Of a stretch of 64,000 bases of DNA, positions 1-64,000 are shown in pieces. The translations under genes were made by a program, and so were the position numbers. The stretch is from positions 868,001 through 932,000 of the forward strand of contig NZ_CP140614.1 of the NCBI RefSeq assembly GCF_036556685.1, written 5' to 3'. This DNA is from Sulfurospirillum sp. 1612. Its GTDB lineage: Bacteria; Campylobacterota; Campylobacteria; Campylobacterales; Sulfurospirillaceae. Positions within the stretch are counted from its first letter, which is position 1. Each line of letters opens with the position of its first letter. The notes under the pieces are model-generated. The model was not told the origin of the DNA. It did no database searches and worked only from the letters and a program-made list of their open reading frames with translations.

Positions 1-375
1 GTTACCAATGACAACTTTATCATGCTCAAAATCAATCCAACAGTGAGCGAGATAGAAAAAGAACACATCGATAGTGATGGCGTTCCATTTTTGGCGCCGG
101 ATATCAAAATCAAACAACTCTCCTCTATTGTGAAGGTAAAAGATGGAAATAAAGTGTTAATCGGCGGATTGATTAATAAAGATGAAACTTCAAGTAAAAC
201 GAGTGTGCCGTTGTTATCTTCCATCCCATTGTTGGGCAAAGCGTTTCAAAGCGACGGGAAAGTCATCACTAATAGTGAGTTGATTATCGTTTTGATTCCG
301 CATATTATTGATATTAATAAAAAACCAGATTTAAACGATTTTGATATCAAAATCGATAGAAAATATAAAAAATGA
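1..375 (+). CDS. mshL: Pilus/secretion secretin, C-terminal part (5' end outside window)
   Basis: This is the end of an outer-membrane secretin (PilQ/GspD/MshL superfamily), which forms the ring through which a pilus or pseudopilus passes. The reading frame is open from base 1, so the start lies upstream. Visible features are the secretin-domain core around VKVKDGNKVLIGGLI, the SVPLLSSIPLLGKAF block and the terminal ELIIVLIPHIID strand, all typical of the last ~120 residues of the family. The stop overlaps the next start (ATGA), so the two are translationally coupled. The MSHA assignment rests on the following ATPase-TPR-GspE-GspF order; PilQ or GspD proper is less likely. Confidence 0.88.
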   Translation, partial: VTNDNFIMLKINPTVSEIEKEHIDSDGVPFLAPDIKIKQLSSIVKVKDGNKVLIGGLINKDETSSKTSVPLLSSIPLLGKAFQSDGKVITNSELIIVLIPHIIDINKKPDLNDFDIKIDRKYKK

Positions 376-1172
376 GAGATTTTTCAGCTGCAAAAGCACT
401 CTTTAGAGATGTGATTGATGCCAGGAATTATTTTGATAGTGTGAGTGCGGAGATTGCACGTCACAAGGTTGAAAACTCTATCGAAACAAAAGAAGCACCG
501 CTGATATTTTTGATTGGAGACCCGGGTGTGGGAAAGAGCTATATCCTCAAGCTCATCAACCTGGAACAGTCCAAAAATTCCCTGACGGTTTTTATCGATC
601 ATCCCTTTTTTGACAAAAGAGATTTGCTGAAGATTTTGTATGAAGCCAAGGGTATTGCTTTTGATAAAGATACTAATTTTAACGAGCTCAAGGAAGTTTT
701 GCTTGAAAATTACCGAGACAGCAATCACACTATTTTCATCGATGAGGCGCAACTCTTAAATGAAGAACAGTTTGAACTGATACGCATACTTAGCGATACA
801 AAGGTATTCCAGTTTGTTCTCTCAATGCACAAAGAAGAGGGTATGGCAATCTTGGAGAAAAAACATTTTAAATCGCGTACCAAGGTGGTAGTGGAATACG
901 GAGTCTTGCATCATGATGAGGTGTTTCGCTATATTAAAAGCAGTTTACAATCAGTAGGACAAGAGGATATTATGGAGATGTTCACAGAAAAAATCGCCAA
1001 AAAAATTACCCATTATTGCAACGGTAATTTTAGAACCATCAAAAAATTTCTCTTTACACTTTTGTCTTTGTTGGAATATGCCAAGCAAAATGGCCTGAGA
1101 AAATATGACAAGATTAATCCTTGCTTATTGCAAATGAGTGCTTTGGAAATTGGAGTCATTCATGACAAATAG
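372..1172 (+). CDS. mshM: MshM/ExeA-like AAA ATPase
   Basis: A 266-residue cytoplasmic P-loop ATPase of the ExeA/MshM group, which in MSHA-type systems helps assemble the secretin or pilus machine. Walker A GDPGVGKS is at residues 49-56 and Walker B IFIDEAQLL at about 121-129, followed by a short C-terminal AAA lid region. It lacks the peptidoglycan-binding C-terminal domain of ExeA, as MshM does. The ATG overlaps the secretin stop by four bases, and its own 3' end overlaps the next gene by 11 bases, so the three genes form one translational unit. Confidence 0.82.
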   Translation: MRDFSAAKALFRDVIDARNYFDSVSAEIARHKVENSIETKEAPLIFLIGDPGVGKSYILKLINLEQSKNSLTVFIDHPFFDKRDLLKILYEAKGIAFDKDTNFNELKEVLLENYRDSNHTIFIDEAQLLNEEQFELIRILSDTKVFQFVLSMHKEEGMAILEKKHFKSRTKVVVEYGVLHHDEVFRYIKSSLQSVGQEDIMEMFTEKIAKKITHYCNGNFRTIKKFLFTLLSLLEYAKQNGLRKYDKINPCLLQMSALEIGVIHDK

Positions 1173-1878
1173 AGCGTTTGAAGAGTTAGAGAGACGCTGC
1201 CAAGCGCTAAGACGAAAACGATTTTTAAAGTGGGCATTGTTGATAGTATTTCTTTTGGTGGCGGTAGGGACAATCGTTTTGATGTGGTACATGCCAGATA
1301 AAAAAGTTGTTTCTTCCAAGGTTTCACAACCACTACAAGAGACGCGTTTGCATCATGATATAAATCAGAGCAAAAATATCGCAACCCAAGATCAAGCGAT
1401 TGTATTAAATTCTCCAGATATTGTTCCAAAATTGAGTGATACGAAGCCAGAGAAAAAGAGAGCAACGGTGACAAAACCCGCTAAAATAGCTCCGGCAAAA
1501 GTGAAAAAAATTGAGCCGGTGCGCGAACCTAAAAAGGTAACACCCAAAGAAGAAAAACCAACAATCAAAATCTTTGTGAAGAGTGTCGGCAATGAAACGT
1601 CATTGCTAGAATCAAATCGCAAGGGAGAAGATTTTGATTCTTCATTGAAATTATCGCAATTTTATCTAAAAGCACATAAATATGAAAAAGCGATACAATA
1701 TTCCAAAAGAGCCAATCATTTTAATCCCTCATCTGCAAAACCATGGTTGATCTACGCTAAAGCAAAAATCAAACAAAACAAACGCAGTGAAGCAATCAAA
1801 GCATTGGAGACGTATCTTTCATATTTTAGTTCAGATGATGCGAGTAATTTACTGATTTCTATCAAAGGCAAACAATGA
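1162..1878 (+). CDS. mshN: MshN-like inner-membrane TPR protein
   Basis: A 238-residue protein with one membrane helix near residues 22-44, a Lys/Pro/Glu-rich linker (about 90-150) likely to span the periplasm, and TPR-like helices in the last ~85 residues (KYEKAIQYSKRANHFNP and following). I chose the ATG at 1162 over a GTG at 1138 because TTGGAG sits seven bases upstream and the methionine directly precedes the usual cytoplasmic segment before the membrane helix. MshN-type proteins are thought to tie the assembly ATPase to the periplasmic parts of the machine; that role is inferred from position. Confidence 0.75.
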   Translation: MTNRAFEELERRCQALRRKRFLKWALLIVFLLVAVGTIVLMWYMPDKKVVSSKVSQPLQETRLHHDINQSKNIATQDQAIVLNSPDIVPKLSDTKPEKKRATVTKPAKIAPAKVKKIEPVREPKKVTPKEEKPTIKIFVKSVGNETSLLESNRKGEDFDSSLKLSQFYLKAHKYEKAIQYSKRANHFNPSSAKPWLIYAKAKIKQNKRSEAIKALETYLSYFSSDDASNLLISIKGKQ

Positions 1879-1921
1879 TACAGCGATATAGAGACGCAAA
1901 TGCGAGAATTAGGAACGTGAT

Positions 1922-3589
1922 ATGATTCAAAAAAAGATACGAATCGGAGATATCTTAGAGGAAAAAGGGCTCATCACACATGAGCAACTCGAAATGGCTT
2001 TGGTGGCACAAAAAAATAGTAATTTTTCCAAAAAGCTTGGGCAGATTTTTATTGATGAGGGGTTTTTGAGTGATCGTGTGTTTGCGGAGACATTAGCAAC
2101 ACAACTGGATATTGATTTTATTGATTTATATGGAGTAGAGGTTGATTTTGTATTAATGTCAAAATATCCTGTTAAATTACTCAAAGGTGCCGAGGCCATT
2201 CCTTTTATGGAGGATGAAGAGTTTATCCATGTTGCTGCTGTTGACCCTCTTGATTATGAATCTTTGGAGTTGTTAGAGCGCAGTATTGCCACAAAACCTA
2301 TCAAATTATACATTGCACTCAAAAATGATGTTTATCATATCTTTGATCGTTTTGAGATTTTATCGACGACGAAATTATTGGTTGATAATATTAAGCACGA
2401 GATTGCCTCAAGTAACTATAAAGCCGATAGTGAGCAGAGTTCTGTAATGCAACTCATCGAGCAAATCATCAAAAGTGCTATCAAAAAAAATGCCAGTGAT
2501 ATTCACATTGAGCCTTCTGCTTTTAACGTATCTGTGAGAAGTCGGATTGATGGCGTGTTGCGTGAGAATTTTGTATTTGACATCGAGATTTACAATGCCA
2601 TTGCATCACGTATTAAGATTTTGGGAAATTTAGATATCAGTGAAAAACGAAAATCTCAAGATGGTAGATTTTCTATGACGCTCAATAATAATACGTATGA
2701 TTTTAGGCTCTCAACTGCACCGACGATGTTTGGTGAATCCATCGTCATGAGAATATTAGACCAACAAAAGATATTGCTAAAACTCAGAGATTTGGGGATG
2801 GATGAGAATAATATCAAACTTTTTGAAGAGATATTAAAATATCCCTATGGTATCATCTTTGTTACCGGTCCAACAGGAAGTGGTAAGACTACGACCTTGT
2901 ATGCGGCGCTCAATGAAATAAAAAGCATTGAAAATAAAATGATTACCATCGAGGATCCGATTGAATATCAACTCCCCCTTGCTCAACAGATACAAATCAA
3001 TGAAAAGATTCATTACTCTTTTGCTGAAGCACTGCGCTCAATACTCAGGCAAGATCCTGATATCATCATGGTCGGAGAGGTTCGAGATAAAGAGACTCTC
3101 GATATCGGGGTACAAGCTTCACTGACTGGGCATTTGGTCTTCTCAACACTGCATACCAATGATGCTCCTAGTGCTATTACTCGGATGATACAAATGGGGT
3201 TAGAGCCCTATTTGATTGCGGATTCTTTAGTGGGTGTGATTGCGCAAAGATTGGTGCGAAAAATTTGCCCATATTGTAAAAAAGAGTATAAACCTTTAAA
3301 GGTAACGCTTGATAAAATAGAGAAATTTCTACCCGAAGAGTACACATTTTACAAAGGTGAGGGATGCATGCGATGTAATTTCACAGGTTACAGTGGCCGA
3401 ACGATGATTAGTGAGATTTTGCAAATCACTGAGACCATCTCGCATCTTATTTCTATTAACATGAACAAATACGAGATTGCAAGAAAAGCCGAAGAAGATG
3501 AGGGATTTCAACCCATGATTCACGATGGTATCAAAAAAGCATTGGCTGGGATTACCACGCTTGAAGAAGTCTTGAGAGTAGCGAAGTAA
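1922..3589 (+). CDS. mshE: Type II/IV pilus assembly ATPase (GspE/PilB/MshE family)
   Basis: A 555-residue hexameric ATPase that powers pilus or pseudopilus extension at the inner membrane. An N-terminal MshEN/GspE-N domain (about 1-140) is followed by the N2 domain and the ATPase core. Walker A GPTGSGKT is at 316-323 and the Asp-box/Walker B DPDIIMVGEVRD begins at 378. A zinc tetracysteine is present (C449, C452, C482, C485), as in PilB/GspE. MshEN domains of this class can bind cyclic di-GMP; a PAS-GGDEF cyclase is encoded at 20587-21879, but a link is only a guess. The length is normal. Confidence 0.93.
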   Translation: MIQKKIRIGDILEEKGLITHEQLEMALVAQKNSNFSKKLGQIFIDEGFLSDRVFAETLATQLDIDFIDLYGVEVDFVLMSKYPVKLLKGAEAIPFMEDEEFIHVAAVDPLDYESLELLERSIATKPIKLYIALKNDVYHIFDRFEILSTTKLLVDNIKHEIASSNYKADSEQSSVMQLIEQIIKSAIKKNASDIHIEPSAFNVSVRSRIDGVLRENFVFDIEIYNAIASRIKILGNLDISEKRKSQDGRFSMTLNNNTYDFRLSTAPTMFGESIVMRILDQQKILLKLRDLGMDENNIKLFEEILKYPYGIIFVTGPTGSGKTTTLYAALNEIKSIENKMITIEDPIEYQLPLAQQIQINEKIHYSFAEALRSILRQDPDIIMVGEVRDKETLDIGVQASLTGHLVFSTLHTNDAPSAITRMIQMGLEPYLIADSLVGVIAQRLVRKICPYCKKEYKPLKVTLDKIEKFLPEEYTFYKGEGCMRCNFTGYSGRTMISEILQITETISHLISINMNKYEIARKAEEDEGFQPMIHDGIKKALAGITTLEEVLRVAK

Positions 3590-3595
3590 GGTACG

Positions 3596-4840
3596 ATGAA
3601 GTATTTTGAAATAGAGTTTATTAAAGAAGCCAAACGAGAAAAACTGCTCATGACCGCGGCTAATAAAATAGAAGCAATTGATGATTTTAAGAGAAAATCT
3701 TTGGGTGTTTTTGTCATGATAAAAGAGGTGAAAGAGCCTCTTTCTTTAAAATTCTCGAAGTTATTTGAAAAAGTCAAAGCAAAGCTACGCGCCAATAAAA
3801 TACCACTTGAGCCCTATATCGCATCACTGCGACATATCGCTACGATGCTAAATGCAGGACTTTCTATCACGGTTTGTTTGGAAGATGTCATCAAAACCAC
3901 CGAGCACAAACGCTTGAAAGAAATTTATAACACCATGTTGCAAGAAGTAGAATCAGGGATTAACTTATCAGATACCTTTCAAGAATTTGAATACGAATTA
4001 GGAGCCATTTCCGTGGCTTTGATTGATTTGGGTGAAAAGACCGGGACACTCGATGAATCTATAGAAAAATTGGCAGATATTTTACAAGAAGTGCAAGATA
4101 ATAGGATGAAATTAAAAAAAGCCACCCGATATCCTATCATCGTCATCATTGCGATGTTGATTGCTTTTTCATTGGTCATCACGATGGTCATACCGCAATT
4201 TCAATCCATGTTTACAGAATACAATGCGCATTTGCCTTTCCCGACACTCTTGCTCTTGTGGATTGAAAATGCCATTAAGATATATGGACTTTATGTATTA
4301 ATCGGTGCGGCGATTTTTAGTATTGGATTGTCGGTTTTTTATAAAAAGAGTGAACTGTTTCGTCATCTCTTTGATCGCTATATGCTAAAAGTTTATATTG
4401 TCGGTCAAGTGATTTATCTCTCTATGATTGGGCGATTTGTTTATGTCTTTGATCGGCTCTCAACGTCTGGTATTCCGATTATTGATTCTTTGAAAACAGC
4501 CATTGGGATTGTAGAAAATGCCTATTTAAAAGAGCGTTTAAATGATATTATTAAAGCGATAGAAGAGGGCAAAAGCTTAAAAGACGGGTTTGAAAATACA
4601 GGACAATTTGATAGCATGGTGATTCAAATGATTAGTGCGGGTGAGAGTAGTGGGGCTTTGAGCAAGATGTTGGAGAAAATTTCTGATATTTTTAGAAAAA
4701 GGTACAGTTATTTGGTCGATAATGTCGCCACGATGATAGAACCGCTCTTGATTGCAGGGATTGCGGGATTTGTACTCTTACTTGCCCTTGGAATTTTCTT
4801 GCCGATGTGGTCGATTGCAGAAGCGGTTGGAGGCACTTGA
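3596..4840 (+). CDS. mshG: Pilus/T2S inner-membrane platform protein (GspF/PilC/MshG)
   Basis: A 414-residue polytopic protein with two repeated GspF domains. The first (about 70-195) carries LRHIATMLNAGLSI and IALIDLGEKTGTL-like segments, and the second (about 275-400) carries FVYVFDRLSTSGIPI and MISAGESSGAL. Membrane helices lie near 180-200, 225-250 and 385-410. It is the inner-membrane anchor on which the assembly ATPase acts. It follows mshE by six bases with a clear RBS (AAGG). Its stop overlaps the start of a 32-codon frame (TGATG). Confidence 0.92.
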   Translation: MKYFEIEFIKEAKREKLLMTAANKIEAIDDFKRKSLGVFVMIKEVKEPLSLKFSKLFEKVKAKLRANKIPLEPYIASLRHIATMLNAGLSITVCLEDVIKTTEHKRLKEIYNTMLQEVESGINLSDTFQEFEYELGAISVALIDLGEKTGTLDESIEKLADILQEVQDNRMKLKKATRYPIIVIIAMLIAFSLVITMVIPQFQSMFTEYNAHLPFPTLLLLWIENAIKIYGLYVLIGAAIFSIGLSVFYKKSELFRHLFDRYMLKVYIVGQVIYLSMIGRFVYVFDRLSTSGIPIIDSLKTAIGIVENAYLKERLNDIIKAIEEGKSLKDGFENTGQFDSMVIQMISAGESSGALSKMLEKISDIFRKRYSYLVDNVATMIEPLLIAGIAGFVLLLALGIFLPMWSIAEAVGGT

Positions 4841-4938
4841 TGGATGATATGCAACTGGGTAGTATTAGTATTGCAATTGTGAGTACGATAATACTGGGTA
4901 TCACCTTTTGGATTATTCACAAGATTACAAATATTTAA
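4840..4938 (+). CDS. Predicted 32-residue single-pass membrane peptide
   Basis: An ATG formed by the last base of the mshG stop (TGATG) opens a 32-codon frame ending in TAA at 4936-4938. The product begins MDDMQLGSI, has a continuous hydrophobic helix (about residues 9-26, rich in Ile) and ends with a short positive tail (HKITNI). Stop-start overlap implies coupled translation with mshG. The 3' end overlaps the convergent pilin gene by four bases. I do not recognise a family. A small accessory subunit of the platform is possible; chance is the main alternative given the shortness. Confidence 0.45.
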   Translation: MDDMQLGSISIAIVSTIILGITFWIIHKITNI

Positions 4939-5543
4939 TTGCAGGTTAGAGATACGCCTGAATAGTTTGTGCTTGCCGTTCCATTGATGTCTATGAGCAG
5001 AAAATCTCCAGAAGTTATATTTTTATCATGATAGAGACAGGATTTGTTTGAATCTACATAAGAGGCATAGAGCCAAAAGTCATTTTTGTCAGGTTTCCCT
5101 GCAATATCACTGTTTGGTGCACTAGTATCAAAACTGACACCATTTTTAGCATTAGACGCGGGTCCTGTGAAGATTGAGATATTATAATCACTGCCACTAA
5201 TGACGCCATTACTCGTGCCGCTAACATTTTCAAATTTACTGGTATCATTTTTAAGGACATAGGAAAAGGGCGCATGCTTCGTGCCTAAGAATGTCGGGTA
5301 ACCATCAGAATTTAACTCACTTGAAGCTCTTTTGTTGCCCCAAGTAAAGCTGCCTTCGTTGATGCTGTATTCACCATTGGCACTTTCTAGGACGGTAGTG
5401 ACTGCTGAGATTGTAGCAATCTCAGCAGTTTTTTTGGCACCATCTGTGATGCCGGATAATTTCGGTACCGCGATGGAAGCTAAAATACCGATAATAATAA
5501 TGACAAAAATAAGCTCCACCATTGTAAATGCTGATTTTTGCAT
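4935..5543 (-). CDS. Type IV-like prepilin (MshA/PulG-type), pilin 1
   Basis: A 202-residue prepilin. The leader MQKSA is followed by FTMVELIFVIIIIGILA, the class III signal with Glu at +5 of the mature protein and the hydrophobic N-terminal helix. The residue before the cleavage site is Ala rather than the usual Gly. The globular part contains TGPASNAKNG and NSDIAGKPDKNDFW blocks that recur in the next pilin, and two Cys near the C-terminus (SCLYH and LTCN) could form the D-region disulfide. It lies 13 bases after pilin 2, probably in one transcript. The DNA also carries a strong plus-strand terminator (5401-5435). Confidence 0.88.
   Translation of the reverse strand: MQKSAFTMVELIFVIIIIGILASIAVPKLSGITDGAKKTAEIATISAVTTVLESANGEYSINEGSFTWGNKRASSELNSDGYPTFLGTKHAPFSYVLKNDTSKFENVSGTSNGVISGSDYNISIFTGPASNAKNGVSFDTSAPNSDIAGKPDKNDFWLYASYVDSNKSCLYHDKNITSGDFLLIDINGTASTNYSGVSLTCN
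5401..5435 (+). terminator. Strong intrinsic terminator (plus direction) inside pilin 1 gene
   Basis: The perfect 13-bp stem ACTGCTGAGATTG (5401-5413) / CAATCTCAGCAGT (5417-5429) with a TAG loop is followed by a run of seven Ts ending at 5435. It is oriented to stop transcription coming from the mshL-mshG operon, yet lies about 460 bases beyond its last gene and inside the minus-strand pilin coding sequence. Read in the pilin direction the hairpin is preceded, not followed, by the T/A run, so it should not end the pilin mRNA. Confidence 0.85.
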
Positions 5544-5556
5544 TATTCAGATCTTA

Positions 5557-6219
5557 TTAATTGACCGCAGTTACTGTGCCAGCAGGCGCTGTTTTACCAC
5601 TTTCTTTTATAGTATCCGGAAGTGCTTGTGCTTGAGTTCCATTGACATCGACCAATCCAATTGATTGCGCATTGATGATTGTACTCATATCCGTTCCTGT
5701 TACATTTAAGTCATAATTATTTGGATTAAAGACCCAAAAGTCATTTTTATCCGGTTTGCCAGCAATGTCACTGTTGGTTGCATCGGTTGGATACGTTAGA
5801 CCATTGGATGCATCACTTGCAGGTCCTGTGATGAGTAAAATATCAGCTGAAGCATTAGTATCACCATCACCACTTGCTGCATCAGATGTGACGTATCCAA
5901 TAATTTTGAAATTATCACCTTTTTTCATGATGGCTTTTAGAACGCCTTTATCTGTATTGATATTATCATAGATTGTTGCACTTGCTGCACCATCAATGAC
6001 TCTATCATTCCAGGTGACATTATTGTCATTATAATCTTGTAATCTAAACTCTTTTTTACCCGTTATCACACCATCCATACTGCTCATCGCAGATATTTCA
6101 CTGTTTGCTTTTGCATTATCTTTGACATCGTTGAACTTCGGTAATGCCGTCGCCGCTAAAATACCGATGATAACAATGACAAAAATCAACTCAACCATTG
6201 TAAAACCATTTCTTCTCAT
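5557..6219 (-). CDS. Type IV-like prepilin, pilin 2
   Basis: A 220-residue prepilin with leader MRRNG, a canonical Gly at -1, then FTMVELIFVIVIIGILA with Glu at +5. The C-terminal half shares TGPASDASNG and NSDIAGKPDKNDFW with pilin 1, so the pair arose by duplication, but no C-terminal Cys pair is present. RBS AGGGG precedes the ATG. It is the first gene of a two-pilin transcript convergent with the pilus assembly operon; either gene could encode the major subunit. The promoter must lie within 6220-6330, shared divergently with the helicase gene. Confidence 0.88.
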   Translation of the reverse strand: MRRNGFTMVELIFVIVIIGILAATALPKFNDVKDNAKANSEISAMSSMDGVITGKKEFRLQDYNDNNVTWNDRVIDGAASATIYDNINTDKGVLKAIMKKGDNFKIIGYVTSDAASGDGDTNASADILLITGPASDASNGLTYPTDATNSDIAGKPDKNDFWVFNPNNYDLNVTGTDMSTIINAQSIGLVDVNGTQAQALPDTIKESGKTAPAGTVTAVN

Positions 6220-6332
6220 GAGAACCCCTAATATTAATTTTGGACATTATAACAAAATTTAAGTTAACAGAAAGTAAGTTTTATCATAAATCAATAATAT
6301 TTGCACTATAATTGCGCTTTCAAAGGAAATGA

Positions 6333-8360
6333 ATGCCACTCTCTAAACTCAATAAAGAACAATATACCGCTGCCACAGCACCCGCTGGCGCGAATCTCAT
6401 CGTCGCGAGTGCAGGGACAGGTAAAACCTCCACAATCGTCGCGAGGATTGCGTATCTATTAAATCAAGATGTCAAGCCACAACACATACTTCTTTTGACA
6501 TTTACCAATAAAGCGGCCGCTGAGATGTTAGATCGTGTCGGACACTATTTTGATCGATCAATCGTCGAACAGATTGAATCAGGTACCTTTCATGCGGTGA
6601 GTTATCGACTGCTAAAACGATTAGGGAAAACTATCACATTAAAACAACCCAAAGATCTCAAAGTCTTATTGAAAACCATCCATGCTAGAAGGCGCTTTGA
6701 TCATATTGATTCACCCGTGCGCCCGTATCAGTCGTCTTATCTGTATGATCAGTTTAGTCTGTATCAAAACTCTACAGTGACGCTCAGTTTTTCAGATTGG
6801 CTAGAGGAGCAAGGAAGCGAACATGGGGCTTATTATGATATTTATGAAGACATACTCAGTGAGTTTCAAGAGCTCAAAAAAGAGTATGGTTATATTGATT
6901 TTAATGATCTTTTAATCATGATGCGTGATGTTTTGAAGCGTGATGATAGTATTAAATTCTCAGAAGTGCTCGTCGATGAGTATCAAGATACCAATATTTT
7001 GCAAAGTTCTCTGATTGATGCTATCGATAAAAAATCTCTCTTTTGTGTGGGAGATTATGACCAGAGTATTTACGCTTTTAATGGGGCAGACATCGGGATT
7101 ATCAGCTCCTTTACATCGCGCTATCAAAATGCCAAAGTCTTTACCCTCAACAAAAACTACCGATCTACGGAGAAGATTTTGGCATTGGCCAATAAAACCA
7201 TCAGTTATAATCCTAGAATTTATGACAAAAAGCTAGAAGTGACGCGTGTGGGCGCGTGTGAATCTCCAAAATTGCTCGTGTATGATGAACTCTTTACCCA
7301 ATATCATGCCATCTCTTCATTAATCAAAGATTCGACGACTCCTTATCCTGATATCGCAGTCATTTTTAGAAATAATTCCAGTGCAGATGGGATAGAGGCG
7401 ACACTCAAAGAACAAGGTATTAACTGCAAGCGAAAAGGGGGTATCAGTTTTTTTGATTCTCGTGAAGTCAAAGCGATGATTGATTTGGTGAGTGTGGTTG
7501 TCAATCCCAAAGATATGATGTCTTTTATCCATTTATTTGAATACACCAAAGGAGTGGGTGCCGCACTCTCCCGAGAGCTCTTTGAGGGCTTGTTTAAATT
7601 GGGCTCGGGTAATATTTTAGAGGGATTTTTTCATCCCTTGGAGGATGTGAATCCTTTCAAAACACGCGCGAAAAATTATCAATTGGGACTATTTGATGAG
7701 TATTTTGAGATGGGAAGTGTGGGACGGTTTTATAAATTGGGATTTGAAGAAGCCTTTTTGTCCAATCCGATTTTGAAACATTCAAGACTCAGTGAAGAGG
7801 GCGCGACATTTTTATATGCTTTTTACAAATTTTTAAAACGCTGTTTGCGCATCAAAAGTCCAAAAACCTTGGTCACGCATGTCATTAATTCAGAAATCTT
7901 TGCTAAAATCAGTGAGGTACTCTCCACCCAAAGAGCCACGAAAAAAGATGGGGGCGTCGATGCACAAATGAAAGAAGAGGCAGCCAAAAAAATTCTAAGA
8001 AAAGGCTATCTTTTGCAAGAAGTGGCATCATCGTATACATCAACGGAACGATTTTTGAATGCCATCACTCTGGGTAGCGGTGAGATGAGTGAGGGTGAGG
8101 GAGTGAATTTGCTGAGTATTCATGCGAGCAAAGGATTAGAGTTTAGTGAAGTGTTTGTGATTGATTTGATGGATGGAAGATTTCCTAACCGAAAGCTGAT
8201 GAGCAAAGGAGGCAGTCTGGAAGAAGAGCGCCGACTCTTTTATGTGGCGACCACACGAGCCAAAGACAAACTCGCACTCTCTTTTGCCAAATATGACAGA
8301 ATCAAAAAGGTCTCTTACGTGCATTCGCCATTTTTAGTTGAAGCTGGATTTGATATTTAA
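6333..8360 (+). CDS. UvrD/Rep-family ATP-dependent DNA helicase
   Basis: A 675-residue superfamily 1A 3'-5' helicase, the same length as Rep. Seen in order: Q-motif region LNKEQYTAAT, Walker A ASAGTGKT (25-32), LLLTFTNKAAAEM (motif Ia), YIDFNDLL, motif II VDEYQDTN (215-222), motif III GDYDQSIYAFNGAD, NYRST (motif IV), LLSIHASKGLEF (motif V) and YVATTRAKDKL (motif VI). The ATG at 6333 has AAAGGAA just upstream. It probably acts in repair or replication-fork restart. Rep, PcrA and UvrD cannot be told apart confidently by eye, so no symbol is given. Confidence 0.93.
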   Translation: MPLSKLNKEQYTAATAPAGANLIVASAGTGKTSTIVARIAYLLNQDVKPQHILLLTFTNKAAAEMLDRVGHYFDRSIVEQIESGTFHAVSYRLLKRLGKTITLKQPKDLKVLLKTIHARRRFDHIDSPVRPYQSSYLYDQFSLYQNSTVTLSFSDWLEEQGSEHGAYYDIYEDILSEFQELKKEYGYIDFNDLLIMMRDVLKRDDSIKFSEVLVDEYQDTNILQSSLIDAIDKKSLFCVGDYDQSIYAFNGADIGIISSFTSRYQNAKVFTLNKNYRSTEKILALANKTISYNPRIYDKKLEVTRVGACESPKLLVYDELFTQYHAISSLIKDSTTPYPDIAVIFRNNSSADGIEATLKEQGINCKRKGGISFFDSREVKAMIDLVSVVVNPKDMMSFIHLFEYTKGVGAALSRELFEGLFKLGSGNILEGFFHPLEDVNPFKTRAKNYQLGLFDEYFEMGSVGRFYKLGFEEAFLSNPILKHSRLSEEGATFLYAFYKFLKRCLRIKSPKTLVTHVINSEIFAKISEVLSTQRATKKDGGVDAQMKEEAAKKILRKGYLLQEVASSYTSTERFLNAITLGSGEMSEGEGVNLLSIHASKGLEFSEVFVIDLMDGRFPNRKLMSKGGSLEEERRLFYVATTRAKDKLALSFAKYDRIKKVSYVHSPFLVEAGFDI

Positions 8361-8382
8361 TTTACTATTTACTTAAACTCGC

Positions 8383-8443
8383 TATAATCGTTCCTAAATA
8401 AGATAAAAATACTCTTATTAGATTTTTTATTAGGAACGATTAT
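8383..8443 (+). promoter_or_regulatory. -10 box and 14-bp inverted repeat masking the RBS of the YyaL-like gene
   Basis: TATAAT is at 8383-8388. Overlapping it is ATAATCGTTCCTAA (8384-8397), whose exact reverse complement TTAGGAACGATTAT lies at 8430-8443 and contains both the SD (AGGA) and the first two bases of the ATG. Transcripts starting just after the -10 box would lack most of the left arm, whereas read-through from the helicase gene would carry the whole stem. Confidence 0.7.
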
Positions 8444-10403
8444 GAACAACCACCTCTATATCAATGATTTAATACACGAAGATTCTCCCTATCTCAGACA
8501 ACACGCACACAATCCTGTTCAGTGGATGGCTTGGAATGACACGGCTTTTTCAAAAGCAAAAGAGGAGAACAAACTAATCTTTCTCTCTATCGGTTACAGC
8601 ACGTGTCATTGGTGCCATGTGATGGAGCGAGAGACTTTTGAAGATGAAAAAGCGGCGAGTCTGCTCAATGATGCTTATGTGAGTATCAAAGTAGATCGAG
8701 AAGAGATGCCCGATATTGATAAGTACTACCAAGAAGTCTTTTATCTGCTCAATAAACGCTCGGGCGGGTGGCCTTTGAGTATTATCATGACACCAAATCG
8801 TGAGGTCATATTTGCTGCAACGTATTTGCCCCCTGTGGATAGTGCTAATATGTCAAGTTTCTCTCACATTATCAGCTTTATCGCAAAAAAATTCAAAGAG
8901 GCACCCCAAGAAGTACAAAAAAGCGCCAGCAGTATCTCCGCGGCACTAGAACGGTACCAGAGCGCTCAAGCACAACAAGGCTCTCTTGATATAGACCTGC
9001 TCGAAGCATTTATTAGTGGGGTGAAAAATAGTTTTGATGACCTTCACAAAGGCATCGGGCAAGCTCCAAAATTTCCTCATGCGAGTACCTTTGATACGCT
9101 CATAGATTTGTATAAAAGTCAAAAAAATCAAGAAGCTCTTTTTATGGCACAAGATGCTCTTGATGCGATGGCTCAAGGGGGGATTAATGATCAGATTGAG
9201 GGAGGATTTTATCGATACAGTACTGATGAAGCATGGATGATTCCGCATTTTGAGAAGATGCTCTATACCAATGCTGAGATGATAACAGCCTATGCGAATC
9301 TTTATAGCATCAAACCCAACGCCAGCACCAAAAAAGTCATTGATGAGACGATTGCGAACATGAATGAGAGATTTTTAGAAAAAGGATTGTATAAAAGTGC
9401 CAGTGATGCCGACAGTGAAGGGGAAGAGGGCAAATATTTTGTCTTTGAATATATCAGTGCAAAACAAGCTCTAGAGGAAGCAGGTTTTGATGAGATGGCG
9501 ACCCAGAGGCTTTTGAGTTATCTTAATATTACAAAATATGGCAACTTTGAAAATAACACCAGTAACCCTTATATTGAAGAGGGGGAAGTGCCTGAAAATC
9601 TTGCAAAAGCAAAGAGCGTTTTGAAACAATTACGAAGTCATGTCAGCTATCCATTTATCGATGATAAAATTTTGACATCTTGGAATGCATTGATGGCATC
9701 TGCACTTTTTGATGCGGGAGTTGTCGATGAAAAATACTCAAAAGAGGGGGTATTGTTGGTCGAAAATATCCTGAAATATTTGAGCAAAGAGGGTGTTTTA
9801 TATCATCAATTACTTCTGGGTTCTAGCTTAAAAGTTGTTGGCTTATTGGAAGATTATGCTTTTTTAATCGATGCGCTTATCAAGGCCCATCAATATACAC
9901 AAAATACAAAATACTTGCAAAAAGCAGCAGATTTGACGCAATTGGCGATTGAGAAGTTTTATCATGAACACACCTGGTATCTCTCAGATGGTGATTTCAA
10001 AGCCAAAGCCTCATTGGATGATTCAAGCTATAAAAGTGCCAGCGCAAAGATGATTCAAAATATTTTTGTGATATCGCTTCTTGGTTCTCATGCTGAGCAA
10101 TCTTTGTTGGCGAGTGAGATGCTCTCATTTCTTGCTTCAACGATCAAACAATACCCCTCCGCTTATCCAGAAGCCATCAAAGCCCTCATGATGGACCAAG
10201 TCGGTGTGATTGTCTTAAAAGGACCCAAAGAAGCCTTATCTACATTATATGACATCAAAAAAGAGATGGCTTATCCTTATATTTATGTTTTAGAAAACAA
10301 AGAGAAAGCGTTGCAAGCGTGCTCTAGCAAAGCGTGTTTTTCACATTCCAATGTTGCAGATGAGATCAAAAAAGATATTCTAAAGTATTTAAAACAAGAG
10401 TAA
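8442..10403 (+). CDS. YyaL/DUF255 thioredoxin-fold, six-hairpin glycosidase-like protein
   Basis: A 653-residue protein of the YyaL/SSP411 (spermatogenesis-associated protein 20) family. The N-terminal thioredoxin-like domain (about 10-170) carries [14 protein letters not shown] and the CxxC of [16 protein letters not shown] (C55, C58). The rest is the alpha/alpha toroid region with [25 protein letters not shown] and ILTSWNALM-type blocks. Its substrate is unknown across the family; redox or sugar-binding roles are conjecture. It is cytoplasmic (no signal peptide) and probably monocistronic between a promoter at 8383 and a terminator at 10423. Confidence 0.9.
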
Positions 10404-10422
10404 TAATTGTAGAAATTGATAT

Positions 10423-10451
10423 GAGGAGGAGGGTTCCTCCTCGTATTTTTT
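10423..10451 (+). terminator. Intrinsic terminator after YyaL-like gene
   Basis: Stem GAGGAGGA (10423-10430) / TCCTCCTC (10435-10442) with loop GGGT is followed by GTATTTTTTT. It is GC-rich relative to its surroundings and lies between two convergent genes. The T-run favours the plus direction. Confidence 0.85.
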
Positions 10452-10458
10452 TGGGATA

Positions 10459-12372
10459 TTATAGCGCTTTTGCGATGTATTTATTCAATCGTTTGGCAAA
10501 ACTGGCAATATCATCAATCTTCATGCCTTCAGCTAATTTTGCTTGATCCAATAGAAGGAAAGCAATATCTTGAAGTGCTGCAAAATCTTCTTTTTCTAGT
10601 ATTTTTGCAAAAATTTCATGTTTGGCATTGAGTTCTAAAATTGGTTTGACTTTTGGTAAATTGTCTTGACCCATTTGTTTTAACATTTCTTGCATTTGGA
10701 AATCTGGATCGTTTTTATCATAAACCAAAACAGAAGGAGAATCGCTCAATCGTGATGAAATTTTGACATCTTTGACATCATCTTTCAAGATTTCTTTGAT
10801 TTTGACCAAAATTTGTTGGAAGTTTTTCTCATCTTCTTCGCTGATTTTATCTTCTTCTTTTATCTCTTCATCAATATCAGAGTTGTTGACCGGTTTGATT
10901 GGTGTTTTATCATACTCTTGAACCATTGGAATCACGATAGCATCGACTTCTTCATCGAGTAGAAGGACTTCGATATCTTTGGCTTTGAATTGTTCGATTA
11001 ACGGAGAATTTCGCAATAAGACTTCATTTTGTCCGGTGATATAATAGATACTTTTTTGATCTTCTTGCATCGCTTCTTTGTACTCTTTTAGTGAGACAAG
11101 ACCCTCTCGCTTGCTGGATTTAAATAGTACCAAATCCAACAGCGCCTCTTTGTTTTCAAAATCACCATAGAGACCTTCTTTAAGAACACGACCAAAAGTT
11201 TTGTAAAATTCAAGATATTTTTCAGCATCTTTTTCTTTTAATTTTTTAAGCTCACCCAAAATCTTTTTGACCGAAGCGCGTTTGATGGTCTCTAAGATTC
11301 TATTTTGTTGTAAAATTTCACGGCTAACATTGAGTGGTAAATCCTCAGCATCAATAATCCCTTTGACAAATCGGAGGTAGGTTGGAAGCAATTCTTTTTC
11401 ATCATCGGTAATAAAGACTCTTTTGACATAGAGTTTAACACCAGGTTGGTAATCCACGCGGAAGAGGTCCATTGGCTGTGTTGTCGGGATAAAAAAGAGT
11501 GTTTTATACTCTATGGTTCCCTCCGCTCGTGTGTGAATCCACAAGAGAGGATCAGTGCTGTCGTGAGAAATTTGTTGATAAAAGTCTTTGTATTCTTCAT
11601 CTTTGATACTTGATTTGTTCATTGTCCAAAGTGCTGAGGCTCTATTGACTTGTACCTCTTTGATCTCTTTGGTTGGTTCTTCTTTATCATCTTTTGCTGG
11701 GATGGTTTCTTCTTTGTCCATATAGATTTCAAATGGGATGTGGTTAGAGTATTTTTTGATGATGGCTTCGATACGGTAATATTCTAAAAATTCCAACTCA
11801 TCATCTTTGAGATACAGCGTGATAGTGGTACCAAAATCTTCTTTTTTTGCTTGTGCGATATCGTATTCGCCACTGGCTTCGCTTGACCATAGATAGGCTT
11901 GGTCTTCATTAGCTTTTTTAGTGAGTACTTCGATTTTCTTGGCGACCATAAATGCAGAGTAAAATCCTACACCAAATTGACCGATGAGAAGGGAGTCTTT
12001 TTTCTTGTCACCACTGAGTTGAGAGAGGAAAGATTTCGTACCACTTTTAGCGATGGTTCCAAGATTTTCAATCAAATCTTCTTCGTTCATACCGATACCA
12101 TTATCACTGATGGATAAGGTATTGTTCTCTTTATTTAAGATGATTTTGATTTTTGGTTTGAATGCTAGATTTTTATAAGCATCATCGGTTAATGTTAAAT
12201 AGTTTAATTTATCAAGCGCATCGGAAGCATTAGAGATGAGCTCTCGTAAAAATATCTCTTTATTGGAATATAAAGAGTGAATCATGAGGTCTAAAAGTTG
12301 TGTTACTTCTGTTTGAAATTTGTGGGTATTGGACAAATTTTCTGTAGCATTTTCATTAGATTTTTTTGCCAT
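10459..12372 (-). CDS. htpG: Chaperone HtpG (bacterial Hsp90)
   Basis: A 637-residue ATP-dependent chaperone dimer. The GHKL ATPase domain shows [30 protein letters not shown] and [14 protein letters not shown], followed by a middle domain ([12 protein letters not shown]) and a C-terminal dimerisation domain. It starts at an ATG with AGGAAC upstream. It is transcribed alone, 123 bases after crcB, with its own upstream region holding an 18-bp palindrome and a motif shared with the clpB promoter, suggesting stress control. Confidence 0.97.
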
Positions 12373-12423
12373 GATAGTTCCTTTTTTTGATTTTTTTTGT
12401 TGTCATTTCTTTATAGAGGTATT

Positions 12424-12488
12424 ATTTTAGCATCTCATAGGTAAAAGTTTCATAAAATTATGAAATAAACTTTAGTCACTTTTGTCAA
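12424..12488 (-). promoter_or_regulatory. htpG upstream control region
   Basis: Read on the minus strand: TTGACA (12483-12488), then GACTAAAGTT (12468-12477), then the 18-bp palindrome TTTCATAAAATTATGAAA on plus coordinates 12448-12465, then a candidate -10 TAAAAT (12424-12429). TTGACA and GACTAAAGTT occur with nearly the same spacing at clpB. No CIRCE element is present. The palindrome occupies the -35 area and could be an operator. Confidence 0.5.
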
Positions 12489-12495
12489 CTTTATA

Positions 12496-12885
12496 TTATT
12501 TCAATAGATATTCAAAACTTTTAAACCCAATACCGGCAAAAATAACCGTACCAAAAACATTCAAAAGCATGTTGGAAAATGCTAAAAAGACACTCCCTTG
12601 ACTAAAGAGCCAGAAGGTCTCAAGTGCGAAGGTGGAGTAGGTTGTCAACGCTCCCATCATACCAGTTGAAAGTAGGGATTTTAATGTGGGAGAAAAGAAG
12701 TGTGTGTATGTAAAAAAAGCAAATAAAATTCCCAGTGTTAAACTCCCTAAAAGGTTCACGCCAAAGGTTCCAAAGGGAAGATCATGGGGGATGTGTTTGT
12801 TAATCACACCATTGAGATAGGCTCGTAGGATGGCACCTATAAAGCCACCACTACCGATTGCCATCAAAGTTTGAAAGCTCATCAT
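12496..12885 (-). CDS. crcB: Fluoride ion exporter CrcB/Fluc
   Basis: A 129-residue, four-helix membrane protein of the Fluc family, which forms dual-topology dimers that export fluoride. Typical signatures are GGFIGAILRAYLNG, FGTFGVNLLGSLTLGILF (conserved central Asn) and GMMGALTTYSTFALE. It starts at one of two adjacent ATGs with AAAGGA upstream, and overlaps the plsC 3' end by 35 bases, so it is the last gene of the ctpA-pur-plsC transcript. No fluoride riboswitch precedes it, which is expected for an internal operon gene. Confidence 0.95.
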   Translation of the reverse strand: MMSFQTLMAIGSGGFIGAILRAYLNGVINKHIPHDLPFGTFGVNLLGSLTLGILFAFFTYTHFFSPTLKSLLSTGMMGALTTYSTFALETFWLFSQGSVFLAFSNMLLNVFGTVIFAGIGFKSFEYLLK

Positions 12886-13546
12886 TTAATTCCTTTTGCA
12901 TAGTTGATTTGATGTTTTCATACCATTGTGGGTCAGATTCAGGGTCGACTAAATCTAAAAATTTGACAATTACGGTCCCACTATGGGCTTTGAAGTTTTG
13001 CGAATCCAAGATATTTCTTGTATTGACTACGACCACGGGTTGCACTTTTAGTTTTAGTTTTTCTGCTAAAAATTTTGCTCCATTTTGGAATTTCAATATC
13101 TTTTTGCCTCGCCCTCTGGTTCCTTCTGGAAAGATTGCGATGATGCGTCCCTCTTTTAATCGTTCTTTTGCTGTTTTGACAAGTTTGACAAGAGATCGTC
13201 TATCTTTCCTATCGATGATAATCATCTTGGGCGCTACCAAAATATGTCCAAAGAGTGGGATGTCACGTATCTCTTTTTTGGCAACCCAACAGAGATCTTT
13301 GGGATAGATAGCCTCAAGTGATGTGATATCTAAGAGGCTTTGGTGGTTGACCATGATAAGATCAGCTTGAGTGTCGATGGTCCCTTTTTGAACGATATTA
13401 AAACCAATCAAAAACGTTTGCATTTTCGCCCATGCTTGACGTATTTTGTAGGTACTTTTTCTAAAAAGATACATCAGGATAATAGTAATGAGTACCGTGA
13501 TGACAAATTGTATCATGATGTATAGTGCTTTAATTCTCGATAACAT
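12851..13546 (-). CDS. plsC: 1-acyl-sn-glycerol-3-phosphate acyltransferase (PlsC-like)
   Basis: A 231-residue membrane acyltransferase that makes phosphatidic acid from lysophosphatidic acid. One N-terminal membrane helix (about 9-28) precedes the catalytic NHQSLLD (NHx4D, H68 and D73) and the substrate-binding FPEGTRGRG (139-147). Its ATG lies within the end of the upstream SH3 gene (17-base overlap) with AAGGAT as RBS. Membership of the PlsC family is clear; acyl and acceptor specificity are assumed. Confidence 0.9.
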   Translation of the reverse strand: MLSRIKALYIMIQFVITVLITIILMYLFRKSTYKIRQAWAKMQTFLIGFNIVQKGTIDTQADLIMVNHQSLLDITSLEAIYPKDLCWVAKKEIRDIPLFGHILVAPKMIIIDRKDRRSLVKLVKTAKERLKEGRIIAIFPEGTRGRGKKILKFQNGAKFLAEKLKLKVQPVVVVNTRNILDSQNFKAHSGTVIVKFLDLVDPESDPQWYENIKSTMQKELNDELSNFDGNR

Positions 13547-14738
13547 TAGAATCCTTTATCCAGCCAATTTTTCCATTTGGTAGGATGATTTTTATATAAT
13601 GATTAATGGTTTTGATTTTCTGTGCATAAATAATCCTCGGCGTTACAAAAAAGACAGTCGAATTTTGAGTTGGAAGTATGAGGACTTTGGTATTGCTAGC
13701 AATTTTGATACTACTTAAGGGGCTCATATTGAAAACGAAAAGTGCAATAGTCCCTGCCAAAAGTAAAAAATATATAAGTTTTCTTCTTCTGAGTAATAGT
13801 ATTAATAATCCAAGAATGACCACACCATAAGTCAGGTCTTTATAGAGTTTAAAATTATTATCCGTTGGGTTTAAATTGCTTTGTGTGCTGACTTGGTCAT
13901 CATCGACAATGATTTTCACATTGAGTTTTTCAAAGCTATTTTTTCGGGTATTAAAATAACTAAAGGTGAGATTTTCGGTATGTTTTGGAATGATAGCATA
14001 ATAATAAATTTTAGATTTAGGGGCATTGTAGGTTGCCGAATCGATACCATCTCTCAAGACCGTGGAGAGTTTAAAATCTTTTAAATTTGAATTTTTTGCT
14101 TCTATTTCAAGCACGGTGATGAGATTCTTTTCATCAAAGTTTGTTGTTTTACTTTTGATGATTTCTAGGGAACTTGCGATGACATTAGAAAAATATTTGT
14201 CAGCATTGAGATTGATAATATTCAACGCCAATGGTGGAAATATTTGAGAATCGGTGAGTTGATTGTCTTGATAAAGTTCCAGAGAAATTTTAGGGAATGT
14301 GGCATTTTTATCCAGCACTTTAAAATAAAACGTTTTATAAAAAATTTCATTATTTTGCCATTTCCATTTATCATCGATATTGCGTGTTTGTACGCCATTA
14401 TCTTGAATAACAGTATCTTTGATTTCGTCAAAATCCTCTGTTGCAATCAGCGCTTTCACTTTAATGGGAAAAATTTGTCCGACAAAAACACGTCTTGGTA
14501 CCTGTTCGTATGAGAGAAAAATGGTCTGTTTTTTCTCAGGTGCTACCGTGGTAAAAGCAGTGTTATTGTACTCACTGCTATTTTGTTCTGTGAGATTTTC
14601 ATCATGTATATTATTGATAGATTCTGGTGTCTGGATGGTATTAACATACGAGGTATTTGGTGATTGTATCCCTTCATTAAATGTGGTAATACTATAAAGT
14701 TGGACAATCAGCACAATCCAGACAAAGAAAAATCTCAT
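13530..14738 (-). CDS. Periplasmic membrane-anchored protein with C-terminal SH3-like segment
   Basis: A 402-residue protein I cannot name. The start is set at the ATG before RFFFVWIVLIVQLYS, an uncleaved or cleaved signal segment; a longer frame would begin 14 codons earlier inside purQ. The middle (about 70-300) is beta-rich with alternating polar and aromatic strands, resembling the oxygen-tolerance BatD-type fold only in general style. Two membrane helices follow (about 315-350). The end (VLILPTQNSTVFF to GKIGWIKDSNVIEN) looks like an SH3b domain. It begins four bases after the purQ stop and overlaps plsC, so it belongs to the operon. A role at the cell wall is a guess. Confidence 0.72.
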   Translation of the reverse strand: MRFFFVWIVLIVQLYSITTFNEGIQSPNTSYVNTIQTPESINNIHDENLTEQNSSEYNNTAFTTVAPEKKQTIFLSYEQVPRRVFVGQIFPIKVKALIATEDFDEIKDTVIQDNGVQTRNIDDKWKWQNNEIFYKTFYFKVLDKNATFPKISLELYQDNQLTDSQIFPPLALNIINLNADKYFSNVIASSLEIIKSKTTNFDEKNLITVLEIEAKNSNLKDFKLSTVLRDGIDSATYNAPKSKIYYYAIIPKHTENLTFSYFNTRKNSFEKLNVKIIVDDDQVSTQSNLNPTDNNFKLYKDLTYGVVILGLLILLLRRRKLIYFLLLAGTIALFVFNMSPLSSIKIASNTKVLILPTQNSTVFFVTPRIIYAQKIKTINHYIKIILPNGKIGWIKDSNVIEN

Positions 14739-14742
14739 GAGA

Positions 14743-15414
14743 TTATTTAAAGAAACCTTCGAGCATTGTGGCTCCATCACTAGACCCTAGTATCGCTTCG
14801 ATGGCTCTCTCTGGATGGGGCATTAAACCAAAAATATTTTTTTCTCGGTTGCAAATACACGCAATCGCGCCAACGGAGCCGTTTGGATTTTCATGATTGC
14901 CATCTGGGTCGCAATATTCTAACAGTACTTGATGGTTATCATACAACGCTTTTAATCCACTCTCATCTATAAAATAGTTTCCCTCACCGTGTGCAATAGG
15001 AACATTGATAATATCGCCCTTTTGCAATTGATTTAAAAATATATTGTCTGTCTCGATGACTTTTAGGTGTTGGTATTTTGATATAAAATGCGTATTTTGG
15101 TTGCGCTTCATCGCACCGGGCAAAAGTTTGGCTTCTAAAAGCATTTGAAAGCCATTACAAATTCCCAAGACCTTGCCCCCACGGTTTGCATAGGAGATGA
15201 CGGCATTCATGATGGGTGAAAATTTAGCGATGGCAGCACTGCGTAGATAATCACCATAACTAAAACCACCGGGTAATACGACTAAATCTGTACCTGCGGG
15301 TAAGACATCTTCTTTGTGAAAGACTAATTCGACATCAGCACCAAGTTTTTCAAAAGCATATTTGGTGTCCGTTTCACAATTGGTTCCGGGAAATACCGCT
15401 ACTGCAACTTTCAT
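14743..15414 (-). CDS. purQ: Phosphoribosylformylglycinamidine synthase, glutaminase subunit PurQ
   Basis: A 223-residue class I glutamine amidotransferase that supplies ammonia to PurL in step four of purine synthesis. The nucleophile is C86 in GICNGFQML, and the His/Glu pair is in the C-terminal MPHPERA block. The N-terminal VAVFPGTNCETDT is diagnostic of PurQ. It directly follows purS (two-base gap), and the partner purL of the small, three-component type is at 35852-38056. It is cytoplasmic. Confidence 0.97.
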   Translation of the reverse strand: MKVAVAVFPGTNCETDTKYAFEKLGADVELVFHKEDVLPAGTDLVVLPGGFSYGDYLRSAAIAKFSPIMNAVISYANRGGKVLGICNGFQMLLEAKLLPGAMKRNQNTHFISKYQHLKVIETDNIFLNQLQKGDIINVPIAHGEGNYFIDESGLKALYDNHQVLLEYCDPDGNHENPNGSVGAIACICNREKNIFGLMPHPERAIEAILGSSDGATMLEGFFK

Positions 15415-15416
15415 GA

Positions 15417-15659
15417 TTATTGCTCTGTATCGATTGAATACGTTTCGATTACCGTATTGGCTAGAAGCTCTTCACACATCTTAGTCACACGCTCTTGTGT
15501 TGCATCGTATTCTTCATCTTTAATATCAAGAATGATTTGTTTCCCGACTCTGACATCTTGAACTTCGTTAAACTTTAAAGCAAGTAAAGCATGTAATACT
15601 GCTTTTCCTTGAGGGTCTAAAACCCCTTCTTTGAGTTGTATGTTGACGATGATTTTCAT
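15417..15659 (-). CDS. purS: FGAM synthase subunit PurS
   Basis: An 80-residue ferredoxin-like-fold protein that bridges PurQ and small PurL and helps transfer ammonia. Typical signatures are VNIQLKEGVLDPQGKAV and a C-terminal NTVIETYSID. The ATG has AAGG about nine bases upstream. Its presence agrees with the 734-residue PurL encoded elsewhere in the window, since only the small PurL form needs PurS. Confidence 0.96.
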   Translation of the reverse strand: MKIIVNIQLKEGVLDPQGKAVLHALLALKFNEVQDVRVGKQIILDIKDEEYDATQERVTKMCEELLANTVIETYSIDTEQ

Positions 15660-15696
15660 TTGTTTTTTCCTTATTACTTAAATTTCAAGAGATTTG

Positions 15697-16410
15697 TTAT
15701 TGGCTGACAATTCTTCTAAGAACCTCTTCATAGGCGCCCTTAACACTACCAATATCTTGTCTAAATCGGTCTTTATCGAGTTTTTCATGAGTGTTCATAT
15801 CCCAAAGACGACAACTGTCTGGACTGATTTCATCTGCTAGCAGAATATTGCCATCATGATCAATGCCAAATTCTATTTTGAAATCAATCAAATCGATATG
15901 TCTTGCTTCAAAAAACTTTTTCAAAATACTATTAATCTCACGGGCGAGACGTTTAAGCTCTTCTAAATCGGACTCACTCTTGACGAGGTTCATCAAAAGG
16001 CAATGCTCATCATTGAGAATAGGATCATGCAAGGCATCATTCTTATAGCAAAATTCAATCAAGGCAAAAGGCAATTTTTTACCTTCTTCGATGCCTAATC
16101 TTTGTGTTAATGAGCCCGTTGCTCTATTTCTGACAATCACTTCAATCGGGATAATACTCACTTTTTTGACTAATTGTGTGTTCTCACTCAAAGTGTCAAC
16201 AAGATGTGTTTTGATGCCTTGTGCTTCTAGGATATGAAACAGGTGCGTACTGATTTTGCAATTGAGGGCACCTTTACCTGCTTCTGTGCCCTTTTTTTCA
16301 GCATTAAATGCTGTGAGATCATCTTTGAATTCTGTAATGAGCAGGTTCTCATCATCAGTTTTATATAACTTTTTACCTTTGCCCTCATAGAGCAATCCTA
16401 ACTTTTTCAA
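15697..16410 (-). CDS. purC: SAICAR synthetase PurC
   Basis: A 237-residue enzyme that joins aspartate to CAIR using ATP, step eight of purine synthesis. The N-terminus [15 protein letters not shown] is the nucleotide-binding signature, and [12 protein letters not shown] and [12 protein letters not shown] are the substrate-binding blocks. It begins eight bases after ctpA and continues into purS, forming a compact ctpA-purC-purS-purQ unit. No PurR box is evident in the sequence. Confidence 0.97.
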
Positions 16411-16418
16411 GCCCTCTC

Positions 16419-17720
16419 CTAGTTATTTTTTGGTTTTAAAGACAAAACTTTAATGACATCGATGGCTGTTTTGAGTTGGATGTCCTTTTCGATTTCACTA
16501 TTGGTAATTACGTCTTTTTTTGATACTTTCTTTTTGACTTTTTTCTTCTCGATTTTTTGCAATTCGCTTTGTAAATGTTTCTTAAGCTCTTTTTCTTTGA
16601 TAGAAAATGCATTGACTTTATGTGGTACTTTACCCGCATAAACGGTGACATCAGGAGTCACGCCGACTGCTTGGATAGTACGGCCACTTGGCAAATAATA
16701 TCTTGCTATGGTCAATCTAAGTGCTTCGGTTTTATTGATAGGAAGGATGACTTGAACGCTTCCTTTACCAAAGGTTTTTTCACCCACAATAACAGCACGT
16801 TTTAAATCTTGCAATGCCCCACTGACAATTTCACTTGCACTCGCACTGCCTCCATTGACTAAAACACTCATCGGAAGTCTCGATATAGTAGCAGATTTTG
16901 TTGCATCATATTGGATGTCTTCACCGGCGTCTCTTCCTTTTTGTGAGACGATAACTCCCTTATCCACAAAGAGGTCCACAAGACCCACTGCTTGGTTCAA
17001 AAGTCCGCCTGGATTATTTCTAAGATCGAGGATAATTCCTTTGGCATCGCGATGACTTGAAATTGCTTTTTTGGCTTCTTCTACAACATTTTTGCTAAAA
17101 CTGGTGACTCTGAGATAGAGAATATTGTCTTTTTCAATGGTTTTGGCATAAACAGCATCTACGGTGATGATGTCACGAATAATGGTAATTTCCAATGGTT
17201 TGCTTTCACCTTCTCTTACGATGGTGAGTACGATTTTTGTTTTTGGTTTGCCTCTCATATGCGAGACGGCTTCATCAATCGTCATGCCGAGTGTTGAGAG
17301 ATCATTGATTTTGAGGATAATATCACCGGCTTTGATTCCGGCTTTATCAGCAGGGGTTCCCTCAATCGGTGCGATGACGGTGAGTGCACCATTTTTCATA
17401 CCGACAGTAATGCCTAGACCACCAAACTCGCCATCGGTTTGTATTTTGAGGTCTTTGTAATTTTTCTTATCGAGAAAAGAAGAGTGGGCATCAAGATTAG
17501 CCATCAAACCTTCGATAGATTTATTGACGATTGCGGTGATATTGATATCATCAACATAATATTTTTCTATGGTACCTACGACTCGGGTATATTTGGACAA
17601 TGCTTGCAATCTGCTCGCTTCACTTTCTTGTGTTTGTGCAAAAAGCGTAGAGGAGAGCAAAAGTGTCGCTCCGCTTAGCGTTAAAATAAAACCTAAGCTG
17701 GCAATTTTAGAATGTTTCAT
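16419..17720 (-). CDS. ctpA: Carboxy-terminal processing protease CtpA (S41)
   Basis: A 433-residue periplasmic serine protease with a Ser/Lys dyad. An N-terminal signal segment (about 7-28, ending LFAQ) is followed by a PDZ domain (about 97-170, [12 protein letters not shown]), the [11 protein letters not shown] block and [10 protein letters not shown], with probable catalytic S294 and K319 (TFGKG; the 25-residue spacing matches Prc and CtpB). The C-terminus is very Lys-rich. RBS GGAG precedes the ATG. It heads the purine operon and is divergent from clpB. In Campylobacterota relatives CtpA trims envelope or cell-wall proteins; the substrate here is unknown. Confidence 0.95.
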
Positions 17721-17764
17721 TAAATATTTCTCCGTATATAATTTGGGTTAATTGTCTCTTGTCT

Positions 17765-17867
17765 TTACACAAATCAATGGGCGTTGTGTAAGAGAAGATT
17801 ATATAGAAATTTCCCTAAATTTTGTATAAATCAAAGTATGATTTTTTAGCAATAGGGAGCTAAAAAA
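17765..17867. promoter_or_regulatory. Two inverted repeats in the ctpA-clpB divergent region
   Basis: TTACACAA (17765-17772) and TTGTGTAA (17784-17791) form a perfect 8-bp inverted repeat with an 11-base spacer, 45-71 bases upstream of ctpA. TTTTTTAGC (17842-17850) and GCTAAAAAA (17859-17867) form a second, 9-bp repeat around AATAGGGA. Neither has a T-run placed as in a terminator. They could be operators. The rest of the 236-base gap contains the clpB promoter. Confidence 0.4.
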
Positions 17868-17896
17868 GACAAACATAAGTAAAAATACTTAACAAA

Positions 17897-17926
17897 CTTG
17901 ACATTAATAGACTAAAGTTGTATAAT
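17897..17926 (+). promoter_or_regulatory. clpB sigma-70 promoter with HAIR-like operator
   Basis: TTGACA (17898-17903) and TATAAT (17921-17926) are exact consensus with a 17-base spacer, unusual in this otherwise -35-poor sequence. Overlapping it, CTTGACA-N7-ACTAAAG (17897-17917) matches the HspR inverted repeat (HAIR, CTTGAGT-N7-ACTCAAG) at 11 of 14 positions with the right spacing. A strong promoter held down by a repressor is the simple reading. HspR itself is not encoded in this window. Confidence 0.65.
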
Positions 17927-17956
17927 AAATTTAAAAATTACAGAAGGAGATGCATT

Positions 17957-20527
17957 ATGAATACACTATTTGAAAAGCTAACTCATCAGATGACACAAAC
18001 CATCGAGAGTGCGCTATCATTAGCCTTGCATACTAAAAATCCAGAAGTGTCCCCATGGCACGTATTATGGGCGTTGGTTACCAACTCATCTTCCATATTA
18101 AATCAAGTTTTAAATAAAATGGGCGTGGACAAGGCGGCATTAGAACTCGAAATTAAAAGCAAAGTCAATATGTTACCCACCGTATCAAGTATCACAAAAG
18201 AAAATATCAAGCTCTCACGTGCTTTAATCGAATCGTTGCAAAGTGCACAAGGTTTGATGAGCAAACAAGGAGATAGTTATCTCTCTGTTGACACGTGGTT
18301 ACAAGAGAACATCAAAAATAAAGAGATTAAAGATGTACTGAGCAAGTATATCGATTTGCTTGAGATGAAAAAAACACTAGAATCACTTCGAGGCAACAAA
18401 AAGATTGATAAACAAACCGGCGATGAAACGCTTGAATCATTGGAAAAATTTGGAATTGATTTGACCAAAAAAGCCATCGACGGGGAACTTGACCCGGTTA
18501 TTGGTCGTGATGAAGAGATTCATCGTATCATGCAGATATTAATCAGAAAAACCAAAAACAATCCAATTTTAATCGGAGAACCCGGTACGGGTAAGACTGC
18601 CATTGCTGAGGGGTTGGCCTTAAGAATTGCAAACAATGATGTACCGCTTAGTCTGCAAAACAAAAAAGTGGTCGCTTTAGATATGAGCGCACTGATTGCA
18701 GGGGCAAAATATCGAGGAGAGTTTGAAGACCGACTCAAAGCGGTCATTGAGGAAGTCAAAAGTTCGGGAGATATTATCCTTTTTATCGATGAAATTCACA
18801 CCATCGTAGGCGCTGGAGCAAGCGAGGGTAGTATGGATGCGGCAAACATTTTAAAACCGGCATTGGCTAGAGGTGAATTGCATACCATCGGTGCGACAAC
18901 GCTCAAAGAGTACCGAAAATATTTTGAAAAAGATGCCGCTTTGCAACGAAGATTTCAACCCGTCACGGTCAATGAACCAAGTATTAATGAAGCATTGCAA
19001 ATTTTACGTGGGATTAAAGAGTCACTCGAAGCGTTTCACAGCGTGAGGATTACCGACAGTGCTTTAGTGGCTGCTGCGAAGTTAAGTGATCGCTACATCA
19101 CGGATCGATTTTTACCAGATAAAGCCATCGACTTGATTGATGAGGGGGCGAGTGAACTCAAGATGCAAATTGAGAGTGAACCGATTGAGCTCAGTCGTGT
19201 CAAGATTGAAATCGGGCGTTTGATGGTAGAAAAAGAGGCCCTTTTGATGGAAAGTAAGAAAAAGAACAAAGAACGACTCGATGAAATCGAAAAAGAATTG
19301 AGTGACATCAAAGAAAAAGAGAAAAAACTACAAATCCAATTTGACACCGAAAAAAGTGTTTTTGAACAGATTGCTAACTTGAAAAATGAGGCTGAAGTCT
19401 TGCGCAAAGAAGCAGATATTGCCAAAAGAAATAGTGATTTCAACAAAGCCGCTGAGATAGAGTATGGCAAGATACCAGAAATCGACCAAAAAGAGCAAGA
19501 ACTCAACGCTCAATGGGAAAAAATGATTGAGAGTGGTACGCTTTTGAAAAATAGTGTCGATGAGGAGATGATTGCCTCGATTGTGAGTAAATGGACGGGA
19601 ATCCCTGTCACCAAAATGCTCCAAAGCGATAAACAAAAAGTGCTAGATGTTGAAGATAGACTTCGAGAAGAGGTGGTCGGTCAAGACAAAGCCTTGCATG
19701 CGATTGGGCGAACGATTAAGCGAAACAAAGCCGGACTTGGTAGTGATTCAAGACCAATCGGAAGCTTTATGTTCTTAGGTCCAACAGGTGTAGGTAAAAC
19801 ACAAAGTGCCAAAGCGTTGGCCAAATTTTTGTTTGACAGCGAAAAATCCCTCATTCGATTTGATATGAGTGAGTACATGGAAAAACATGCGGTGAGCAGA
19901 CTCATCGGGGCGGCTCCAGGATATGTTGGCTATGATGAGGGAGGACAACTCACCGAAGCCGTCAGACGCAAACCTTATAGCGTGTTGCTATTTGATGAGG
20001 TCGAAAAAGCACATCCGGATGTCTTTAATATCTTGTTGCAAGTCTTAGATGATGGACGACTCACCGATAATAAAGGGGTGACGGTTGATTTTAAAAATAC
20101 GATTATCATCTTGACGTCAAACATCGCGAGTGACAAGATTATGGAGAATCCGCAAAATTGCGAAAAAGATGTGATGAATGAGATTAAACGTTACTTTAAG
20201 CCAGAGTTTTTGAACCGACTTGATGATATCGTGATTTTTAATCCGCTTAGTTTTGAAGACATCAAAAATATCGTCAATATTATGTTCACAGAATTGGAAC
20301 AACGTGTGGGCGAACGCGGTATTAAAATCAGCTTAGATGAGAGTGCAAAAGAGCTCATCGCCCAAGCAGGATTTGATCCGGTATTTGGGGCACGACCACT
20401 CAAAAGAGCATTATACGAACTTGTAGAAGATCGTTTGGCAGATATGATTTTGAGAGATGAGTTAAGTGAGGGCTCCGATGTTGCTATCAAAGCGTATCAA
20501 GATGAATTGGTTTTTGAATTACTGTAA
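17957..20527 (+). CDS. clpB: Disaggregase ClpB (Hsp100)
   Basis: An 856-residue hexameric AAA+ chaperone that rescues aggregated protein with DnaK. An N-terminal Clp-N repeat domain (1-145) is followed by NBD1 with Walker A GEPGTGKT (207-214), a Glu/Lys-rich coiled-coil middle domain (about 395-520) and NBD2 with Walker A GPTGVGKT (608-615), then the ClpB D2 C-terminus. I start at ATG 17957, after AGAAGGAGA, rather than the 13-codon longer frame that would overlap the promoter. It has normal length and is monocistronic. Confidence 0.97.
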
Positions 20528-20533
20528 GCAACG

Positions 20534-20570
20534 TAAAAAATAAAATGGCGCCGATTGAGAGGTCGGCGTC
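20534..20570 (-). terminator. Intrinsic terminator for the GGDEF gene
   Basis: On the minus strand the stem GACGCCGA / TCGGCGCC (plus 20563-20570 and 20547-20554, one G-U pair) with an 8-base loop is followed by ATTTTATTTTTTACG. The T-rich side shows it serves the minus-strand cyclase gene, although it sits between convergent genes. Confidence 0.75.
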
Positions 20571-20586
20571 GTAACAGAAACGGACG

Positions 20587-21879
20587 TTAGTTTGAAAAAA
20601 AGCTGAGGTTATTTTCTCCCCGGCTTTTGGCGGTATACATCGCCGTATCAGCATTTTTGATAAGCATATCAGAGGTATGACCATGTTGAGGAGAAAGCGC
20701 AATTCCAATAGAAGTGCCTACTTGAAGGTGCGCTTCTTCGATGATGATGGGTTGGTTTAATGAATCGATGATGCGCTGTGCTACGTGCTTAATCTCCTCT
20801 TTGCCTTTTGGATTATTGAGAATAAAGATAAATTCATCACCACCGACACGGGCTATGGTGTCAGATTGTCGTACGAGTGAGAGAAGCCGTTTGGCAATTT
20901 CTTGCAATAATTTATCTCCTATATCATGACCGTAGTGGTCATTGACCTTTTTAAAGCCATCTAAGTCTAAAAACATCAGTGCGAAATTGTAAGTATCATG
21001 ATACAAATTTTCTAACTTTTGGTCGATTGTCTTAATCAACGCCGTACGATTTGGCAGATTGGTCAGGGCATCATGAAAGGCTAAATGTTTGATGTATTCA
21101 TCTTTATGCCATAAAGCGGTAATATCACTAAAAACGGAGACATAGCGGATGGCTTCACCGTCTCCATTGCGTACCATACTAATCGTCATACGCTCCAGAT
21201 AAAGATCGCCATTTTTGCGACGATTCCAAACCTTCCCTTTCCATTGGCCTTTTGTTTTTATATCTTCCCACATTGCGGCATAAAAAGCGGCATCATGACG
21301 GTTTGATTTTAGTATGCGGGGATTTTGATTTAGGACTTCAGCTTCACTGTAGCCAGTAATCTCTATGAAAGCGGGATTTACCGATAAGATAAGGCCATTA
21401 GAATCTGTGATTAAGACCCCATCGAGCGTATTTTCAAAAACACATGCTGCGAGTTTGAGTTGCGCCTCTGTCTCTTTTAAATCGGTCACTTCATTGGCTA
21501 AAATTGAAAATCCCTGAACGTGTCCTTGGGCATCAAAATCTGGAATATAATGTCCGATAATATGTCCTAATTTACCATTGGCTTTTTTGAGAGTTTTCTC
21601 AAAGTGCTGAGCTTCTCCCGCTAAGACCTTGCGGATATAGGGCGTATTGTCAGTAAAAATTTTTTCTCCGGCGAGTTCTTTAAATGTCATGCCAATGATC
21701 TCTTTGGGGTGTTTATCAAACCAAAAAGTATAGGCATTATTAGCAAAATGACAATGCAAATCTTTGTCCCAATACCCAATCATACTAGGTAGTGAGTTGA
21801 CGATAGAATATAGTAATGGTTCACAATCTTTTATGTGAGATGGTGATGTTCTTAGGTCTTGCTCTCTCCTATTTTTCAT
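20587..21879 (-). CDS. PAS-PAS-GGDEF diguanylate cyclase
   Basis: A 430-residue soluble sensor-cyclase making cyclic di-GMP. Two PAS domains (about 20-135 and 145-255, the latter with TLDGVLITDSNG and an adjoining PAC motif) precede the GGDEF domain (about 262-430). The active site is intact (RVGGDEF, GGDEF at 346-350), and an RxxD product-inhibition site (R337-D340) lies five residues upstream, so it should be active and feedback-controlled. It has no membrane segment, so the signal is probably cytoplasmic, possibly redox or oxygen through a PAS cofactor; no haem or flavin site can be read by eye. Confidence 0.93.
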   Translation of the reverse strand: MKNRREQDLRTSPSHIKDCEPLLYSIVNSLPSMIGYWDKDLHCHFANNAYTFWFDKHPKEIIGMTFKELAGEKIFTDNTPYIRKVLAGEAQHFEKTLKKANGKLGHIIGHYIPDFDAQGHVQGFSILANEVTDLKETEAQLKLAACVFENTLDGVLITDSNGLILSVNPAFIEITGYSEAEVLNQNPRILKSNRHDAAFYAAMWEDIKTKGQWKGKVWNRRKNGDLYLERMTISMVRNGDGEAIRYVSVFSDITALWHKDEYIKHLAFHDALTNLPNRTALIKTIDQKLENLYHDTYNFALMFLDLDGFKKVNDHYGHDIGDKLLQEIAKRLLSLVRQSDTIARVGGDEFIFILNNPKGKEEIKHVAQRIIDSLNQPIIIEEAHLQVGTSIGIALSPQHGHTSDMLIKNADTAMYTAKSRGENNLSFFSN

Positions 21880-22058
21880 ATTTTATCCTTGGACGTTGCC
21901 ATTTTAAAATAGTGCTAATTTTGAGTATGGTACGATTTAACCATTATCATAAAAGAGTATATCTGAACTTTTTTAATACTGGTTAAATAATAAAATTTAA
22001 TATCAAAAAAAATAATAACAACACTCAATTTTATTTTTCCTTCATTTAAACATTAGCA

Positions 22059-22067
22059 TGGTATAGT
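22059..22067 (+). promoter_or_regulatory. Extended -10 promoter of the EamA gene
   Basis: TGG followed by TATAGT (22062-22067) lies 27 bases before the ATG and fits an extended -10 promoter. No good -35 box is seen. The remainder of the 214-base gap (21880-22093) is very AT-rich; I see no RNA gene or strong hairpin in it. Confidence 0.45.
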
Positions 22068-22093
22068 GTTACTCATGATTTTAAAGGAGATTT

Positions 22094-22960
22094 ATGCGTT
22101 ATTTGATCATGATAACATTGATTTGGGCTTTTTCATTTAGTTTTATTGGTGAGTTTTTAGCCGGTCGCGTTGATAGTTATTTTGCGGTACTGATTCGTGT
22201 GGCTTTGGCCTCGCTGATTTTCTTGCCTTTAACAAAATTTCGTGGTATTGCCACAGAATTAAAACTCAAAATCATGTTAATTGGTAGCGTGCAAATTGGT
22301 TTGATGTACATTTTCTTTTATCAATCATTTTTATTTCTCAGTGTTCCTGAAGTCATACTCTTTACGATTTTTACACCCATCTATGTGACATTGATTTATG
22401 ATGGACTCAAAGGGCAATTTAAGCCATTGTATCTTATCAGTACGGGCGTGGCGGTTTTTGGGGCATATATCATCAGATATCACAACATCAGTGCAGAATT
22501 TATCACGGGCTTTTTGATGGTGCAAGGGGCTAATATCTGCTTTGCAATCGGACAGAGTGCCTATAAAAAAGTGATGGAATCGCATCAAAATATCAAACAA
22601 CGTGATGTCTTTGGATATTTTCATTTTGGCGCATTGGGTGTGAGTTTGGTTGCTTTTGCTCTATTTTCTCATCATGATAAACTCTCTCCTACGATGACAC
22701 AATGGGGTGTTTTACTCTGGTTGGGAATTGTTGCCTCAGGATTGGGATATTTCTTGTGGAACAAAGGTGCCTGCGAAGTGGATGCTGGTGTACTAGCTAT
22801 CATGAACAACGCTTTGGTGCCCGTGGGACTTATTATGAACCTTTTCATATGGGGAAAACAGACCAATTATCTCTTACTCTTTTTAGGGAGTATTATTATT
22901 GCATTGTCCTTATGGTTACATCAATTTTTTATCAAGCATTACCAAGTTCGTAGTATTTAA
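22094..22960 (+). CDS. EamA/DMT-superfamily permease
   Basis: A 288-residue inner-membrane protein with about ten hydrophobic helices in two EamA repeats (about 1-135 and 150-280), the RhaT/YdcZ-type drug/metabolite transporter layout. The N-terminus LIMITLIWAFSFSFIGEFLAG is typical of the first helix, and WLGIVASGLGYFLWNKG is the second-repeat signature. RBS AAAGGAG is well spaced. The substrate cannot be inferred: neighbours are a cyclase gene and the pilus locus, neither metabolic. It appears monocistronic, with no clear terminator downstream. Confidence 0.88.
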   Translation: MRYLIMITLIWAFSFSFIGEFLAGRVDSYFAVLIRVALASLIFLPLTKFRGIATELKLKIMLIGSVQIGLMYIFFYQSFLFLSVPEVILFTIFTPIYVTLIYDGLKGQFKPLYLISTGVAVFGAYIIRYHNISAEFITGFLMVQGANICFAIGQSAYKKVMESHQNIKQRDVFGYFHFGALGVSLVAFALFSHHDKLSPTMTQWGVLLWLGIVASGLGYFLWNKGACEVDAGVLAIMNNALVPVGLIMNLFIWGKQTNYLLLFLGSIIIALSLWLHQFFIKHYQVRSI

Positions 22961-23109
22961 AAATCTCTATTTTTTCGTCTTTTTTATAATATTTATAAGT
23001 GAATATTAATTCATAAAATATCATATCTATTGAAGTTTAAAGGTAATATAATTATTTTGGTTGCTCAAAAGAGCGCTTGGAACAGTGTTTTCAATAAAAA
23101 GGAGAAAAC

Positions 23110-23610
23110 ATGTTATCTTTTAATCGTATGCTATTTTTCGCTTCTTTAGCAGTGGGTCTGCTAAATGCTGCGAGTACAACTACTACTTTTACCGTCAATG
23201 CAACGGTAATCAACACCTGTCATATCAGTGCCACAGATCTTAATTTTGGTAATTATGACCCACTCTCTGTAACACCGACTGATGGGACTAGTACCATCAC
23301 CGTCACATGCGTGCTAAATAGTGCTTATGAAGTAGCACTAGACAAAGGCAGTGGATCAGGCAGTGATTTTACTACGGGGCGTAAAATGACAGGAGATACC
23401 AATGCAACAGAATTGTTGACATACAATCTCTATACAGAGGCGTCACATACCACGGTTTGGGGCGACGGAACAGGTTCATCCACGGTTTCCGGTACGGGTA
23501 GCGGCCCTTTGAGTTCGATTAATCATACCGTCTATGGGCGCATTCCTGCAAATGAGAATGTGTCAGCACAAACTTATCAGGACACGATTACTGCAACCAT
23601 TAATTATTGA
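23110..23610 (+). CDS. Spore coat U-domain pilin (archaic chaperone-usher rod subunit)
   Basis: A 166-residue secreted subunit of the SCPU (CsuA/B-like) family. A signal peptide (about 1-20, ending LNA) is followed by TTTTFTVNATVI, an alternating hydrophobic segment before the first Cys that fits a donor strand for subunit polymerisation. Other marks are LNFGNYDPLS, TITVTC (disulfide partner), YNLYTEASHTTVWGDG and the terminal VYGRIPANENVSAQTYQDTI. AAAAGGAG precedes the ATG. It opens a four-gene locus with a chaperone, an usher and a second SCPU protein; I infer it is the rod subunit. Confidence 0.88.
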   Translation: MLSFNRMLFFASLAVGLLNAASTTTTFTVNATVINTCHISATDLNFGNYDPLSVTPTDGTSTITVTCVLNSAYEVALDKGSGSGSDFTTGRKMTGDTNATELLTYNLYTEASHTTVWGDGTGSSTVSGTGSGPLSSINHTVYGRIPANENVSAQTYQDTITATINY

Positions 23611-23623
23611 AAAAAGGAACAGT

Positions 23624-24334
23624 ATGAAAAGAGTACTTGCCACACTAGTATCGCTGATATGGATTGGCTCAGTTCTTTTTGCTGGTTCCTTCTCGATAAA
23701 GCCTTTGCGTATTGATCTTTCTTCCGATAAAAAAACGGACATGCTAAGCGTCCGTAATATGAGTGAACATTCGATGATTATTCAGCTGGACCTTGTCTCA
23801 TGGGATCAAAAAGGTGGAACAGACCATTATACTCCGACTCATGCGTTGATTGCGGTGCCATCAATATTTGAAATCAAGCCAGGTGCTTCGCAAACGATTC
23901 GCATTGGATTGCGTAAGATGGATCGGTATGAGCGTGAAGCGGCATATCGACTCTACCTACGTGAAGTTCCCTCGAAGATGGATTTGCAAAGTGGACGTGT
24001 CAATGTTGTCCTTCGTATCGGTATTCCTATTTTTGTGAAACCACGCAAAAAAAGCGGCCCGATATTGACATGGGAAGCAACATGTAGTGAACAGAAAACT
24101 CTTGTGCTTAGGGCCCGAAATACTGGCAATGCACATATTAAGGTGATGGAAATCGCGGTGGATAATCTAGATGCAAAGAAGCCTATCGTAAGAAAAATGT
24201 TGAGTTATATTCTTTCTGGTAAAGAACGCTCCTGGTCATTTCCGACTTATAAGTGTCCAAAGCTTGGCACAAAATTAAAGCTTTCGGTACTAACAGACAT
24301 AGGTCGTATCCATGCCAAACCGGTGGCAAAGTAG
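23624..24334 (+). CDS. Periplasmic pilus chaperone (PapD/CsuC-like)
   Basis: A 236-residue PapD-family chaperone with a signal peptide (about 1-20). The N-terminal Ig-like domain shows SFSIKPLRIDLSSDKKTDML and VRNMSEHSMIIQLDL, then IFEIKPGASQTIRIGLR and YRLYLREVP, the usual subunit-binding strand region. I start at ATG 23624 after AAAAAGGAAC; an upstream ATG would read into the pilin gene. It keeps pilin subunits folded in the periplasm and hands them to the usher. The 3' end overlaps the usher start by 23 bases, so expression is coupled. Confidence 0.9.
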   Translation: MKRVLATLVSLIWIGSVLFAGSFSIKPLRIDLSSDKKTDMLSVRNMSEHSMIIQLDLVSWDQKGGTDHYTPTHALIAVPSIFEIKPGASQTIRIGLRKMDRYEREAAYRLYLREVPSKMDLQSGRVNVVLRIGIPIFVKPRKKSGPILTWEATCSEQKTLVLRARNTGNAHIKVMEIAVDNLDAKKPIVRKMLSYILSGKERSWSFPTYKCPKLGTKLKLSVLTDIGRIHAKPVAK

Positions 24335-26690
24335 TCCATGTTATGCCTTACTCATATTACTCCTTATGGGAGTATGTCCACTCCTTGCCACAGAATCAAA
24401 ACACTCCTCCTTGTTTCTTCCTTCTTTAGAAAAAAAAGGATACCAAGATTCACTTTTTTCTATAACACTCAATGGGCAAAATACGGGAGATGTCTTTTTA
24501 GTCTTGATGCGAGATGAGAGGCTTTATCTGAGCCAAGAAAATCTTAGCACATTACGATTGGTCTTACCCCAGAACCATAGAGTTCAGATCAACCATAAAT
24601 CCTACATCCCACTCGATGCCATTTCTGGGCTTACCTATACTTTGGATTCGGCTCATTTGATATTGCATTTACGTGCTACACCCCAGTGTTTTATCAAAAG
24701 TGAATTGACATCCAAGCATACGACTTCTTCAAAATTCTCTCCCGCCTCAAACGGATTTTTCTTCAATTATGATACATCCTACGAACAGACTCAAGATCAA
24801 AAGTCAGGCAGCTTGCTTGGCGAAGTAGGAATTTTTGGTGAGAACGGTCTTGTTTTAGGGAATTTTTTATTGCACAATGATGAGGTTAATGGTGAGGTGA
24901 CACGGGATATGGTACGACTAGATACTGCCTATATCTTTGATTTACCAGCAGAACTTCAGACTTTGCGAGTGGGAGATAGTATCAGCAAAAGTGATACGAT
25001 GTGGGGAAATTCCGTGCGTTTTGGTGGGGTGCAGTGGGGAACCAATTTTGCTATACAACCCGATCTCATTACAATGCCTCAATTTTCGATCAGTGGAGAG
25101 GCGAAGTTACCCTCTACCGCAGATCTTTATATCAATAATATCCGCAAAGAGCGTTTTGATATCGATCAGGGACCTTTTACGATTCCGAATATTCCAACAG
25201 TAAGTGGTGCTGGGCAGATGCAGCTTGTCGTAAAAGATATTTTAGGCAGAGAAACAGTGATTCAAGTCCCATTTTATGCGAGTCCAAGTCTGTTGCAAAC
25301 CGGACTTGCTGAGTATTCTTCTGAGATTGGATTTTTGCGAGAAAATTATGCGATTCAAAGCAATGATTATGGCGCATTCGTGGCAGCAGGAACATATCGG
25401 CGTGGGATTACCGATGGTTTGACATTAGGTATTCATGGTGAGGGGACATCCCAGACACAAGCGCTTGGAATTTCTAGTAATATTTTGTGGTCTAATATCG
25501 GTATTTTTAGTGCTTTTGCCGCAGGCAGTCATAGTCGTGAAAATACGAGTCGTGTAGGCAGTCAGGGCGAGCAAATAGGCTTGGGTTTTGATCACTCAGG
25601 AAGTCCTGCGAGTTTTGGAGTGCGCGCGACTTTTAGTACGCGAGGATTTACAGGTGTGGGGGAAGAGGATGCATCAAGGATACGATTTGATGGACGCGTA
25701 TCACTGCACTATGCTACGCAACATGTCGGATCATTTAGCGGCACACTATTGCATCGTAATTATTGGGAAGAAGAAGATGTTAGAGCTGTGACACTTGGCT
25801 ATCAGTTGCGATTAGGTAAATGGGGCAGTTTTAGCGCGACATTACAACATACGATTTTACCTGAATCTGATAATGTATTATTTTGTTATGTCTCCATTCC
25901 ATTGGGAAATCGCACCAGCGGTAGTATTCATGTGCGAAGGGACAATGGCGTGTTAACAGAAAGTTTCGCACTGCAAAAAAGTTTGCCATCAGGTACAGGG
26001 AGCGGATACAGTGTGCAAGGAGAGACGGGTGAGAATGAGCGCTTGGAAGCGACTTATAATTACCAAAATAGCCATGGAAGCTACCATGCCACAGTGGTAC
26101 GAAATGAAGATCAAAATGCCTATCGTCTTGGTATTAGTGGGGGCATTGGCTATCTTGATGGTAGCTTGTTTCAAGCCAGACGCATTGATCAAAGTTTTGC
26201 TATAGTTGATGTGGGAGATTTCAAAGGGGTTGATGTCTATCAAGACAATCAATTAGTGGGAAAAACAGACGAAAATGGACGCGCTATATTGCCAAGATTA
26301 CGCGCATATCAAAAAAATCCAATACGCATCGAAACCAAGGATTTACCTATGAATGTGAGTATTCCTCTCTATAAAATAAACGCCGTCCCCAGATATCGAC
26401 AAGGGATTCAAGTCAATTTTCCAATACATCACGTGCGCCAGGCCGTCATGAGATTTGTTACAGAGGAGGGTAGCGCTCTTCCAACAGGAGCGGATATCCA
26501 GATCAAAGGAACCTCGCATCATTTTCCTGTTGGCTCAAATGGAGAGGTTTATCTTACAGATTTAGATGCTGTGAGTCAGATTCGAGCTTGTTGGGATGGT
26601 CACTGCTGTGAGGCCACCATCACCTATCCAAAGAGTGATGATCCCCTCCCTGATTTGGGAGAGCAGATTTGTAAGGAGATAGGACAATGA
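24312..26690 (+). CDS. Outer-membrane usher (FimD/CsuD-like)
   Basis: A 792-residue outer-membrane usher through which pilin-chaperone complexes are assembled. A signal peptide (about 1-26) is followed by an N-terminal domain (ITLNGQNTGDVFLVL), a long beta-barrel with a plug (FSISGEAKLPSTADLYINN, IPTVSGAGQMQLVVKDILG) and C-terminal domains (PRLRAYQKNPIRIE, then a Cys-containing end). The length matches archaic ushers, slightly shorter than classical FimD. GC content looks a little above that of neighbouring genes. Both the upstream and downstream genes overlap it (23 and 4 bases). Confidence 0.92.
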   Translation: MPNRWQSSPCYALLILLLMGVCPLLATESKHSSLFLPSLEKKGYQDSLFSITLNGQNTGDVFLVLMRDERLYLSQENLSTLRLVLPQNHRVQINHKSYIPLDAISGLTYTLDSAHLILHLRATPQCFIKSELTSKHTTSSKFSPASNGFFFNYDTSYEQTQDQKSGSLLGEVGIFGENGLVLGNFLLHNDEVNGEVTRDMVRLDTAYIFDLPAELQTLRVGDSISKSDTMWGNSVRFGGVQWGTNFAIQPDLITMPQFSISGEAKLPSTADLYINNIRKERFDIDQGPFTIPNIPTVSGAGQMQLVVKDILGRETVIQVPFYASPSLLQTGLAEYSSEIGFLRENYAIQSNDYGAFVAAGTYRRGITDGLTLGIHGEGTSQTQALGISSNILWSNIGIFSAFAAGSHSRENTSRVGSQGEQIGLGFDHSGSPASFGVRATFSTRGFTGVGEEDASRIRFDGRVSLHYATQHVGSFSGTLLHRNYWEEEDVRAVTLGYQLRLGKWGSFSATLQHTILPESDNVLFCYVSIPLGNRTSGSIHVRRDNGVLTESFALQKSLPSGTGSGYSVQGETGENERLEATYNYQNSHGSYHATVVRNEDQNAYRLGISGGIGYLDGSLFQARRIDQSFAIVDVGDFKGVDVYQDNQLVGKTDENGRAILPRLRAYQKNPIRIETKDLPMNVSIPLYKINAVPRYRQGIQVNFPIHHVRQAVMRFVTEEGSALPTGADIQIKGTSHHFPVGSNGEVYLTDLDAVSQIRACWDGHCCEATITYPKSDDPLPDLGEQICKEIGQ

Positions 26691-27184
26691 ATCAAATACC
26701 CCGATATATAAAAGTAGGATTACTGACATTTTGTTTGCTGACCCAACCCGCATGGGCACTGCTTGCTAGTTGTACGGTCTCCTCCACTCCGGTTAATTTT
26801 GGAAATTATGATGTCTTTAATTCTTCACCTACGGATGCAACCGGCACTGTGACGGTTACATGTACCGGTATTCTGGGTCTATTGGGACTTTTAGTACATT
26901 ATAATGTGAGTCTTGATAGTGGCAACAGTGGTAATTCTAGCGCGCGAAAAATGCAACAAGCAGGAAGTAGTACGGACCTTGAATACAATCTCTATACAGA
27001 TAGTGGACACTCAGTGGTGTGGGGAGATGGGAGTAATGGAAGTAGTACTATCTCTTCGAGTCTCACGATACTTCAGCTGGGTGCAAATACTGATAATATT
27101 TCACTCTATGGCCGTATCCCTGCGGGACAAAATGTCGAAGCGGGCTCTTATAGTGATATCATCACGGTGACGGTTGATTATTAA
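26687..27184 (+). CDS. Spore coat U-domain pilin lacking an N-terminal donor strand (possible tip)
   Basis: A 165-residue SCPU-family subunit with a signal peptide predicted to end at AWA (about residue 24), leaving only four residues (LLAS) before the first Cys. It shares VNFGNYDVFNSSPTDATG, VTVTC, YNLYTDSGHSVVWGDG and YGRIPAGQNVEAGSYSDII with the first subunit. Having no room for a donor strand, it could accept but not donate strand complementation, which suits a tip subunit; known archaic tips such as CsuE have two domains, whereas this has one. The start overlaps the usher stop (ATGA). Confidence 0.87.
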   Translation: MNQIPRYIKVGLLTFCLLTQPAWALLASCTVSSTPVNFGNYDVFNSSPTDATGTVTVTCTGILGLLGLLVHYNVSLDSGNSGNSSARKMQQAGSSTDLEYNLYTDSGHSVVWGDGSNGSSTISSSLTILQLGANTDNISLYGRIPAGQNVEAGSYSDIITVTVDY

Positions 27185-27289
27185 ACTGTTGAGGCTTACA
27201 TAAAAAAGAACCCTAAAAGATAATAGGATAATTTTACTCTTATTTAAGTTAAAAGAGTATATATGTATAAAAATTATCACAAAGGTCGT

Positions 27290-27646
27290 ATGATGACATT
27301 TACAGATCAAGAAGTTTACAATGCGGTAAAACACTATTTGCCACAAGTGAATGAATACGTAAAATCGCACGGTGGCAAGATAAAGCTTTTAGGCGTTAAG
27401 GACAATACCGTTTATATAAAACTCAGTGGTGCCTGCCATGGGTGCTCGCTGAGTCTCATGACAACCAAGCTAGTAGTAGAAAAAAGTCTCAGAGATTATA
27501 TCGATCCGAGACTTGTTGTCATAAACGTCGATGGTAAGCCTGAAAATCAACTCCCTGAAACTTATTATATTGATCCAGAAGATCAAATAGAACTCAATAA
27601 AACAACCAAAGAACGATTGCTAAGTGCTATCAAAAAGTTTTTTTAA
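27290..27646 (+). CDS. NifU C-terminal-domain (Nfu-like) Fe-S scaffold protein
   Basis: A 118-residue cytoplasmic protein with the Nfu/NifU C-terminal fold: VKSHGGKIKLLGVKDNTVYIKLSGAC, then the CxxC (CHGC) that binds a [4Fe-4S] cluster for transfer. I place the start at ATG 27290 or 27293, just after AAAGG; an ATG at 27263 is possible. The C-terminal extension after the domain (about 40 residues) has no recognised motif. It stands alone between the pilus locus and a convergent gene, and its promoter is not obvious. Confidence 0.85.
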   Translation: MMTFTDQEVYNAVKHYLPQVNEYVKSHGGKIKLLGVKDNTVYIKLSGACHGCSLSLMTTKLVVEKSLRDYIDPRLVVINVDGKPENQLPETYYIDPEDQIELNKTTKERLLSAIKKFF

Positions 27647-27651
27647 ATCAA

Positions 27652-28194
27652 CTATTTGATATCAAAGAAATACGAACTCTCATAGATGACCATACCAGAT
27701 GGAGATTTGACATGATAGGTTTCGTATGACATATAACCTTTTTCTTGGAAATATGCATAATGGTCCGTTTCACGCTCAAGAGTATATTTTGAATCATTTT
27801 TTCTCTCTTTGTACTTTTTGAGTACAGAGGAAGATTTAGCCTCAATATACTGTTTCAATGTAATAAACAGTTGCTTCTCTTTTTTAAAATAGACAAAAGT
27901 ACCATTGACGATACGGTTGTTGTTGTAGATAGTGACATCACAGATTTGTACGGCACTGTTTTTTATCTTAGAGTGAGCACCGGTTTTATTAGTCGTCCAA
28001 TGCGCAGACCAATTTTTGGTAAAAAACACGCCCAATTTATCATAAATAATCTTTTGATTCTTATGATTATTGGGTAATTTTAACACTTTGACGATTCTAT
28101 TGATAACACTCTTTTGGTCTTTAGGCATCGCACTAAGAGTATCCAAAGCATACACATTGTGTAGCAATACCATAATAAGCAGTACTTTTTTCAT
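27652..28194 (-). CDS. Hypothetical secreted protein
   Basis: A 180-residue protein of unknown function. A signal peptide (MKKVLLIMVLLHNVYA) is clear, so the product is periplasmic. The mature part is Lys/Tyr-rich with strands such as VQICDVTIYNNNRIV, FVYFKKEKQLF and PSGMVIYESSYFF, and one Cys. It looks like a small beta-sheet protein, but I recognise no domain. The stop lies five bases from the convergent nfu-like gene. The promoter should be in 28195-28328, a region in which I see no other gene. Confidence 0.65.
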   Translation of the reverse strand: MKKVLLIMVLLHNVYALDTLSAMPKDQKSVINRIVKVLKLPNNHKNQKIIYDKLGVFFTKNWSAHWTTNKTGAHSKIKNSAVQICDVTIYNNNRIVNGTFVYFKKEKQLFITLKQYIEAKSSSVLKKYKERKNDSKYTLERETDHYAYFQEKGYMSYETYHVKSPSGMVIYESSYFFDIK

Positions 28195-28328
28195 TTTAAT
28201 TTCCCCTCCTACAAAGAAATACTATCTTAAACGGTTATGAGAGTATTGTCAACTGATGACACCATTCGATAGTTTGGCGTAATTATAGGTAGATGATACT
28301 TAATTGGCCATAAAAAGGGGTAAATAAA

Positions 28329-28345
28329 GAGATTGATGCAATCTC
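28329..28345 (-). terminator. Intrinsic terminator after ygbA-family gene
   Basis: GAGATTG (28329-28335) and CAATCTC (28339-28345) form a perfect 7-bp stem with a three-base loop. On the minus strand it is followed by TTTATTTA and lies four bases after the ygbA-type stop. It is short in GC but well placed. Confidence 0.65.
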
Positions 28346-28348
28346 ATT

Positions 28349-28702
28349 CTATGATGATTTGCCAAAGATTTTTCTTATTTTCAAAAGTCCCAGTTGCATG
28401 CCACTGTATCTCATGATCTTTGCCAAAGCTTTCCACTCGGATTTTTCATAGCAAGGATTAGGACATTTTCTGCATCGTGGTTTTTCATCATGAGGACACT
28501 CGATGAGTCTTTGGTGTGAGTATTTTAGCGTCTTCTCACAAGTCTCGCATAAGTGGTAATCCACCACCCCTAAATCAGTATCATGATAGAACAAAATCAA
28601 CTGGCCGTCTTTCTTATCATGATCGGCATGATTGTTATCACAATAAAGTTGTATAAATTTGTGTACCACTCTCACATCATTTTCAAATTTTTCTGTTTTC
28701 AC
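28349..28702 (-). CDS. YgbA (nitrous oxide-stimulated promoter) family protein
   Basis: A 117-residue cytoplasmic protein with the cysteine pattern of the YgbA_NO family: LCETCEKTLKYSHQRLIECPHDEKP then CRKCPNPCY and MRYSGMQLG. At least seven Cys suggest a metal or Fe-S site, and enterobacterial homologues are linked to nitrosative stress. I start at GTG 28702, which overlaps the upstream stop (GTGA) and has GAGGAGG eight bases before it; the ATG eight codons earlier lacks an SD. It is translationally coupled to the lipoprotein gene. Whether it responds to nitric oxide here is unknown. Confidence 0.78.
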   Translation of the reverse strand: MKTEKFENDVRVVHKFIQLYCDNNHADHDKKDGQLILFYHDTDLGVVDYHLCETCEKTLKYSHQRLIECPHDEKPRCRKCPNPCYEKSEWKALAKIMRYSGMQLGLLKIRKIFGKSS

Positions 28703-29214
28703 CGAAGTCCTCCTCGTTGGCTCCATTTGTATTTTTTATCATCTTTTACTTTACTAAAGAATAATCTCCCGGAATGTCGCCAAGGGTCTAAAATGATGCC
28801 TTGATCAAAAGGGCATCCCTTGCAGGTGACGACAAGCACATTGTGTTCACTCCAATAATCGCCGATATTGGCACCACCGATATAGTAATCAAAACTTTGA
28901 TAATGCTGTTGTTTCACAAACGAGAGCATATCATAAGCAAATTGCCAACACAGACCCTTTTCTTTGAGCCCAATATTGACTAAAAAGTTTTGCAACAAAG
29001 GCGGCGTGACCAAATGATACTCTTGGGCAAGTTTTCGCGACTGGATGATGGCTTTGTGTGCGAGATCTTTAGCCTCATGATCATTAGGATGTAGGGAGTT
29101 TAACATATTATTGAGCCGGGTGACTTGATGTGTGTCAACTGCTGAAGGATTAGGGGCATGCGCACAAGCAAAAAAGAGAAGCAGGGGAATGAACAGAATA
29201 AGATACTTTTTCAT
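28699..29214 (-). CDS. Lipoprotein with possible Cys-His-Asp papain-like core
   Basis: A 171-residue predicted lipoprotein (MKKYLILFIPLLLFFAC, acceptor Cys at about 17). The mature region has GLCWQFAYDML, then SEHNVLVV, then GIILDPWRHSG. A Cys in a helix start, a His before a strand and an Asp-Pro-Trp are spaced as in papain-like or transglutaminase-like folds, so a hydrolase is plausible; this is pattern inference only. I start at the MKKY methionine, 18 bases inside the longer frame. It is first in a two-gene transcript with the YgbA-like gene, divergent from rpmH. Confidence 0.68.
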   Translation of the reverse strand: MKKYLILFIPLLLFFACAHAPNPSAVDTHQVTRLNNMLNSLHPNDHEAKDLAHKAIIQSRKLAQEYHLVTPPLLQNFLVNIGLKEKGLCWQFAYDMLSFVKQQHYQSFDYYIGGANIGDYWSEHNVLVVTCKGCPFDQGIILDPWRHSGRLFFSKVKDDKKYKWSQRGGLR

Positions 29215-29274
29215 AAATGCTATGATAATCAAATAAGATAAATATATTTTAAATGCAATTAAGTAAAACTACAG

Positions 29275-29305
29275 TATAATCCATACCTTAATTTACAAAA
29301 ATTAA
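29275..29305 (+). promoter_or_regulatory. rpmH promoter and 5' stem-loop
   Basis: TATAAT at 29275-29280 is followed by TTAATTT (29288-29294) / AAATTAA (29299-29305), a 7-bp all-AT repeat near the expected transcript start. No convincing -35 box or DnaA-box cluster is present. It would drive the whole rpmH-rnpA-yidD-yidC-jag-mnmE series. Confidence 0.55.
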
Positions 29306-29324
29306 ATACAAATAAAGGAAACAG

Positions 29325-29459
29325 ATGAAAAGAACATTTCAACCCCATAATACTCCGAAGAAAAGAACCCATGGTTTCAGAACGAGAATGAAGACAAAAA
29401 ATGGTAGAAAAACAATCAATGCAAGACGAGCAAAAGGTAGAAAAAGATTGGCTGCATAG
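29325..29459 (+). CDS. rpmH: 50S ribosomal protein L34
   Basis: A 44-residue, very basic ribosomal protein beginning [19 protein letters not shown] and ending GRKRLAA, which is unmistakable L34. ATAAAGGAAAC precedes the ATG. It starts the standard rpmH-rnpA-yidD-yidC cluster, although dnaA and oriC are not next to it in this window. Confidence 0.98.
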
Positions 29460-29785
29460 GTGATTTTAGGATACTAAAGAAAACCAAAGAGTTTTCTTTT
29501 GTGTATCACAATAGTAAAAAATGGCATTTTGATGGTGCTGTGATCTTTTACACACCCAATACAGAGAAACACGTCGGTTTTACGACAAGTAAAAAAGTTG
29601 GGAATGCAGTGAAACGAAACAGAGCGAGGAGGAGACTCAAAGCTTTGTTTCTAGAGCTACAGCCAAATTTATCAAGTGGAAGTTATGTGATTGTTGCAAA
29701 AGATAAGATTCATAATCTTGACTATGCGGCACTCAAAAAAGGTCTACTCTGGTCGTTTGGCCGATTAAATTGTTTGGAAAAATGA
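29447..29785 (+). CDS. rnpA: Ribonuclease P protein component (probable non-canonical start)
   Basis: The protein subunit of RNase P, which matures tRNA 5' ends. [25 protein letters not shown] is the RNR-motif core. The first canonical start, GTG 29501 (94 residues), falls inside the conserved [13 protein letters not shown] segment, yet that segment and at least seven more codons continue in frame upstream to a TAG at 29438 with no ATG, GTG, TTG or CTG. I therefore place the start at ATT 29447 (112 residues, the usual size), with AAAAGG about ten bases upstream; ATA 29471 is the alternative. It overlaps rpmH by 13 bases and yidD by four. Confidence 0.85.
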
Positions 29786-30120
29786 AAAAGATAGCATTGG
29801 CATTGATAGGGTTTTATCAAAGGTTTTTAACTCTTTTTAGCTATGGGAGTTGTCGATATTATCCCACCTGTTCACAGTATGCAAAAGAACAAATCATGTT
29901 TAACAATTTTTTTAAGGCGCTGTTTTTTTCAATTTTGAGGATACTCAGATGCAATCAACTGTTCGTTGGTGGCATCGATTATCCTGTGGTTAAGAAGGTT
30001 TTTAACAGAGTTTCTTTTGTTAGACGTTATCAATCATCTTTGCATAAAGTATCTTTTTGGTTTGTGCCAAAAGATGAAAAAAGTTTTTTCGTTGTGAAAT
30101 CTTTTAAAAATACTATATAA
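29782..30120 (+). CDS. yidD: Membrane protein insertion efficiency factor YidD
   Basis: A 112-residue protein of the YidD family, membrane-associated by an amphipathic N-terminus and helping YidC insert proteins. Diagnostic residues are LIGFYQRFLTLFSYGSCRYYPTCSQYA with its two Cys, then the ILRCNQLFVGGIDYPV block. The ATG at 29782 overlaps the rnpA stop (ATGA). The C-terminal ~35 residues beyond the family core are basic and aromatic. It sits between rnpA and yidC as in most bacteria. Confidence 0.95.
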   Translation: MKKIALALIGFYQRFLTLFSYGSCRYYPTCSQYAKEQIMFNNFFKALFFSILRILRCNQLFVGGIDYPVVKKVFNRVSFVRRYQSSLHKVSFWFVPKDEKSFFVVKSFKNTI

Positions 30121-30138
30121 ATATAAAAAGGGTTATTT

Positions 30139-31740
30139 GTGTTAGATAAACTTAGTAATCAAAATAGAATCATTATAGCAACTGTTATCTCATTTGTTTT
30201 TTTTGCTGGATATGATTATTTTTTTATTCCAAAACCGGTTCATAATCTCAACGAGCAAAACAGTTCTCAAATTGAGAAAAACACTACGGCAAACTCCTCA
30301 AAAGCTCCTAGCGTCGCCACTGATTTAAGTACGAAAGTTCCTAGCAGTAGCACACAAAACACACCAGTCACCAATAAAACTAAAGAACAATTACTGCTGA
30401 AAGTAAAAGCAAAAAATTATGAACTTGATATCGATAGATTGGGCCGAATTAACAAGTTTTACTTAAATGATAGCAAATACACATCTCCTGATGGCAAGCG
30501 CTTACAGCTTGTGAGTCATGAACTGAATGTTTTGCCTCTTGAGTTGCGTTTTAGTGATGAAACAATCAATACCGATGCTTTTGCTACATCTTATACCACA
30601 AATAAAACAAATATTGAGATCAAAGATAAACCAGCCACTGTTACTTTGACACAGAATCTCACCGGCGTCATTGTTAAAAAGATATTGACATTTTATCCTG
30701 ATGGGCATTATGATGTTCAGGTTCTTTTGAATCATAATAAAGAGTATTTTATTACTCCAGGATATCACCCAAGCCTCGCTAAAGATAGCTATACATTCCA
30801 TGGGGCACTTTTGAAAAAAAGTGATGGTGGTATGGAAATTATCTCTGATGGTGATGCCCAACAACAAACTTTTAAAGGCGTCAAATTTGCTGCAAATGCA
30901 GATAAATACTACACGACAGTCCTTTATAACTTCAAAAAAGGTATGAATGTTGTAGAAGGCTCAGAAAAAGATCAAATTCCCGTGCTGTTTATAAAAGGAA
31001 GCAAAGATTTAAATTTGGGTGGATACATTGGACCTAAAGAGTTTGTGATTTTAAATAAGATTAATCCTGGCTTAACTGATTTGATTGAATATGGATTTTT
31101 TACTTTTATATCCAAACCCCTCTTTGTGCTTTTATCTTACCTCCATGCATTTTTAGGAAACTGGGGTTGGGCGATTGTCGTCTTGACTTTCTTGATCCGC
31201 TTGGTGCTTTTCCCATTGACTTATAAAGGGATGGTTTCGATGAACAAGATGAAAGTCTTGGCACCGAAGATGAAAGAGTTACAAGCAAAATACAAAGGCG
31301 ATAAACAAAAATTAAACGCACACATGATGGAATTGTATAAAAAACATGGCGCCAACCCGATGGGTGGATGTTTGCCGATGCTTTTGCAAATCCCGGTATT
31401 TTTTGCTATTTATCGTGTATTACAAAATGCAGTCGAACTCAAAGGCGCCCCTTGGATCTTCTGGATTCATGATCTTGCGGTGATGGACCCTTATTTTATA
31501 TTGCCAATTCTTATGGGACTGTCAATGTTCGTACAACAAAAATTGGCCCCAAATAATTTTACAGATAAGACACAAGAAAAAATTATGAAATTTCTGCCTT
31601 TAGTGTTTACATTTTTCTTTGTGACATTCCCAGCAGGTCTAACCTTGTACTGGTTTGTGAGCAATCTTTTCTCCATCGCACAACAAGCGTATGTAAACAA
31701 ACTATTTGAAAAGAAGAAAGTGGCAGAGGAAAAGGCTTAA
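30139..31740 (+). CDS. yidC: Membrane protein insertase YidC
   Basis: A 533-residue inner-membrane insertase with an N-terminal membrane anchor (about 11-28), a Ser/Thr/Asn-rich linker, a periplasmic beta-sandwich domain (about 90-310) and the five-helix core (about 330-520), including GMVSMNKMKVLAPKMKELQ, GGCLPMLLQIPVFFAIYRVL and FPAGLTLYWFVSNLFSIAQQ. The start is GTG at 30139 with AAAAGGG upstream. It lies just before jag, a usual partner in membrane-protein biogenesis. Confidence 0.97.
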   Translation: MLDKLSNQNRIIIATVISFVFFAGYDYFFIPKPVHNLNEQNSSQIEKNTTANSSKAPSVATDLSTKVPSSSTQNTPVTNKTKEQLLLKVKAKNYELDIDRLGRINKFYLNDSKYTSPDGKRLQLVSHELNVLPLELRFSDETINTDAFATSYTTNKTNIEIKDKPATVTLTQNLTGVIVKKILTFYPDGHYDVQVLLNHNKEYFITPGYHPSLAKDSYTFHGALLKKSDGGMEIISDGDAQQQTFKGVKFAANADKYYTTVLYNFKKGMNVVEGSEKDQIPVLFIKGSKDLNLGGYIGPKEFVILNKINPGLTDLIEYGFFTFISKPLFVLLSYLHAFLGNWGWAIVVLTFLIRLVLFPLTYKGMVSMNKMKVLAPKMKELQAKYKGDKQKLNAHMMELYKKHGANPMGGCLPMLLQIPVFFAIYRVLQNAVELKGAPWIFWIHDLAVMDPYFILPILMGLSMFVQQKLAPNNFTDKTQEKIMKFLPLVFTFFFVTFPAGLTLYWFVSNLFSIAQQAYVNKLFEKKKVAEEKA

Positions 31741-31742
31741 TT

Positions 31743-32600
31743 ATGATTAGAATAGAAGCAAACACCTTAGAAGAAGCATACCTAAACGCCGCTAGCGAGT
31801 TAGGGTGCTCTATCACGGAATTGGATATTGAGATTGTTCAAAATGCCAATTCTGGATTTTTAGGTCTGTTTAAAAAAACCGCTATTATCGAAGTAATCAA
31901 GAAAGGTTCTAAGCGTACAGAGAGCAAAAGAGCTAGAAATACAGAAGAAAATCTACCTAAAAAAGAGAAGACTTTCGAAAAGAAAAAACGACAAAAACAA
32001 CGCAAAGAAGACCACCACAAAGAAGAATCACGCAAAAACCATGTCGCACATACTTCTAAAAAACATACCGACACGCAAAGAAGAAATGAGAGTGCTCATG
32101 ATAAGATAAAACAACCTGAAATCAAAGTCGATATGGATGAAGCTATTAAAACCATCACCGTCGATATCAATAGACTATTTAAAGAGAGTTGTTTTGATAT
32201 TGATCTTATAAAAGTGTCACAATACAACGCCGATACGATATTGATTGAATTCTCAGGCGAAGATGTCGCCCTTTTGATTGGCAAAGAAGGATACCGTTAT
32301 AAAGCGCTTTCTTATTTATTGTACAATTGGATTAATATCAAATACGGACTCAATATTCGCTTAGAAATTGCAGAATTTTTGAAAAATCAAGAAGAGATGA
32401 TTACCAAATATCTGGGACCCGTTATTGAGCGTGTGCGCAACAATGGACGTGGACAAACAAAAATCTTGGATGGTGTCTTGATAAAAATAGCATTAGAAAA
32501 ATTACGAGCGGAATTTCCTGAAAAATATGTCGGTATTAAATCCGGCAGAGAGGGTGGTCGCTTTATCGTCATCAACGATTTCAATAGGAAAAACAAATAG
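31743..32600 (+). CDS. jag: RNA-binding protein Jag/KhpB
   Basis: A 285-residue cytoplasmic RNA-binding protein. The Jag N-terminal domain (about 1-52, MIRIEANTLEEAYLNAASELG) is followed by a highly charged Lys/Glu/His linker (55-125), a KH domain with the GKEGYRYKALSYL motif (about 180-195) and an R3H-type end. It starts two bases after yidC with an A-rich RBS. The C-terminal stop TAG overlaps the proposed ATA start of mnmE. In other bacteria Jag/KhpB affects cell-wall and membrane homeostasis. Confidence 0.93.
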   Translation: MIRIEANTLEEAYLNAASELGCSITELDIEIVQNANSGFLGLFKKTAIIEVIKKGSKRTESKRARNTEENLPKKEKTFEKKKRQKQRKEDHHKEESRKNHVAHTSKKHTDTQRRNESAHDKIKQPEIKVDMDEAIKTITVDINRLFKESCFDIDLIKVSQYNADTILIEFSGEDVALLIGKEGYRYKALSYLLYNWINIKYGLNIRLEIAEFLKNQEEMITKYLGPVIERVRNNGRGQTKILDGVLIKIALEKLRAEFPEKYVGIKSGREGGRFIVINDFNRKNK

Positions 32601-33934
32601 ATACCATTTCAGCCATTTCTACAGCCCACGGCATCGGCTCAATTGCCGTCGTTAGAGTGAGTGGGCCACTCGCCTTATTGATAGCACAAAAAATCACACA
32701 AAAAGAGAATTTTACACCACGATATGCTTCACGATTAGCGCTGTATGATGCTCATTCTGAAATGATAGATGATGCCATCGTGATTTACTTCAAAGGACCT
32801 CATTCCTTTACGGGGGAAGATATTGTGGAGTTTCAATGTCATGGAGGTGTGGTTGTAGCAAGTATGATTTTAGAGACGGTTATCCAACATGGTGCGCGCT
32901 TAGCAACACCGGGAGAATTCTCAAAAAGAGCTTTTTTAAACGGCAAGATTGACCTCACAGAAGCGGAGGCCATATCAAAGCTCATTGAAACCAAAAGTGT
33001 GGATGCTGCGAAGATTTTAGCGCGACAAATGCGAGGCGAATTGCGTGAATTTGTCGAAAAAATACGAGATGAATTGGTCGATATACTGGCTTATGTTGAA
33101 GTCAGTATTGATTATGCTGAAGAAGATTTACCTGAAGATATCTTGCAACAAATCATCAAAAAACTGGATTTATTAGAGCGAGATTTGAAAATCACTTATG
33201 AGAGTTCAAAGCGCAGAGAAGGGCTTATTGAAGGCTTTAAAGTGGCAATCGTGGGCAAACCAAATGTAGGCAAAAGTTCACTGTTGAACTCTTTCTTAAG
33301 TTATGAACGTGCTATCATCAGTGATGTAGCAGGGACGACACGAGATACGATTGAAGAAGATATTAGACTCGGTACTCATCTGATTAAAATCGTCGATACA
33401 GCAGGTATTCGAGAATCCAATGATTTGGTAGAAAAAATAGGAATCGAGCGCTCAAAAAAGGCCATTGAATCGTCTGATATTGTGATTGCTTTATTTGATA
33501 ATTCACGAGAATTTGATAGAGAAGACCAAGCTATTATGGATATTTTGGATGCTTGTGATACGTCAATTCCTATTATCAAGGCCTTGAACAAAATCGATTT
33601 GCCGTCTCGGTTTGATGTGACGCATTTGCATGGAGATTTTATTGAGATATCAAGTATTTACGATAATACGTTGATTTTAGAAAAATTAAAAGCAATCTTG
33701 GAGCGCTCATCACAAGATGATGCCTTGCTTTTGATTTCAAAAAGACAAATTGATGCGGTTTATGGGGCACTTGAAGCGATTTATGAGAGCAAAAATGTAC
33801 TTAATGAGGGTGAATTAGAGATTTTTGCGTTCCACCTCAATGAGGCTATCGCAAAAATGGCATCGATTACCAAAAATTTTGACCGTGATGAGATACTGGA
33901 TAAGATGTTTGGCAGTTTCTGTCTAGGCAAATAA
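32597..33934 (+). CDS. mnmE: tRNA modification GTPase MnmE (probable ATA start)
   Basis: A GTPase that with MnmG builds the cmnm5 group on wobble U34 of tRNAs. Counting from ATA 32597 it has 445 residues: a formyl-THF-binding N-domain (DTISAISTAHGIGSIAVVRVSG), a helical region, a G domain with P-loop GKPNVGKS (220-227) and DTAG, and the C-terminal FCLGK zinc/catalytic Cys motif. The first canonical start, GTG 32657, would remove 20 conserved residues. No ATG, GTG, TTG or CTG lies between it and the in-frame stop at 32585. AGGA sits seven bases before ATA, which overlaps the jag stop. Confidence 0.9.
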   Translation: MDTISAISTAHGIGSIAVVRVSGPLALLIAQKITQKENFTPRYASRLALYDAHSEMIDDAIVIYFKGPHSFTGEDIVEFQCHGGVVVASMILETVIQHGARLATPGEFSKRAFLNGKIDLTEAEAISKLIETKSVDAAKILARQMRGELREFVEKIRDELVDILAYVEVSIDYAEEDLPEDILQQIIKKLDLLERDLKITYESSKRREGLIEGFKVAIVGKPNVGKSSLLNSFLSYERAIISDVAGTTRDTIEEDIRLGTHLIKIVDTAGIRESNDLVEKIGIERSKKAIESSDIVIALFDNSREFDREDQAIMDILDACDTSIPIIKALNKIDLPSRFDVTHLHGDFIEISSIYDNTLILEKLKAILERSSQDDALLLISKRQIDAVYGALEAIYESKNVLNEGELEIFAFHLNEAIAKMASITKNFDRDEILDKMFGSFCLGK

Positions 33935-33962
33935 AAGTGAAACGAGTGATAAGGAGTGAGTT

Positions 33963-35219
33963 TTGGAAAAAGTGAGAGAGAATATTATCTCAGAAGAGGG
34001 CATTCTCTATTTTGATTATACTGCATCAGGTCAAGCATACGCACCTATTGAAACCAAGATCTTAGAGATTTTAAAAACCTATGCGAACACACATTCTGAA
34101 GTGTCATCAAGTGCGATTATTACCAATCAACACTATACCAAAGCACGCAATGATTTAAAAAAAGCATTGGCAATTGATTCACGATTTTATTTGATGCCGA
34201 CAGGTACCGGTGCCACGGGTGCTATTAAGAAATTCCAAGAATTGATGGGTATCTACATTCCGCCACGTACTAAAAAACGCTATAACATCAATCCTAAAAA
34301 TATTCCATTGGTGCTAGTGGGCCCTTATGAACACCATTCTAACGAGATTAGTTTCCGCGAAGGATTGTGTGATGTGATTCGTATTCCTTTGGATAAATCT
34401 GAAAATATAGATATCGATTTTTTGGAGCAAAAACTTCAAGAAAATCAAAACAGAGAGCTTATTGTTTCCTTTTCTGTGGCTTCTAATGTCACCGGTGTGA
34501 TAAGTGACTATAAAAGAATTTACACCTTAGTGAAACAATATGGGGGTACTGTTTGTATCGATGATGCTGCCGCTTCTGCTTATATGAATATAGATTGTAA
34601 CTATTATGATGCACTGTTTTTATCGCCACACAAACTCTTAGGCGGTGTGGGTGCTTGTGGTCTTTTAGTCATCAAAAAAGAGTTGTGCACTGAAGACAAG
34701 CCGACTTTTGCGGGGGGAGGTACGGTGCAATATGTATCTCGGACGTCTCATGAATATTTGAGTGATATCGAAATGATAGAAGATGCCGGAACCCCTGGAA
34801 TTATCCAATTGATTCGTGCTTCTTTGGCCTATAATCTAAGAAATGAAATTGGACTTGAAAATATTGCAAAATTGGAAAAAGAACTCAAGATTTACTTTGG
34901 TAAACAAGTAAAAGAGTTGAAAGGTATCAAACTGTATTGCAGTTTTGAACAAGAAAAACTCTCTATTTTTTCTTTGAATTTTCAAGGTATCAGTCCGTTT
35001 GATATTTCCAAATTTCTCTCAGATAACTACAATATTCAAACACGAGCAGGATGTAGTTGTGCTGGGCCTTATGGACATGATCTTCTCCACCTAAAAGACA
35101 ATCAAGCGTTTGATGAAAAGCCGGGTTGGCTGCGTATTAGTATCCATTTTACCCATACAAAAGAGCAGATTGACATCTTAATCAAAGCACTAAAGGAAGC
35201 TATCAAAGTTCTAAAATAG
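33963..35219 (+). CDS. PLP-dependent class V aminotransferase (cysteine desulfurase-like)
   Basis: A 418-residue fold-type I PLP enzyme. The probable Schiff-base Lys is K224 in SPHKLLGGVGACG, preceded by the cofactor Asp in CIDDAAA, and RAGCSCAGPYG near 360-370 resembles the mobile loop Cys of cysteine desulfurases. The start is TTG 33963 after AAGGAG. It belongs to a group common in Campylobacterota annotated only as aminotransferase class V; SufS/IscS function cannot be assumed because no isc or suf genes adjoin it. Confidence 0.85.
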   Translation: MEKVRENIISEEGILYFDYTASGQAYAPIETKILEILKTYANTHSEVSSSAIITNQHYTKARNDLKKALAIDSRFYLMPTGTGATGAIKKFQELMGIYIPPRTKKRYNINPKNIPLVLVGPYEHHSNEISFREGLCDVIRIPLDKSENIDIDFLEQKLQENQNRELIVSFSVASNVTGVISDYKRIYTLVKQYGGTVCIDDAAASAYMNIDCNYYDALFLSPHKLLGGVGACGLLVIKKELCTEDKPTFAGGGTVQYVSRTSHEYLSDIEMIEDAGTPGIIQLIRASLAYNLRNEIGLENIAKLEKELKIYFGKQVKELKGIKLYCSFEQEKLSIFSLNFQGISPFDISKFLSDNYNIQTRAGCSCAGPYGHDLLHLKDNQAFDEKPGWLRISIHFTHTKEQIDILIKALKEAIKVLK

Positions 35220-35275
35220 TGCACTTATTTTTCTTCATACTATCAGCGATTAGAAGTTTTAACTCAGGAAAATAA

Positions 35276-35311
35276 TGATACAATTCCAACTTATATTTAT
35301 TATAAGGAAAG
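35276..35311 (+). promoter_or_regulatory. Extended -10 promoter and short hairpin before DUF302 gene
   Basis: TGA then TACAAT (35279-35284) forms an extended -10 box. CTTATA (35290-35295) and TATAAG (35301-35306) form a 6-bp inverted repeat whose right arm runs into the SD (AAGGAAAG, 35304-35311). The layout resembles the stronger repeats at 8383 and 35815. Confidence 0.4.
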
Positions 35312-35314
35312 AAT

Positions 35315-35779
35315 ATGCAATTTTTATTTGGTCTTGTTTTAGGATTTGTCCTTTGTGCCGTTGTGGTTTGGAAATTTATGCCTAAGTTGATGATGATTAA
35401 CAAGCGCAGTAAATTAAATTTTGAAGAAACGGTAGAGGCGATACAAAAACTAGCAAAAGAAGCGGGTTGGAATGTTCCTCATGTTTATAATATGAAACAA
35501 TCCTTTGAAAAAGCCGGCAATAAAAATGTTGAAAAGATGCATGTCATATCTTTGGGTCAATCAAAACATGCTTATGAGATTGTCAAACATGATAAAGATA
35601 AAAATATCTTGGCCTTTATGCCTTATCGGGCCGGTGTTTATGAAGACACAAATGGCAAAGTCTATTTTTGTGGTGCCAATATGACAATCATGAGCAAACT
35701 TTTTGGCGGCAATATTGAAAAAGTCATGGGAGCATCAGCCAAAGAGTTAGATGACGCCTTTGCAAAAATTTTACTCTAG
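35315..35779 (+). CDS. DUF302-domain membrane-anchored protein
   Basis: A 154-residue protein with one N-terminal membrane helix (about 2-22, ending KFMPKLMM) and a DUF302 domain (about 32-150) with the family pattern FEETVEAIQKLAKEAGW, AYEIVKHDKDKNILAFMPYRAGVYED and the closing MGASAKELDDAFAKIL. One Cys is in YFCGAN and one in the membrane segment. DUF302 is a small alpha/beta fold of unknown biochemical role, often near heavy-metal or sulfur genes. It has its own promoter-like region, and purL follows 72 bases on. Confidence 0.85.
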   Translation: MQFLFGLVLGFVLCAVVVWKFMPKLMMINKRSKLNFEETVEAIQKLAKEAGWNVPHVYNMKQSFEKAGNKNVEKMHVISLGQSKHAYEIVKHDKDKNILAFMPYRAGVYEDTNGKVYFCGANMTIMSKLFGGNIEKVMGASAKELDDAFAKILL

Positions 35780-35814
35780 CGTTGGACTTAAATACTTATT
35801 TAGCACTTTTTTAG

Positions 35815-35845
35815 TAGAATAATCCCATACTAATTTATGGGATTA
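35815..35845 (+). promoter_or_regulatory. -10 box and 10-bp inverted repeat over the purL leader
   Basis: TAGAAT (35815-35820) is a candidate -10 box. TAATCCCATA (35820-35829) and TATGGGATTA (35836-35845) form a perfect 10-bp repeat with a six-base loop; the right arm holds the GGGA that serves as SD for ATG 35852. As at the YyaL-like gene, the left arm begins at the -10 box. Confidence 0.6.
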
Positions 35846-35851
35846 AAATTC

Positions 35852-38056
35852 ATGGAAAACTTAGAAGCATTACTAAAGCAACACAAACTCACGTTAGACG
35901 AATATGAAAATATTCTAAAAATCATGGGGCGAGAACCCAATCTTTTGGAGATTAAAATCTTCTCTTCCATGTGGAGCGAACATTGCTCTTACAAATCAAG
36001 CAAAAAATATTTAAATGGCTTTCCTACTAAGGCACCATGGGTAATCCAAGGTCCAGGTGAAAATGCTGGTGTGATTGATATTGGAGAGGGCTTGGCTGCG
36101 GTTTTTAAGATGGAATCTCACAATCACCCAAGCTTCATTGAACCCTATCAAGGCGCAGCTACTGGCGTCGGTGGAATTTTGCGAGATGTCTTTACGATGG
36201 GAGCGAGACCAGTTGCTAATATGAATTCCCTCCGATTTGGAAATGTGAGAAAAAACGATGAAACAGCCAAACATCAACGTTATTTAGTGCGTGGCGTCGT
36301 GGCGGGTATCGGTGATTATGGTAACTGTATGGGCGTGCCTACCATTGGGGGTGAAACCTCTTTTGAAGAGTGCTATAACGGTAATATTTTAGTGAATGCG
36401 TTCACACTGGGTCTTGTCAAAACCAATGAGATTTTTTATGGTTTGGCAAAAGGTGTGGGTAATCCTGTGATTTATGTTGGTAGTAAGACTGGACGTGATG
36501 GACTAGGTGGTGCCGTGATGGCGAGTGACAGTTTTAGCGAAGAAAATAAATCCTTACGACCTACAGTACAAGTGGGTGATCCATTTGCTGAAAAACTTTT
36601 GCTTGAAGCCTGCTTGGAACTGTTCCAATATGATTATATCGTAGGAATCCAAGACATGGGTGCTGCGGGACTAACGAGTAGTTCTTTTGAGATGGCAGGA
36701 CGTAGTGGTAGTGGTATGATCATGAATTTGGATCTTGTCCCTGCGCGAGAAGAGGGGATGGAGCCGTTTGAATTTATGCTCAGCGAATCTCAAGAGCGGA
36801 TGTTGATTTGTGCTAAAAAAGGGTATGAAGACAAAGTCTTAGAGATTTTCAGAAAATGGGATCTTGATGCAGAAGTCATTGGCGAGGTGACAAATAGTGG
36901 CAATATGGAACTTTTTTGGTATGATGAAAAAGTAGCTGATATTCCAGTATTGCCTGTTGGAGAAAAAGCTCCAATTTACGATAGACCCATACAAAAACCT
37001 GCATATTTAGACAACATAAAAGCAACTCGTATCGATGATTTTGAAAAAGTTTCAAACCAACGTGCCTTTGAAAAACTCTTTTCTTGTCCTGAGGTTGTGG
37101 ATAAATCATGGATTACGCAGCAGTATGATTCCATGGTACAAACCAATACGATTAAAGCACCCGGTAGTTTAGATGCTAGTGCTATTCGCGTCAAAGGTAC
37201 CAATATAGCGCTTTCTATGAGTAGTGATTGTAATCCAAGGTTTAATTATATCGATCCTTTTGGCGGTGCAGCGGCTGCAGTGATGGAGAGTGGTCGCAAT
37301 GTCGCGATGAGTGGTGCACGACCCAAAGCCATTACCGACTGTCTGAATTATGGTAACCCTGAAAATCCTGAGATTATGTGGCAATTTGCCCAAGGATGTT
37401 ATGGTATCAAAGAAGCTTGTGCTGCTTTAAATACGCCAGTGGTCAGCGGTAATGTTTCCCTCTATAATGAAACTGATGGCGAGGGTATTTTCCCAACACC
37501 CGCGATTGCTATGGTGGGGGTCAATGATGATGCCAATGCCACATTACCTAGTGCTTTTCAAAATGTCGGCAATACTATTTATCTTATTGGTGATACCGCG
37601 AGTGATTTTGGTGGTAGTTTGTATATGAAAGAGTTATACGGTAAAGTAGAAGGTACGCTTGGTAAGATTGATTACAAAAAAGAGTTAAAACTTTGGGATT
37701 TAGTCATCAAAGCCAATCAGCAAAAACTTCTCAAATGTGCCAAAGACGTCAATGTCGGTGGGATTGCGATTGCCTTGGCAAAGATGAGTTGTGTGAGTGG
37801 ATTGGGCTCTAAGTGTTGCATTGACTTGGAAGATGAGAGAGATATTTTTGCTGAGAGTTTTTCACGAGCGATTGTGGAAGTGAGTGACGAAGAGGCATTT
37901 GAATCTTTAGCAAAGCAGATTGGCATCACCATTCAAAAAATCGGTACGGTGACGAAAGAGAATGAATTTACATGTAATTATATTAATGCAAATTTAGATG
38001 ATTTAAAAAAGGTATATTTTAATAGATTTCAAGAATTAATAGAGCAAGACGTCTAG
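35852..38056 (+). CDS. purL: FGAM synthase large subunit, small-type PurL
   Basis: A 734-residue ATP-dependent synthase converting FGAR to FGAM. The length fits the small PurL that works with PurS and PurQ, both encoded at 14743-15659. Signatures are [48 protein letters not shown] and a second AIRS-like half with [18 protein letters not shown] use ATG 35852, aligned to family N-termini, over one five codons upstream inside the hairpin. It is split from the other pur genes by 20 kb and has its own promoter-like region. Confidence 0.95.
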
Positions 38057-38062
38057 TTATAC

Positions 38063-38890
38063 ATGAGAAAACTACTCTATTTATTATTTTTACCGCTTCT
38101 TTTACTGGCAGGAAAACCCCATCTGCTACTTTTAGAAACGTATCATGAAGATGCAAATATCAGTGGTTGGCTCATGAGTGAAAAACTCGATGGCGTGAGA
38201 GCGTATTGGAATGGAAAAGCGTTGATATCTCGAGGAGGGCAAAAATTTGCTGCTCCTTCGTGGTTCACCAAAGGATTTCCTCCCTTTGCCATTGATGGTG
38301 AACTGTGGAGTAAACGAGGTGACTTTGCGAATATTTCCGGTATTGTCAGGCGAAAACATGCGCATGATGGGTGGCGGCAATTGAGCTATAATATTTTTGA
38401 AGTTCCCTACCAAAAGTGTGGGCTTTTGCAGAGACTTCGTGTCTTGCAAGCGTATTTAAAACAACACCCCCATACGCATATCAAGATAATCAAGCAACGT
38501 ATTTGTCACAATCAAAATGATTTAAAACACTATTTAAAGACAATCGAAAAAAAAGGAGGTGAGGGTGTCGTATTACGCGATCCTCTTGCCCCATATATTG
38601 CAAAAAGAACCCATCGGGCACTCAAGGTGAAAAGCTTTTTAGATGATGAATGCCGTCTTATTGGCTACAATCAAGGTAAAGGCAAATTTGCCCACAAAGT
38701 AGGCTCGTTTCGCTGCCAAATGGCCTCGGGGATGATTGTGAATTTAGGCAGTGGTTTAAGTGATTATGAACGTATGCATCCCCCTAAAATCGGCGCAATT
38801 TTGACCTTTAAGTATAAGAGTCTAACAAAGAATGGCAAACCAAGATTTCCGGTGTTCCAAAGAGTAAGAATACCGCAGAAACATCAATAG
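38063..38890 (+). CDS. Periplasmic ATP-dependent DNA ligase (LigE type)
   Basis: A 275-residue minimal ATP-dependent DNA ligase with a signal peptide (LLYLLFLPLLLLAG, cleavage near 17). Motif I is SEKLDGVR, so K41 is the adenylated Lys; AIDGELW (motif III), GEGVVLRDP (motif IV) and LKVKSFLDDEC (motif V) follow, with an OB domain at the end. Lig E proteins of this kind, found in Neisseria, Campylobacter and others, are exported and thought to join extracellular or incoming DNA. It is tightly downstream of purL and eight bases before pglB. Confidence 0.92.
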   Translation: MRKLLYLLFLPLLLLAGKPHLLLLETYHEDANISGWLMSEKLDGVRAYWNGKALISRGGQKFAAPSWFTKGFPPFAIDGELWSKRGDFANISGIVRRKHAHDGWRQLSYNIFEVPYQKCGLLQRLRVLQAYLKQHPHTHIKIIKQRICHNQNDLKHYLKTIEKKGGEGVVLRDPLAPYIAKRTHRALKVKSFLDDECRLIGYNQGKGKFAHKVGSFRCQMASGMIVNLGSGLSDYERMHPPKIGAILTFKYKSLTKNGKPRFPVFQRVRIPQKHQ

Positions 38891-38898
38891 GATATGAG

Positions 38899-41034
38899 AT
38901 GAAAGATTATAAAATTAGTGAAAATATGAAAGTTTTTGTGTATATTCTCGGTGCATACTTGTTTAGTATTGCCATTCGCTTGATATGGGTATATCAATTC
39001 AACGGCTATGAAAACTTTATGTGGAATCATCAATTTATGATTAATACCAACGATGGGTATTTTTGGGCTCAGGGCGCTAGAGATTTGATTCGTGGTTTTG
39101 CGACACCCCATTCTGGGTCACCACTGAGTGCAGGGGCTTCATTGCTGACCTATTGGATTTATGAAGTGCTGCCTTTTTCATTGGAAACGGTCATTTTTTA
39201 TATGCCGGCATTTTTGAGTTCGCTTTTGGTTATTCCGATGATTTTAATCGCCAAAAGTATCAATAAATCTGAACTTGGCTTAATAGCAGCACTTTTAGCT
39301 TCAATTACTTGGAGTTACTATAATCGTACCATGGTGGGGTATTATGATACAGATATGTTAAATATTGTGCTACCAGTGTTTCTATTATGGTCGTTGACGC
39401 TCGCATTTAGAAGTCAAGAAGAAAAATATCTGATTTTTACAGCCTTGGAGATTATCATCTATCGATGGTGGTATCCACAAAGCTACTCATTAGAATTTGC
39501 TTTTTTTGGGCTTATTTTGTTGTACACATTGATTTATAAGCGTAAGAGTATCTATCATTATAAACTATTGGCTATCATGTTATTTGCCATGATGGGATTG
39601 CCAAGTTTAGTGAGATTGGTGATAGTCGTGGTGGTATATATGGCATACAAAAGTAAAAAACTTGATACTTATATCTATTATTTACTCGCTTTTGCCTTAG
39701 TGCTATTTTTCTTGAGTGGTGGTTTTTCACCTATTTGGACGCAATTAAAAGGGTATGTTTTTAAAGATGCGACAGAGTTAGTTGGGCATGGTATGCAACT
39801 GCATTTTTTCTCTGTTATGCAAACGGTGCGAGAGGCGGGACATATCCCTTTTACTACTTTTGCTAACAGAATCAGTGGTGATACGCTCATCTTTTTCTTT
39901 TCGCTTTTTGGATATATTTGGTTTTGCTTTCGATATCCTGTGATGCTCTTGGGGTTGCCACTTCTTGGCCTTGGATTTTTGGCTCATGTAGGGGGACTGA
40001 GATTTACGATTTACGCCGTTCCTGTGATGGCTTTTGGTGCTGCTTTTGCTGTTGTGACATTGAGTGAGTATCTCAAAAAATTCTTAGTAGAGGGGAAAAG
40101 TAGCTTTTATATTCGAGCCATTTTTGTATCTGTTGTTACCTTAGCATTATTGTATCCCAATATTATGCATGTTATTGGATATAAAGTGCCGACAGTATTT
40201 TCGAAGCAAGAAGTGACTGTTTTGGATAAATTAAAACATGTTGCCCATAGAAAAGATTATGCCCTTGCTTGGTGGGATTATGGGTATCCGTTGCGTTATT
40301 ATAGTGATGTGAAAACCTTGATAGATGGAGGAAAACATAGCGGTGATGTGAATTTTCCTGTCAGTTATATCTTGACAAATCCACAAAACATAGCTGCAAA
40401 ATTAGCGAGATTGGATGTCGAATATACAGAAAAATCATACCATTTAGCTGCTAATAATCCTGATATAAATAGAACAAATATGGAGAAGATGACACTTGAT
40501 TATGGTTTTCATGATACTAATGATTTTTTAGCATCACTGGATTCCAATATTACCTTACCGAAAAAAACCAGAGATATCTACTTTTTTCTCCCTTTTCGTA
40601 TGCTGGGAATTTTTCCAACGGTCGCGCGTTTTAGTGATATGGACTTGATGAGTGGTAATACGATAAAAAGACCATTTTTCTATCAAACCAATCGTTTTAA
40701 AGATTCTGGGGATATTTTAAATTTAGGCAGTAATGTACTCTTTAACAAAAAAAATGGTACCCTAAAAGTGGGCAATGAAACGGTACCCATCAAAGATTTT
40801 TATGTCACCGCGTATGAAAAAAATGGCAAGTTGATACGACAAAAGCAAATGCTACATCCTGAAGGCAAGATCTCTATCATCTATATGCGTTCTTATAATA
40901 TCTTTTTGGTATTAGACGATGCGATGTTGCACTCTTCTTATATTCAGTTGTTTGTATTTGAAAATTATGATAAAAATCTTTTTGAGCCGATTTTATTGAG
41001 TCCGAGTGCCAAAATCTATAAATTAAAAATATAA
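38899..41034 (+). CDS. pglB: Oligosaccharyltransferase PglB (STT3 family)
   Basis: A 711-residue membrane enzyme that transfers a lipid-linked glycan to Asn in D/E-x-N-x-S/T sequons of periplasmic proteins. About 13 N-terminal helices are followed by a soluble domain from about 430. Catalytic features are the metal-binding Asp in NTNDGYFWAQG (D52), GYYDTDML, and WWDYG at 458-462, equivalent to the C. jejuni WWDYG at 457-461. The glycan-building genes pglA, C, D, E, H, J and K are not in this window; only pglF is adjacent. Confidence 0.95.
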   Translation: MKDYKISENMKVFVYILGAYLFSIAIRLIWVYQFNGYENFMWNHQFMINTNDGYFWAQGARDLIRGFATPHSGSPLSAGASLLTYWIYEVLPFSLETVIFYMPAFLSSLLVIPMILIAKSINKSELGLIAALLASITWSYYNRTMVGYYDTDMLNIVLPVFLLWSLTLAFRSQEEKYLIFTALEIIIYRWWYPQSYSLEFAFFGLILLYTLIYKRKSIYHYKLLAIMLFAMMGLPSLVRLVIVVVVYMAYKSKKLDTYIYYLLAFALVLFFLSGGFSPIWTQLKGYVFKDATELVGHGMQLHFFSVMQTVREAGHIPFTTFANRISGDTLIFFFSLFGYIWFCFRYPVMLLGLPLLGLGFLAHVGGLRFTIYAVPVMAFGAAFAVVTLSEYLKKFLVEGKSSFYIRAIFVSVVTLALLYPNIMHVIGYKVPTVFSKQEVTVLDKLKHVAHRKDYALAWWDYGYPLRYYSDVKTLIDGGKHSGDVNFPVSYILTNPQNIAAKLARLDVEYTEKSYHLAANNPDINRTNMEKMTLDYGFHDTNDFLASLDSNITLPKKTRDIYFFLPFRMLGIFPTVARFSDMDLMSGNTIKRPFFYQTNRFKDSGDILNLGSNVLFNKKNGTLKVGNETVPIKDFYVTAYEKNGKLIRQKQMLHPEGKISIIYMRSYNIFLVLDDAMLHSSYIQLFVFENYDKNLFEPILLSPSAKIYKLKI

Positions 41035-41049
41035 TAAAAAGAGGTTGAG

Positions 41050-42777
41050 ATGCTTTCATTTTTTGACAAAAGATTGTTGAATATTCTTATCATAGCGTGT
41101 TTGACTATGGTGACCTTTTTCTGGACTTTTTGGATTTTTCATCAATCTTTAGAGATACATGTCATCATCGCTGTGATACTCACGAGAATCATCGCATCGT
41201 ATCTCCTTTTTAAAGATTATTCCCTCTCATGGTCAAAGGCTACGCAGAAAACCTTTATGATCAAAAGTTTTGTCAATATGATGGCTTTTTTGGTCTATAT
41301 GCCATTTTTTTACACGGTTTTGCCGGTATCTTTTTTCCTCTCTGAATTATTCCTCTATCTTTTTACGATTAATTTTTTTATGTATTTGTATTATATGTAT
41401 GTTAACCGCAGTAAAATGGAAAAAAATAAAAATCTGGTTATTTATGGTGCGGGAAAAGCTGGGTTGCGGCTGGAAGAAGAGTATCGCAATTCGCATTTTA
41501 AGATTCGCTATTTTATCGATGATGATACAAAATTGCAGCATCGAAGTATTGATGGTATTAAGATTATCTCAAAAGAGGTATTTAAAAATCGTGTGAAAAA
41601 TCAAATGGATTTGTTAATCATTGCATTGCCATCTGAAAATCCTCTTGTGATTCAGAAAATTTTCAATGATATGGAACACTATTTTAAAGATATCAAAATA
41701 TTACCAACATTGGAAAAAATACTCTCAAACACACCATTTGTCGAACAACTCAAAGATATTAGCGTGGAGGATTTATTAGCCCGTCATCCTCAAGATTTGG
41801 ATAAAGAATCAATTGCTAATTTTTTAAAGGGTAAAAAAGTTTTGGTCACTGGAGCTGGCGGAAGTATCGGAAGTGAAATTAGCAAGCAATGCTTGAAATA
41901 TGGAGCTGATGAACTCTACCTACTTGATCACAGTGAATTTAATCTTTACAATATTTATGAAGCGATTGGCTCGGAACACGTGCATACTTTTATGCACAGT
42001 GTCCTAGATAGTAAGCGACTCGAAAAAACGATTCAAAAAACCCAGCCTGATATCATCATCCACGCTGCGGCTTATAAACATGTCCCTTTGGTGGAAGATA
42101 ATATTGAAGAGGGGATTTTAAACAATATTATCGGTACTAAAAATTGTATCGATTTGGCGATAAAATATGAGGTGCAAAAATTTATATTAATCTCCACTGA
42201 CAAGGCAGTACGCCCGACCAATGTCATGGGGGCAACGAAACGTGTGTGTGAATTGTATGCGGGCAATGTCAATAGTCAGCATACTGAGATTGTAGCCGTG
42301 CGATTTGGTAATGTTTTAGGCAGTAGTGGCTCGGTGATTCCAAAATTTAAACAACAAATTGAAAATGGCGGTCCAATCACAGTGACACATCCTGAAATCA
42401 CGCGCTACTTTATGCTGATTCCCGAAGCGTGTGAATTGGTACTTCAAACTGCTGCCATTGCAAAGGGTGGTGAAATTTTCATTCTTGATATGGGTGCGCC
42501 GGTGAAGATTTATGATTTGGCGAAAAAAATGATTGAATTAAGTGGCAAGAAAAATATTGAAATTCAATTTACAGGTTTGAGACCTGGGGAAAAATTATAC
42601 GAAGAATTGCTTATAAATGAAGCAGATAAGCAGACACAATACCAATCTATTATGGTTGCTAAAGATACATATTATGATATTGAGCAATTAAATCATGATA
42701 TTGATGAATTGGTTAAAAGTGACGATAAAATAAAAAAATTACAAGAAATTATTCCAGAATTCGACCATAAAATTTAA
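41050..42777 (+). CDS. pglF: UDP-GlcNAc 4,6-dehydratase PglF/FlaA1/CapD-like
   Basis: A 575-residue membrane-bound SDR. Four N-terminal helices (about 8-120) precede a first Rossmann unit (YGAGKAGLRLEEE, about 130) and the catalytic domain with NAD motif TGAGGSIGSE (about 272-281), the ISTDKAVRPTNVMG active-site segment in which Met replaces the usual Tyr, and GLRPGEKLYEELL. It makes UDP-4-keto sugar, the first step to bacillosamine-type sugars. It is 15 bases after pglB and probably in the same transcript, so it likely serves N-glycan synthesis. Confidence 0.92.
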   Translation: MLSFFDKRLLNILIIACLTMVTFFWTFWIFHQSLEIHVIIAVILTRIIASYLLFKDYSLSWSKATQKTFMIKSFVNMMAFLVYMPFFYTVLPVSFFLSELFLYLFTINFFMYLYYMYVNRSKMEKNKNLVIYGAGKAGLRLEEEYRNSHFKIRYFIDDDTKLQHRSIDGIKIISKEVFKNRVKNQMDLLIIALPSENPLVIQKIFNDMEHYFKDIKILPTLEKILSNTPFVEQLKDISVEDLLARHPQDLDKESIANFLKGKKVLVTGAGGSIGSEISKQCLKYGADELYLLDHSEFNLYNIYEAIGSEHVHTFMHSVLDSKRLEKTIQKTQPDIIIHAAAYKHVPLVEDNIEEGILNNIIGTKNCIDLAIKYEVQKFILISTDKAVRPTNVMGATKRVCELYAGNVNSQHTEIVAVRFGNVLGSSGSVIPKFKQQIENGGPITVTHPEITRYFMLIPEACELVLQTAAIAKGGEIFILDMGAPVKIYDLAKKMIELSGKKNIEIQFTGLRPGEKLYEELLINEADKQTQYQSIMVAKDTYYDIEQLNHDIDELVKSDDKIKKLQEIIPEFDHKI

Positions 42778-42810
42778 ATCTTATAAGAGGCTCAAAAGGC
42801 CTTGAAAACA

Positions 42811-42833
42811 AAGTTTTATGCTATAATAAACTT
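42811..42833 (+). promoter_or_regulatory. Extended -10 promoter of the polysaccharide export genes
   Basis: TGC plus TATAAT (42822-42827) is an extended -10 box, flanked by AAGTTT (42811-42816) and AAACTT (42828-42833), a 6-bp inverted repeat around the box. The export pair therefore has its own start of transcription even though pglF ends only 80 bases earlier. Confidence 0.5.
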
Positions 42834-42856
42834 ATATTTACACTAAAAGGTTACGC

Positions 42857-45538
42857 GTGATTCGATTTATAATGATGGCACTTTTGTGCTTAAGTAGTTT
42901 GAGTTTTGCTTTGGATAAAGCATCGTTAATAGAGGCAGTTAGAGCTAATCCTGCTTTGTTAGATACCCCTGCGGCACAAAATGCAATGCGCGAAAATGGC
43001 ATGAGTAAGGCAGATGTGACTTCTATTATCAATTCAAAACAACAGAATCATGATGCCAATCTTTCCATAACTCCTAAGATAGAAAATCATATTTCAAATG
43101 AGCAAAATAGTTCCGATGCACCGACTGCTACGAATGAAAACAAGAAAAATTTATCAGAAGGGCTCAACCCTTTGAAATTTTTATCAGACAAAGAGGCAAT
43201 TGCAAAAATTCAGAGTGAGCGCCAATATGTGAAAGAAGAGAAATTAGCACGATTTGGCGATAAATTTTTTATTAATAAAAATCGTATTGATGCGTCAAAT
43301 CTCATTATTCCTGATTATTATATAATCAACAAAGGAGATCAGATTTCGATTGATTTGTATGGAGATATTAATAAAAATTACACTTTGAAAGTGGATGAAT
43401 ATGGCAATATCAATGTGCCAGTATTGGGCCCTATTAATGTTGCCGGATTAAGCTATGCGGGAGTGAAAGAGGTGATTAACAAAAAATTAAAGCCGACATA
43501 CCCAACCTCTAAAATTTTAGTCAAAATCTCAGCAAATTCTTCTATTCAAGTATCTCTGACTGGCAGTGTGAATGCGCCAGGACTTTATAATTTACCAGCA
43601 GTTTCTACCATCAAGGATCTTTTGATTGCCGCTCATGGATTCGGTAAAATTGGCAGTATGCGTGAGGTCTATCTCAAAAGAAATGCCAAAACAATTAAGA
43701 TTATTGACTTCTATAAATTAATCAAAAATGGAGAATTGGTTGATACGACCTTATTACGCAATGGCGATATCGTTTTTGTTCCAAAAGCAAAAGAGCAAGT
43801 GCGTCTTCGAGGGGCTGTGAATATCCCTGCCATTTATGAATTGAAACCGGGTGAGAAACTTCAAGAACTTATCCATTATGCCGGAGGTATCAAAGCACAA
43901 GGGGCTAGTCACTCAATAAAAATTAAAAGATATGTAAAAAATGCGTTTAGCAAGGTCTTATTTAAAGATATTAAATCAAATCTGCGTTTGCAAAATGGGG
44001 ATGATATTTATGTGTATGATATTTCCCAACTCAATAAAGATCAAGTATTTGTATATGGTAATATTGACAAACCTGGAAGTTACATGATGCCAAAAAGTGG
44101 TGATTTAAAAGATTTATTGAGCCAGTTGGAGTATCTCAAAAGTACGTATATGAAGTATGGGTTGATTAAAAGATTTGATGAATCCATCGTCTCTTTTGAT
44201 TTGAATCACCCCAAAAATATTAAACTCAAACAAAAAGATACCATTTACATCTTTAACACACATGAAATTGCTCCTAATCAATACATCAAAGTCTCCGGTG
44301 ATATGGTTAAAAAACCGGGAAAATTTCAGTATTTAAAGGGAATGAACCTTAAAGATGCCATCAATTCAGCGGGAATTCTCTCTCCGTTTGATACAAAAAA
44401 AGTACAAATTACAAGCTATGATAAGACTATGATGCCGACGGTTAAATTTGTAAATTATGACAAAAATCTCAATCTACTTTTGCATCCTTATGATGAGATT
44501 CGTCTCTATGATTATTATAATTTTTCTCCTTTAAAACCCGTCAGCGTTTATGGTGAAGTAAATGAGCCTAATATTCATCATTTTTCAAAGAATATGACCT
44601 TGCAAGATTTAATTTCAATGTGCTCAGGTTTTACAGACAGAGCAGATAAAAACCACATAGAATTAGTACGCTATCGTATCAAAAATGGGACACGAACTCG
44701 CAAGATTATGGAGCTATCGACAAAAGATTTAAACATGCAGATTCAACCTTATGATGAAGTTTATGTCAAGCGGATTCCTGAATGGTTTGACCGAAAAGTC
44801 GTGAGTGTTAAAGGTGAAGTGCGTTATCCTGGCAACTATGTGATTAATACAGGCGATACGGTTTATGATGTCTTAAAAAGAGCAGGCGGATTCAACAAAG
44901 ATGCTTATTTATATGGTGCTGTTTTGACACGAGAATCTGTAAAAAAAGCCAATCAAAAACGGGTACAAGAATCACTCTATAAACTCAAGAAAAAAGTTGC
45001 TATTGTGGCCGCTTCTGCCAAAGATATTGGAGAGAGTAGTGTGGACTCTAAAAATCTCATTGATGCGATTGATTCGTTGATAAAAAACTATCATGATCTC
45101 AAACCAGTTGGAAGAATTAGTATTAATATTGAGAGAAATTTGGAGAAATTCAAAAGCTCTCCTTATAATATTACTCTTGAAAACAATGATACTATCTACA
45201 TACCACCACGACAAAATTCTGTCTCTGTGATGGGTGAGGTAATCAGTCCGACCGCTTTTGTGTATGATGACAAGGATGCCATCTCTTATATTAAAAAAGC
45301 AGGCGGTATCACAGCAAGTGCAGATAGCGTCTTTTTTGTGGTACACGCTAATGGCATGAGTGAAAAAGGTGACTTTGGATATTTCAACAGTAATATCACC
45401 GTGCATGCGGGTGATGTCATTGTCGTGCCAATTCAAATCAAAACATCAACATGGTATGGTATCGCCAAAGACGCATCATCGATTCTCTATCAGTTAGCCG
45501 TGACGGCAGCTTCACTCAAGACAGTAGGAGCACTCTAA
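42857..45538 (+). CDS. Polysaccharide export protein with multiple SLBB domains (Wza-like)
   Basis: An 893-residue secreted protein; the signal peptide ends LSFA at about 19. A poly-export domain (about 150-235, YYIINKGDQISIDLYGDI and VDEYGNINVPVLGPI) is followed by at least five SLBB-like repeats, each starting V-GEV/GNIDKPG/GAVN with tracts such as LRGAVNIPAIYELKPGE, VYGNIDKPGSYMMP and VSVKGEVRYPGNY. The start is GTG 42857 after AAAAGG. It would form the outer-membrane or periplasmic channel for capsule or exopolysaccharide, with the Wzz protein that overlaps its stop. Confidence 0.9.
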   Translation: MIRFIMMALLCLSSLSFALDKASLIEAVRANPALLDTPAAQNAMRENGMSKADVTSIINSKQQNHDANLSITPKIENHISNEQNSSDAPTATNENKKNLSEGLNPLKFLSDKEAIAKIQSERQYVKEEKLARFGDKFFINKNRIDASNLIIPDYYIINKGDQISIDLYGDINKNYTLKVDEYGNINVPVLGPINVAGLSYAGVKEVINKKLKPTYPTSKILVKISANSSIQVSLTGSVNAPGLYNLPAVSTIKDLLIAAHGFGKIGSMREVYLKRNAKTIKIIDFYKLIKNGELVDTTLLRNGDIVFVPKAKEQVRLRGAVNIPAIYELKPGEKLQELIHYAGGIKAQGASHSIKIKRYVKNAFSKVLFKDIKSNLRLQNGDDIYVYDISQLNKDQVFVYGNIDKPGSYMMPKSGDLKDLLSQLEYLKSTYMKYGLIKRFDESIVSFDLNHPKNIKLKQKDTIYIFNTHEIAPNQYIKVSGDMVKKPGKFQYLKGMNLKDAINSAGILSPFDTKKVQITSYDKTMMPTVKFVNYDKNLNLLLHPYDEIRLYDYYNFSPLKPVSVYGEVNEPNIHHFSKNMTLQDLISMCSGFTDRADKNHIELVRYRIKNGTRTRKIMELSTKDLNMQIQPYDEVYVKRIPEWFDRKVVSVKGEVRYPGNYVINTGDTVYDVLKRAGGFNKDAYLYGAVLTRESVKKANQKRVQESLYKLKKKVAIVAASAKDIGESSVDSKNLIDAIDSLIKNYHDLKPVGRISINIERNLEKFKSSPYNITLENNDTIYIPPRQNSVSVMGEVISPTAFVYDDKDAISYIKKAGGITASADSVFFVVHANGMSEKGDFGYFNSNITVHAGDVIVVPIQIKTSTWYGIAKDASSILYQLAVTAASLKTVGAL

Positions 45539-46443
45539 TGCAAAATCAGATGATCCAAGAAGATGAGATTGATTTAAGAGAACTCTTTGCCACGATTTGG
45601 AAGGGGCGCGTGTGGATTGCTATTTTCGTGTTTGTCATTACGTCGTTGACAATAGTCTACACCCTCAGTGTTCCTAATCAATACACCATTAGTACCACAC
45701 TCGCACCACAAGAAGAGTCACATGGTGCAAATTTAGGAAGTTTGGGTTCGCTCGCTTCATTGGCAGGGGTCAATATTGGTGGCAGTTCCGGAGTGACACC
45801 TGATGTAGCATTTCAAGCATTATTGAGCAATTATGCTTTTATGCACACATTTATCAAAAATAGAAAAATTGATCTTATGGTGAAACGTGGTGATGCCCAT
45901 CATGATTATATTTTTGCACTAGGATTTGACGCACTTTATCGTTTACTTCATAGTAGTGCGCAACGAGATAAAATGACAGATTTTGAAATCTATAAATATC
46001 TGAAAAAAAGTATTGCGATTAGTTCTGATAAAAAAACCGGGATGATTACCGTCTCGGTGACATTACCATCAAGAGAGATGGCCATGTATGTTTTGGATCA
46101 TTTTTTGAGTGATACAACACACTATCTTATCAATAGAAATATAACAGATATTGATTTGCAAATATCAAAATATAAAGAAGAGCTAAGAAAGACAGAAAAT
46201 CTTGAGTTAAAAACAGAGCTGGCAAAATTAGTATCAAGTTTGGTGAAACAAAAAATTTACATCAATACCAGCAAATATTATAAAGTTAAAATTATCAGTA
46301 AGGCCTATATCCCTGATGTCAAAGATAAGGCAAAACCAAAAAGAGCTTTGATTGTCATTGTTAGTTTTGTGACATCTTTTATTTTGGCTATTTTTATCCT
46401 TTTTTTTGTACAATTTATCAAACGAGAAGGTTCTGATGTATAA
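45538..46443 (+). CDS. Wzz/chain-length determinant family protein
   Basis: A 301-residue inner-membrane protein with two helices (about 25-45 and 272-295) enclosing a periplasmic domain containing YTISTTLAPQEE, a Gly/Ser-rich loop and a helical hairpin (SKYKEELRKTENLELKTELAKL). The closing AKPKRALIVIVSFVTSFILA motif with Pro is typical of Wzz. I start at ATG 45538, which shares a base with the upstream stop (TAATG) and has AGGAG upstream, not at the longer 45451 frame. It works with the SLBB protein in polysaccharide length control or export. Confidence 0.88.
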   Translation: MQNQMIQEDEIDLRELFATIWKGRVWIAIFVFVITSLTIVYTLSVPNQYTISTTLAPQEESHGANLGSLGSLASLAGVNIGGSSGVTPDVAFQALLSNYAFMHTFIKNRKIDLMVKRGDAHHDYIFALGFDALYRLLHSSAQRDKMTDFEIYKYLKKSIAISSDKKTGMITVSVTLPSREMAMYVLDHFLSDTTHYLINRNITDIDLQISKYKEELRKTENLELKTELAKLVSSLVKQKIYINTSKYYKVKIISKAYIPDVKDKAKPKRALIVIVSFVTSFILAIFILFFVQFIKREGSDV

Positions 46444-46473
46444 GCCAAGAAATTTGTGAGGTTGTCAGTCATT

Positions 46474-47346
46474 ATGAAAATATTAGAAAATACACATAAA
46501 ATAGAATCAATCGGGTGTGTCGGACTGGTTAGTAAGCCTCATGATACAACCCTCAAAAAGTATTATCATGAGATACACGATGTGCTTGAAAAATATGGTG
46601 TCAAACTTTTGGTTGCTGAAGATAGCGCCAAAAACTTAGGATGCACGGGTGTAGATTTTAATGATATGTGCAAAAAAAGTGATTTTCTAATAGCACTCGG
46701 TGGTGATGGTACCTTGATTTCATTGTGTCGCCGAAGTTTTAATTACAATAAACCAATTTTGGGTGTTTATGCAGGGCAATTGGGATTTTTGACTGATATT
46801 AAAACAGATGAAATTGAAGAGTTTATTGATAATATGTTTTTGGGAAATTATCGAATTGATGAGAGAATGTTGCTCGAAATTTCTCTAGAACACAATAGCA
46901 AAACCAAAAATATTGTCGCTTTTAATGACGTCATTTTTGCGAGAGATAATGCCTCATCGATGTCAACCATAGCCGCTTCTGTCAATGATTATCTTATCAA
47001 TGTATATCGCGGAGATGGTTTGATTGTCTCAACACCTACGGGCTCAACTGCTTACAACATCTCAGCCGGCGGTCCGGTGGTGTATCCTTTGACAGAAGCG
47101 TTGATACTCACGCCCATCTGTCCACATTCACTGACACAGCGCCCGCTTGTCTTGCCTGTGAATTTTGAAGTGGAGTTTCAAAGTGATGATGATATTCTCA
47201 TCGTGATTGATGGACAAGATAGATACAAAATGCGAGATTTTGAAAAAGTCACCATTAAGATAGCGCAAAAGAGTGCGAAACTCATTCATACGCTAGAGCG
47301 CAATTATTTTAATACTTTACGAGATAAATTAAGCTGGGGAAACTGA
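46474..47346 (+). CDS. nadK: NAD kinase
   Basis: A 290-residue cytoplasmic kinase that makes NADP from NAD. GGDGT at 76-80 is the catalytic motif, followed by CRRSF, GQLGFLTDI, GDGLIVSTPTGSTAYNISAGGP and the C-terminal PRLVLP-like QRPLVLP block. Start choice: ATG 46474 fits family length; GTG 46456 adds six residues. The stop overlaps the recN start (TGATG), a common pairing in Campylobacterota. Confidence 0.95.
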   Translation: MKILENTHKIESIGCVGLVSKPHDTTLKKYYHEIHDVLEKYGVKLLVAEDSAKNLGCTGVDFNDMCKKSDFLIALGGDGTLISLCRRSFNYNKPILGVYAGQLGFLTDIKTDEIEEFIDNMFLGNYRIDERMLLEISLEHNSKTKNIVAFNDVIFARDNASSMSTIAASVNDYLINVYRGDGLIVSTPTGSTAYNISAGGPVVYPLTEALILTPICPHSLTQRPLVLPVNFEVEFQSDDDILIVIDGQDRYKMRDFEKVTIKIAQKSAKLIHTLERNYFNTLRDKLSWGN

Positions 47347-48884
47347 TGATAGAACGTCTTTATTTGAGGGAGCATTTTTCTTTTAAAGATTGTGAATTAC
47401 ACTTTGCTCCGGGATTGATTGCTTTTACGGGGCCTAGTGGTGCGGGGAAATCTGTATTGATGCAGGCCATTTTATCACTTTTTGGTTTTAGCGATGCAAA
47501 AGCATTGTTGATTGAAGCTACGGTCTTACACCAGTTGGATATGGAGGCGTATGGCATTGTGAATGAGCCAGCCAATGTTTTTAAGTTGATGCGCTCGAAA
47601 ACGACGCGATATTTTGTAAATTCTCAAAATATCTCTAAAAAGAGTATCAATGAACTCTCCAAAAATTTTCTTAGCTATTTGAGTGTCAAAGATAATGGTG
47701 AGTTTGAAAATGAAAGGCTCTTGGAGTTCTTAGATGCGATATGTACTCACAATCACCCGCCTCATAGGAAAAATTTGAAAGATTTTAAAGCAAAATATGA
47801 TGCCTACAAAACATTAGATAATGCACTCAAGACAATTCAAGAAAAAGAGAACAAAATCGAAGAACTCAAAGAATTTGCGAAGTTTGAGATTAATAAAATC
47901 AACGATATTGACCCTAAAATTGGTGAAGATGAAACGCTCATGTCTCTCAAAAAATCCTTGTCCAAAAAAGAGAAGATGCAAACGGCGCTTGATAGTGCTT
48001 ATGGTATCTTTGATTTTGAATCAAACGTGATAGAAGCCTTGCAACTGATAGAAACAGAGAGTACGTTTTTTGATGAGTGTATGAATGAGTTGAGAAATCA
48101 ATTTGAGATACAAAAAGACTTGTTGAATAATTTAGAAGATATTGATATAGAAACGATGTTAGATCGCATCGAAAAGATTGCCAGTTTGAAAAAACGTCAC
48201 GGTAGTATTGAAGCGGCACTTGCTTATAAAGAAGAGAAAATAAAAGAACTAGAAGCTTATGAAAATATCTCTTTTGAAAAACAAAATTTAGAAAAAAAAT
48301 ATGCCAAAGCACGCACCGAAGTTGAACATTTAGCCCAGCAACTATCCAAAACGAGAGGCGAGCAATTAGAGATTATGAACCAACGCATCAATCATTATTT
48401 GCAGATGCTTTATATGCCATCAGTGCGTGTGGAATCCCAGCAAAAAGAGTTGGATGATTATGGTATTGATGCTTTGGTTGTGAATCTTGGAAGCGTTGAA
48501 GTCAAAAAAATTAGCTCCGGTGAATACAACAGACTAAGATTGGCGTTTTTAGCAGCGAGAGAAGAGTTTCTAAGAAGCGATGGGGGTGTTTTGATTTTGG
48601 ATGAAATTGACTCAAATTTAAGCGGAAAAGAGTCAATGAGCGTGGCAAAAGTGTTGGAAGTTTTATCCCAAAAATATCAAATATTTGCGATTTCACATCA
48701 GCCACAACTCTCATCACGCGCGGATATGCATTTTTTGGTTTCCAAAGATGACCATGGTAGTCATGTGCGATTGTTGGATAAAGAAGAGCGTGTCGAAGAG
48801 TTGGCACGTATGGTCAGTGGTGAAAAAATCCATGAAGCAGCTTTAGAATTTGCAAGTTCACTGATGGCTGGAAATAAAGATTAA
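47346..48884 (+). CDS. recN: DNA repair ATPase RecN-like
   Basis: A 512-residue SMC-like protein of double-strand break repair. Walker A GPSGAGKS is at 29-36, a coiled-coil arm covers about 165-345, then come the signature SSGEYNRLRLAFLAAR and Walker B LILDEIDSNLSG, and finally an ISHQPQLSSRADMHFLV switch region. It is about 40 residues shorter than E. coli RecN, mainly in the arm, as in other Campylobacterota. Coupled to nadK; tatD follows after 17 bases. Confidence 0.92.
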   Translation: MIERLYLREHFSFKDCELHFAPGLIAFTGPSGAGKSVLMQAILSLFGFSDAKALLIEATVLHQLDMEAYGIVNEPANVFKLMRSKTTRYFVNSQNISKKSINELSKNFLSYLSVKDNGEFENERLLEFLDAICTHNHPPHRKNLKDFKAKYDAYKTLDNALKTIQEKENKIEELKEFAKFEINKINDIDPKIGEDETLMSLKKSLSKKEKMQTALDSAYGIFDFESNVIEALQLIETESTFFDECMNELRNQFEIQKDLLNNLEDIDIETMLDRIEKIASLKKRHGSIEAALAYKEEKIKELEAYENISFEKQNLEKKYAKARTEVEHLAQQLSKTRGEQLEIMNQRINHYLQMLYMPSVRVESQQKELDDYGIDALVVNLGSVEVKKISSGEYNRLRLAFLAAREEFLRSDGGVLILDEIDSNLSGKESMSVAKVLEVLSQKYQIFAISHQPQLSSRADMHFLVSKDDHGSHVRLLDKEERVEELARMVSGEKIHEAALEFASSLMAGNKD

Positions 48885-48901
48885 AGAAAAAGAGATATAT
48901 T

Positions 48902-49690
48902 ATGATTATAGATACACATTGTCATCTTGATGATGAGAGATACTACGAAGATTTGGATGAGGTGATTAAAAGAGCTGAAGCTCATAATGTCAAAGCCTTT
49001 TTGATACCAGGTGCCGATATCAAAGATTTGCAACATGCACGGGAGATTTCACACCAATATCCTAATATTTTTTATGCAGCAGGGGTACATCCTGATTGTA
49101 TTGATGGATATGATGAAACCGTATTGAGAACCTTTTTAGAAGACGAACGCTGTATTGCGGTGGGAGAGTGTGGATTGGATTATTTTAGACTTCCTGAGGA
49201 TGATGCCCAAAAAGCATTGATAAAGCAAAAACAAAAAGAGATTTTTGCCAAACAAATCCAACTGGCCAAAGAGTTGAATAAGCCATTAATCATCCATATT
49301 CGAGATGCAAATGACGATAGTCGTCACGTATTAGAAGAGAATGATGCGGGCAAAGTTGGAGGCGTTTTGCATTGCTACAATGCTTCAAAGCATTTGTTGC
49401 CATTGCATAAATTGGGTTTTTATTTTGGAATTGGAGGCGTTTTGACATTTAAAAATGCAAAAAATCTCGTCGCTATCGTACCTGAAATTCCCAAAGAGAG
49501 ACTGCTGATTGAAACCGATGCCCCTTATCTCACACCCCATCCTTATCGGGGTAAAAGAAATGAACCAGCTTATACAGAATTGGTCGTAGAGAAGCTCTCA
49601 CAAACACTAAATTTGAGTGTTCGTGAGATCGAAGATTTGACGACGCATAACGCTGCGCGACTTTTTAAAGCATTTTCAAGCCTAATTTAG
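48902..49690 (+). CDS. TatD-family metal-dependent DNase
   Basis: A 262-residue TIM-barrel hydrolase with metal ligands in IDTHCHLDD (HxH), GECGLDYFR, IHIRDAND and ETDAPYLTP. TatD/YcfH proteins act as 3'-5' exonucleases or DNases in DNA repair and RNA quality control. Its position after recN is suggestive of repair but may be incidental. RBS AAAGAGA is weak. Confidence 0.93.
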   Translation: MIIDTHCHLDDERYYEDLDEVIKRAEAHNVKAFLIPGADIKDLQHAREISHQYPNIFYAAGVHPDCIDGYDETVLRTFLEDERCIAVGECGLDYFRLPEDDAQKALIKQKQKEIFAKQIQLAKELNKPLIIHIRDANDDSRHVLEENDAGKVGGVLHCYNASKHLLPLHKLGFYFGIGGVLTFKNAKNLVAIVPEIPKERLLIETDAPYLTPHPYRGKRNEPAYTELVVEKLSQTLNLSVREIEDLTTHNAARLFKAFSSLI

Positions 49691-49709
49691 CTAAAATAAT
49701 ACATTTTAG
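49691..49709 (+). promoter_or_regulatory. Candidate -10 and inverted repeat before mltD
   Basis: CTAAAAT (49691-49697) and ATTTTAG (49703-49709) form a perfect 7-bp repeat; TAAAAT (49692-49697) within it could be the -10 box for the mltD-to-mrdA operon. No -35 is evident. Confidence 0.35.
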
Positions 49710-49732
49710 ACGCTGTGACGCAAAGGGGCCAG

Positions 49733-50947
49733 ATGCTTAGAATTATATTAGTTTTAGTCTTGTTGATACAAAGCAGTGACGCTTTTTTAGTGACACAAAA
49801 TAACTTCCAAGAGCAAGTAAAGGTATTAAAAAGTTTCGATATTGATTCTACTTTCTTAAAGGATAAAACGTTTATCTCGATGAAAGACAAAATGAACCGT
49901 TATCGGACAAAACACTTTCTAAAAGTCTTAGAAGAGGGCAATCGATTTGTTCCTTATTTGCGTAAACTTATCAATGATTCAGGTATCCCCAAAGCCTTTT
50001 TATATCTTGCGATGGCAGAATCAAATTTTGCACCTAATGCTTATTCTAAAGCCAAAGCAGTGGGCTTATGGCAATTTATGCCAGCAACAGCTAAGCATTT
50101 TGGTCTGAAGATTAATACGTATGTTGATGAGCGAAAGGACCCCATCAAATCCACCAAGGCAGCGATTAAATATTTGAAATATTTGCATAATATATTTGGC
50201 AAATGGTATCTTGCAGCCATTGCATATAATTGTGGTGAAGGCACACTGCTCAAAGCGATTAAGCGAGCAAAAAGTGATAATCTTAATGTCTTACTCAATG
50301 ATAGAAAACGATACCTTCCACGAGAGAGTCGTCTCTATATTCGCAAAATTGTCATGATGGAAAGTTTGGCTAATAGTGCAGATTTTATTATCGAAAACAA
50401 CTCTGATTATCTTCTAAATGGCGGCAGTGCTGAGACATTTGCAAAGGTTGAGGTCAAACAAGGGACTTCTTTGGGTGCGGTCGCTGCTAGTATCGGACTC
50501 TCCTTAAAAGAGATACGCTCTTATAATCCACAATTGCGTTACGATTTTGTGCCCCCTGCAAAAGGGAAATACACGATTTATTTGCCTTATAACAAACAAG
50601 CAGACTTTAAACAAAATTATAATCCAAAGAAAAGCAACAACAGATTTTTTGTCTATCGGGTGAAAAAGGGTGATTCCCTCCATAAAATCGCAAGACGCTA
50701 TGGTATTAATTATCACATTATTAAAGATTATAATCATTTAAAATCCAAATGGCTTCGTATCAAACAAGCGCTTATTATTCCAATCGTGAAGCCAAGTATG
50801 ATCAGCTATACCATTCGAAAAGGTGACACGCTCGGTAAAGTTTCCCATAAATTTAATGTGGCCATTAATACATTGATTCAGGCCAACAATAAAAGAAATT
50901 CGATAATTCGAGTAGGTGAAAAACTTGTCATACCTCAAATGCAGTAA
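49733..50947 (+). CDS. Membrane-bound lytic murein transglycosylase MltD-like with LysM
   Basis: A 404-residue periplasmic peptidoglycan lyase. The signal segment ([16 protein letters not shown]) lacks a lipobox. An SLT domain (about 75-215) has catalytic Glu E96 in [12 protein letters not shown], then [15 protein letters not shown] and IAYNCGEG. Two C-terminal LysM repeats follow ([17 protein letters not shown] and [16 protein letters not shown]). The start is ATG 49733 after AAAGGGG; the frame extends upstream to a GTG without an SD. It begins a run of envelope genes. Confidence 0.92.
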
Positions 50948-51716
50948 ATTTTTTATTTTTTGTGTCACTTTAGTGATTTTCGCAGGGTGCAGTAGTCGAA
51001 ATTATACTTTTTCAAATGCTGCCTACAACCCAAATCGTGCTCCATCGCATAGTACGGTTATCAAAAATTCGTCGAGTATGCATAAAGCAACGATGCGTCC
51101 TTATCAAGTGGGGGGCAAGACGTATTACCCGACCAAGGTGAGTGTGGGCGATACTTACAGCGGTATTGCCAGTTGGTATGGCAAAGATTTTCACGGTCGC
51201 AAGACCTCAAATGGTGAATTTTACAATATGTATGCGATGACCGCTGCGCACAAGACATTGCCTATGAATACGATGGTCAAAGTAACCAATCTGTTAAACC
51301 ACAAAAGTGTCGTAGTCCGTATCAATGACCGCGGTCCTTTTGTCAAGACTCGTATCATCGATCTCTCTTATGAGGCGGCATTGCGTTTGGGTTATGCGAC
51401 TAAAGGAACGGCACCTGTTAGATTGCAAGTGATAGGATTTAGCGGGGTGATTAATACGAGCAACACACAAGTGCGTAGTGTTGATTTAAACAATTTCTAT
51501 GTCCAAATTGGTGCCTTTAGAAACCAAGCAGGCGCACAACGATATGCCAAAGAACACCGCAATGTATTAGGGGCATATCGTGCCATTGTAAAACGATCCT
51601 CATATCAAGGATTACCACTTTATCGTGTTTATTTAAGTGGTTTCAAAAGCGAAGAAGAGGCGCGAGATTTTATAGCTAAGGGGCTGTTTAGAGGCTCCTT
51701 TATTGTAGGAAATTAA
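50916..51716 (+). CDS. rlpA: Septal/lytic lipoprotein RlpA with SPOR domain
   Basis: A 266-residue lipoprotein (lipobox FAGC, Cys at about 25). The double-psi beta-barrel domain shows [37 protein letters not shown] and [19 protein letters not shown]; the C-terminal SPOR domain (about 190-265, [18 protein letters not shown]) binds denuded glycan at division sites. The GTG start at 50916 overlaps mltD by 32 bases; a TTG three codons later with AGGTGA is an equally good start. Paired with MltD it likely remodels septal wall. Confidence 0.93.
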
Positions 51717-51729
51717 AAAAGGTTTTATC

Positions 51730-52305
51730 ATGAAAACAGCATTAACAAGAACAACAAAAGAGACAGATATTACAATCAAAATCGATTTAGCAGGTGCAGG
51801 GCAATCTAACATTCATACCGGTATTGGCTTTTTTGATCATATGTTGGAGGCTTTTGCTAAACATTCATTAATCGACTTGGATATTCATTGCAAGGGTGAT
51901 ATTCATGTAGATTTTCATCACAGTGTCGAAGATGTTGGGATTGTGTTAGGCTCACTTTTAAAAGGATTGATTTATCCTTTGGAAAAGGTCGAGCGATTTG
52001 CTAATTCTGTTGTTGTGATGGATGAAGCTGCTGTGGAATGCGATATGGATTTAAGTAATCGACCGTATCTGGTTTTTGATTTAGATACAGATGGAAAGAT
52101 TGGTGATTTTGATGTAGAACTTTGTGAAGAGTTTTTTCGGGCAGTAGTGGTGAATGCCGGAATTAGCGCTCATATCATCAAAAAAAGAGGCAAAAACAGA
52201 CACCACATCGTCGAAGCGGCTTTTAAAGCATTTGCCGTGGCATTGAGACGTGCCATAGCCAAAAATGAACGTATCGGAATACCCAGTACCAAGGGAATCT
52301 TATGA
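51730..52305 (+). CDS. hisB: Imidazoleglycerol-phosphate dehydratase
   Basis: A 191-residue monofunctional enzyme of histidine synthesis. The manganese-binding motifs GIGFFDHMLEAFAKH, DFHHSVEDVGI and the C-terminal KNRHHIVEAAFKAF are intact. AAAAAGG precedes the ATG. It has no other his genes nearby; it is embedded in the envelope operon, as seen in other Campylobacterota. The stop overlaps kdsC (ATGA). Confidence 0.97.
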   Translation: MKTALTRTTKETDITIKIDLAGAGQSNIHTGIGFFDHMLEAFAKHSLIDLDIHCKGDIHVDFHHSVEDVGIVLGSLLKGLIYPLEKVERFANSVVVMDEAAVECDMDLSNRPYLVFDLDTDGKIGDFDVELCEEFFRAVVVNAGISAHIIKKRGKNRHHIVEAAFKAFAVALRRAIAKNERIGIPSTKGIL

Positions 52306-52796
52306 TTGAACTTTTGGTATTAGATGTTGATGGTTGTATGAGTGATGGCAAAATCATTTATGCAAGCAATGGTGAAGAATTCAAAAATTTTAACGTCAAA
52401 GATGGACTCGCCATTGTCTCTTGGATCAAGCTTGGGAAAAAAGTCGCAATTATCACCGGAAGACATTCGAGTATTGTCGATAAAAGATCCAAAGAGCTAG
52501 GTGTTCATTATCTCTATCAAGGGGTGAGCAATAAAAAAGAACAGTTAGAAGCAATCTTGGCACAAGAGGGTTTGGGTTTTGAACACGTTGCTGCGATTGG
52601 TGATGATCTTAACGATATTGCGGTGTTGTCTTTAGTGGGGAGATCATATTGTCCTAATAATGCGAATCACTATGCCAAAAATGCCGTCGATACTGTATTA
52701 AATTGCAATGGCGGTGAGGGCGCGGTGAGAGAAATGATTGAGGATATTTTAGAGCACGAACATTTGATAGAGGATTTTATAAAACTTTGGCAGTAA
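52302..52796 (+). CDS. kdsC: KDO-8-phosphate phosphatase KdsC
   Basis: A 164-residue HAD-superfamily phosphatase releasing KDO for lipopolysaccharide inner core. The nucleophile motif LVLDVDGCMSDG is at the N-terminus, followed by ITGRHSSIVDKRSKELG and GDDLNDIAVL. It overlaps hisB by four bases and the next gene (lptC) by ten. It is followed by the LPS transport genes, consistent with its role. Confidence 0.94.
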   Translation: MIELLVLDVDGCMSDGKIIYASNGEEFKNFNVKDGLAIVSWIKLGKKVAIITGRHSSIVDKRSKELGVHYLYQGVSNKKEQLEAILAQEGLGFEHVAAIGDDLNDIAVLSLVGRSYCPNNANHYAKNAVDTVLNCNGGEGAVREMIEDILEHEHLIEDFIKLWQ

Positions 52797-53311
52797 AATT
52801 CTTACGATATTTTTTAATAATATTTTTGGTGATTATGGTATTTTTATTGACGAAAAATCCCTATGCATTGCATTATAAGCCCAAAAAAGGAGAACAACCA
52901 AGTATTGAGCTGTTTGATGTCAAGGATTATGAAATCCTACCAACAGGAATCAACAGTATCGTTTTTTCAAAAAAAGTTGAGAAATATAAAGCCTATGATA
53001 AATTTTATCAGATTGATGTGCTGTATAAAGATAAGCTGAATCTCATCAGCACCTTGATTTCAGATAAGGCTCTCTTGCGAGATTCGATTCTTTATTTTAC
53101 TGAAAATGTCAAATATACCCGAAGCGATGACTTAGCACTCAATACCCAAAGTGTCCAGTACAATTTGAAAACAAAAGTGCTCAGCAGTAAAACTTCGTTT
53201 GAATTAATCAAAAAAGATATGAAAACGATAGGGGATTCATTTATCTACCAGATGCAAGAGGGTATAATTGAAGCCAAGAACGTCAAATCAACCATAAGGA
53301 TGGATAAATAA
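52787..53311 (+). CDS. lptC: LPS export protein LptC-like
   Basis: A 174-residue bitopic protein with an N-terminal helix (about 5-22) and a periplasmic beta-jellyroll pattern of short strands (IELFDVKDYEILPTGINSI to YQMQEGIIEAKNVKSTI). Sequence identity in LptC is low, so the call leans on position: between kdsC and lptA and with the right size and topology. The probable start is TTG 52787 inside the end of kdsC. It would receive LPS from LptBFG. Confidence 0.82.
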   Translation: MAVKFLRYFLIIFLVIMVFLLTKNPYALHYKPKKGEQPSIELFDVKDYEILPTGINSIVFSKKVEKYKAYDKFYQIDVLYKDKLNLISTLISDKALLRDSILYFTENVKYTRSDDLALNTQSVQYNLKTKVLSSKTSFELIKKDMKTIGDSFIYQMQEGIIEAKNVKSTIRMDK

Positions 53312-53770
53312 TTGAAATATTTACTTTTAGTTTTAGTAGCGACCTTATTAAGCGCCAGTGAAGTTCAAATTACTGCTGATAAATTTGTGGCCAATGAAGC
53401 CAAATTAATATCTACGTTTACAGGAAATGTTCATGTCACGAAAGGGAGTGACGATTTGAAAGCTGATAAAATTGTTATTGACTTTGACAAAGAGAAAAAA
53501 CCTATAAAATATACAGCAACTGGTCATGCAAAAGCACACATGACACTCAATAAAAAGAAATATTTTGCTAGTGGTAATGTTTTGATTTATGAGCCAAAAT
53601 TAGCACGCTATACTATCGAAAAAAATGCGTTTTTACATGAGCTGAGTACCGATAAAAAAGTTTACGGTGATGTGATTCATGTAGATCAGAACAAAGGGTA
53701 TTATGAAGTAGGTAGCAAGAAAAATGAGCCTGTGAAGTTTATCTTTAAAATTGAGGATAAGAAAAAGTGA
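53312..53770 (+). CDS. lptA: LPS transport periplasmic protein LptA
   Basis: A 152-residue OstA-N-domain protein with a signal peptide (YLLLVLVATLLSA). The mature start VQITADKFVANEAKLISTFTGNV and LKADKIVIDFDKEKK are typical of the beta-jellyroll that bridges the periplasm in LPS export. The start is TTG 53312 directly after the lptC stop (TAATTG) with AAGGATGG upstream. Coupled both ways: the stop overlaps the engB GTG (GTGA). Confidence 0.9.
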   Translation: MKYLLLVLVATLLSASEVQITADKFVANEAKLISTFTGNVHVTKGSDDLKADKIVIDFDKEKKPIKYTATGHAKAHMTLNKKKYFASGNVLIYEPKLARYTIEKNAFLHELSTDKKVYGDVIHVDQNKGYYEVGSKKNEPVKFIFKIEDKKK

Positions 53771-54372
53771 TACAAATAGTAGAGGCACATTTTGTTACTT
53801 CAGCCCAGGGTGTCAAAGACTCCTTGCCTGATGGCGTGAGTGAAGTCGTATTTTTGGGTAGGAGTAACGTCGGTAAGAGTTCAATCATCAATGCATTTGC
53901 TAATAAAAAAGGATTGGCCAAGAGTTCTGCAACACCAGGGAAAACGAGATTAATAAACTTTTTTGATATTAAGTTTATGAAAGATAAAGAACCTTTTATG
54001 TGCCGATTTGTCGATTTACCAGGATTTGGCTATGCTAAAGTATCAAAAACTTTAAAAAATGAGTGGCAAAAACATTTGACTGATTTTTTAGAATCACGAC
54101 ATTCAATTCGCGTCTTTGTGCAACTTCTCGATTCCAGACATCCACATCTTGAGATTGATGAGAATGTCAATGATTACATTCAATCTCTTTTAAAACCTGA
54201 TCAAAAATTGATTCAAATTTTTACAAAAGCTGACAAGTTAAATCAAAAAGAAAAAAGTGCGTTAAAGCGAGAGTTTCCCGGTGCCATACTCGTCTCTAGT
54301 AGTCAAAAAACCGGAATCAATCAAGCACTTGAAACACTGTTTGATTCTATTTTTCCAGCAAGGCAATCATGA
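53767..54372 (+). CDS. engB: Ribosome biogenesis GTPase EngB/YsxC
   Basis: A 201-residue GTPase for late 50S assembly. P-loop GRSNVGKS is at 31-38, ATPGKTRLINFF is switch I, DLPGFGYAKVS is G3, and TKADKLN is G4. GTG start overlaps the lptA stop. It has normal length with no fusion. Its placement after lptA is common in Campylobacterota. Confidence 0.95.
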   Translation: MIQIVEAHFVTSAQGVKDSLPDGVSEVVFLGRSNVGKSSIINAFANKKGLAKSSATPGKTRLINFFDIKFMKDKEPFMCRFVDLPGFGYAKVSKTLKNEWQKHLTDFLESRHSIRVFVQLLDSRHPHLEIDENVNDYIQSLLKPDQKLIQIFTKADKLNQKEKSALKREFPGAILVSSSQKTGINQALETLFDSIFPARQS

Positions 54373-54830
54373 TGATTACATATACCAAAGGAACGCTTAA
54401 AGACATCGAAGCCATGCAAGCACTTGTTGCCCCAGAAGTTAAAAGCGGTATTATTTTAGAACGAAACAATGATGAGATAGCGACCAATATTAGGTCTTAT
54501 ATCTTAGCAAAAGAATCAGGGGTATTGATTGGTTTTGGCGCTTTACATTTTCACACAAAAGAGTTAGGTGAAGTGAGAAGTCTGATTGTATCGGATACCT
54601 CACGGGGTAAAGGCGTTGGTAAAAATATCGTCAATACCATTTTGGAAGAAGCCGCTGCTCTTGAGGCACAAAAAGTATTTGCGCTGACCTATAAAAAAGC
54701 TTTTTTTGAGACTTTGGGTTTTGTGGAAATTCCCAAAGAAGAGTTGCCTGCTAATAAAGTATGGACCGATTGCATTAAATGCAAATTCTTTCCAATTTGC
54801 GATGAGATAGCCTTAATCAAAAACATATGA
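54369..54830 (+). CDS. GNAT acetyltransferase, N-acetylglutamate synthase-like
   Basis: A 153-residue GNAT-fold enzyme. The acetyl-CoA site is VRSLIVSDTSRGKGVGKNIV (R/Q-x-x-G-x-G/A), followed by VFALTYKKAFFETLGFVEI. The C-terminal WTDCIKCKFFPICDEIAL resembles the Cys-containing tail of short N-acetylglutamate synthases (ArgA type) that start arginine synthesis. No other arg genes are near. The assignment is good for GNAT, moderate for ArgA. It overlaps engB (ATGA) and the next gene. Confidence 0.8.
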   Translation: MMITYTKGTLKDIEAMQALVAPEVKSGIILERNNDEIATNIRSYILAKESGVLIGFGALHFHTKELGEVRSLIVSDTSRGKGVGKNIVNTILEEAAALEAQKVFALTYKKAFFETLGFVEIPKEELPANKVWTDCIKCKFFPICDEIALIKNI

Positions 54831-55294
54831 TCCAAAAAGAAAAAATATTTGATTTTCGGCTGGTACTTTTTAGTATTGTCCTTGTACTGATTCAAATATT
54901 TTCGAGTATGTATCAATTTTTCCCTACTTTTGTGGGGGTATTTTTTTGTTATGTGCTCTTAGAGATTGATAAAAAAGAGAAATTTCTTTATGTCTTTTTG
55001 AGCTTTTTATATCTAAGTTTTTATGAATTAAACAAAGGATTTTCCCTTTTCTCATATATTGTTTTAGCATTACTTTTTTATTATGTATTTGCTGAGCGGA
55101 TTAAAAGTTATTTTACTTGTAAAAATTGTATTTTATTTATTTATGTTTTCGTGGCCTATATTGGACACTTTTTTTTAAATGAGCTTATTTCATATGCTCT
55201 ACACAAGCCCCATCCGAGTTTTTCTATGGAATATTTTTATTATATAGGATTTGATTTTATTATTTGTAGTATTTTCTTTAGGTCAAAAGTATGA
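54827..55294 (+). CDS. MreD-like hydrophobic membrane protein
   Basis: A 155-residue integral membrane protein with about five helices and little polar sequence between them, rich in Phe, Tyr and Leu. There is no diagnostic motif; its size, topology and position immediately before the PBP2 gene (ATGA overlap on both sides) point to MreD, the rod-shape accessory protein that usually precedes mrdA. Codon use is AT-richer than its neighbours, as expected for a very hydrophobic product. Confidence 0.65.
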   Translation: MIQKEKIFDFRLVLFSIVLVLIQIFSSMYQFFPTFVGVFFCYVLLEIDKKEKFLYVFLSFLYLSFYELNKGFSLFSYIVLALLFYYVFAERIKSYFTCKNCILFIYVFVAYIGHFFLNELISYALHKPHPSFSMEYFYYIGFDFIICSIFFRSKV

Positions 55295-57090
55295 AAATCA
55301 AGATATTTATTTCCATTTTTGTTGTTATTTGGATTATCATTCTTTCACGTGTTTATTATATTAGTATCAAATCGTATGCATATTATGAAGAGTTAGCCAA
55401 ACAAAATGCTATCAAAACGGAAGAGTTAGCACCTCTTAGAGGTTCGATTTTAGATTTACACGGTCGTCCCTTGTCTGTTAATAAACTGGGATTTTCAATC
55501 GGAATCGCGCCGGGTCTCAGCTCTTCTCGGAAGAGAAAAGAATTAGATAAAAATCTAGATTTCTTAGTGGAGACTCTGCATTTAGATAATAAAGAAAAAC
55601 TCAGAAAGCGTTATCTCAAAAAAGATTCTCCCTATGCTCACGATTTTGTCAAAGTCATTGATTTCATTGCGTATGATGATGTTATCAAAAGTTTTACTAA
55701 AATTTCGCTTAATAAAAATCTCAAGATTGAAGTCTCCTCAAAAAGATACTATCCCTATAGCGATTTAGCTGCTCATGTGGTTGGTTATGTGGGCAAAGCA
55801 AATGCCAAAGAGGCCGCTGTTGATAAAATTGCAAAATTGACTGAATATGCAGGAAAAACAGGAATAGAAAAATACTATAACAGAGCGCTTGAAGGAAATA
55901 GCGGTATCAAAAAAACCAATGTGACAGCCTTCAATGTGGAATTGGACGTGTTAGAGAAAAAACTCCCCATCAGTCAGGATGTCTCTTTGACTTTAGATAT
56001 TGAATTGCAAAAATACATCTCGCAACTTTTCAAAGGTAAAAGTGGTGCGATTATTGTGATGAATGCAAAAAATGGCAAAATACTGGCAGCAGGAAGTTTC
56101 CCTGAATATGATTTGAATAATTTTGTGAGTGGTATTTCAGAAGCAGAATGGAAAGCACTGTCCAGCGACTTTAATCATCCCTTTACCAATAAACTTATCA
56201 GTGGTTTGTACCCTCCTGGGTCGACTATCAAAATGGGAGTGGCGTTGGCATTTTTAGAATCAGGTCTCATCACGGCCAAGACGACGATTTTCGATACCGG
56301 TAGTATTGAACTTGGGAATAGAAAATTTAGAGATTGGAAAAAGGGTGGCCATGGATATGTTAATCTAAAAAAAGCGATTAAAGAGAGTTGTGATACCTAT
56401 TTTTATGATGGAAGTTTAAAAGTTGGTATTGATAGGATTACACCCGTACTTGAGCGTTTGGGCTTTGGTGCGAAAACGGGAGTGGACCTTCCTAATGAAT
56501 TCATTGGAATTGTACCGGGAAAAAAATGGAAGATGAATAAATATCAGCAACCTTGGTATCAAGGCGAAACACTCATCACCTCTATCGGACAAGGATATTT
56601 TTTGGTGACGCCGATGCAAATTGCACGCTATACCGCCTTGATTGCTACGGGTTATGGCGTGACACCGCATTTTGTTGATAAAGTGGGAAATCTTGGAATT
56701 GTATATGGCAAAGATAAAACTATCATGAGCCGCAAAGACCATAGATACCTAAAAGATATTCGTGCTGGTATGTATGAGGTCGCCAATGTGCCGCATGGAA
56801 CGGCGTATTATAATTTGCATACCAAATTTAAAATTGCAGCTAAAACCGGTACGGCGCAAGTTGTGGGTATTCCACAGAGTGAAAAAAGACGTATGAAAGA
56901 AAGTGAGTTAGAATTTTTTCACCGATCTCATGCATGGTTGACGACTTATGGACCTTATAAAAATCCTCAATATGTCGTCACAGTACTGGTAGAACATGGG
57001 GGACATGGTGGCTCTGCGGCAGGTGCCATTGTCTCTAAAATCTACAACAAACTGCTAGAAGACAAATATATCACACTGAAAAAGCATTAA
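55291..57090 (+). CDS. mrdA: Penicillin-binding protein 2 (rod-shape transpeptidase)
   Basis: A 599-residue class B PBP cross-linking peptidoglycan of the side wall. One N-terminal anchor (about 4-22) is followed by a dimerisation domain with LAPLRGSILDLHGRPLSVN and the transpeptidase domain: STIK with active Ser S311 and K314, SCD at 366-368 in place of SxN (as in other PBP2s) and KTGTAQ from K518. It overlaps the MreD-like gene by four bases and ends overlapping a convergent antiporter gene by 20. Confidence 0.95.
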   Translation: MKIKIFISIFVVIWIIILSRVYYISIKSYAYYEELAKQNAIKTEELAPLRGSILDLHGRPLSVNKLGFSIGIAPGLSSSRKRKELDKNLDFLVETLHLDNKEKLRKRYLKKDSPYAHDFVKVIDFIAYDDVIKSFTKISLNKNLKIEVSSKRYYPYSDLAAHVVGYVGKANAKEAAVDKIAKLTEYAGKTGIEKYYNRALEGNSGIKKTNVTAFNVELDVLEKKLPISQDVSLTLDIELQKYISQLFKGKSGAIIVMNAKNGKILAAGSFPEYDLNNFVSGISEAEWKALSSDFNHPFTNKLISGLYPPGSTIKMGVALAFLESGLITAKTTIFDTGSIELGNRKFRDWKKGGHGYVNLKKAIKESCDTYFYDGSLKVGIDRITPVLERLGFGAKTGVDLPNEFIGIVPGKKWKMNKYQQPWYQGETLITSIGQGYFLVTPMQIARYTALIATGYGVTPHFVDKVGNLGIVYGKDKTIMSRKDHRYLKDIRAGMYEVANVPHGTAYYNLHTKFKIAAKTGTAQVVGIPQSEKRRMKESELEFFHRSHAWLTTYGPYKNPQYVVTVLVEHGGHGGSAAGAIVSKIYNKLLEDKYITLKKH

Positions 57091-58009
57091 GTGAGTGTGC
57101 TATCATCAACAGTAAGATACTAAAGAGTAGAATAGCTGAGGATTTGTTGTAAAATTTATTGGCAGATATGAAAATTAACAAGATAGCCGATGCAAACATA
57201 CAGAGGATATCATAACTATTTTCTAGAATATTGATATACAAAGGATGCACGATAGCCGATGCTCCAAGAACGACGGCAATATTGGCGACATTGCTTCCGA
57301 TAATATTACCGATTGCCATATCGATATTTTTCTTTTTAATGGCCATAATGCTCACTACAAGTTCAGGTAAGCTGGTTCCAAACGCTATCAAGAGTAATCC
57401 GATAATCCATTCACTTGTTCCTAAATCTCTCGCAATTTGAGAGGCTGATGTGATGGTGTATTTAGCACCTAGTATGACAAAGATAAAACCCAGAACCAAA
57501 AAGAGACTTGAACGAAGCCAATCGAATTTTTCTTTGACGATATCTGTATCGATGGCATCTTCAAATGTTTTGGCATCGGTTTTTAGGAAGATGAGATAGG
57601 CAATCATCATGAAAAGCAAAACAATACCATCAAGACGACTGATGACGCCATCAAATGAGGTCACCACAAAGAAAATAGGTGGAATGAGAATCCAAGCACT
57701 GTCATATCGGAAGATGTCGCGTTTTGGATTGACATTGTGTGCGAGGAAAAATATGGTTCCTAAAATCAATGAAATATTGATAGTATTACTACCCAAAACA
57801 TTGGAAATCGCTAAATCTGATTTATCATTGAGTGTTGCAGTGATGGAAGCGGCCATTTCGGGCAGACTGGTGCCCAAGCCGATTAAGGTAGCTCCGATAA
57901 CAAAAGAGGAGATATTAAAGTAGAGTGCAATCTTTTCTGATTGGATAATAATAAGATTGGCTCCATAGATGAGGGAGACCATCGCAATGAAGAAAATGAT
58001 ATATTCCAT
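57071..58009 (-). CDS. Calcium/sodium antiporter (CaCA, YrbG-like)
   Basis: A 312-residue membrane protein with about ten helices in two inverted halves. The alpha-repeats are GLGTSLPEMAASITA and GTSLPELVVSIMAI, each followed by NVLGSNTINISLI or NIIGSNVANIAVV, with the conserved acidic and Asn ion ligands. It probably exchanges cytoplasmic Ca2+ for Na+. It is last in the mobB-to-ybeY minus-strand operon (five-base gap after ybeY). Its final 20 bases overlap mrdA tail to tail. Confidence 0.92.
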   Translation of the reverse strand: MEYIIFFIAMVSLIYGANLIIIQSEKIALYFNISSFVIGATLIGLGTSLPEMAASITATLNDKSDLAISNVLGSNTINISLILGTIFFLAHNVNPKRDIFRYDSAWILIPPIFFVVTSFDGVISRLDGIVLLFMMIAYLIFLKTDAKTFEDAIDTDIVKEKFDWLRSSLFLVLGFIFVILGAKYTITSASQIARDLGTSEWIIGLLLIAFGTSLPELVVSIMAIKKKNIDMAIGNIIGSNVANIAVVLGASAIVHPLYINILENSYDILCMFASAILLIFISANKFYNKSSAILLFSILLLMIAHSLNAFSV

Positions 58010-58014
58010 CGGTA

Positions 58015-58434
58015 TTATCCTTCGGTTCTAACGATTAAACTTTTGGGAAGGTGATAGGCCGTAATAATTTCTTTTTCTTTTTCCCGCATCGCCCCATCAT
58101 CGGTTTCATGATCATAACCAACAAGATGTAACAAGCCGTGTATAAATAGCAGTGTGACTTCTTCTTGTTCTTGGTGCCCTAGTGCTAGAGCGACCTCTTT
58201 GACTTTTTTTTCATTAATAATGATACTTCCTAGTGGGACATGCTCCATGGGTTCAAGTGGAAAACTGAGTACATCCGTACTCTGGTCGAGACCGCGTGTT
58301 TGTTTGTTGAGGAGTTTCATCTCATCATCACCGACAATCATCAGCTCGATATCTTTATCACTCAATGATTGTGCGATTGTTTCCATCATGTTGATGTCCA
58401 TGGGACAGTTTGTATTGTTTTCTATTAGTATCAT
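58015..58434 (-). CDS. ybeY: Endoribonuclease YbeY
   Basis: A 139-residue zinc-dependent single-strand RNase needed for 16S rRNA 3' maturation and ribosome quality control. The HGLLHLVGYDHE motif (HxxxHxxxxxH) is intact and an upstream conserved Arg lies in the QTRGLDQSTDVLSFPLE segment. The start overlaps the upstream gene (ATGA). Confidence 0.96.
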   Translation of the reverse strand: MILIENNTNCPMDINMMETIAQSLSDKDIELMIVGDDEMKLLNKQTRGLDQSTDVLSFPLEPMEHVPLGSIIINEKKVKEVALALGHQEQEEVTLLFIHGLLHLVGYDHETDDGAMREKEKEIITAYHLPKSLIVRTEG

Positions 58435-59429
58435 GAAAAAAGACCTCTGTGTTCTATTTTGGGTTGCGAAAATATATCATGATATTCTTTGATATCACCA
58501 AAAACCAAAGCATATCGAAAATTTTCTTTTAGTTTGGTTGCGAGTTCTTGTTTGTCTTTGAAGAGGCACGCATGCGTACAAGTCTTGAAATAATTCGCAT
58601 ACCGTTTGGGTACGCACAAAACCAAATCTTCTGTGAAACGTTCTAAATATTTAAATTCCATGTCAAGATAGTCAATATTTTTTTCAAAAATGACAGCCTT
58701 TGTGGTTTGTCCAAAATCCTTCTTATGCAGTTTATTATCGATAAATACTGAGACAAAATGCTCAGACATGATGACAGAATGCGCATCATGATGGAGCTTT
58801 TTCTCTGCGACAAACTCTAAAATTTCACAAAAATATTCTATGAAAATGCTCGGTATTTTAAGATTTTTATAAAAAACATCCTTATAAATGAAAGAGGAAT
58901 AAAAAGGACTTTTTGATTGAAGATATTGAATCGAAGCATGCTCTTTGATTTTATCACAAACAGGGTCAATGCTATGAGCGAGTCGTTCATCACTACAGGT
59001 ATATTGGATATTTTCTCCATTTTTAGTGAGTAACAAAAGCGCTTTGTATGTATTAGAAGGTAACTTTTCATAAGTCTTGTATTTGATGATACTGTGCAAC
59101 ATCTCTTCGGCAATATCATTTAAAAAAAGCAACGAAGAGTTTTTTTTGCTAAATTCATATCGTGAGAGTTTGATACAAGCAAGTCGCAATGAATCGACTT
59201 CAATCCATGCAATTTCATTGTCTAAAACACTCAGAATATTTTCAGAGACGATGGCATAGGCACCATTTTTTATCGCTGTTTTTTGATTGTAGACAGAATT
59301 GTTTGCATCCAAAAACAAGTCGCCCTGTGCAATATTGTCAGGGTTGATTCTAAAAGCATTGACATGATCAACAGATGGAAAGTTTTGTAACTTCCCATCG
59401 ATGATTTTTGTAATATCTTCTATTCTCAT
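58431..59429 (-). CDS. Protein with Mur-ligase N-terminal-like domain, no ATP domain
   Basis: A 332-residue protein whose first ~85 residues, INPDNIAQGDLFLDANNS then AIKNGAYAIVSE, resemble the UDP-MurNAc-binding N-domain of MurE/MurF (pattern S-R-x-I-x-x-G-D-L-F and G-A-x-A-I-V). The central Mur-ligase P-loop (GTNGKTT-like) is absent; the rest has charged, aromatic segments with several Cys (YTCSDE, FKTCTHACLF) that I do not recognise. It could be a Mur-ligase relic or a regulator binding nucleotide precursors. It overlaps metG and ybeY by four bases each, so it is a coupled operon member. Confidence 0.7.
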   Translation of the reverse strand: MRIEDITKIIDGKLQNFPSVDHVNAFRINPDNIAQGDLFLDANNSVYNQKTAIKNGAYAIVSENILSVLDNEIAWIEVDSLRLACIKLSRYEFSKKNSSLLFLNDIAEEMLHSIIKYKTYEKLPSNTYKALLLLTKNGENIQYTCSDERLAHSIDPVCDKIKEHASIQYLQSKSPFYSSFIYKDVFYKNLKIPSIFIEYFCEILEFVAEKKLHHDAHSVIMSEHFVSVFIDNKLHKKDFGQTTKAVIFEKNIDYLDMEFKYLERFTEDLVLCVPKRYANYFKTCTHACLFKDKQELATKLKENFRYALVFGDIKEYHDIFSQPKIEHRGLFS

Positions 59430-61342
59430 CCAACACTGGAACCATTGTCTTTTGGAGTTTCTGGTCTGATGAGCGTCAAACCGTTGGCATCTTTGGCTGC
59501 GAGCAACATTCCTTCACTCAGTAGTCCTAAAATTTTGGCGGGTTTTAGGTTTGCTACAACGGTGATTTGAGTATTGATGAGATCTTCTGGTTTGTAGTAT
59601 TCTTTGATCCCTGCGATAATTTGTCTTGGTTTTTCTTCGCCAAGGTCAACTTGCAATTGCAATAATTTCTTGCTTTTTGGTACGGCCACAGCCTCAATAA
59701 TGGTTCCCACTTTGAGTTTTGTTTCAAAAAATTGATCGATAGAAATGGCGGTATCTTTTACTTCTTCTTTTTTTGCTTCTTTTGCTGGGGTAGGTTCGGG
59801 AGCTTTTAACAGTTCTGCTTCTACTTTAGGAAACAATGGTGGCACTTTTTGTATGGTAAAATCTTCTAATAAACCATTGTTTTCAATAAACGTAACATAC
59901 GCATCATGATTGATAGAAAAATGCAAGGCTTCAGCAATCTTATGGGTCGTTTTTGGCATAACCGGATGCAAGAGTATGGCGACTTTTGCCAAAATATTAG
60001 CGACCATTGCCACGGTGGCCAGTGCAAAATCATTCTCGCCATTTTTCATTTTGACCCAAGGCTCATAAATCGTGATGGATTGGTTGGCGATAGTGAGTGC
60101 TTTCCATAACTCTTCTAAAAAACGGTTGGTTTGTAAATCATTGAGATTGTTTTCAGCTTGTCGTAGATGTTCCATGACATTGGTGATTTCTTTTTCATGA
60201 TAGTGCCACACATTTTTTGATGAGATGCCAAAGGCACTGTATTTACCACTCATACCAATGATACGGTTCAATAAGTTTCCCAGTTCATTACTCAGGTCTG
60301 AATTGATACGATCGATAAGAGCTTTTTGGGAAAAATCACCATCTTGTCCAAAAGGAACTTCTCTGAGCATAAAATATCTAAAATTTTCTAAACCATAAGC
60401 ATCTGCGACCTCTTTAGGATTGACGACATTGCCTTTTGATTTACTCATTTTTTCACCATTACGAGTCCACCATCCGTGTGCGGCGATATGTTTAGGTAGT
60501 GGCAAGCCTAGACTGAGCAAGAAAGCAGGCCAGTAGATCGCATGAAAACGTAAAATATCTTTTCCCACTAGTTGAACAGTGGCAGGCCAATAAGTCATAT
60601 TTTTTTGATCAGTTCCATAACCTAATGCTGTGATATAGTTTAAAAGTGCATCCAACCAGACATACATAACATGTTTTGGATCATTGATTTCAGGAGGCAG
60701 TTTCACACCCCAATCAAAGCTCGTTCTTGTGATAGATAAATCTCTTAATCCTTGTTTTACAAAGCTGATCACTTCGCTCTTTTTGCCTTTTGGTAGGACA
60801 CATTTTTCATCATCTTCATACCATTGCAAAAGTTTTTCTTGGTAGTTTGAGAGTCTAAAAAAGTAACTCTCTTCTTTGACGATTCGAGTCTCTTTACCAC
60901 AATCGGGGCAGAGATTTTCATCGATGAGTTGCGTATCTGTAAAAAAAGTTTCACAACTGACACAATAGTGTCCTTCATAATGCCCTTTATAAATATCGCC
61001 ATTGTCATACATCGTCTTAAAAGCTTTTTGGACGCCGATTTTGTGTTCTTCATCCGTTGTCCTGATAAATTTATCATAGCTGATTTCAAATTCATCCCAC
61101 AAACTTCTAAATTTGCCACTGATTTCATCGGCATAATCTTGCGGTGTGCGGTTTCTAATTTTTGCGGCTTCTTCGATTTTTTGTCCGTGCTCATCAGTTC
61201 CTGTTAAAAAAAATGTTTCATAACCTTTGAGTCGGTAGTAGCGCGCCATAGTATCAGCAATGATTGTGGTATAAGCATGACCGATGTGGGGTACATCATT
61301 CACATAATATATTGGCGTTGTAACATAAGCCTTTTCTCTCAT
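59426..61342 (-). CDS. metG: Methionyl-tRNA synthetase
   Basis: A 638-residue class I synthetase. HIGH-type PHIGH is at 18-22, zinc Cys pairs are CVSCETFF and CPDCGKE (about 125-150), and KMSKS lies near 297-301. A linker rich in Ala/Glu/Lys leads to a C-terminal tRNA-binding (Trbp111/EMAP-like) domain (about 535-638, FFETKLKVGTIIEAV), which aids dimerisation. RBS AAGGAGAA precedes the ATG. It is flanked by small conserved genes in the same direction. Confidence 0.97.
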   Translation of the reverse strand: MREKAYVTTPIYYVNDVPHIGHAYTTIIADTMARYYRLKGYETFFLTGTDEHGQKIEEAAKIRNRTPQDYADEISGKFRSLWDEFEISYDKFIRTTDEEHKIGVQKAFKTMYDNGDIYKGHYEGHYCVSCETFFTDTQLIDENLCPDCGKETRIVKEESYFFRLSNYQEKLLQWYEDDEKCVLPKGKKSEVISFVKQGLRDLSITRTSFDWGVKLPPEINDPKHVMYVWLDALLNYITALGYGTDQKNMTYWPATVQLVGKDILRFHAIYWPAFLLSLGLPLPKHIAAHGWWTRNGEKMSKSKGNVVNPKEVADAYGLENFRYFMLREVPFGQDGDFSQKALIDRINSDLSNELGNLLNRIIGMSGKYSAFGISSKNVWHYHEKEITNVMEHLRQAENNLNDLQTNRFLEELWKALTIANQSITIYEPWVKMKNGENDFALATVAMVANILAKVAILLHPVMPKTTHKIAEALHFSINHDAYVTFIENNGLLEDFTIQKVPPLFPKVEAELLKAPEPTPAKEAKKEEVKDTAISIDQFFETKLKVGTIIEAVAVPKSKKLLQLQVDLGEEKPRQIIAGIKEYYKPEDLINTQITVVANLKPAKILGLLSEGMLLAAKDANGLTLIRPETPKDNGSSVG

Positions 61343-61372
61343 TCTTATTTCTCCTTTTTATGTGGGCAAGTT

Positions 61373-61567
61373 CTAAAATTCAAATCCACCGCTTTGTCCT
61401 TTAGACATACTGTTGTAAACAGCATCGACATAAGTTTTCCGTAGGGTACATTCAAAAATTTTGTCGCATTGCATGCAACTGTCTAATTGTAATTTTTCTT
61501 GGCACGCTTTCACTGCTTGCAGTGCTTTGTCCAGCTCCTCTTCATACTTATCTTCTTCGTTACTCAT
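61373..61567 (-). CDS. Small cysteine-containing conserved-type protein
   Basis: A 64-residue acidic protein of unknown function with four Cys: C22 in KACQEKL, then SCMQC (C31, C34) and FEC (C40). A CxxC flanked by two further Cys may bind zinc or an Fe-S cluster. The C-terminus is Gly/Ser-rich. It overlaps the end of fbp by eight bases and precedes metG by 30, so it is probably expressed. I know no characterised homologue. Confidence 0.62.
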
Positions 61568-62399
61568 AGCAGGCCATAACTCTTTCTATCTCTTTTTTTG
61601 AGCCGAAAAAACATGGCGTAGTATCATGAGGATGGGACGGTACTAAATCTAAGATTCTCTGATTTTTATCATTGATAGCAGCGCCTCCTGCTTGCTCAAA
61701 AACAAAAGCAAAAGGGAATACTTCAAAAATCATCCTCAATTTTCCTTTGGGAACATCCGTGGTTCCTGGATAGGAAAATAATCCACCACCTTTGAGTAAG
61801 ATTTGGTGTAAATCTGGCACCATACCTCCGGAATATCGCAATCTGTAACCATCTTGGAAAATATCATCGATAAGTTTCTTGTGGGATTTTGACCACCCTT
61901 GTTGGGTGCCACCGGGTGCATTTAATTTGCCTTTTTCTTTGAGTTTGATGTCGTGCATATAGACAAATTCATTCTTTTGATTGAGTCGGTACATTTTGAC
62001 ATCTGATTCGGCGATGACTAGCTCAACTCGGGGACCATACACCACATAAACTGCGGCTTTGAGATGGGCACCATTGGATCCGCCTTCATAAATTCCAAAG
62101 ATGGATCCCACACTTAAATCGACATCAATAAGGCTCGAGCCGTCTAATGGATCGTATCCAATGGTATAAATACCATTATCATGAAGGGAGGTTTTATTCT
62201 CTTTTTCTTCGCTGATGATTTCTTTGATAGAAGGAATTTTGCGAAACTCTTCTTCGATAACAAGATCACTTTTGATATCGATTTTTAGTTGGGTGTCCCC
62301 TGTCGTATTGATGCTTGAAGAGTAGCCCGTATCATCGTATTCGATTAATTCTCGTATTCGAATCGCTGATGTTTTGATTGCTTCATATATCTCATTCAT
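61560..62399 (-). CDS. fbp: Fructose-1,6-bisphosphatase class I
   Basis: A 279-residue gluconeogenic phosphatase (fructose-1,6-bisphosphate to fructose 6-phosphate). The metal site [11 protein letters not shown] is at 82-92, followed by [17 protein letters not shown] and the [11 protein letters not shown] block near the C-terminus. It is shorter than E. coli Fbp (332) but complete in motifs, as in relatives. It follows mobB by 11 bases. Gluconeogenic Fbp agrees with a non-sugar-using or autotrophic lifestyle. Confidence 0.95.
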
Positions 62400-62410
62400 G
62401 TCGTTGCCTT

Positions 62411-62908
62411 TTATTTAACTTTTTTTGCGTTTTTTATCACCCAGTCTATGATGGCATCGGTATCGTTTAAATCCAAAACGGTGATATCTTCAGGTATATT
62501 ATAATCATTGACATTGATACTATCATCAATAGCAATGGCATTAGAATATTTAAAATAACTCTCATCAATTTTGTTTCTAAAAATCGATATTCTTGGAAGA
62601 GGGAGTGTTTTTAAGCCTTCCACCATCAAAAGGTCAAATTCACCAATTGTTCTAATAATTTCATCAAGATCTTTTCTTCTTTGTGAAAAGAATGTCGTTC
62701 GCGTCTCTGAAACGACCAAAACTTCAGCACCAGTTTGTGCAAATTTCCAGCTGTCTTTTCCCTCTTGGTCAAAGGTTGCTTTATCAGAAGGATCATGTTT
62801 GACGATGGCAATCTCATACTTTTTTTGTAATTGATTCGAGACCTTGACGATCAAAGAAGTTTTTCCACTATCTGAGGGGCCACTAAAGGCTATTGCTAAA
62901 TATTTCAT
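62411..62908 (-). CDS. mobB: Molybdopterin-guanine dinucleotide biosynthesis adaptor MobB
   Basis: A 165-residue P-loop protein with Walker A GPSDSGKT (10-17), IVKHDPS and [16 protein letters not shown], typical of MobB, the GTP-binding partner of MobA in molybdenum cofactor maturation. No other mo genes are in the window. It is the first gene of the minus-strand operon and divergent from the lipoprotein gene at 63052. Confidence 0.92.
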
Positions 62909-63015
62909 TTATATATCTTCTTGCTTAATTTATATTTTGTTTTAGTTTTACAAAGTATGAGCGATTATATCGAAAATATCTTTAGGTTTTAATGAGTTTG
63001 TTACATAAAAAAGTT

Positions 63016-63041
63016 TATAATCCACAAAATATAATCCACAA
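63016..63041 (+). repeat. Tandem TATAATCCACAA repeat in the mobB-lipoprotein promoter region
   Basis: TATAATCCACAA occurs at 63016-63027 and again at 63030-63041, a 14-base period. Each copy carries a consensus -10 box and TAATCCACA, one base off the DnaA box TTATCCACA. It lies 11-36 bases before the lipoprotein ATG. Either duplicated -10 boxes or a regulator-binding pair is possible. Confidence 0.6.
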
Positions 63042-63051
63042 CGGAGCTTCT

Positions 63052-63552
63052 ATGAAAAATATAACGGTTATCTTTTTGACAGCATTGATTCTTGCGGGGT
63101 GTTCGCCTAAGTATGAGCCTTCCTACACCCATATCGCAAAAACAACCGAACAAGCAGTTGCAAACACCAAAAAAGCACAAATACTAAAAGAAAAAAAGCC
63201 CGTAATTTTCGCAACTGTAACGTATTTGGATTCATTAGAAAATAAAAAATTTGTCGATAAAAACCTAGAGCAGTTTGTCGTGGGTATTCATTTTACTCAC
63301 TCTAAAATCAGTCGAGAAGAACAAGAAAAGATGCTCAAAAAATTGACATTTCAAATTGATGATAACAAAACATCTGTCACCGTTATAGCATTAAAATCTA
63401 CCAATCCGATTCTCAATATCATCCCAGCATCGACTCCGTGGAGTCACTATTTTTTAGTGCAAACGCCAAAGATTCAAAAAAATACAATCGTATTTAGCTT
63501 TCAAATTCCTCCGTATCAGCGACAATCATTGACGTTTAAAAAAGATTTTTAG
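63052..63552 (+). CDS. Predicted lipoprotein of unknown function
   Basis: A 166-residue lipoprotein with lipobox LILAGC (acceptor C17). The mature part starts with a Thr/Lys-rich helix, then an Ig-like beta pattern (PVIFATVTYLDSLEN, FVVGIHFTHSKI, FSFQIPPYQ). I recognise no family; similar small lipoproteins are common in Campylobacterota. The ATG at 63052 with ACGGAG is preferred over the in-frame ATG at 62992, which would place the signal peptide internally. A terminator follows at 63662. Confidence 0.72.
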   Translation: MKNITVIFLTALILAGCSPKYEPSYTHIAKTTEQAVANTKKAQILKEKKPVIFATVTYLDSLENKKFVDKNLEQFVVGIHFTHSKISREEQEKMLKKLTFQIDDNKTSVTVIALKSTNPILNIIPASTPWSHYFLVQTPKIQKNTIVFSFQIPPYQRQSLTFKKDF

Positions 63553-63661
63553 ATTCATCTTTAAAACGATTATTATGTGAGCATTTCTTTATCTAATATC
63601 ACTTTAATTCTTGCTCTATATGCACGTTTTAGGTGTTTTTTCTATCTCGTTTGTATCCCAC

Positions 63662-63684
63662 AAAGGCTCTATTTTGAGCCTTTT
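63662..63684 (+). terminator. Terminator overlapping the end of slt
   Basis: AAAGGCTC (63662-63669) and GAGCCTTT (63676-63683) form a perfect 8-bp stem with loop TATTTT and a short T-run. It is placed to end the lipoprotein transcript and includes the stop codon of the convergent transglycosylase gene, so it may serve both genes. Confidence 0.7.
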
Positions 63685-64000
63685 ATATTGGGTGCCATGA
63701 AGGTATGAGAAGAATCTTGTAGTGTTATTTTTTCTCCTAAAAGTTGAGAATATATGATATAGTTTGCCAAGACTTTTTTCCCATATCTTCGGCTTTCAGC
63801 ATACGGAATGAGCTCCATACTCATGTAGGGTTCATACGCACCTTTTGTGAAGTAATTGCCTGTTTTTAGCATTCTTCTAACAAAACCAATACCCCCATTG
63901 TAAGCATAGGCGATAAAAAGAGGATTGGATAAGTGTTTGCTCAGATAATCTAAGTGGTGATTGGCAAATTGATATGCGATTTTAGGTTGAAACATTGCAT
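63669..64000 (-). CDS. Soluble lytic murein transglycosylase, C-terminal part (5' end outside window)
   Basis: The frame is open to base 64000, so an ATG at 63995 is internal. The ~110 residues show the end of a Slt70-type SLT domain: a helix with NHHLDYLSKHL, AYAYNGGIGFVRRML, and the closing EPYMSMELIPYAESRRYGKKVLANYIIY, in which the Arg/Tyr-rich motif is typical of Slt C-termini. The catalytic Glu lies upstream of the window. It cuts peptidoglycan in the periplasm. Confidence 0.85.
   Translation of the reverse strand, partial: AMFQPKIAYQFANHHLDYLSKHLSNPLFIAYAYNGGIGFVRRMLKTGNYFTKGAYEPYMSMELIPYAESRRYGKKVLANYIIYSQLLGEKITLQDSSHTFMAPNIKGSK

Follow-up and report, generated by a model that had tools for sequence, protein, structure and literature searches.

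The window analyzed here is a 64,000-nt stretch of Sulfurospirillum sp. 1612 (NZ_CP140614.1, 868,001–932,000, forward strand), drawn from a finished, single-contig genome of 2,377,931 bases; coordinates below are those of the window unless another locus is named. The features at the junction of jag and mnmE are collected in Table 1. The product of jag gives a weak match to the NCBIfam model Jag_EloR, below that model's cut-off, and tblastn hits place the gene identically in other loci.

Table 1. Features of the jag–mnmE junction (window coordinates)
Feature	Position	Strand	Remarks
jag (RNA-binding regulator Jag/EloR)	31743..32600	+	ORF; gene 5' of mnmE
Shine-Dalgarno (SD) AGGA	32586..32589	+	within jag Arg codon AGG; 7 nt before ATA
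mnmE (tRNA modification GTPase MnmE/TrmE)	32597..33934	+	445 codons, ATA to stop
proposed mnmE start ATA	32597..32599	+	TA common to jag stop (ATAG)
jag stop TAG	32598..32600	+	overlaps proposed mnmE start
GTG, first canonical codon of mnmE frame	32657..32659	+	likely choice of standard gene finder

The two genes are joined by ATAG (32597–32600), in which the stop and the proposed start share nucleotides. From an in-frame stop (TAG 32585–32587), the mnmE frame reads GAA AAA CAA ATA GAT ACC ATT TCA GCC ATT TCT ACA and continues GCC CAC GGC ATC GGC TCA ATT GCC GTC GTT AGA up to GTG 32657, and none of the codons ATG, GTG, TTG or CTG is found between that stop and this GTG. A preliminary description of this DNA had reported this lack of a start codon, as well as an ATA at 32597 that follows AGGA by seven bases and overlaps the jag TAG; the sequence confirms both points.

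The MnmE N-terminus and its codons in Campylobacterota

The preliminary description also held that about 20 residues matching the N-terminus of MnmE precede the GTG. These residues, IDTISAISTAHGIGSIAVVR, do match the conserved MnmE N-terminus. When they are included, the Pfam TrmE_N match covers residues 1–117, compared to 19–117 without them, and the score against NCBIfam NF003661 is 387.2 bits rather than 362.6, the cut-off being 380. Translated from ATA, the product belongs to the MnmE/TrmE family, scoring above the NF003661 cut-off and matching TrmE_N, MnmE_helical and MMR_HSR1. It matches the Thermotoga TrmE structure 1xzp with an E value of 1.5e-85 (phmmer), and residue 1, encoded by ATA 32597, aligns with Met1 of that protein, the Met of MDTIVAVATPPG. 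Patterns of substitution were also informative. Across 33 loci of the comparison described below, 68% of the differing codons in the disputed 20-codon stretch are synonymous in the mnmE frame, while the two shifted frames give a synonymous share of only 4–6% (0.04–0.06 versus 0.68). Judged by these alignments and substitutions, the 20 residues ahead of GTG belong to the MnmE protein. No canonical start compatible with this N-terminus is available to mnmE.

We compared 120 Campylobacterota loci, classifying as non-canonical those without ATG, GTG or TTG near the conserved mnmE start. Thirty-three loci fall in this class, and in all 33 a codon of the mnmE frame overlaps the jag stop. This codon is ATA, as part of ATAG or ATAA, in 31 loci, CTG in L050 and CTA in L054. 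Because the next codon in the latter two, ATC, is better spaced from the SD (6 nt) and matches the start in the alignment, AUC is probably the likelier start there than the stop-overlapping CTG or CTA. At two loci (L031 and L035), ATA lies three codons further upstream, and both the 7-nt distance from AGGA and the overlap with the jag stop are kept. The ATA state is found throughout the genus, in most Sulfurospirillaceae and in related lineages; non-canonical loci include a complete Sulfurospirillum cavolei record (L055) and two single-contig genomes (G018 and G020). Canonical starts overlap the jag stop in only 14 of the other 87 loci, compared to 33/33 for the non-canonical class, although this contrast is partly circular, as the overlap was used in calling the starts. 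One caveat here is that part of the ATA conservation may be due to the jag stop, which constrains the T and A. Eight of the 31 ATA loci carry ATAA, where a single A-to-G change would give an ATG start and a TGA jag stop, yet ATA is retained. Because TGA is in ordinary use (it ends 95 of the 404 genes sampled from the genome), ATA is not forced in these eight.

Sequences resembling an SD precede the start in 33/33 non-canonical loci, with AGGA at 7 nt in 24 of them, and a spacing of 6–8 nt between AGGA and ATA is kept in nearly all. The codon is retained in relatives (31 ATA loci) together with an SD at normal spacing, mostly 7 nt, which supports the earlier placing of ATA 32597 where a coupled start would be expected. 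Mean SD pairing energy is −4.1 kcal/mol for non-canonical loci versus −0.5 kcal/mol for canonical ones. Among the 23 non-canonical loci in which the motif was located, 22 use AGG as the jag Arg codon, whereas AGG accounts for only about 5% of the Arg codons sampled from the genome; both contrasts are inflated by shared ancestry, with only 4 independent pairs on well-supported branches. The idea that mRNA structure hides the SD and start was not supported, as the unpaired probability is about 0.64, and 0.81 in the window. One initiator tRNA was found, of ordinary appearance, with a CAU anticodon and a GGG/CCC stem.

On a tree of MnmE sequences from which the N-terminus had been removed, all 33 non-canonical loci lie inside one 53-row clade (support 97). 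The start state requires 7 changes on this tree, at least 4 of them on well-supported branches. Start states can interconvert, since close relatives use ATG (L039, L040) or GTG (L014, L022), and the direction of change is not fixed by the tree. Comparison of the junctions suggests that the loss of three bases could turn an ATG-type join, AAATAATGGAC, into AAATAGAC, with its ATA start and TAG jag stop. In the same tree, a metagenome-assembled genome titled 'Helicobacter pylori PMSS1' (L098) falls with Arcobacteraceae and is probably a mislabelled bin.

Initiation of mnmE translation

These comparisons indicate that mnmE translation very probably initiates at AUA 32597. If the ATA were a sequencing or assembly error for ATG, as a single genome viewed by itself might suggest, the same codon should not recur in the genomes of many species, complete as well as draft, and ATG at 32597 would moreover destroy the jag stop wherever the join is ATAG. 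The recurrence of ATA at the same place in many independent assemblies refutes this explanation, in line with the preliminary description, which had considered chance error less likely in view of two such genes. Initiation could instead occur elsewhere, either at GTG 32657, the first canonical codon in the frame, to give a shortened MnmE, or at the near-cognate ATT 32606. The GTG would cost 20 conserved residues and put the protein under the NF003661 cut-off, while ATT 32606 varies freely in relatives (ATT, ATA, ATC) and lies 16 nt from AGGA, and we consider a start at either codon very unlikely. Equally hard to credit is –1 frameshifting close to the 3' end of jag (GGAAAAAC), which would yield a Jag–MnmE fusion and make an mnmE start unneeded. 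It is true that the mnmE frame is –1 relative to jag and that G AAA AAC lies shortly before the jag stop in the window, but this falls short of the full slippery heptamer (A AAA AAC). Codons at this point of jag differ between loci (AAA AAC AAA, AAA ACA AAA, AAA GCT CCA, AAA AGC, CGT GAA AAA, AGT GAA CCA) and rarely fit X XXY YYZ, such that no conserved slippery heptamer was found in the jag–mnmE overlap among the compared loci; the open mnmE frame of L047 and L090 extends just one codon upstream of ATA. Since no slippery heptamer is kept across loci, a conserved fusion is highly improbable.

AUA might also be used by de novo initiation, driven by AGGA and independent of jag translation, with the overlap reflecting mere compaction. 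The strong, well-spaced SD and accessible site would suit such a mode, and since mRNA structure does not conceal SD or start, AUA could serve without coupling; AUA and AUU starts of S. aureus work with an extended SD and are not described as coupled (PMC13009471). The overlap itself argues the other way, being exact in every non-canonical locus and rarer in canonical ones (33/33 versus 14/87, with the circularity noted above). We view independent initiation as rather unlikely, and consider it reasonably likely that mnmE translation depends on translation of jag.

In the coupled mechanism that we favor, the ribosome finishing jag at UAG 32598–32600 would remain in place, held by pairing of AGGA to 16S rRNA, and this same ribosome would presumably restart on the overlapping AUA, by SD-assisted termination–reinitiation. 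Ordinary initiator tRNA would read the AUA codon and, because its gene looks ordinary (CAU), an A·C mismatch is predicted at the third codon base. The weak AUA codon may keep MnmE synthesis low and tied to that of Jag, with the SD and the stop–start overlap offsetting part of the weakness. MnmE output may also be sensitive to IF3. Both re-initiation and weak codons are sensitive to this factor (PMC2268962, PMC10158994), and excess IF3 lowers re-initiation (PMC2268962). In Sulfurospirillum sp. 1612, infC (L131, G000 C1, near 79385) starts with TTG rather than AUU or AUA, and hence lacks the start codon usually associated with IF3 autoregulation.

Near-cognate starts have been described for infC, ccpN and citZ (AUA) and cvfC1 (AUU) of S. 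aureus and for infC and pcnB (AUU) of E. coli; the three AUA starts have an extended SD and give about 10–30% of AUG output (PMC13009471). The mnmE start resembles these cases in its conserved AUH codon with an SD, which would limit output, and in an initiator tRNA that would be mismatched at the third base only. It differs in the gene concerned, in the phylum (Campylobacterota) and in the fusion of the codon to the jag stop. Coupling by termination–reinitiation is established for ATGA overlaps (PMC6728339; reviewed in PMC12548453). Like ATGA and TGATG junctions, that of jag and mnmE has a 4-nt stop–start overlap with the SD inside the upstream gene, as is usual there (PMC6728339), but the overlap is ATAG or ATAA and the start near-cognate. 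Near-cognate starts and overlap coupling are thus each known, while their conserved combination in mnmE appears new. Neither AUA starts of mnmE nor a conserved AUA-overlap combination was found in the literature searched (most subscription journals lay outside it), and a C. jejuni Ribo-seq paper makes no mention of the genes studied here.

rnpA and other candidate starts

The preliminary description had listed rnpA as a second gene without a canonical start, which holds; as its start, ATA 29456–29458, overlapping the rpmH stop (TAG 29457–29459), is better supported than the first core Ile codon, 29471. Of 107 loci, 83 lack a canonical codon in the rnpA frame over the interval that runs from 60 nt ahead of the rpmH stop to 30 nt past it. 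The codon overlapping that stop in these 83 loci is TTA in 43, ATA in 33, CTA in 4, CTG in 2 and GTA in 1. Campylobacter-like genomes have GTGA or TTGA at the rpmH–rnpA junction. In two Helicobacter-like loci (L217 and L218, from G052 and G078), the frame relation of rnpA to rpmH differs from that in other families; no canonical rnpA start lies near the junction, and an in-frame canonical codon occurs 38 nt upstream, inside rpmH. Like mnmE, rnpA lies in the same operon, is in the –1 frame, overlaps the preceding stop with its candidate start and lacks a canonical codon. Unlike in mnmE, UUA is commoner than AUA, the state is nearly phylum-wide and no clear SD is seen. A third-base mismatch cannot explain UUA, and rnpA is less well explained than mnmE.

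To estimate how rare such starts are, we used the window plus twenty 20-kb stretches of the same genome (400 kb; 404 predicted genes). Convincing non-canonical starts among the 404 genes were limited to mnmE, rnpA and one ORF for a secreted protein in L118. A coding-potential screen of these genes, of limited sensitivity, returned mnmE amid many false leads and left rnpA outside the top 40. Scans for AUH codons with an SD and for stop-overlapping codons added one candidate, the ORF in L118. This ORF (L118:11693–15946; G000 C1, about 857693) has 1417 codons and a signal-peptide-like beginning, IIKTSKFVHFLFVLLFPIYGMSA, and lacks a canonical start for 13 codons; AUA or AUC is the candidate start, and the ATA follows AAGGAAAAGGATCA and overlaps the TAA of an upstream gene with a GGDEF-like end. 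We also ran NCBIfam scans on 20 other genes of the window that have space ahead of the first canonical start, and no further clear case emerged. AUA is a rare start in Sulfurospirillum sp. 1612, and there is no general code change.

Implications for start codon choice

One speculative extension, to which we attach rather low confidence, is that ribosomes of Campylobacterota may restart on any codon that overlaps the preceding stop: AUA or AUC for mnmE, and AUA, UUA or CUA for rnpA. Geometry of termination, more than codon–anticodon match, would then determine where translation begins, and weak, factor-sensitive control would apply to two genes of tRNA maturation in a single operon. For genome annotation, gene finders limited to ATG, GTG and TTG would drop the first 20 residues of MnmE in most Sulfurospirillaceae. 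The mnmE gene represents a deep, naturally replicated case of near-cognate initiation, in which sister species have gone to ATG or GTG, and these species allow one to measure what AUA costs and how far it depends on the overlap, the SD and IF3. More generally, mnmE bears on the choice of start codon by a ribosome that has just terminated.
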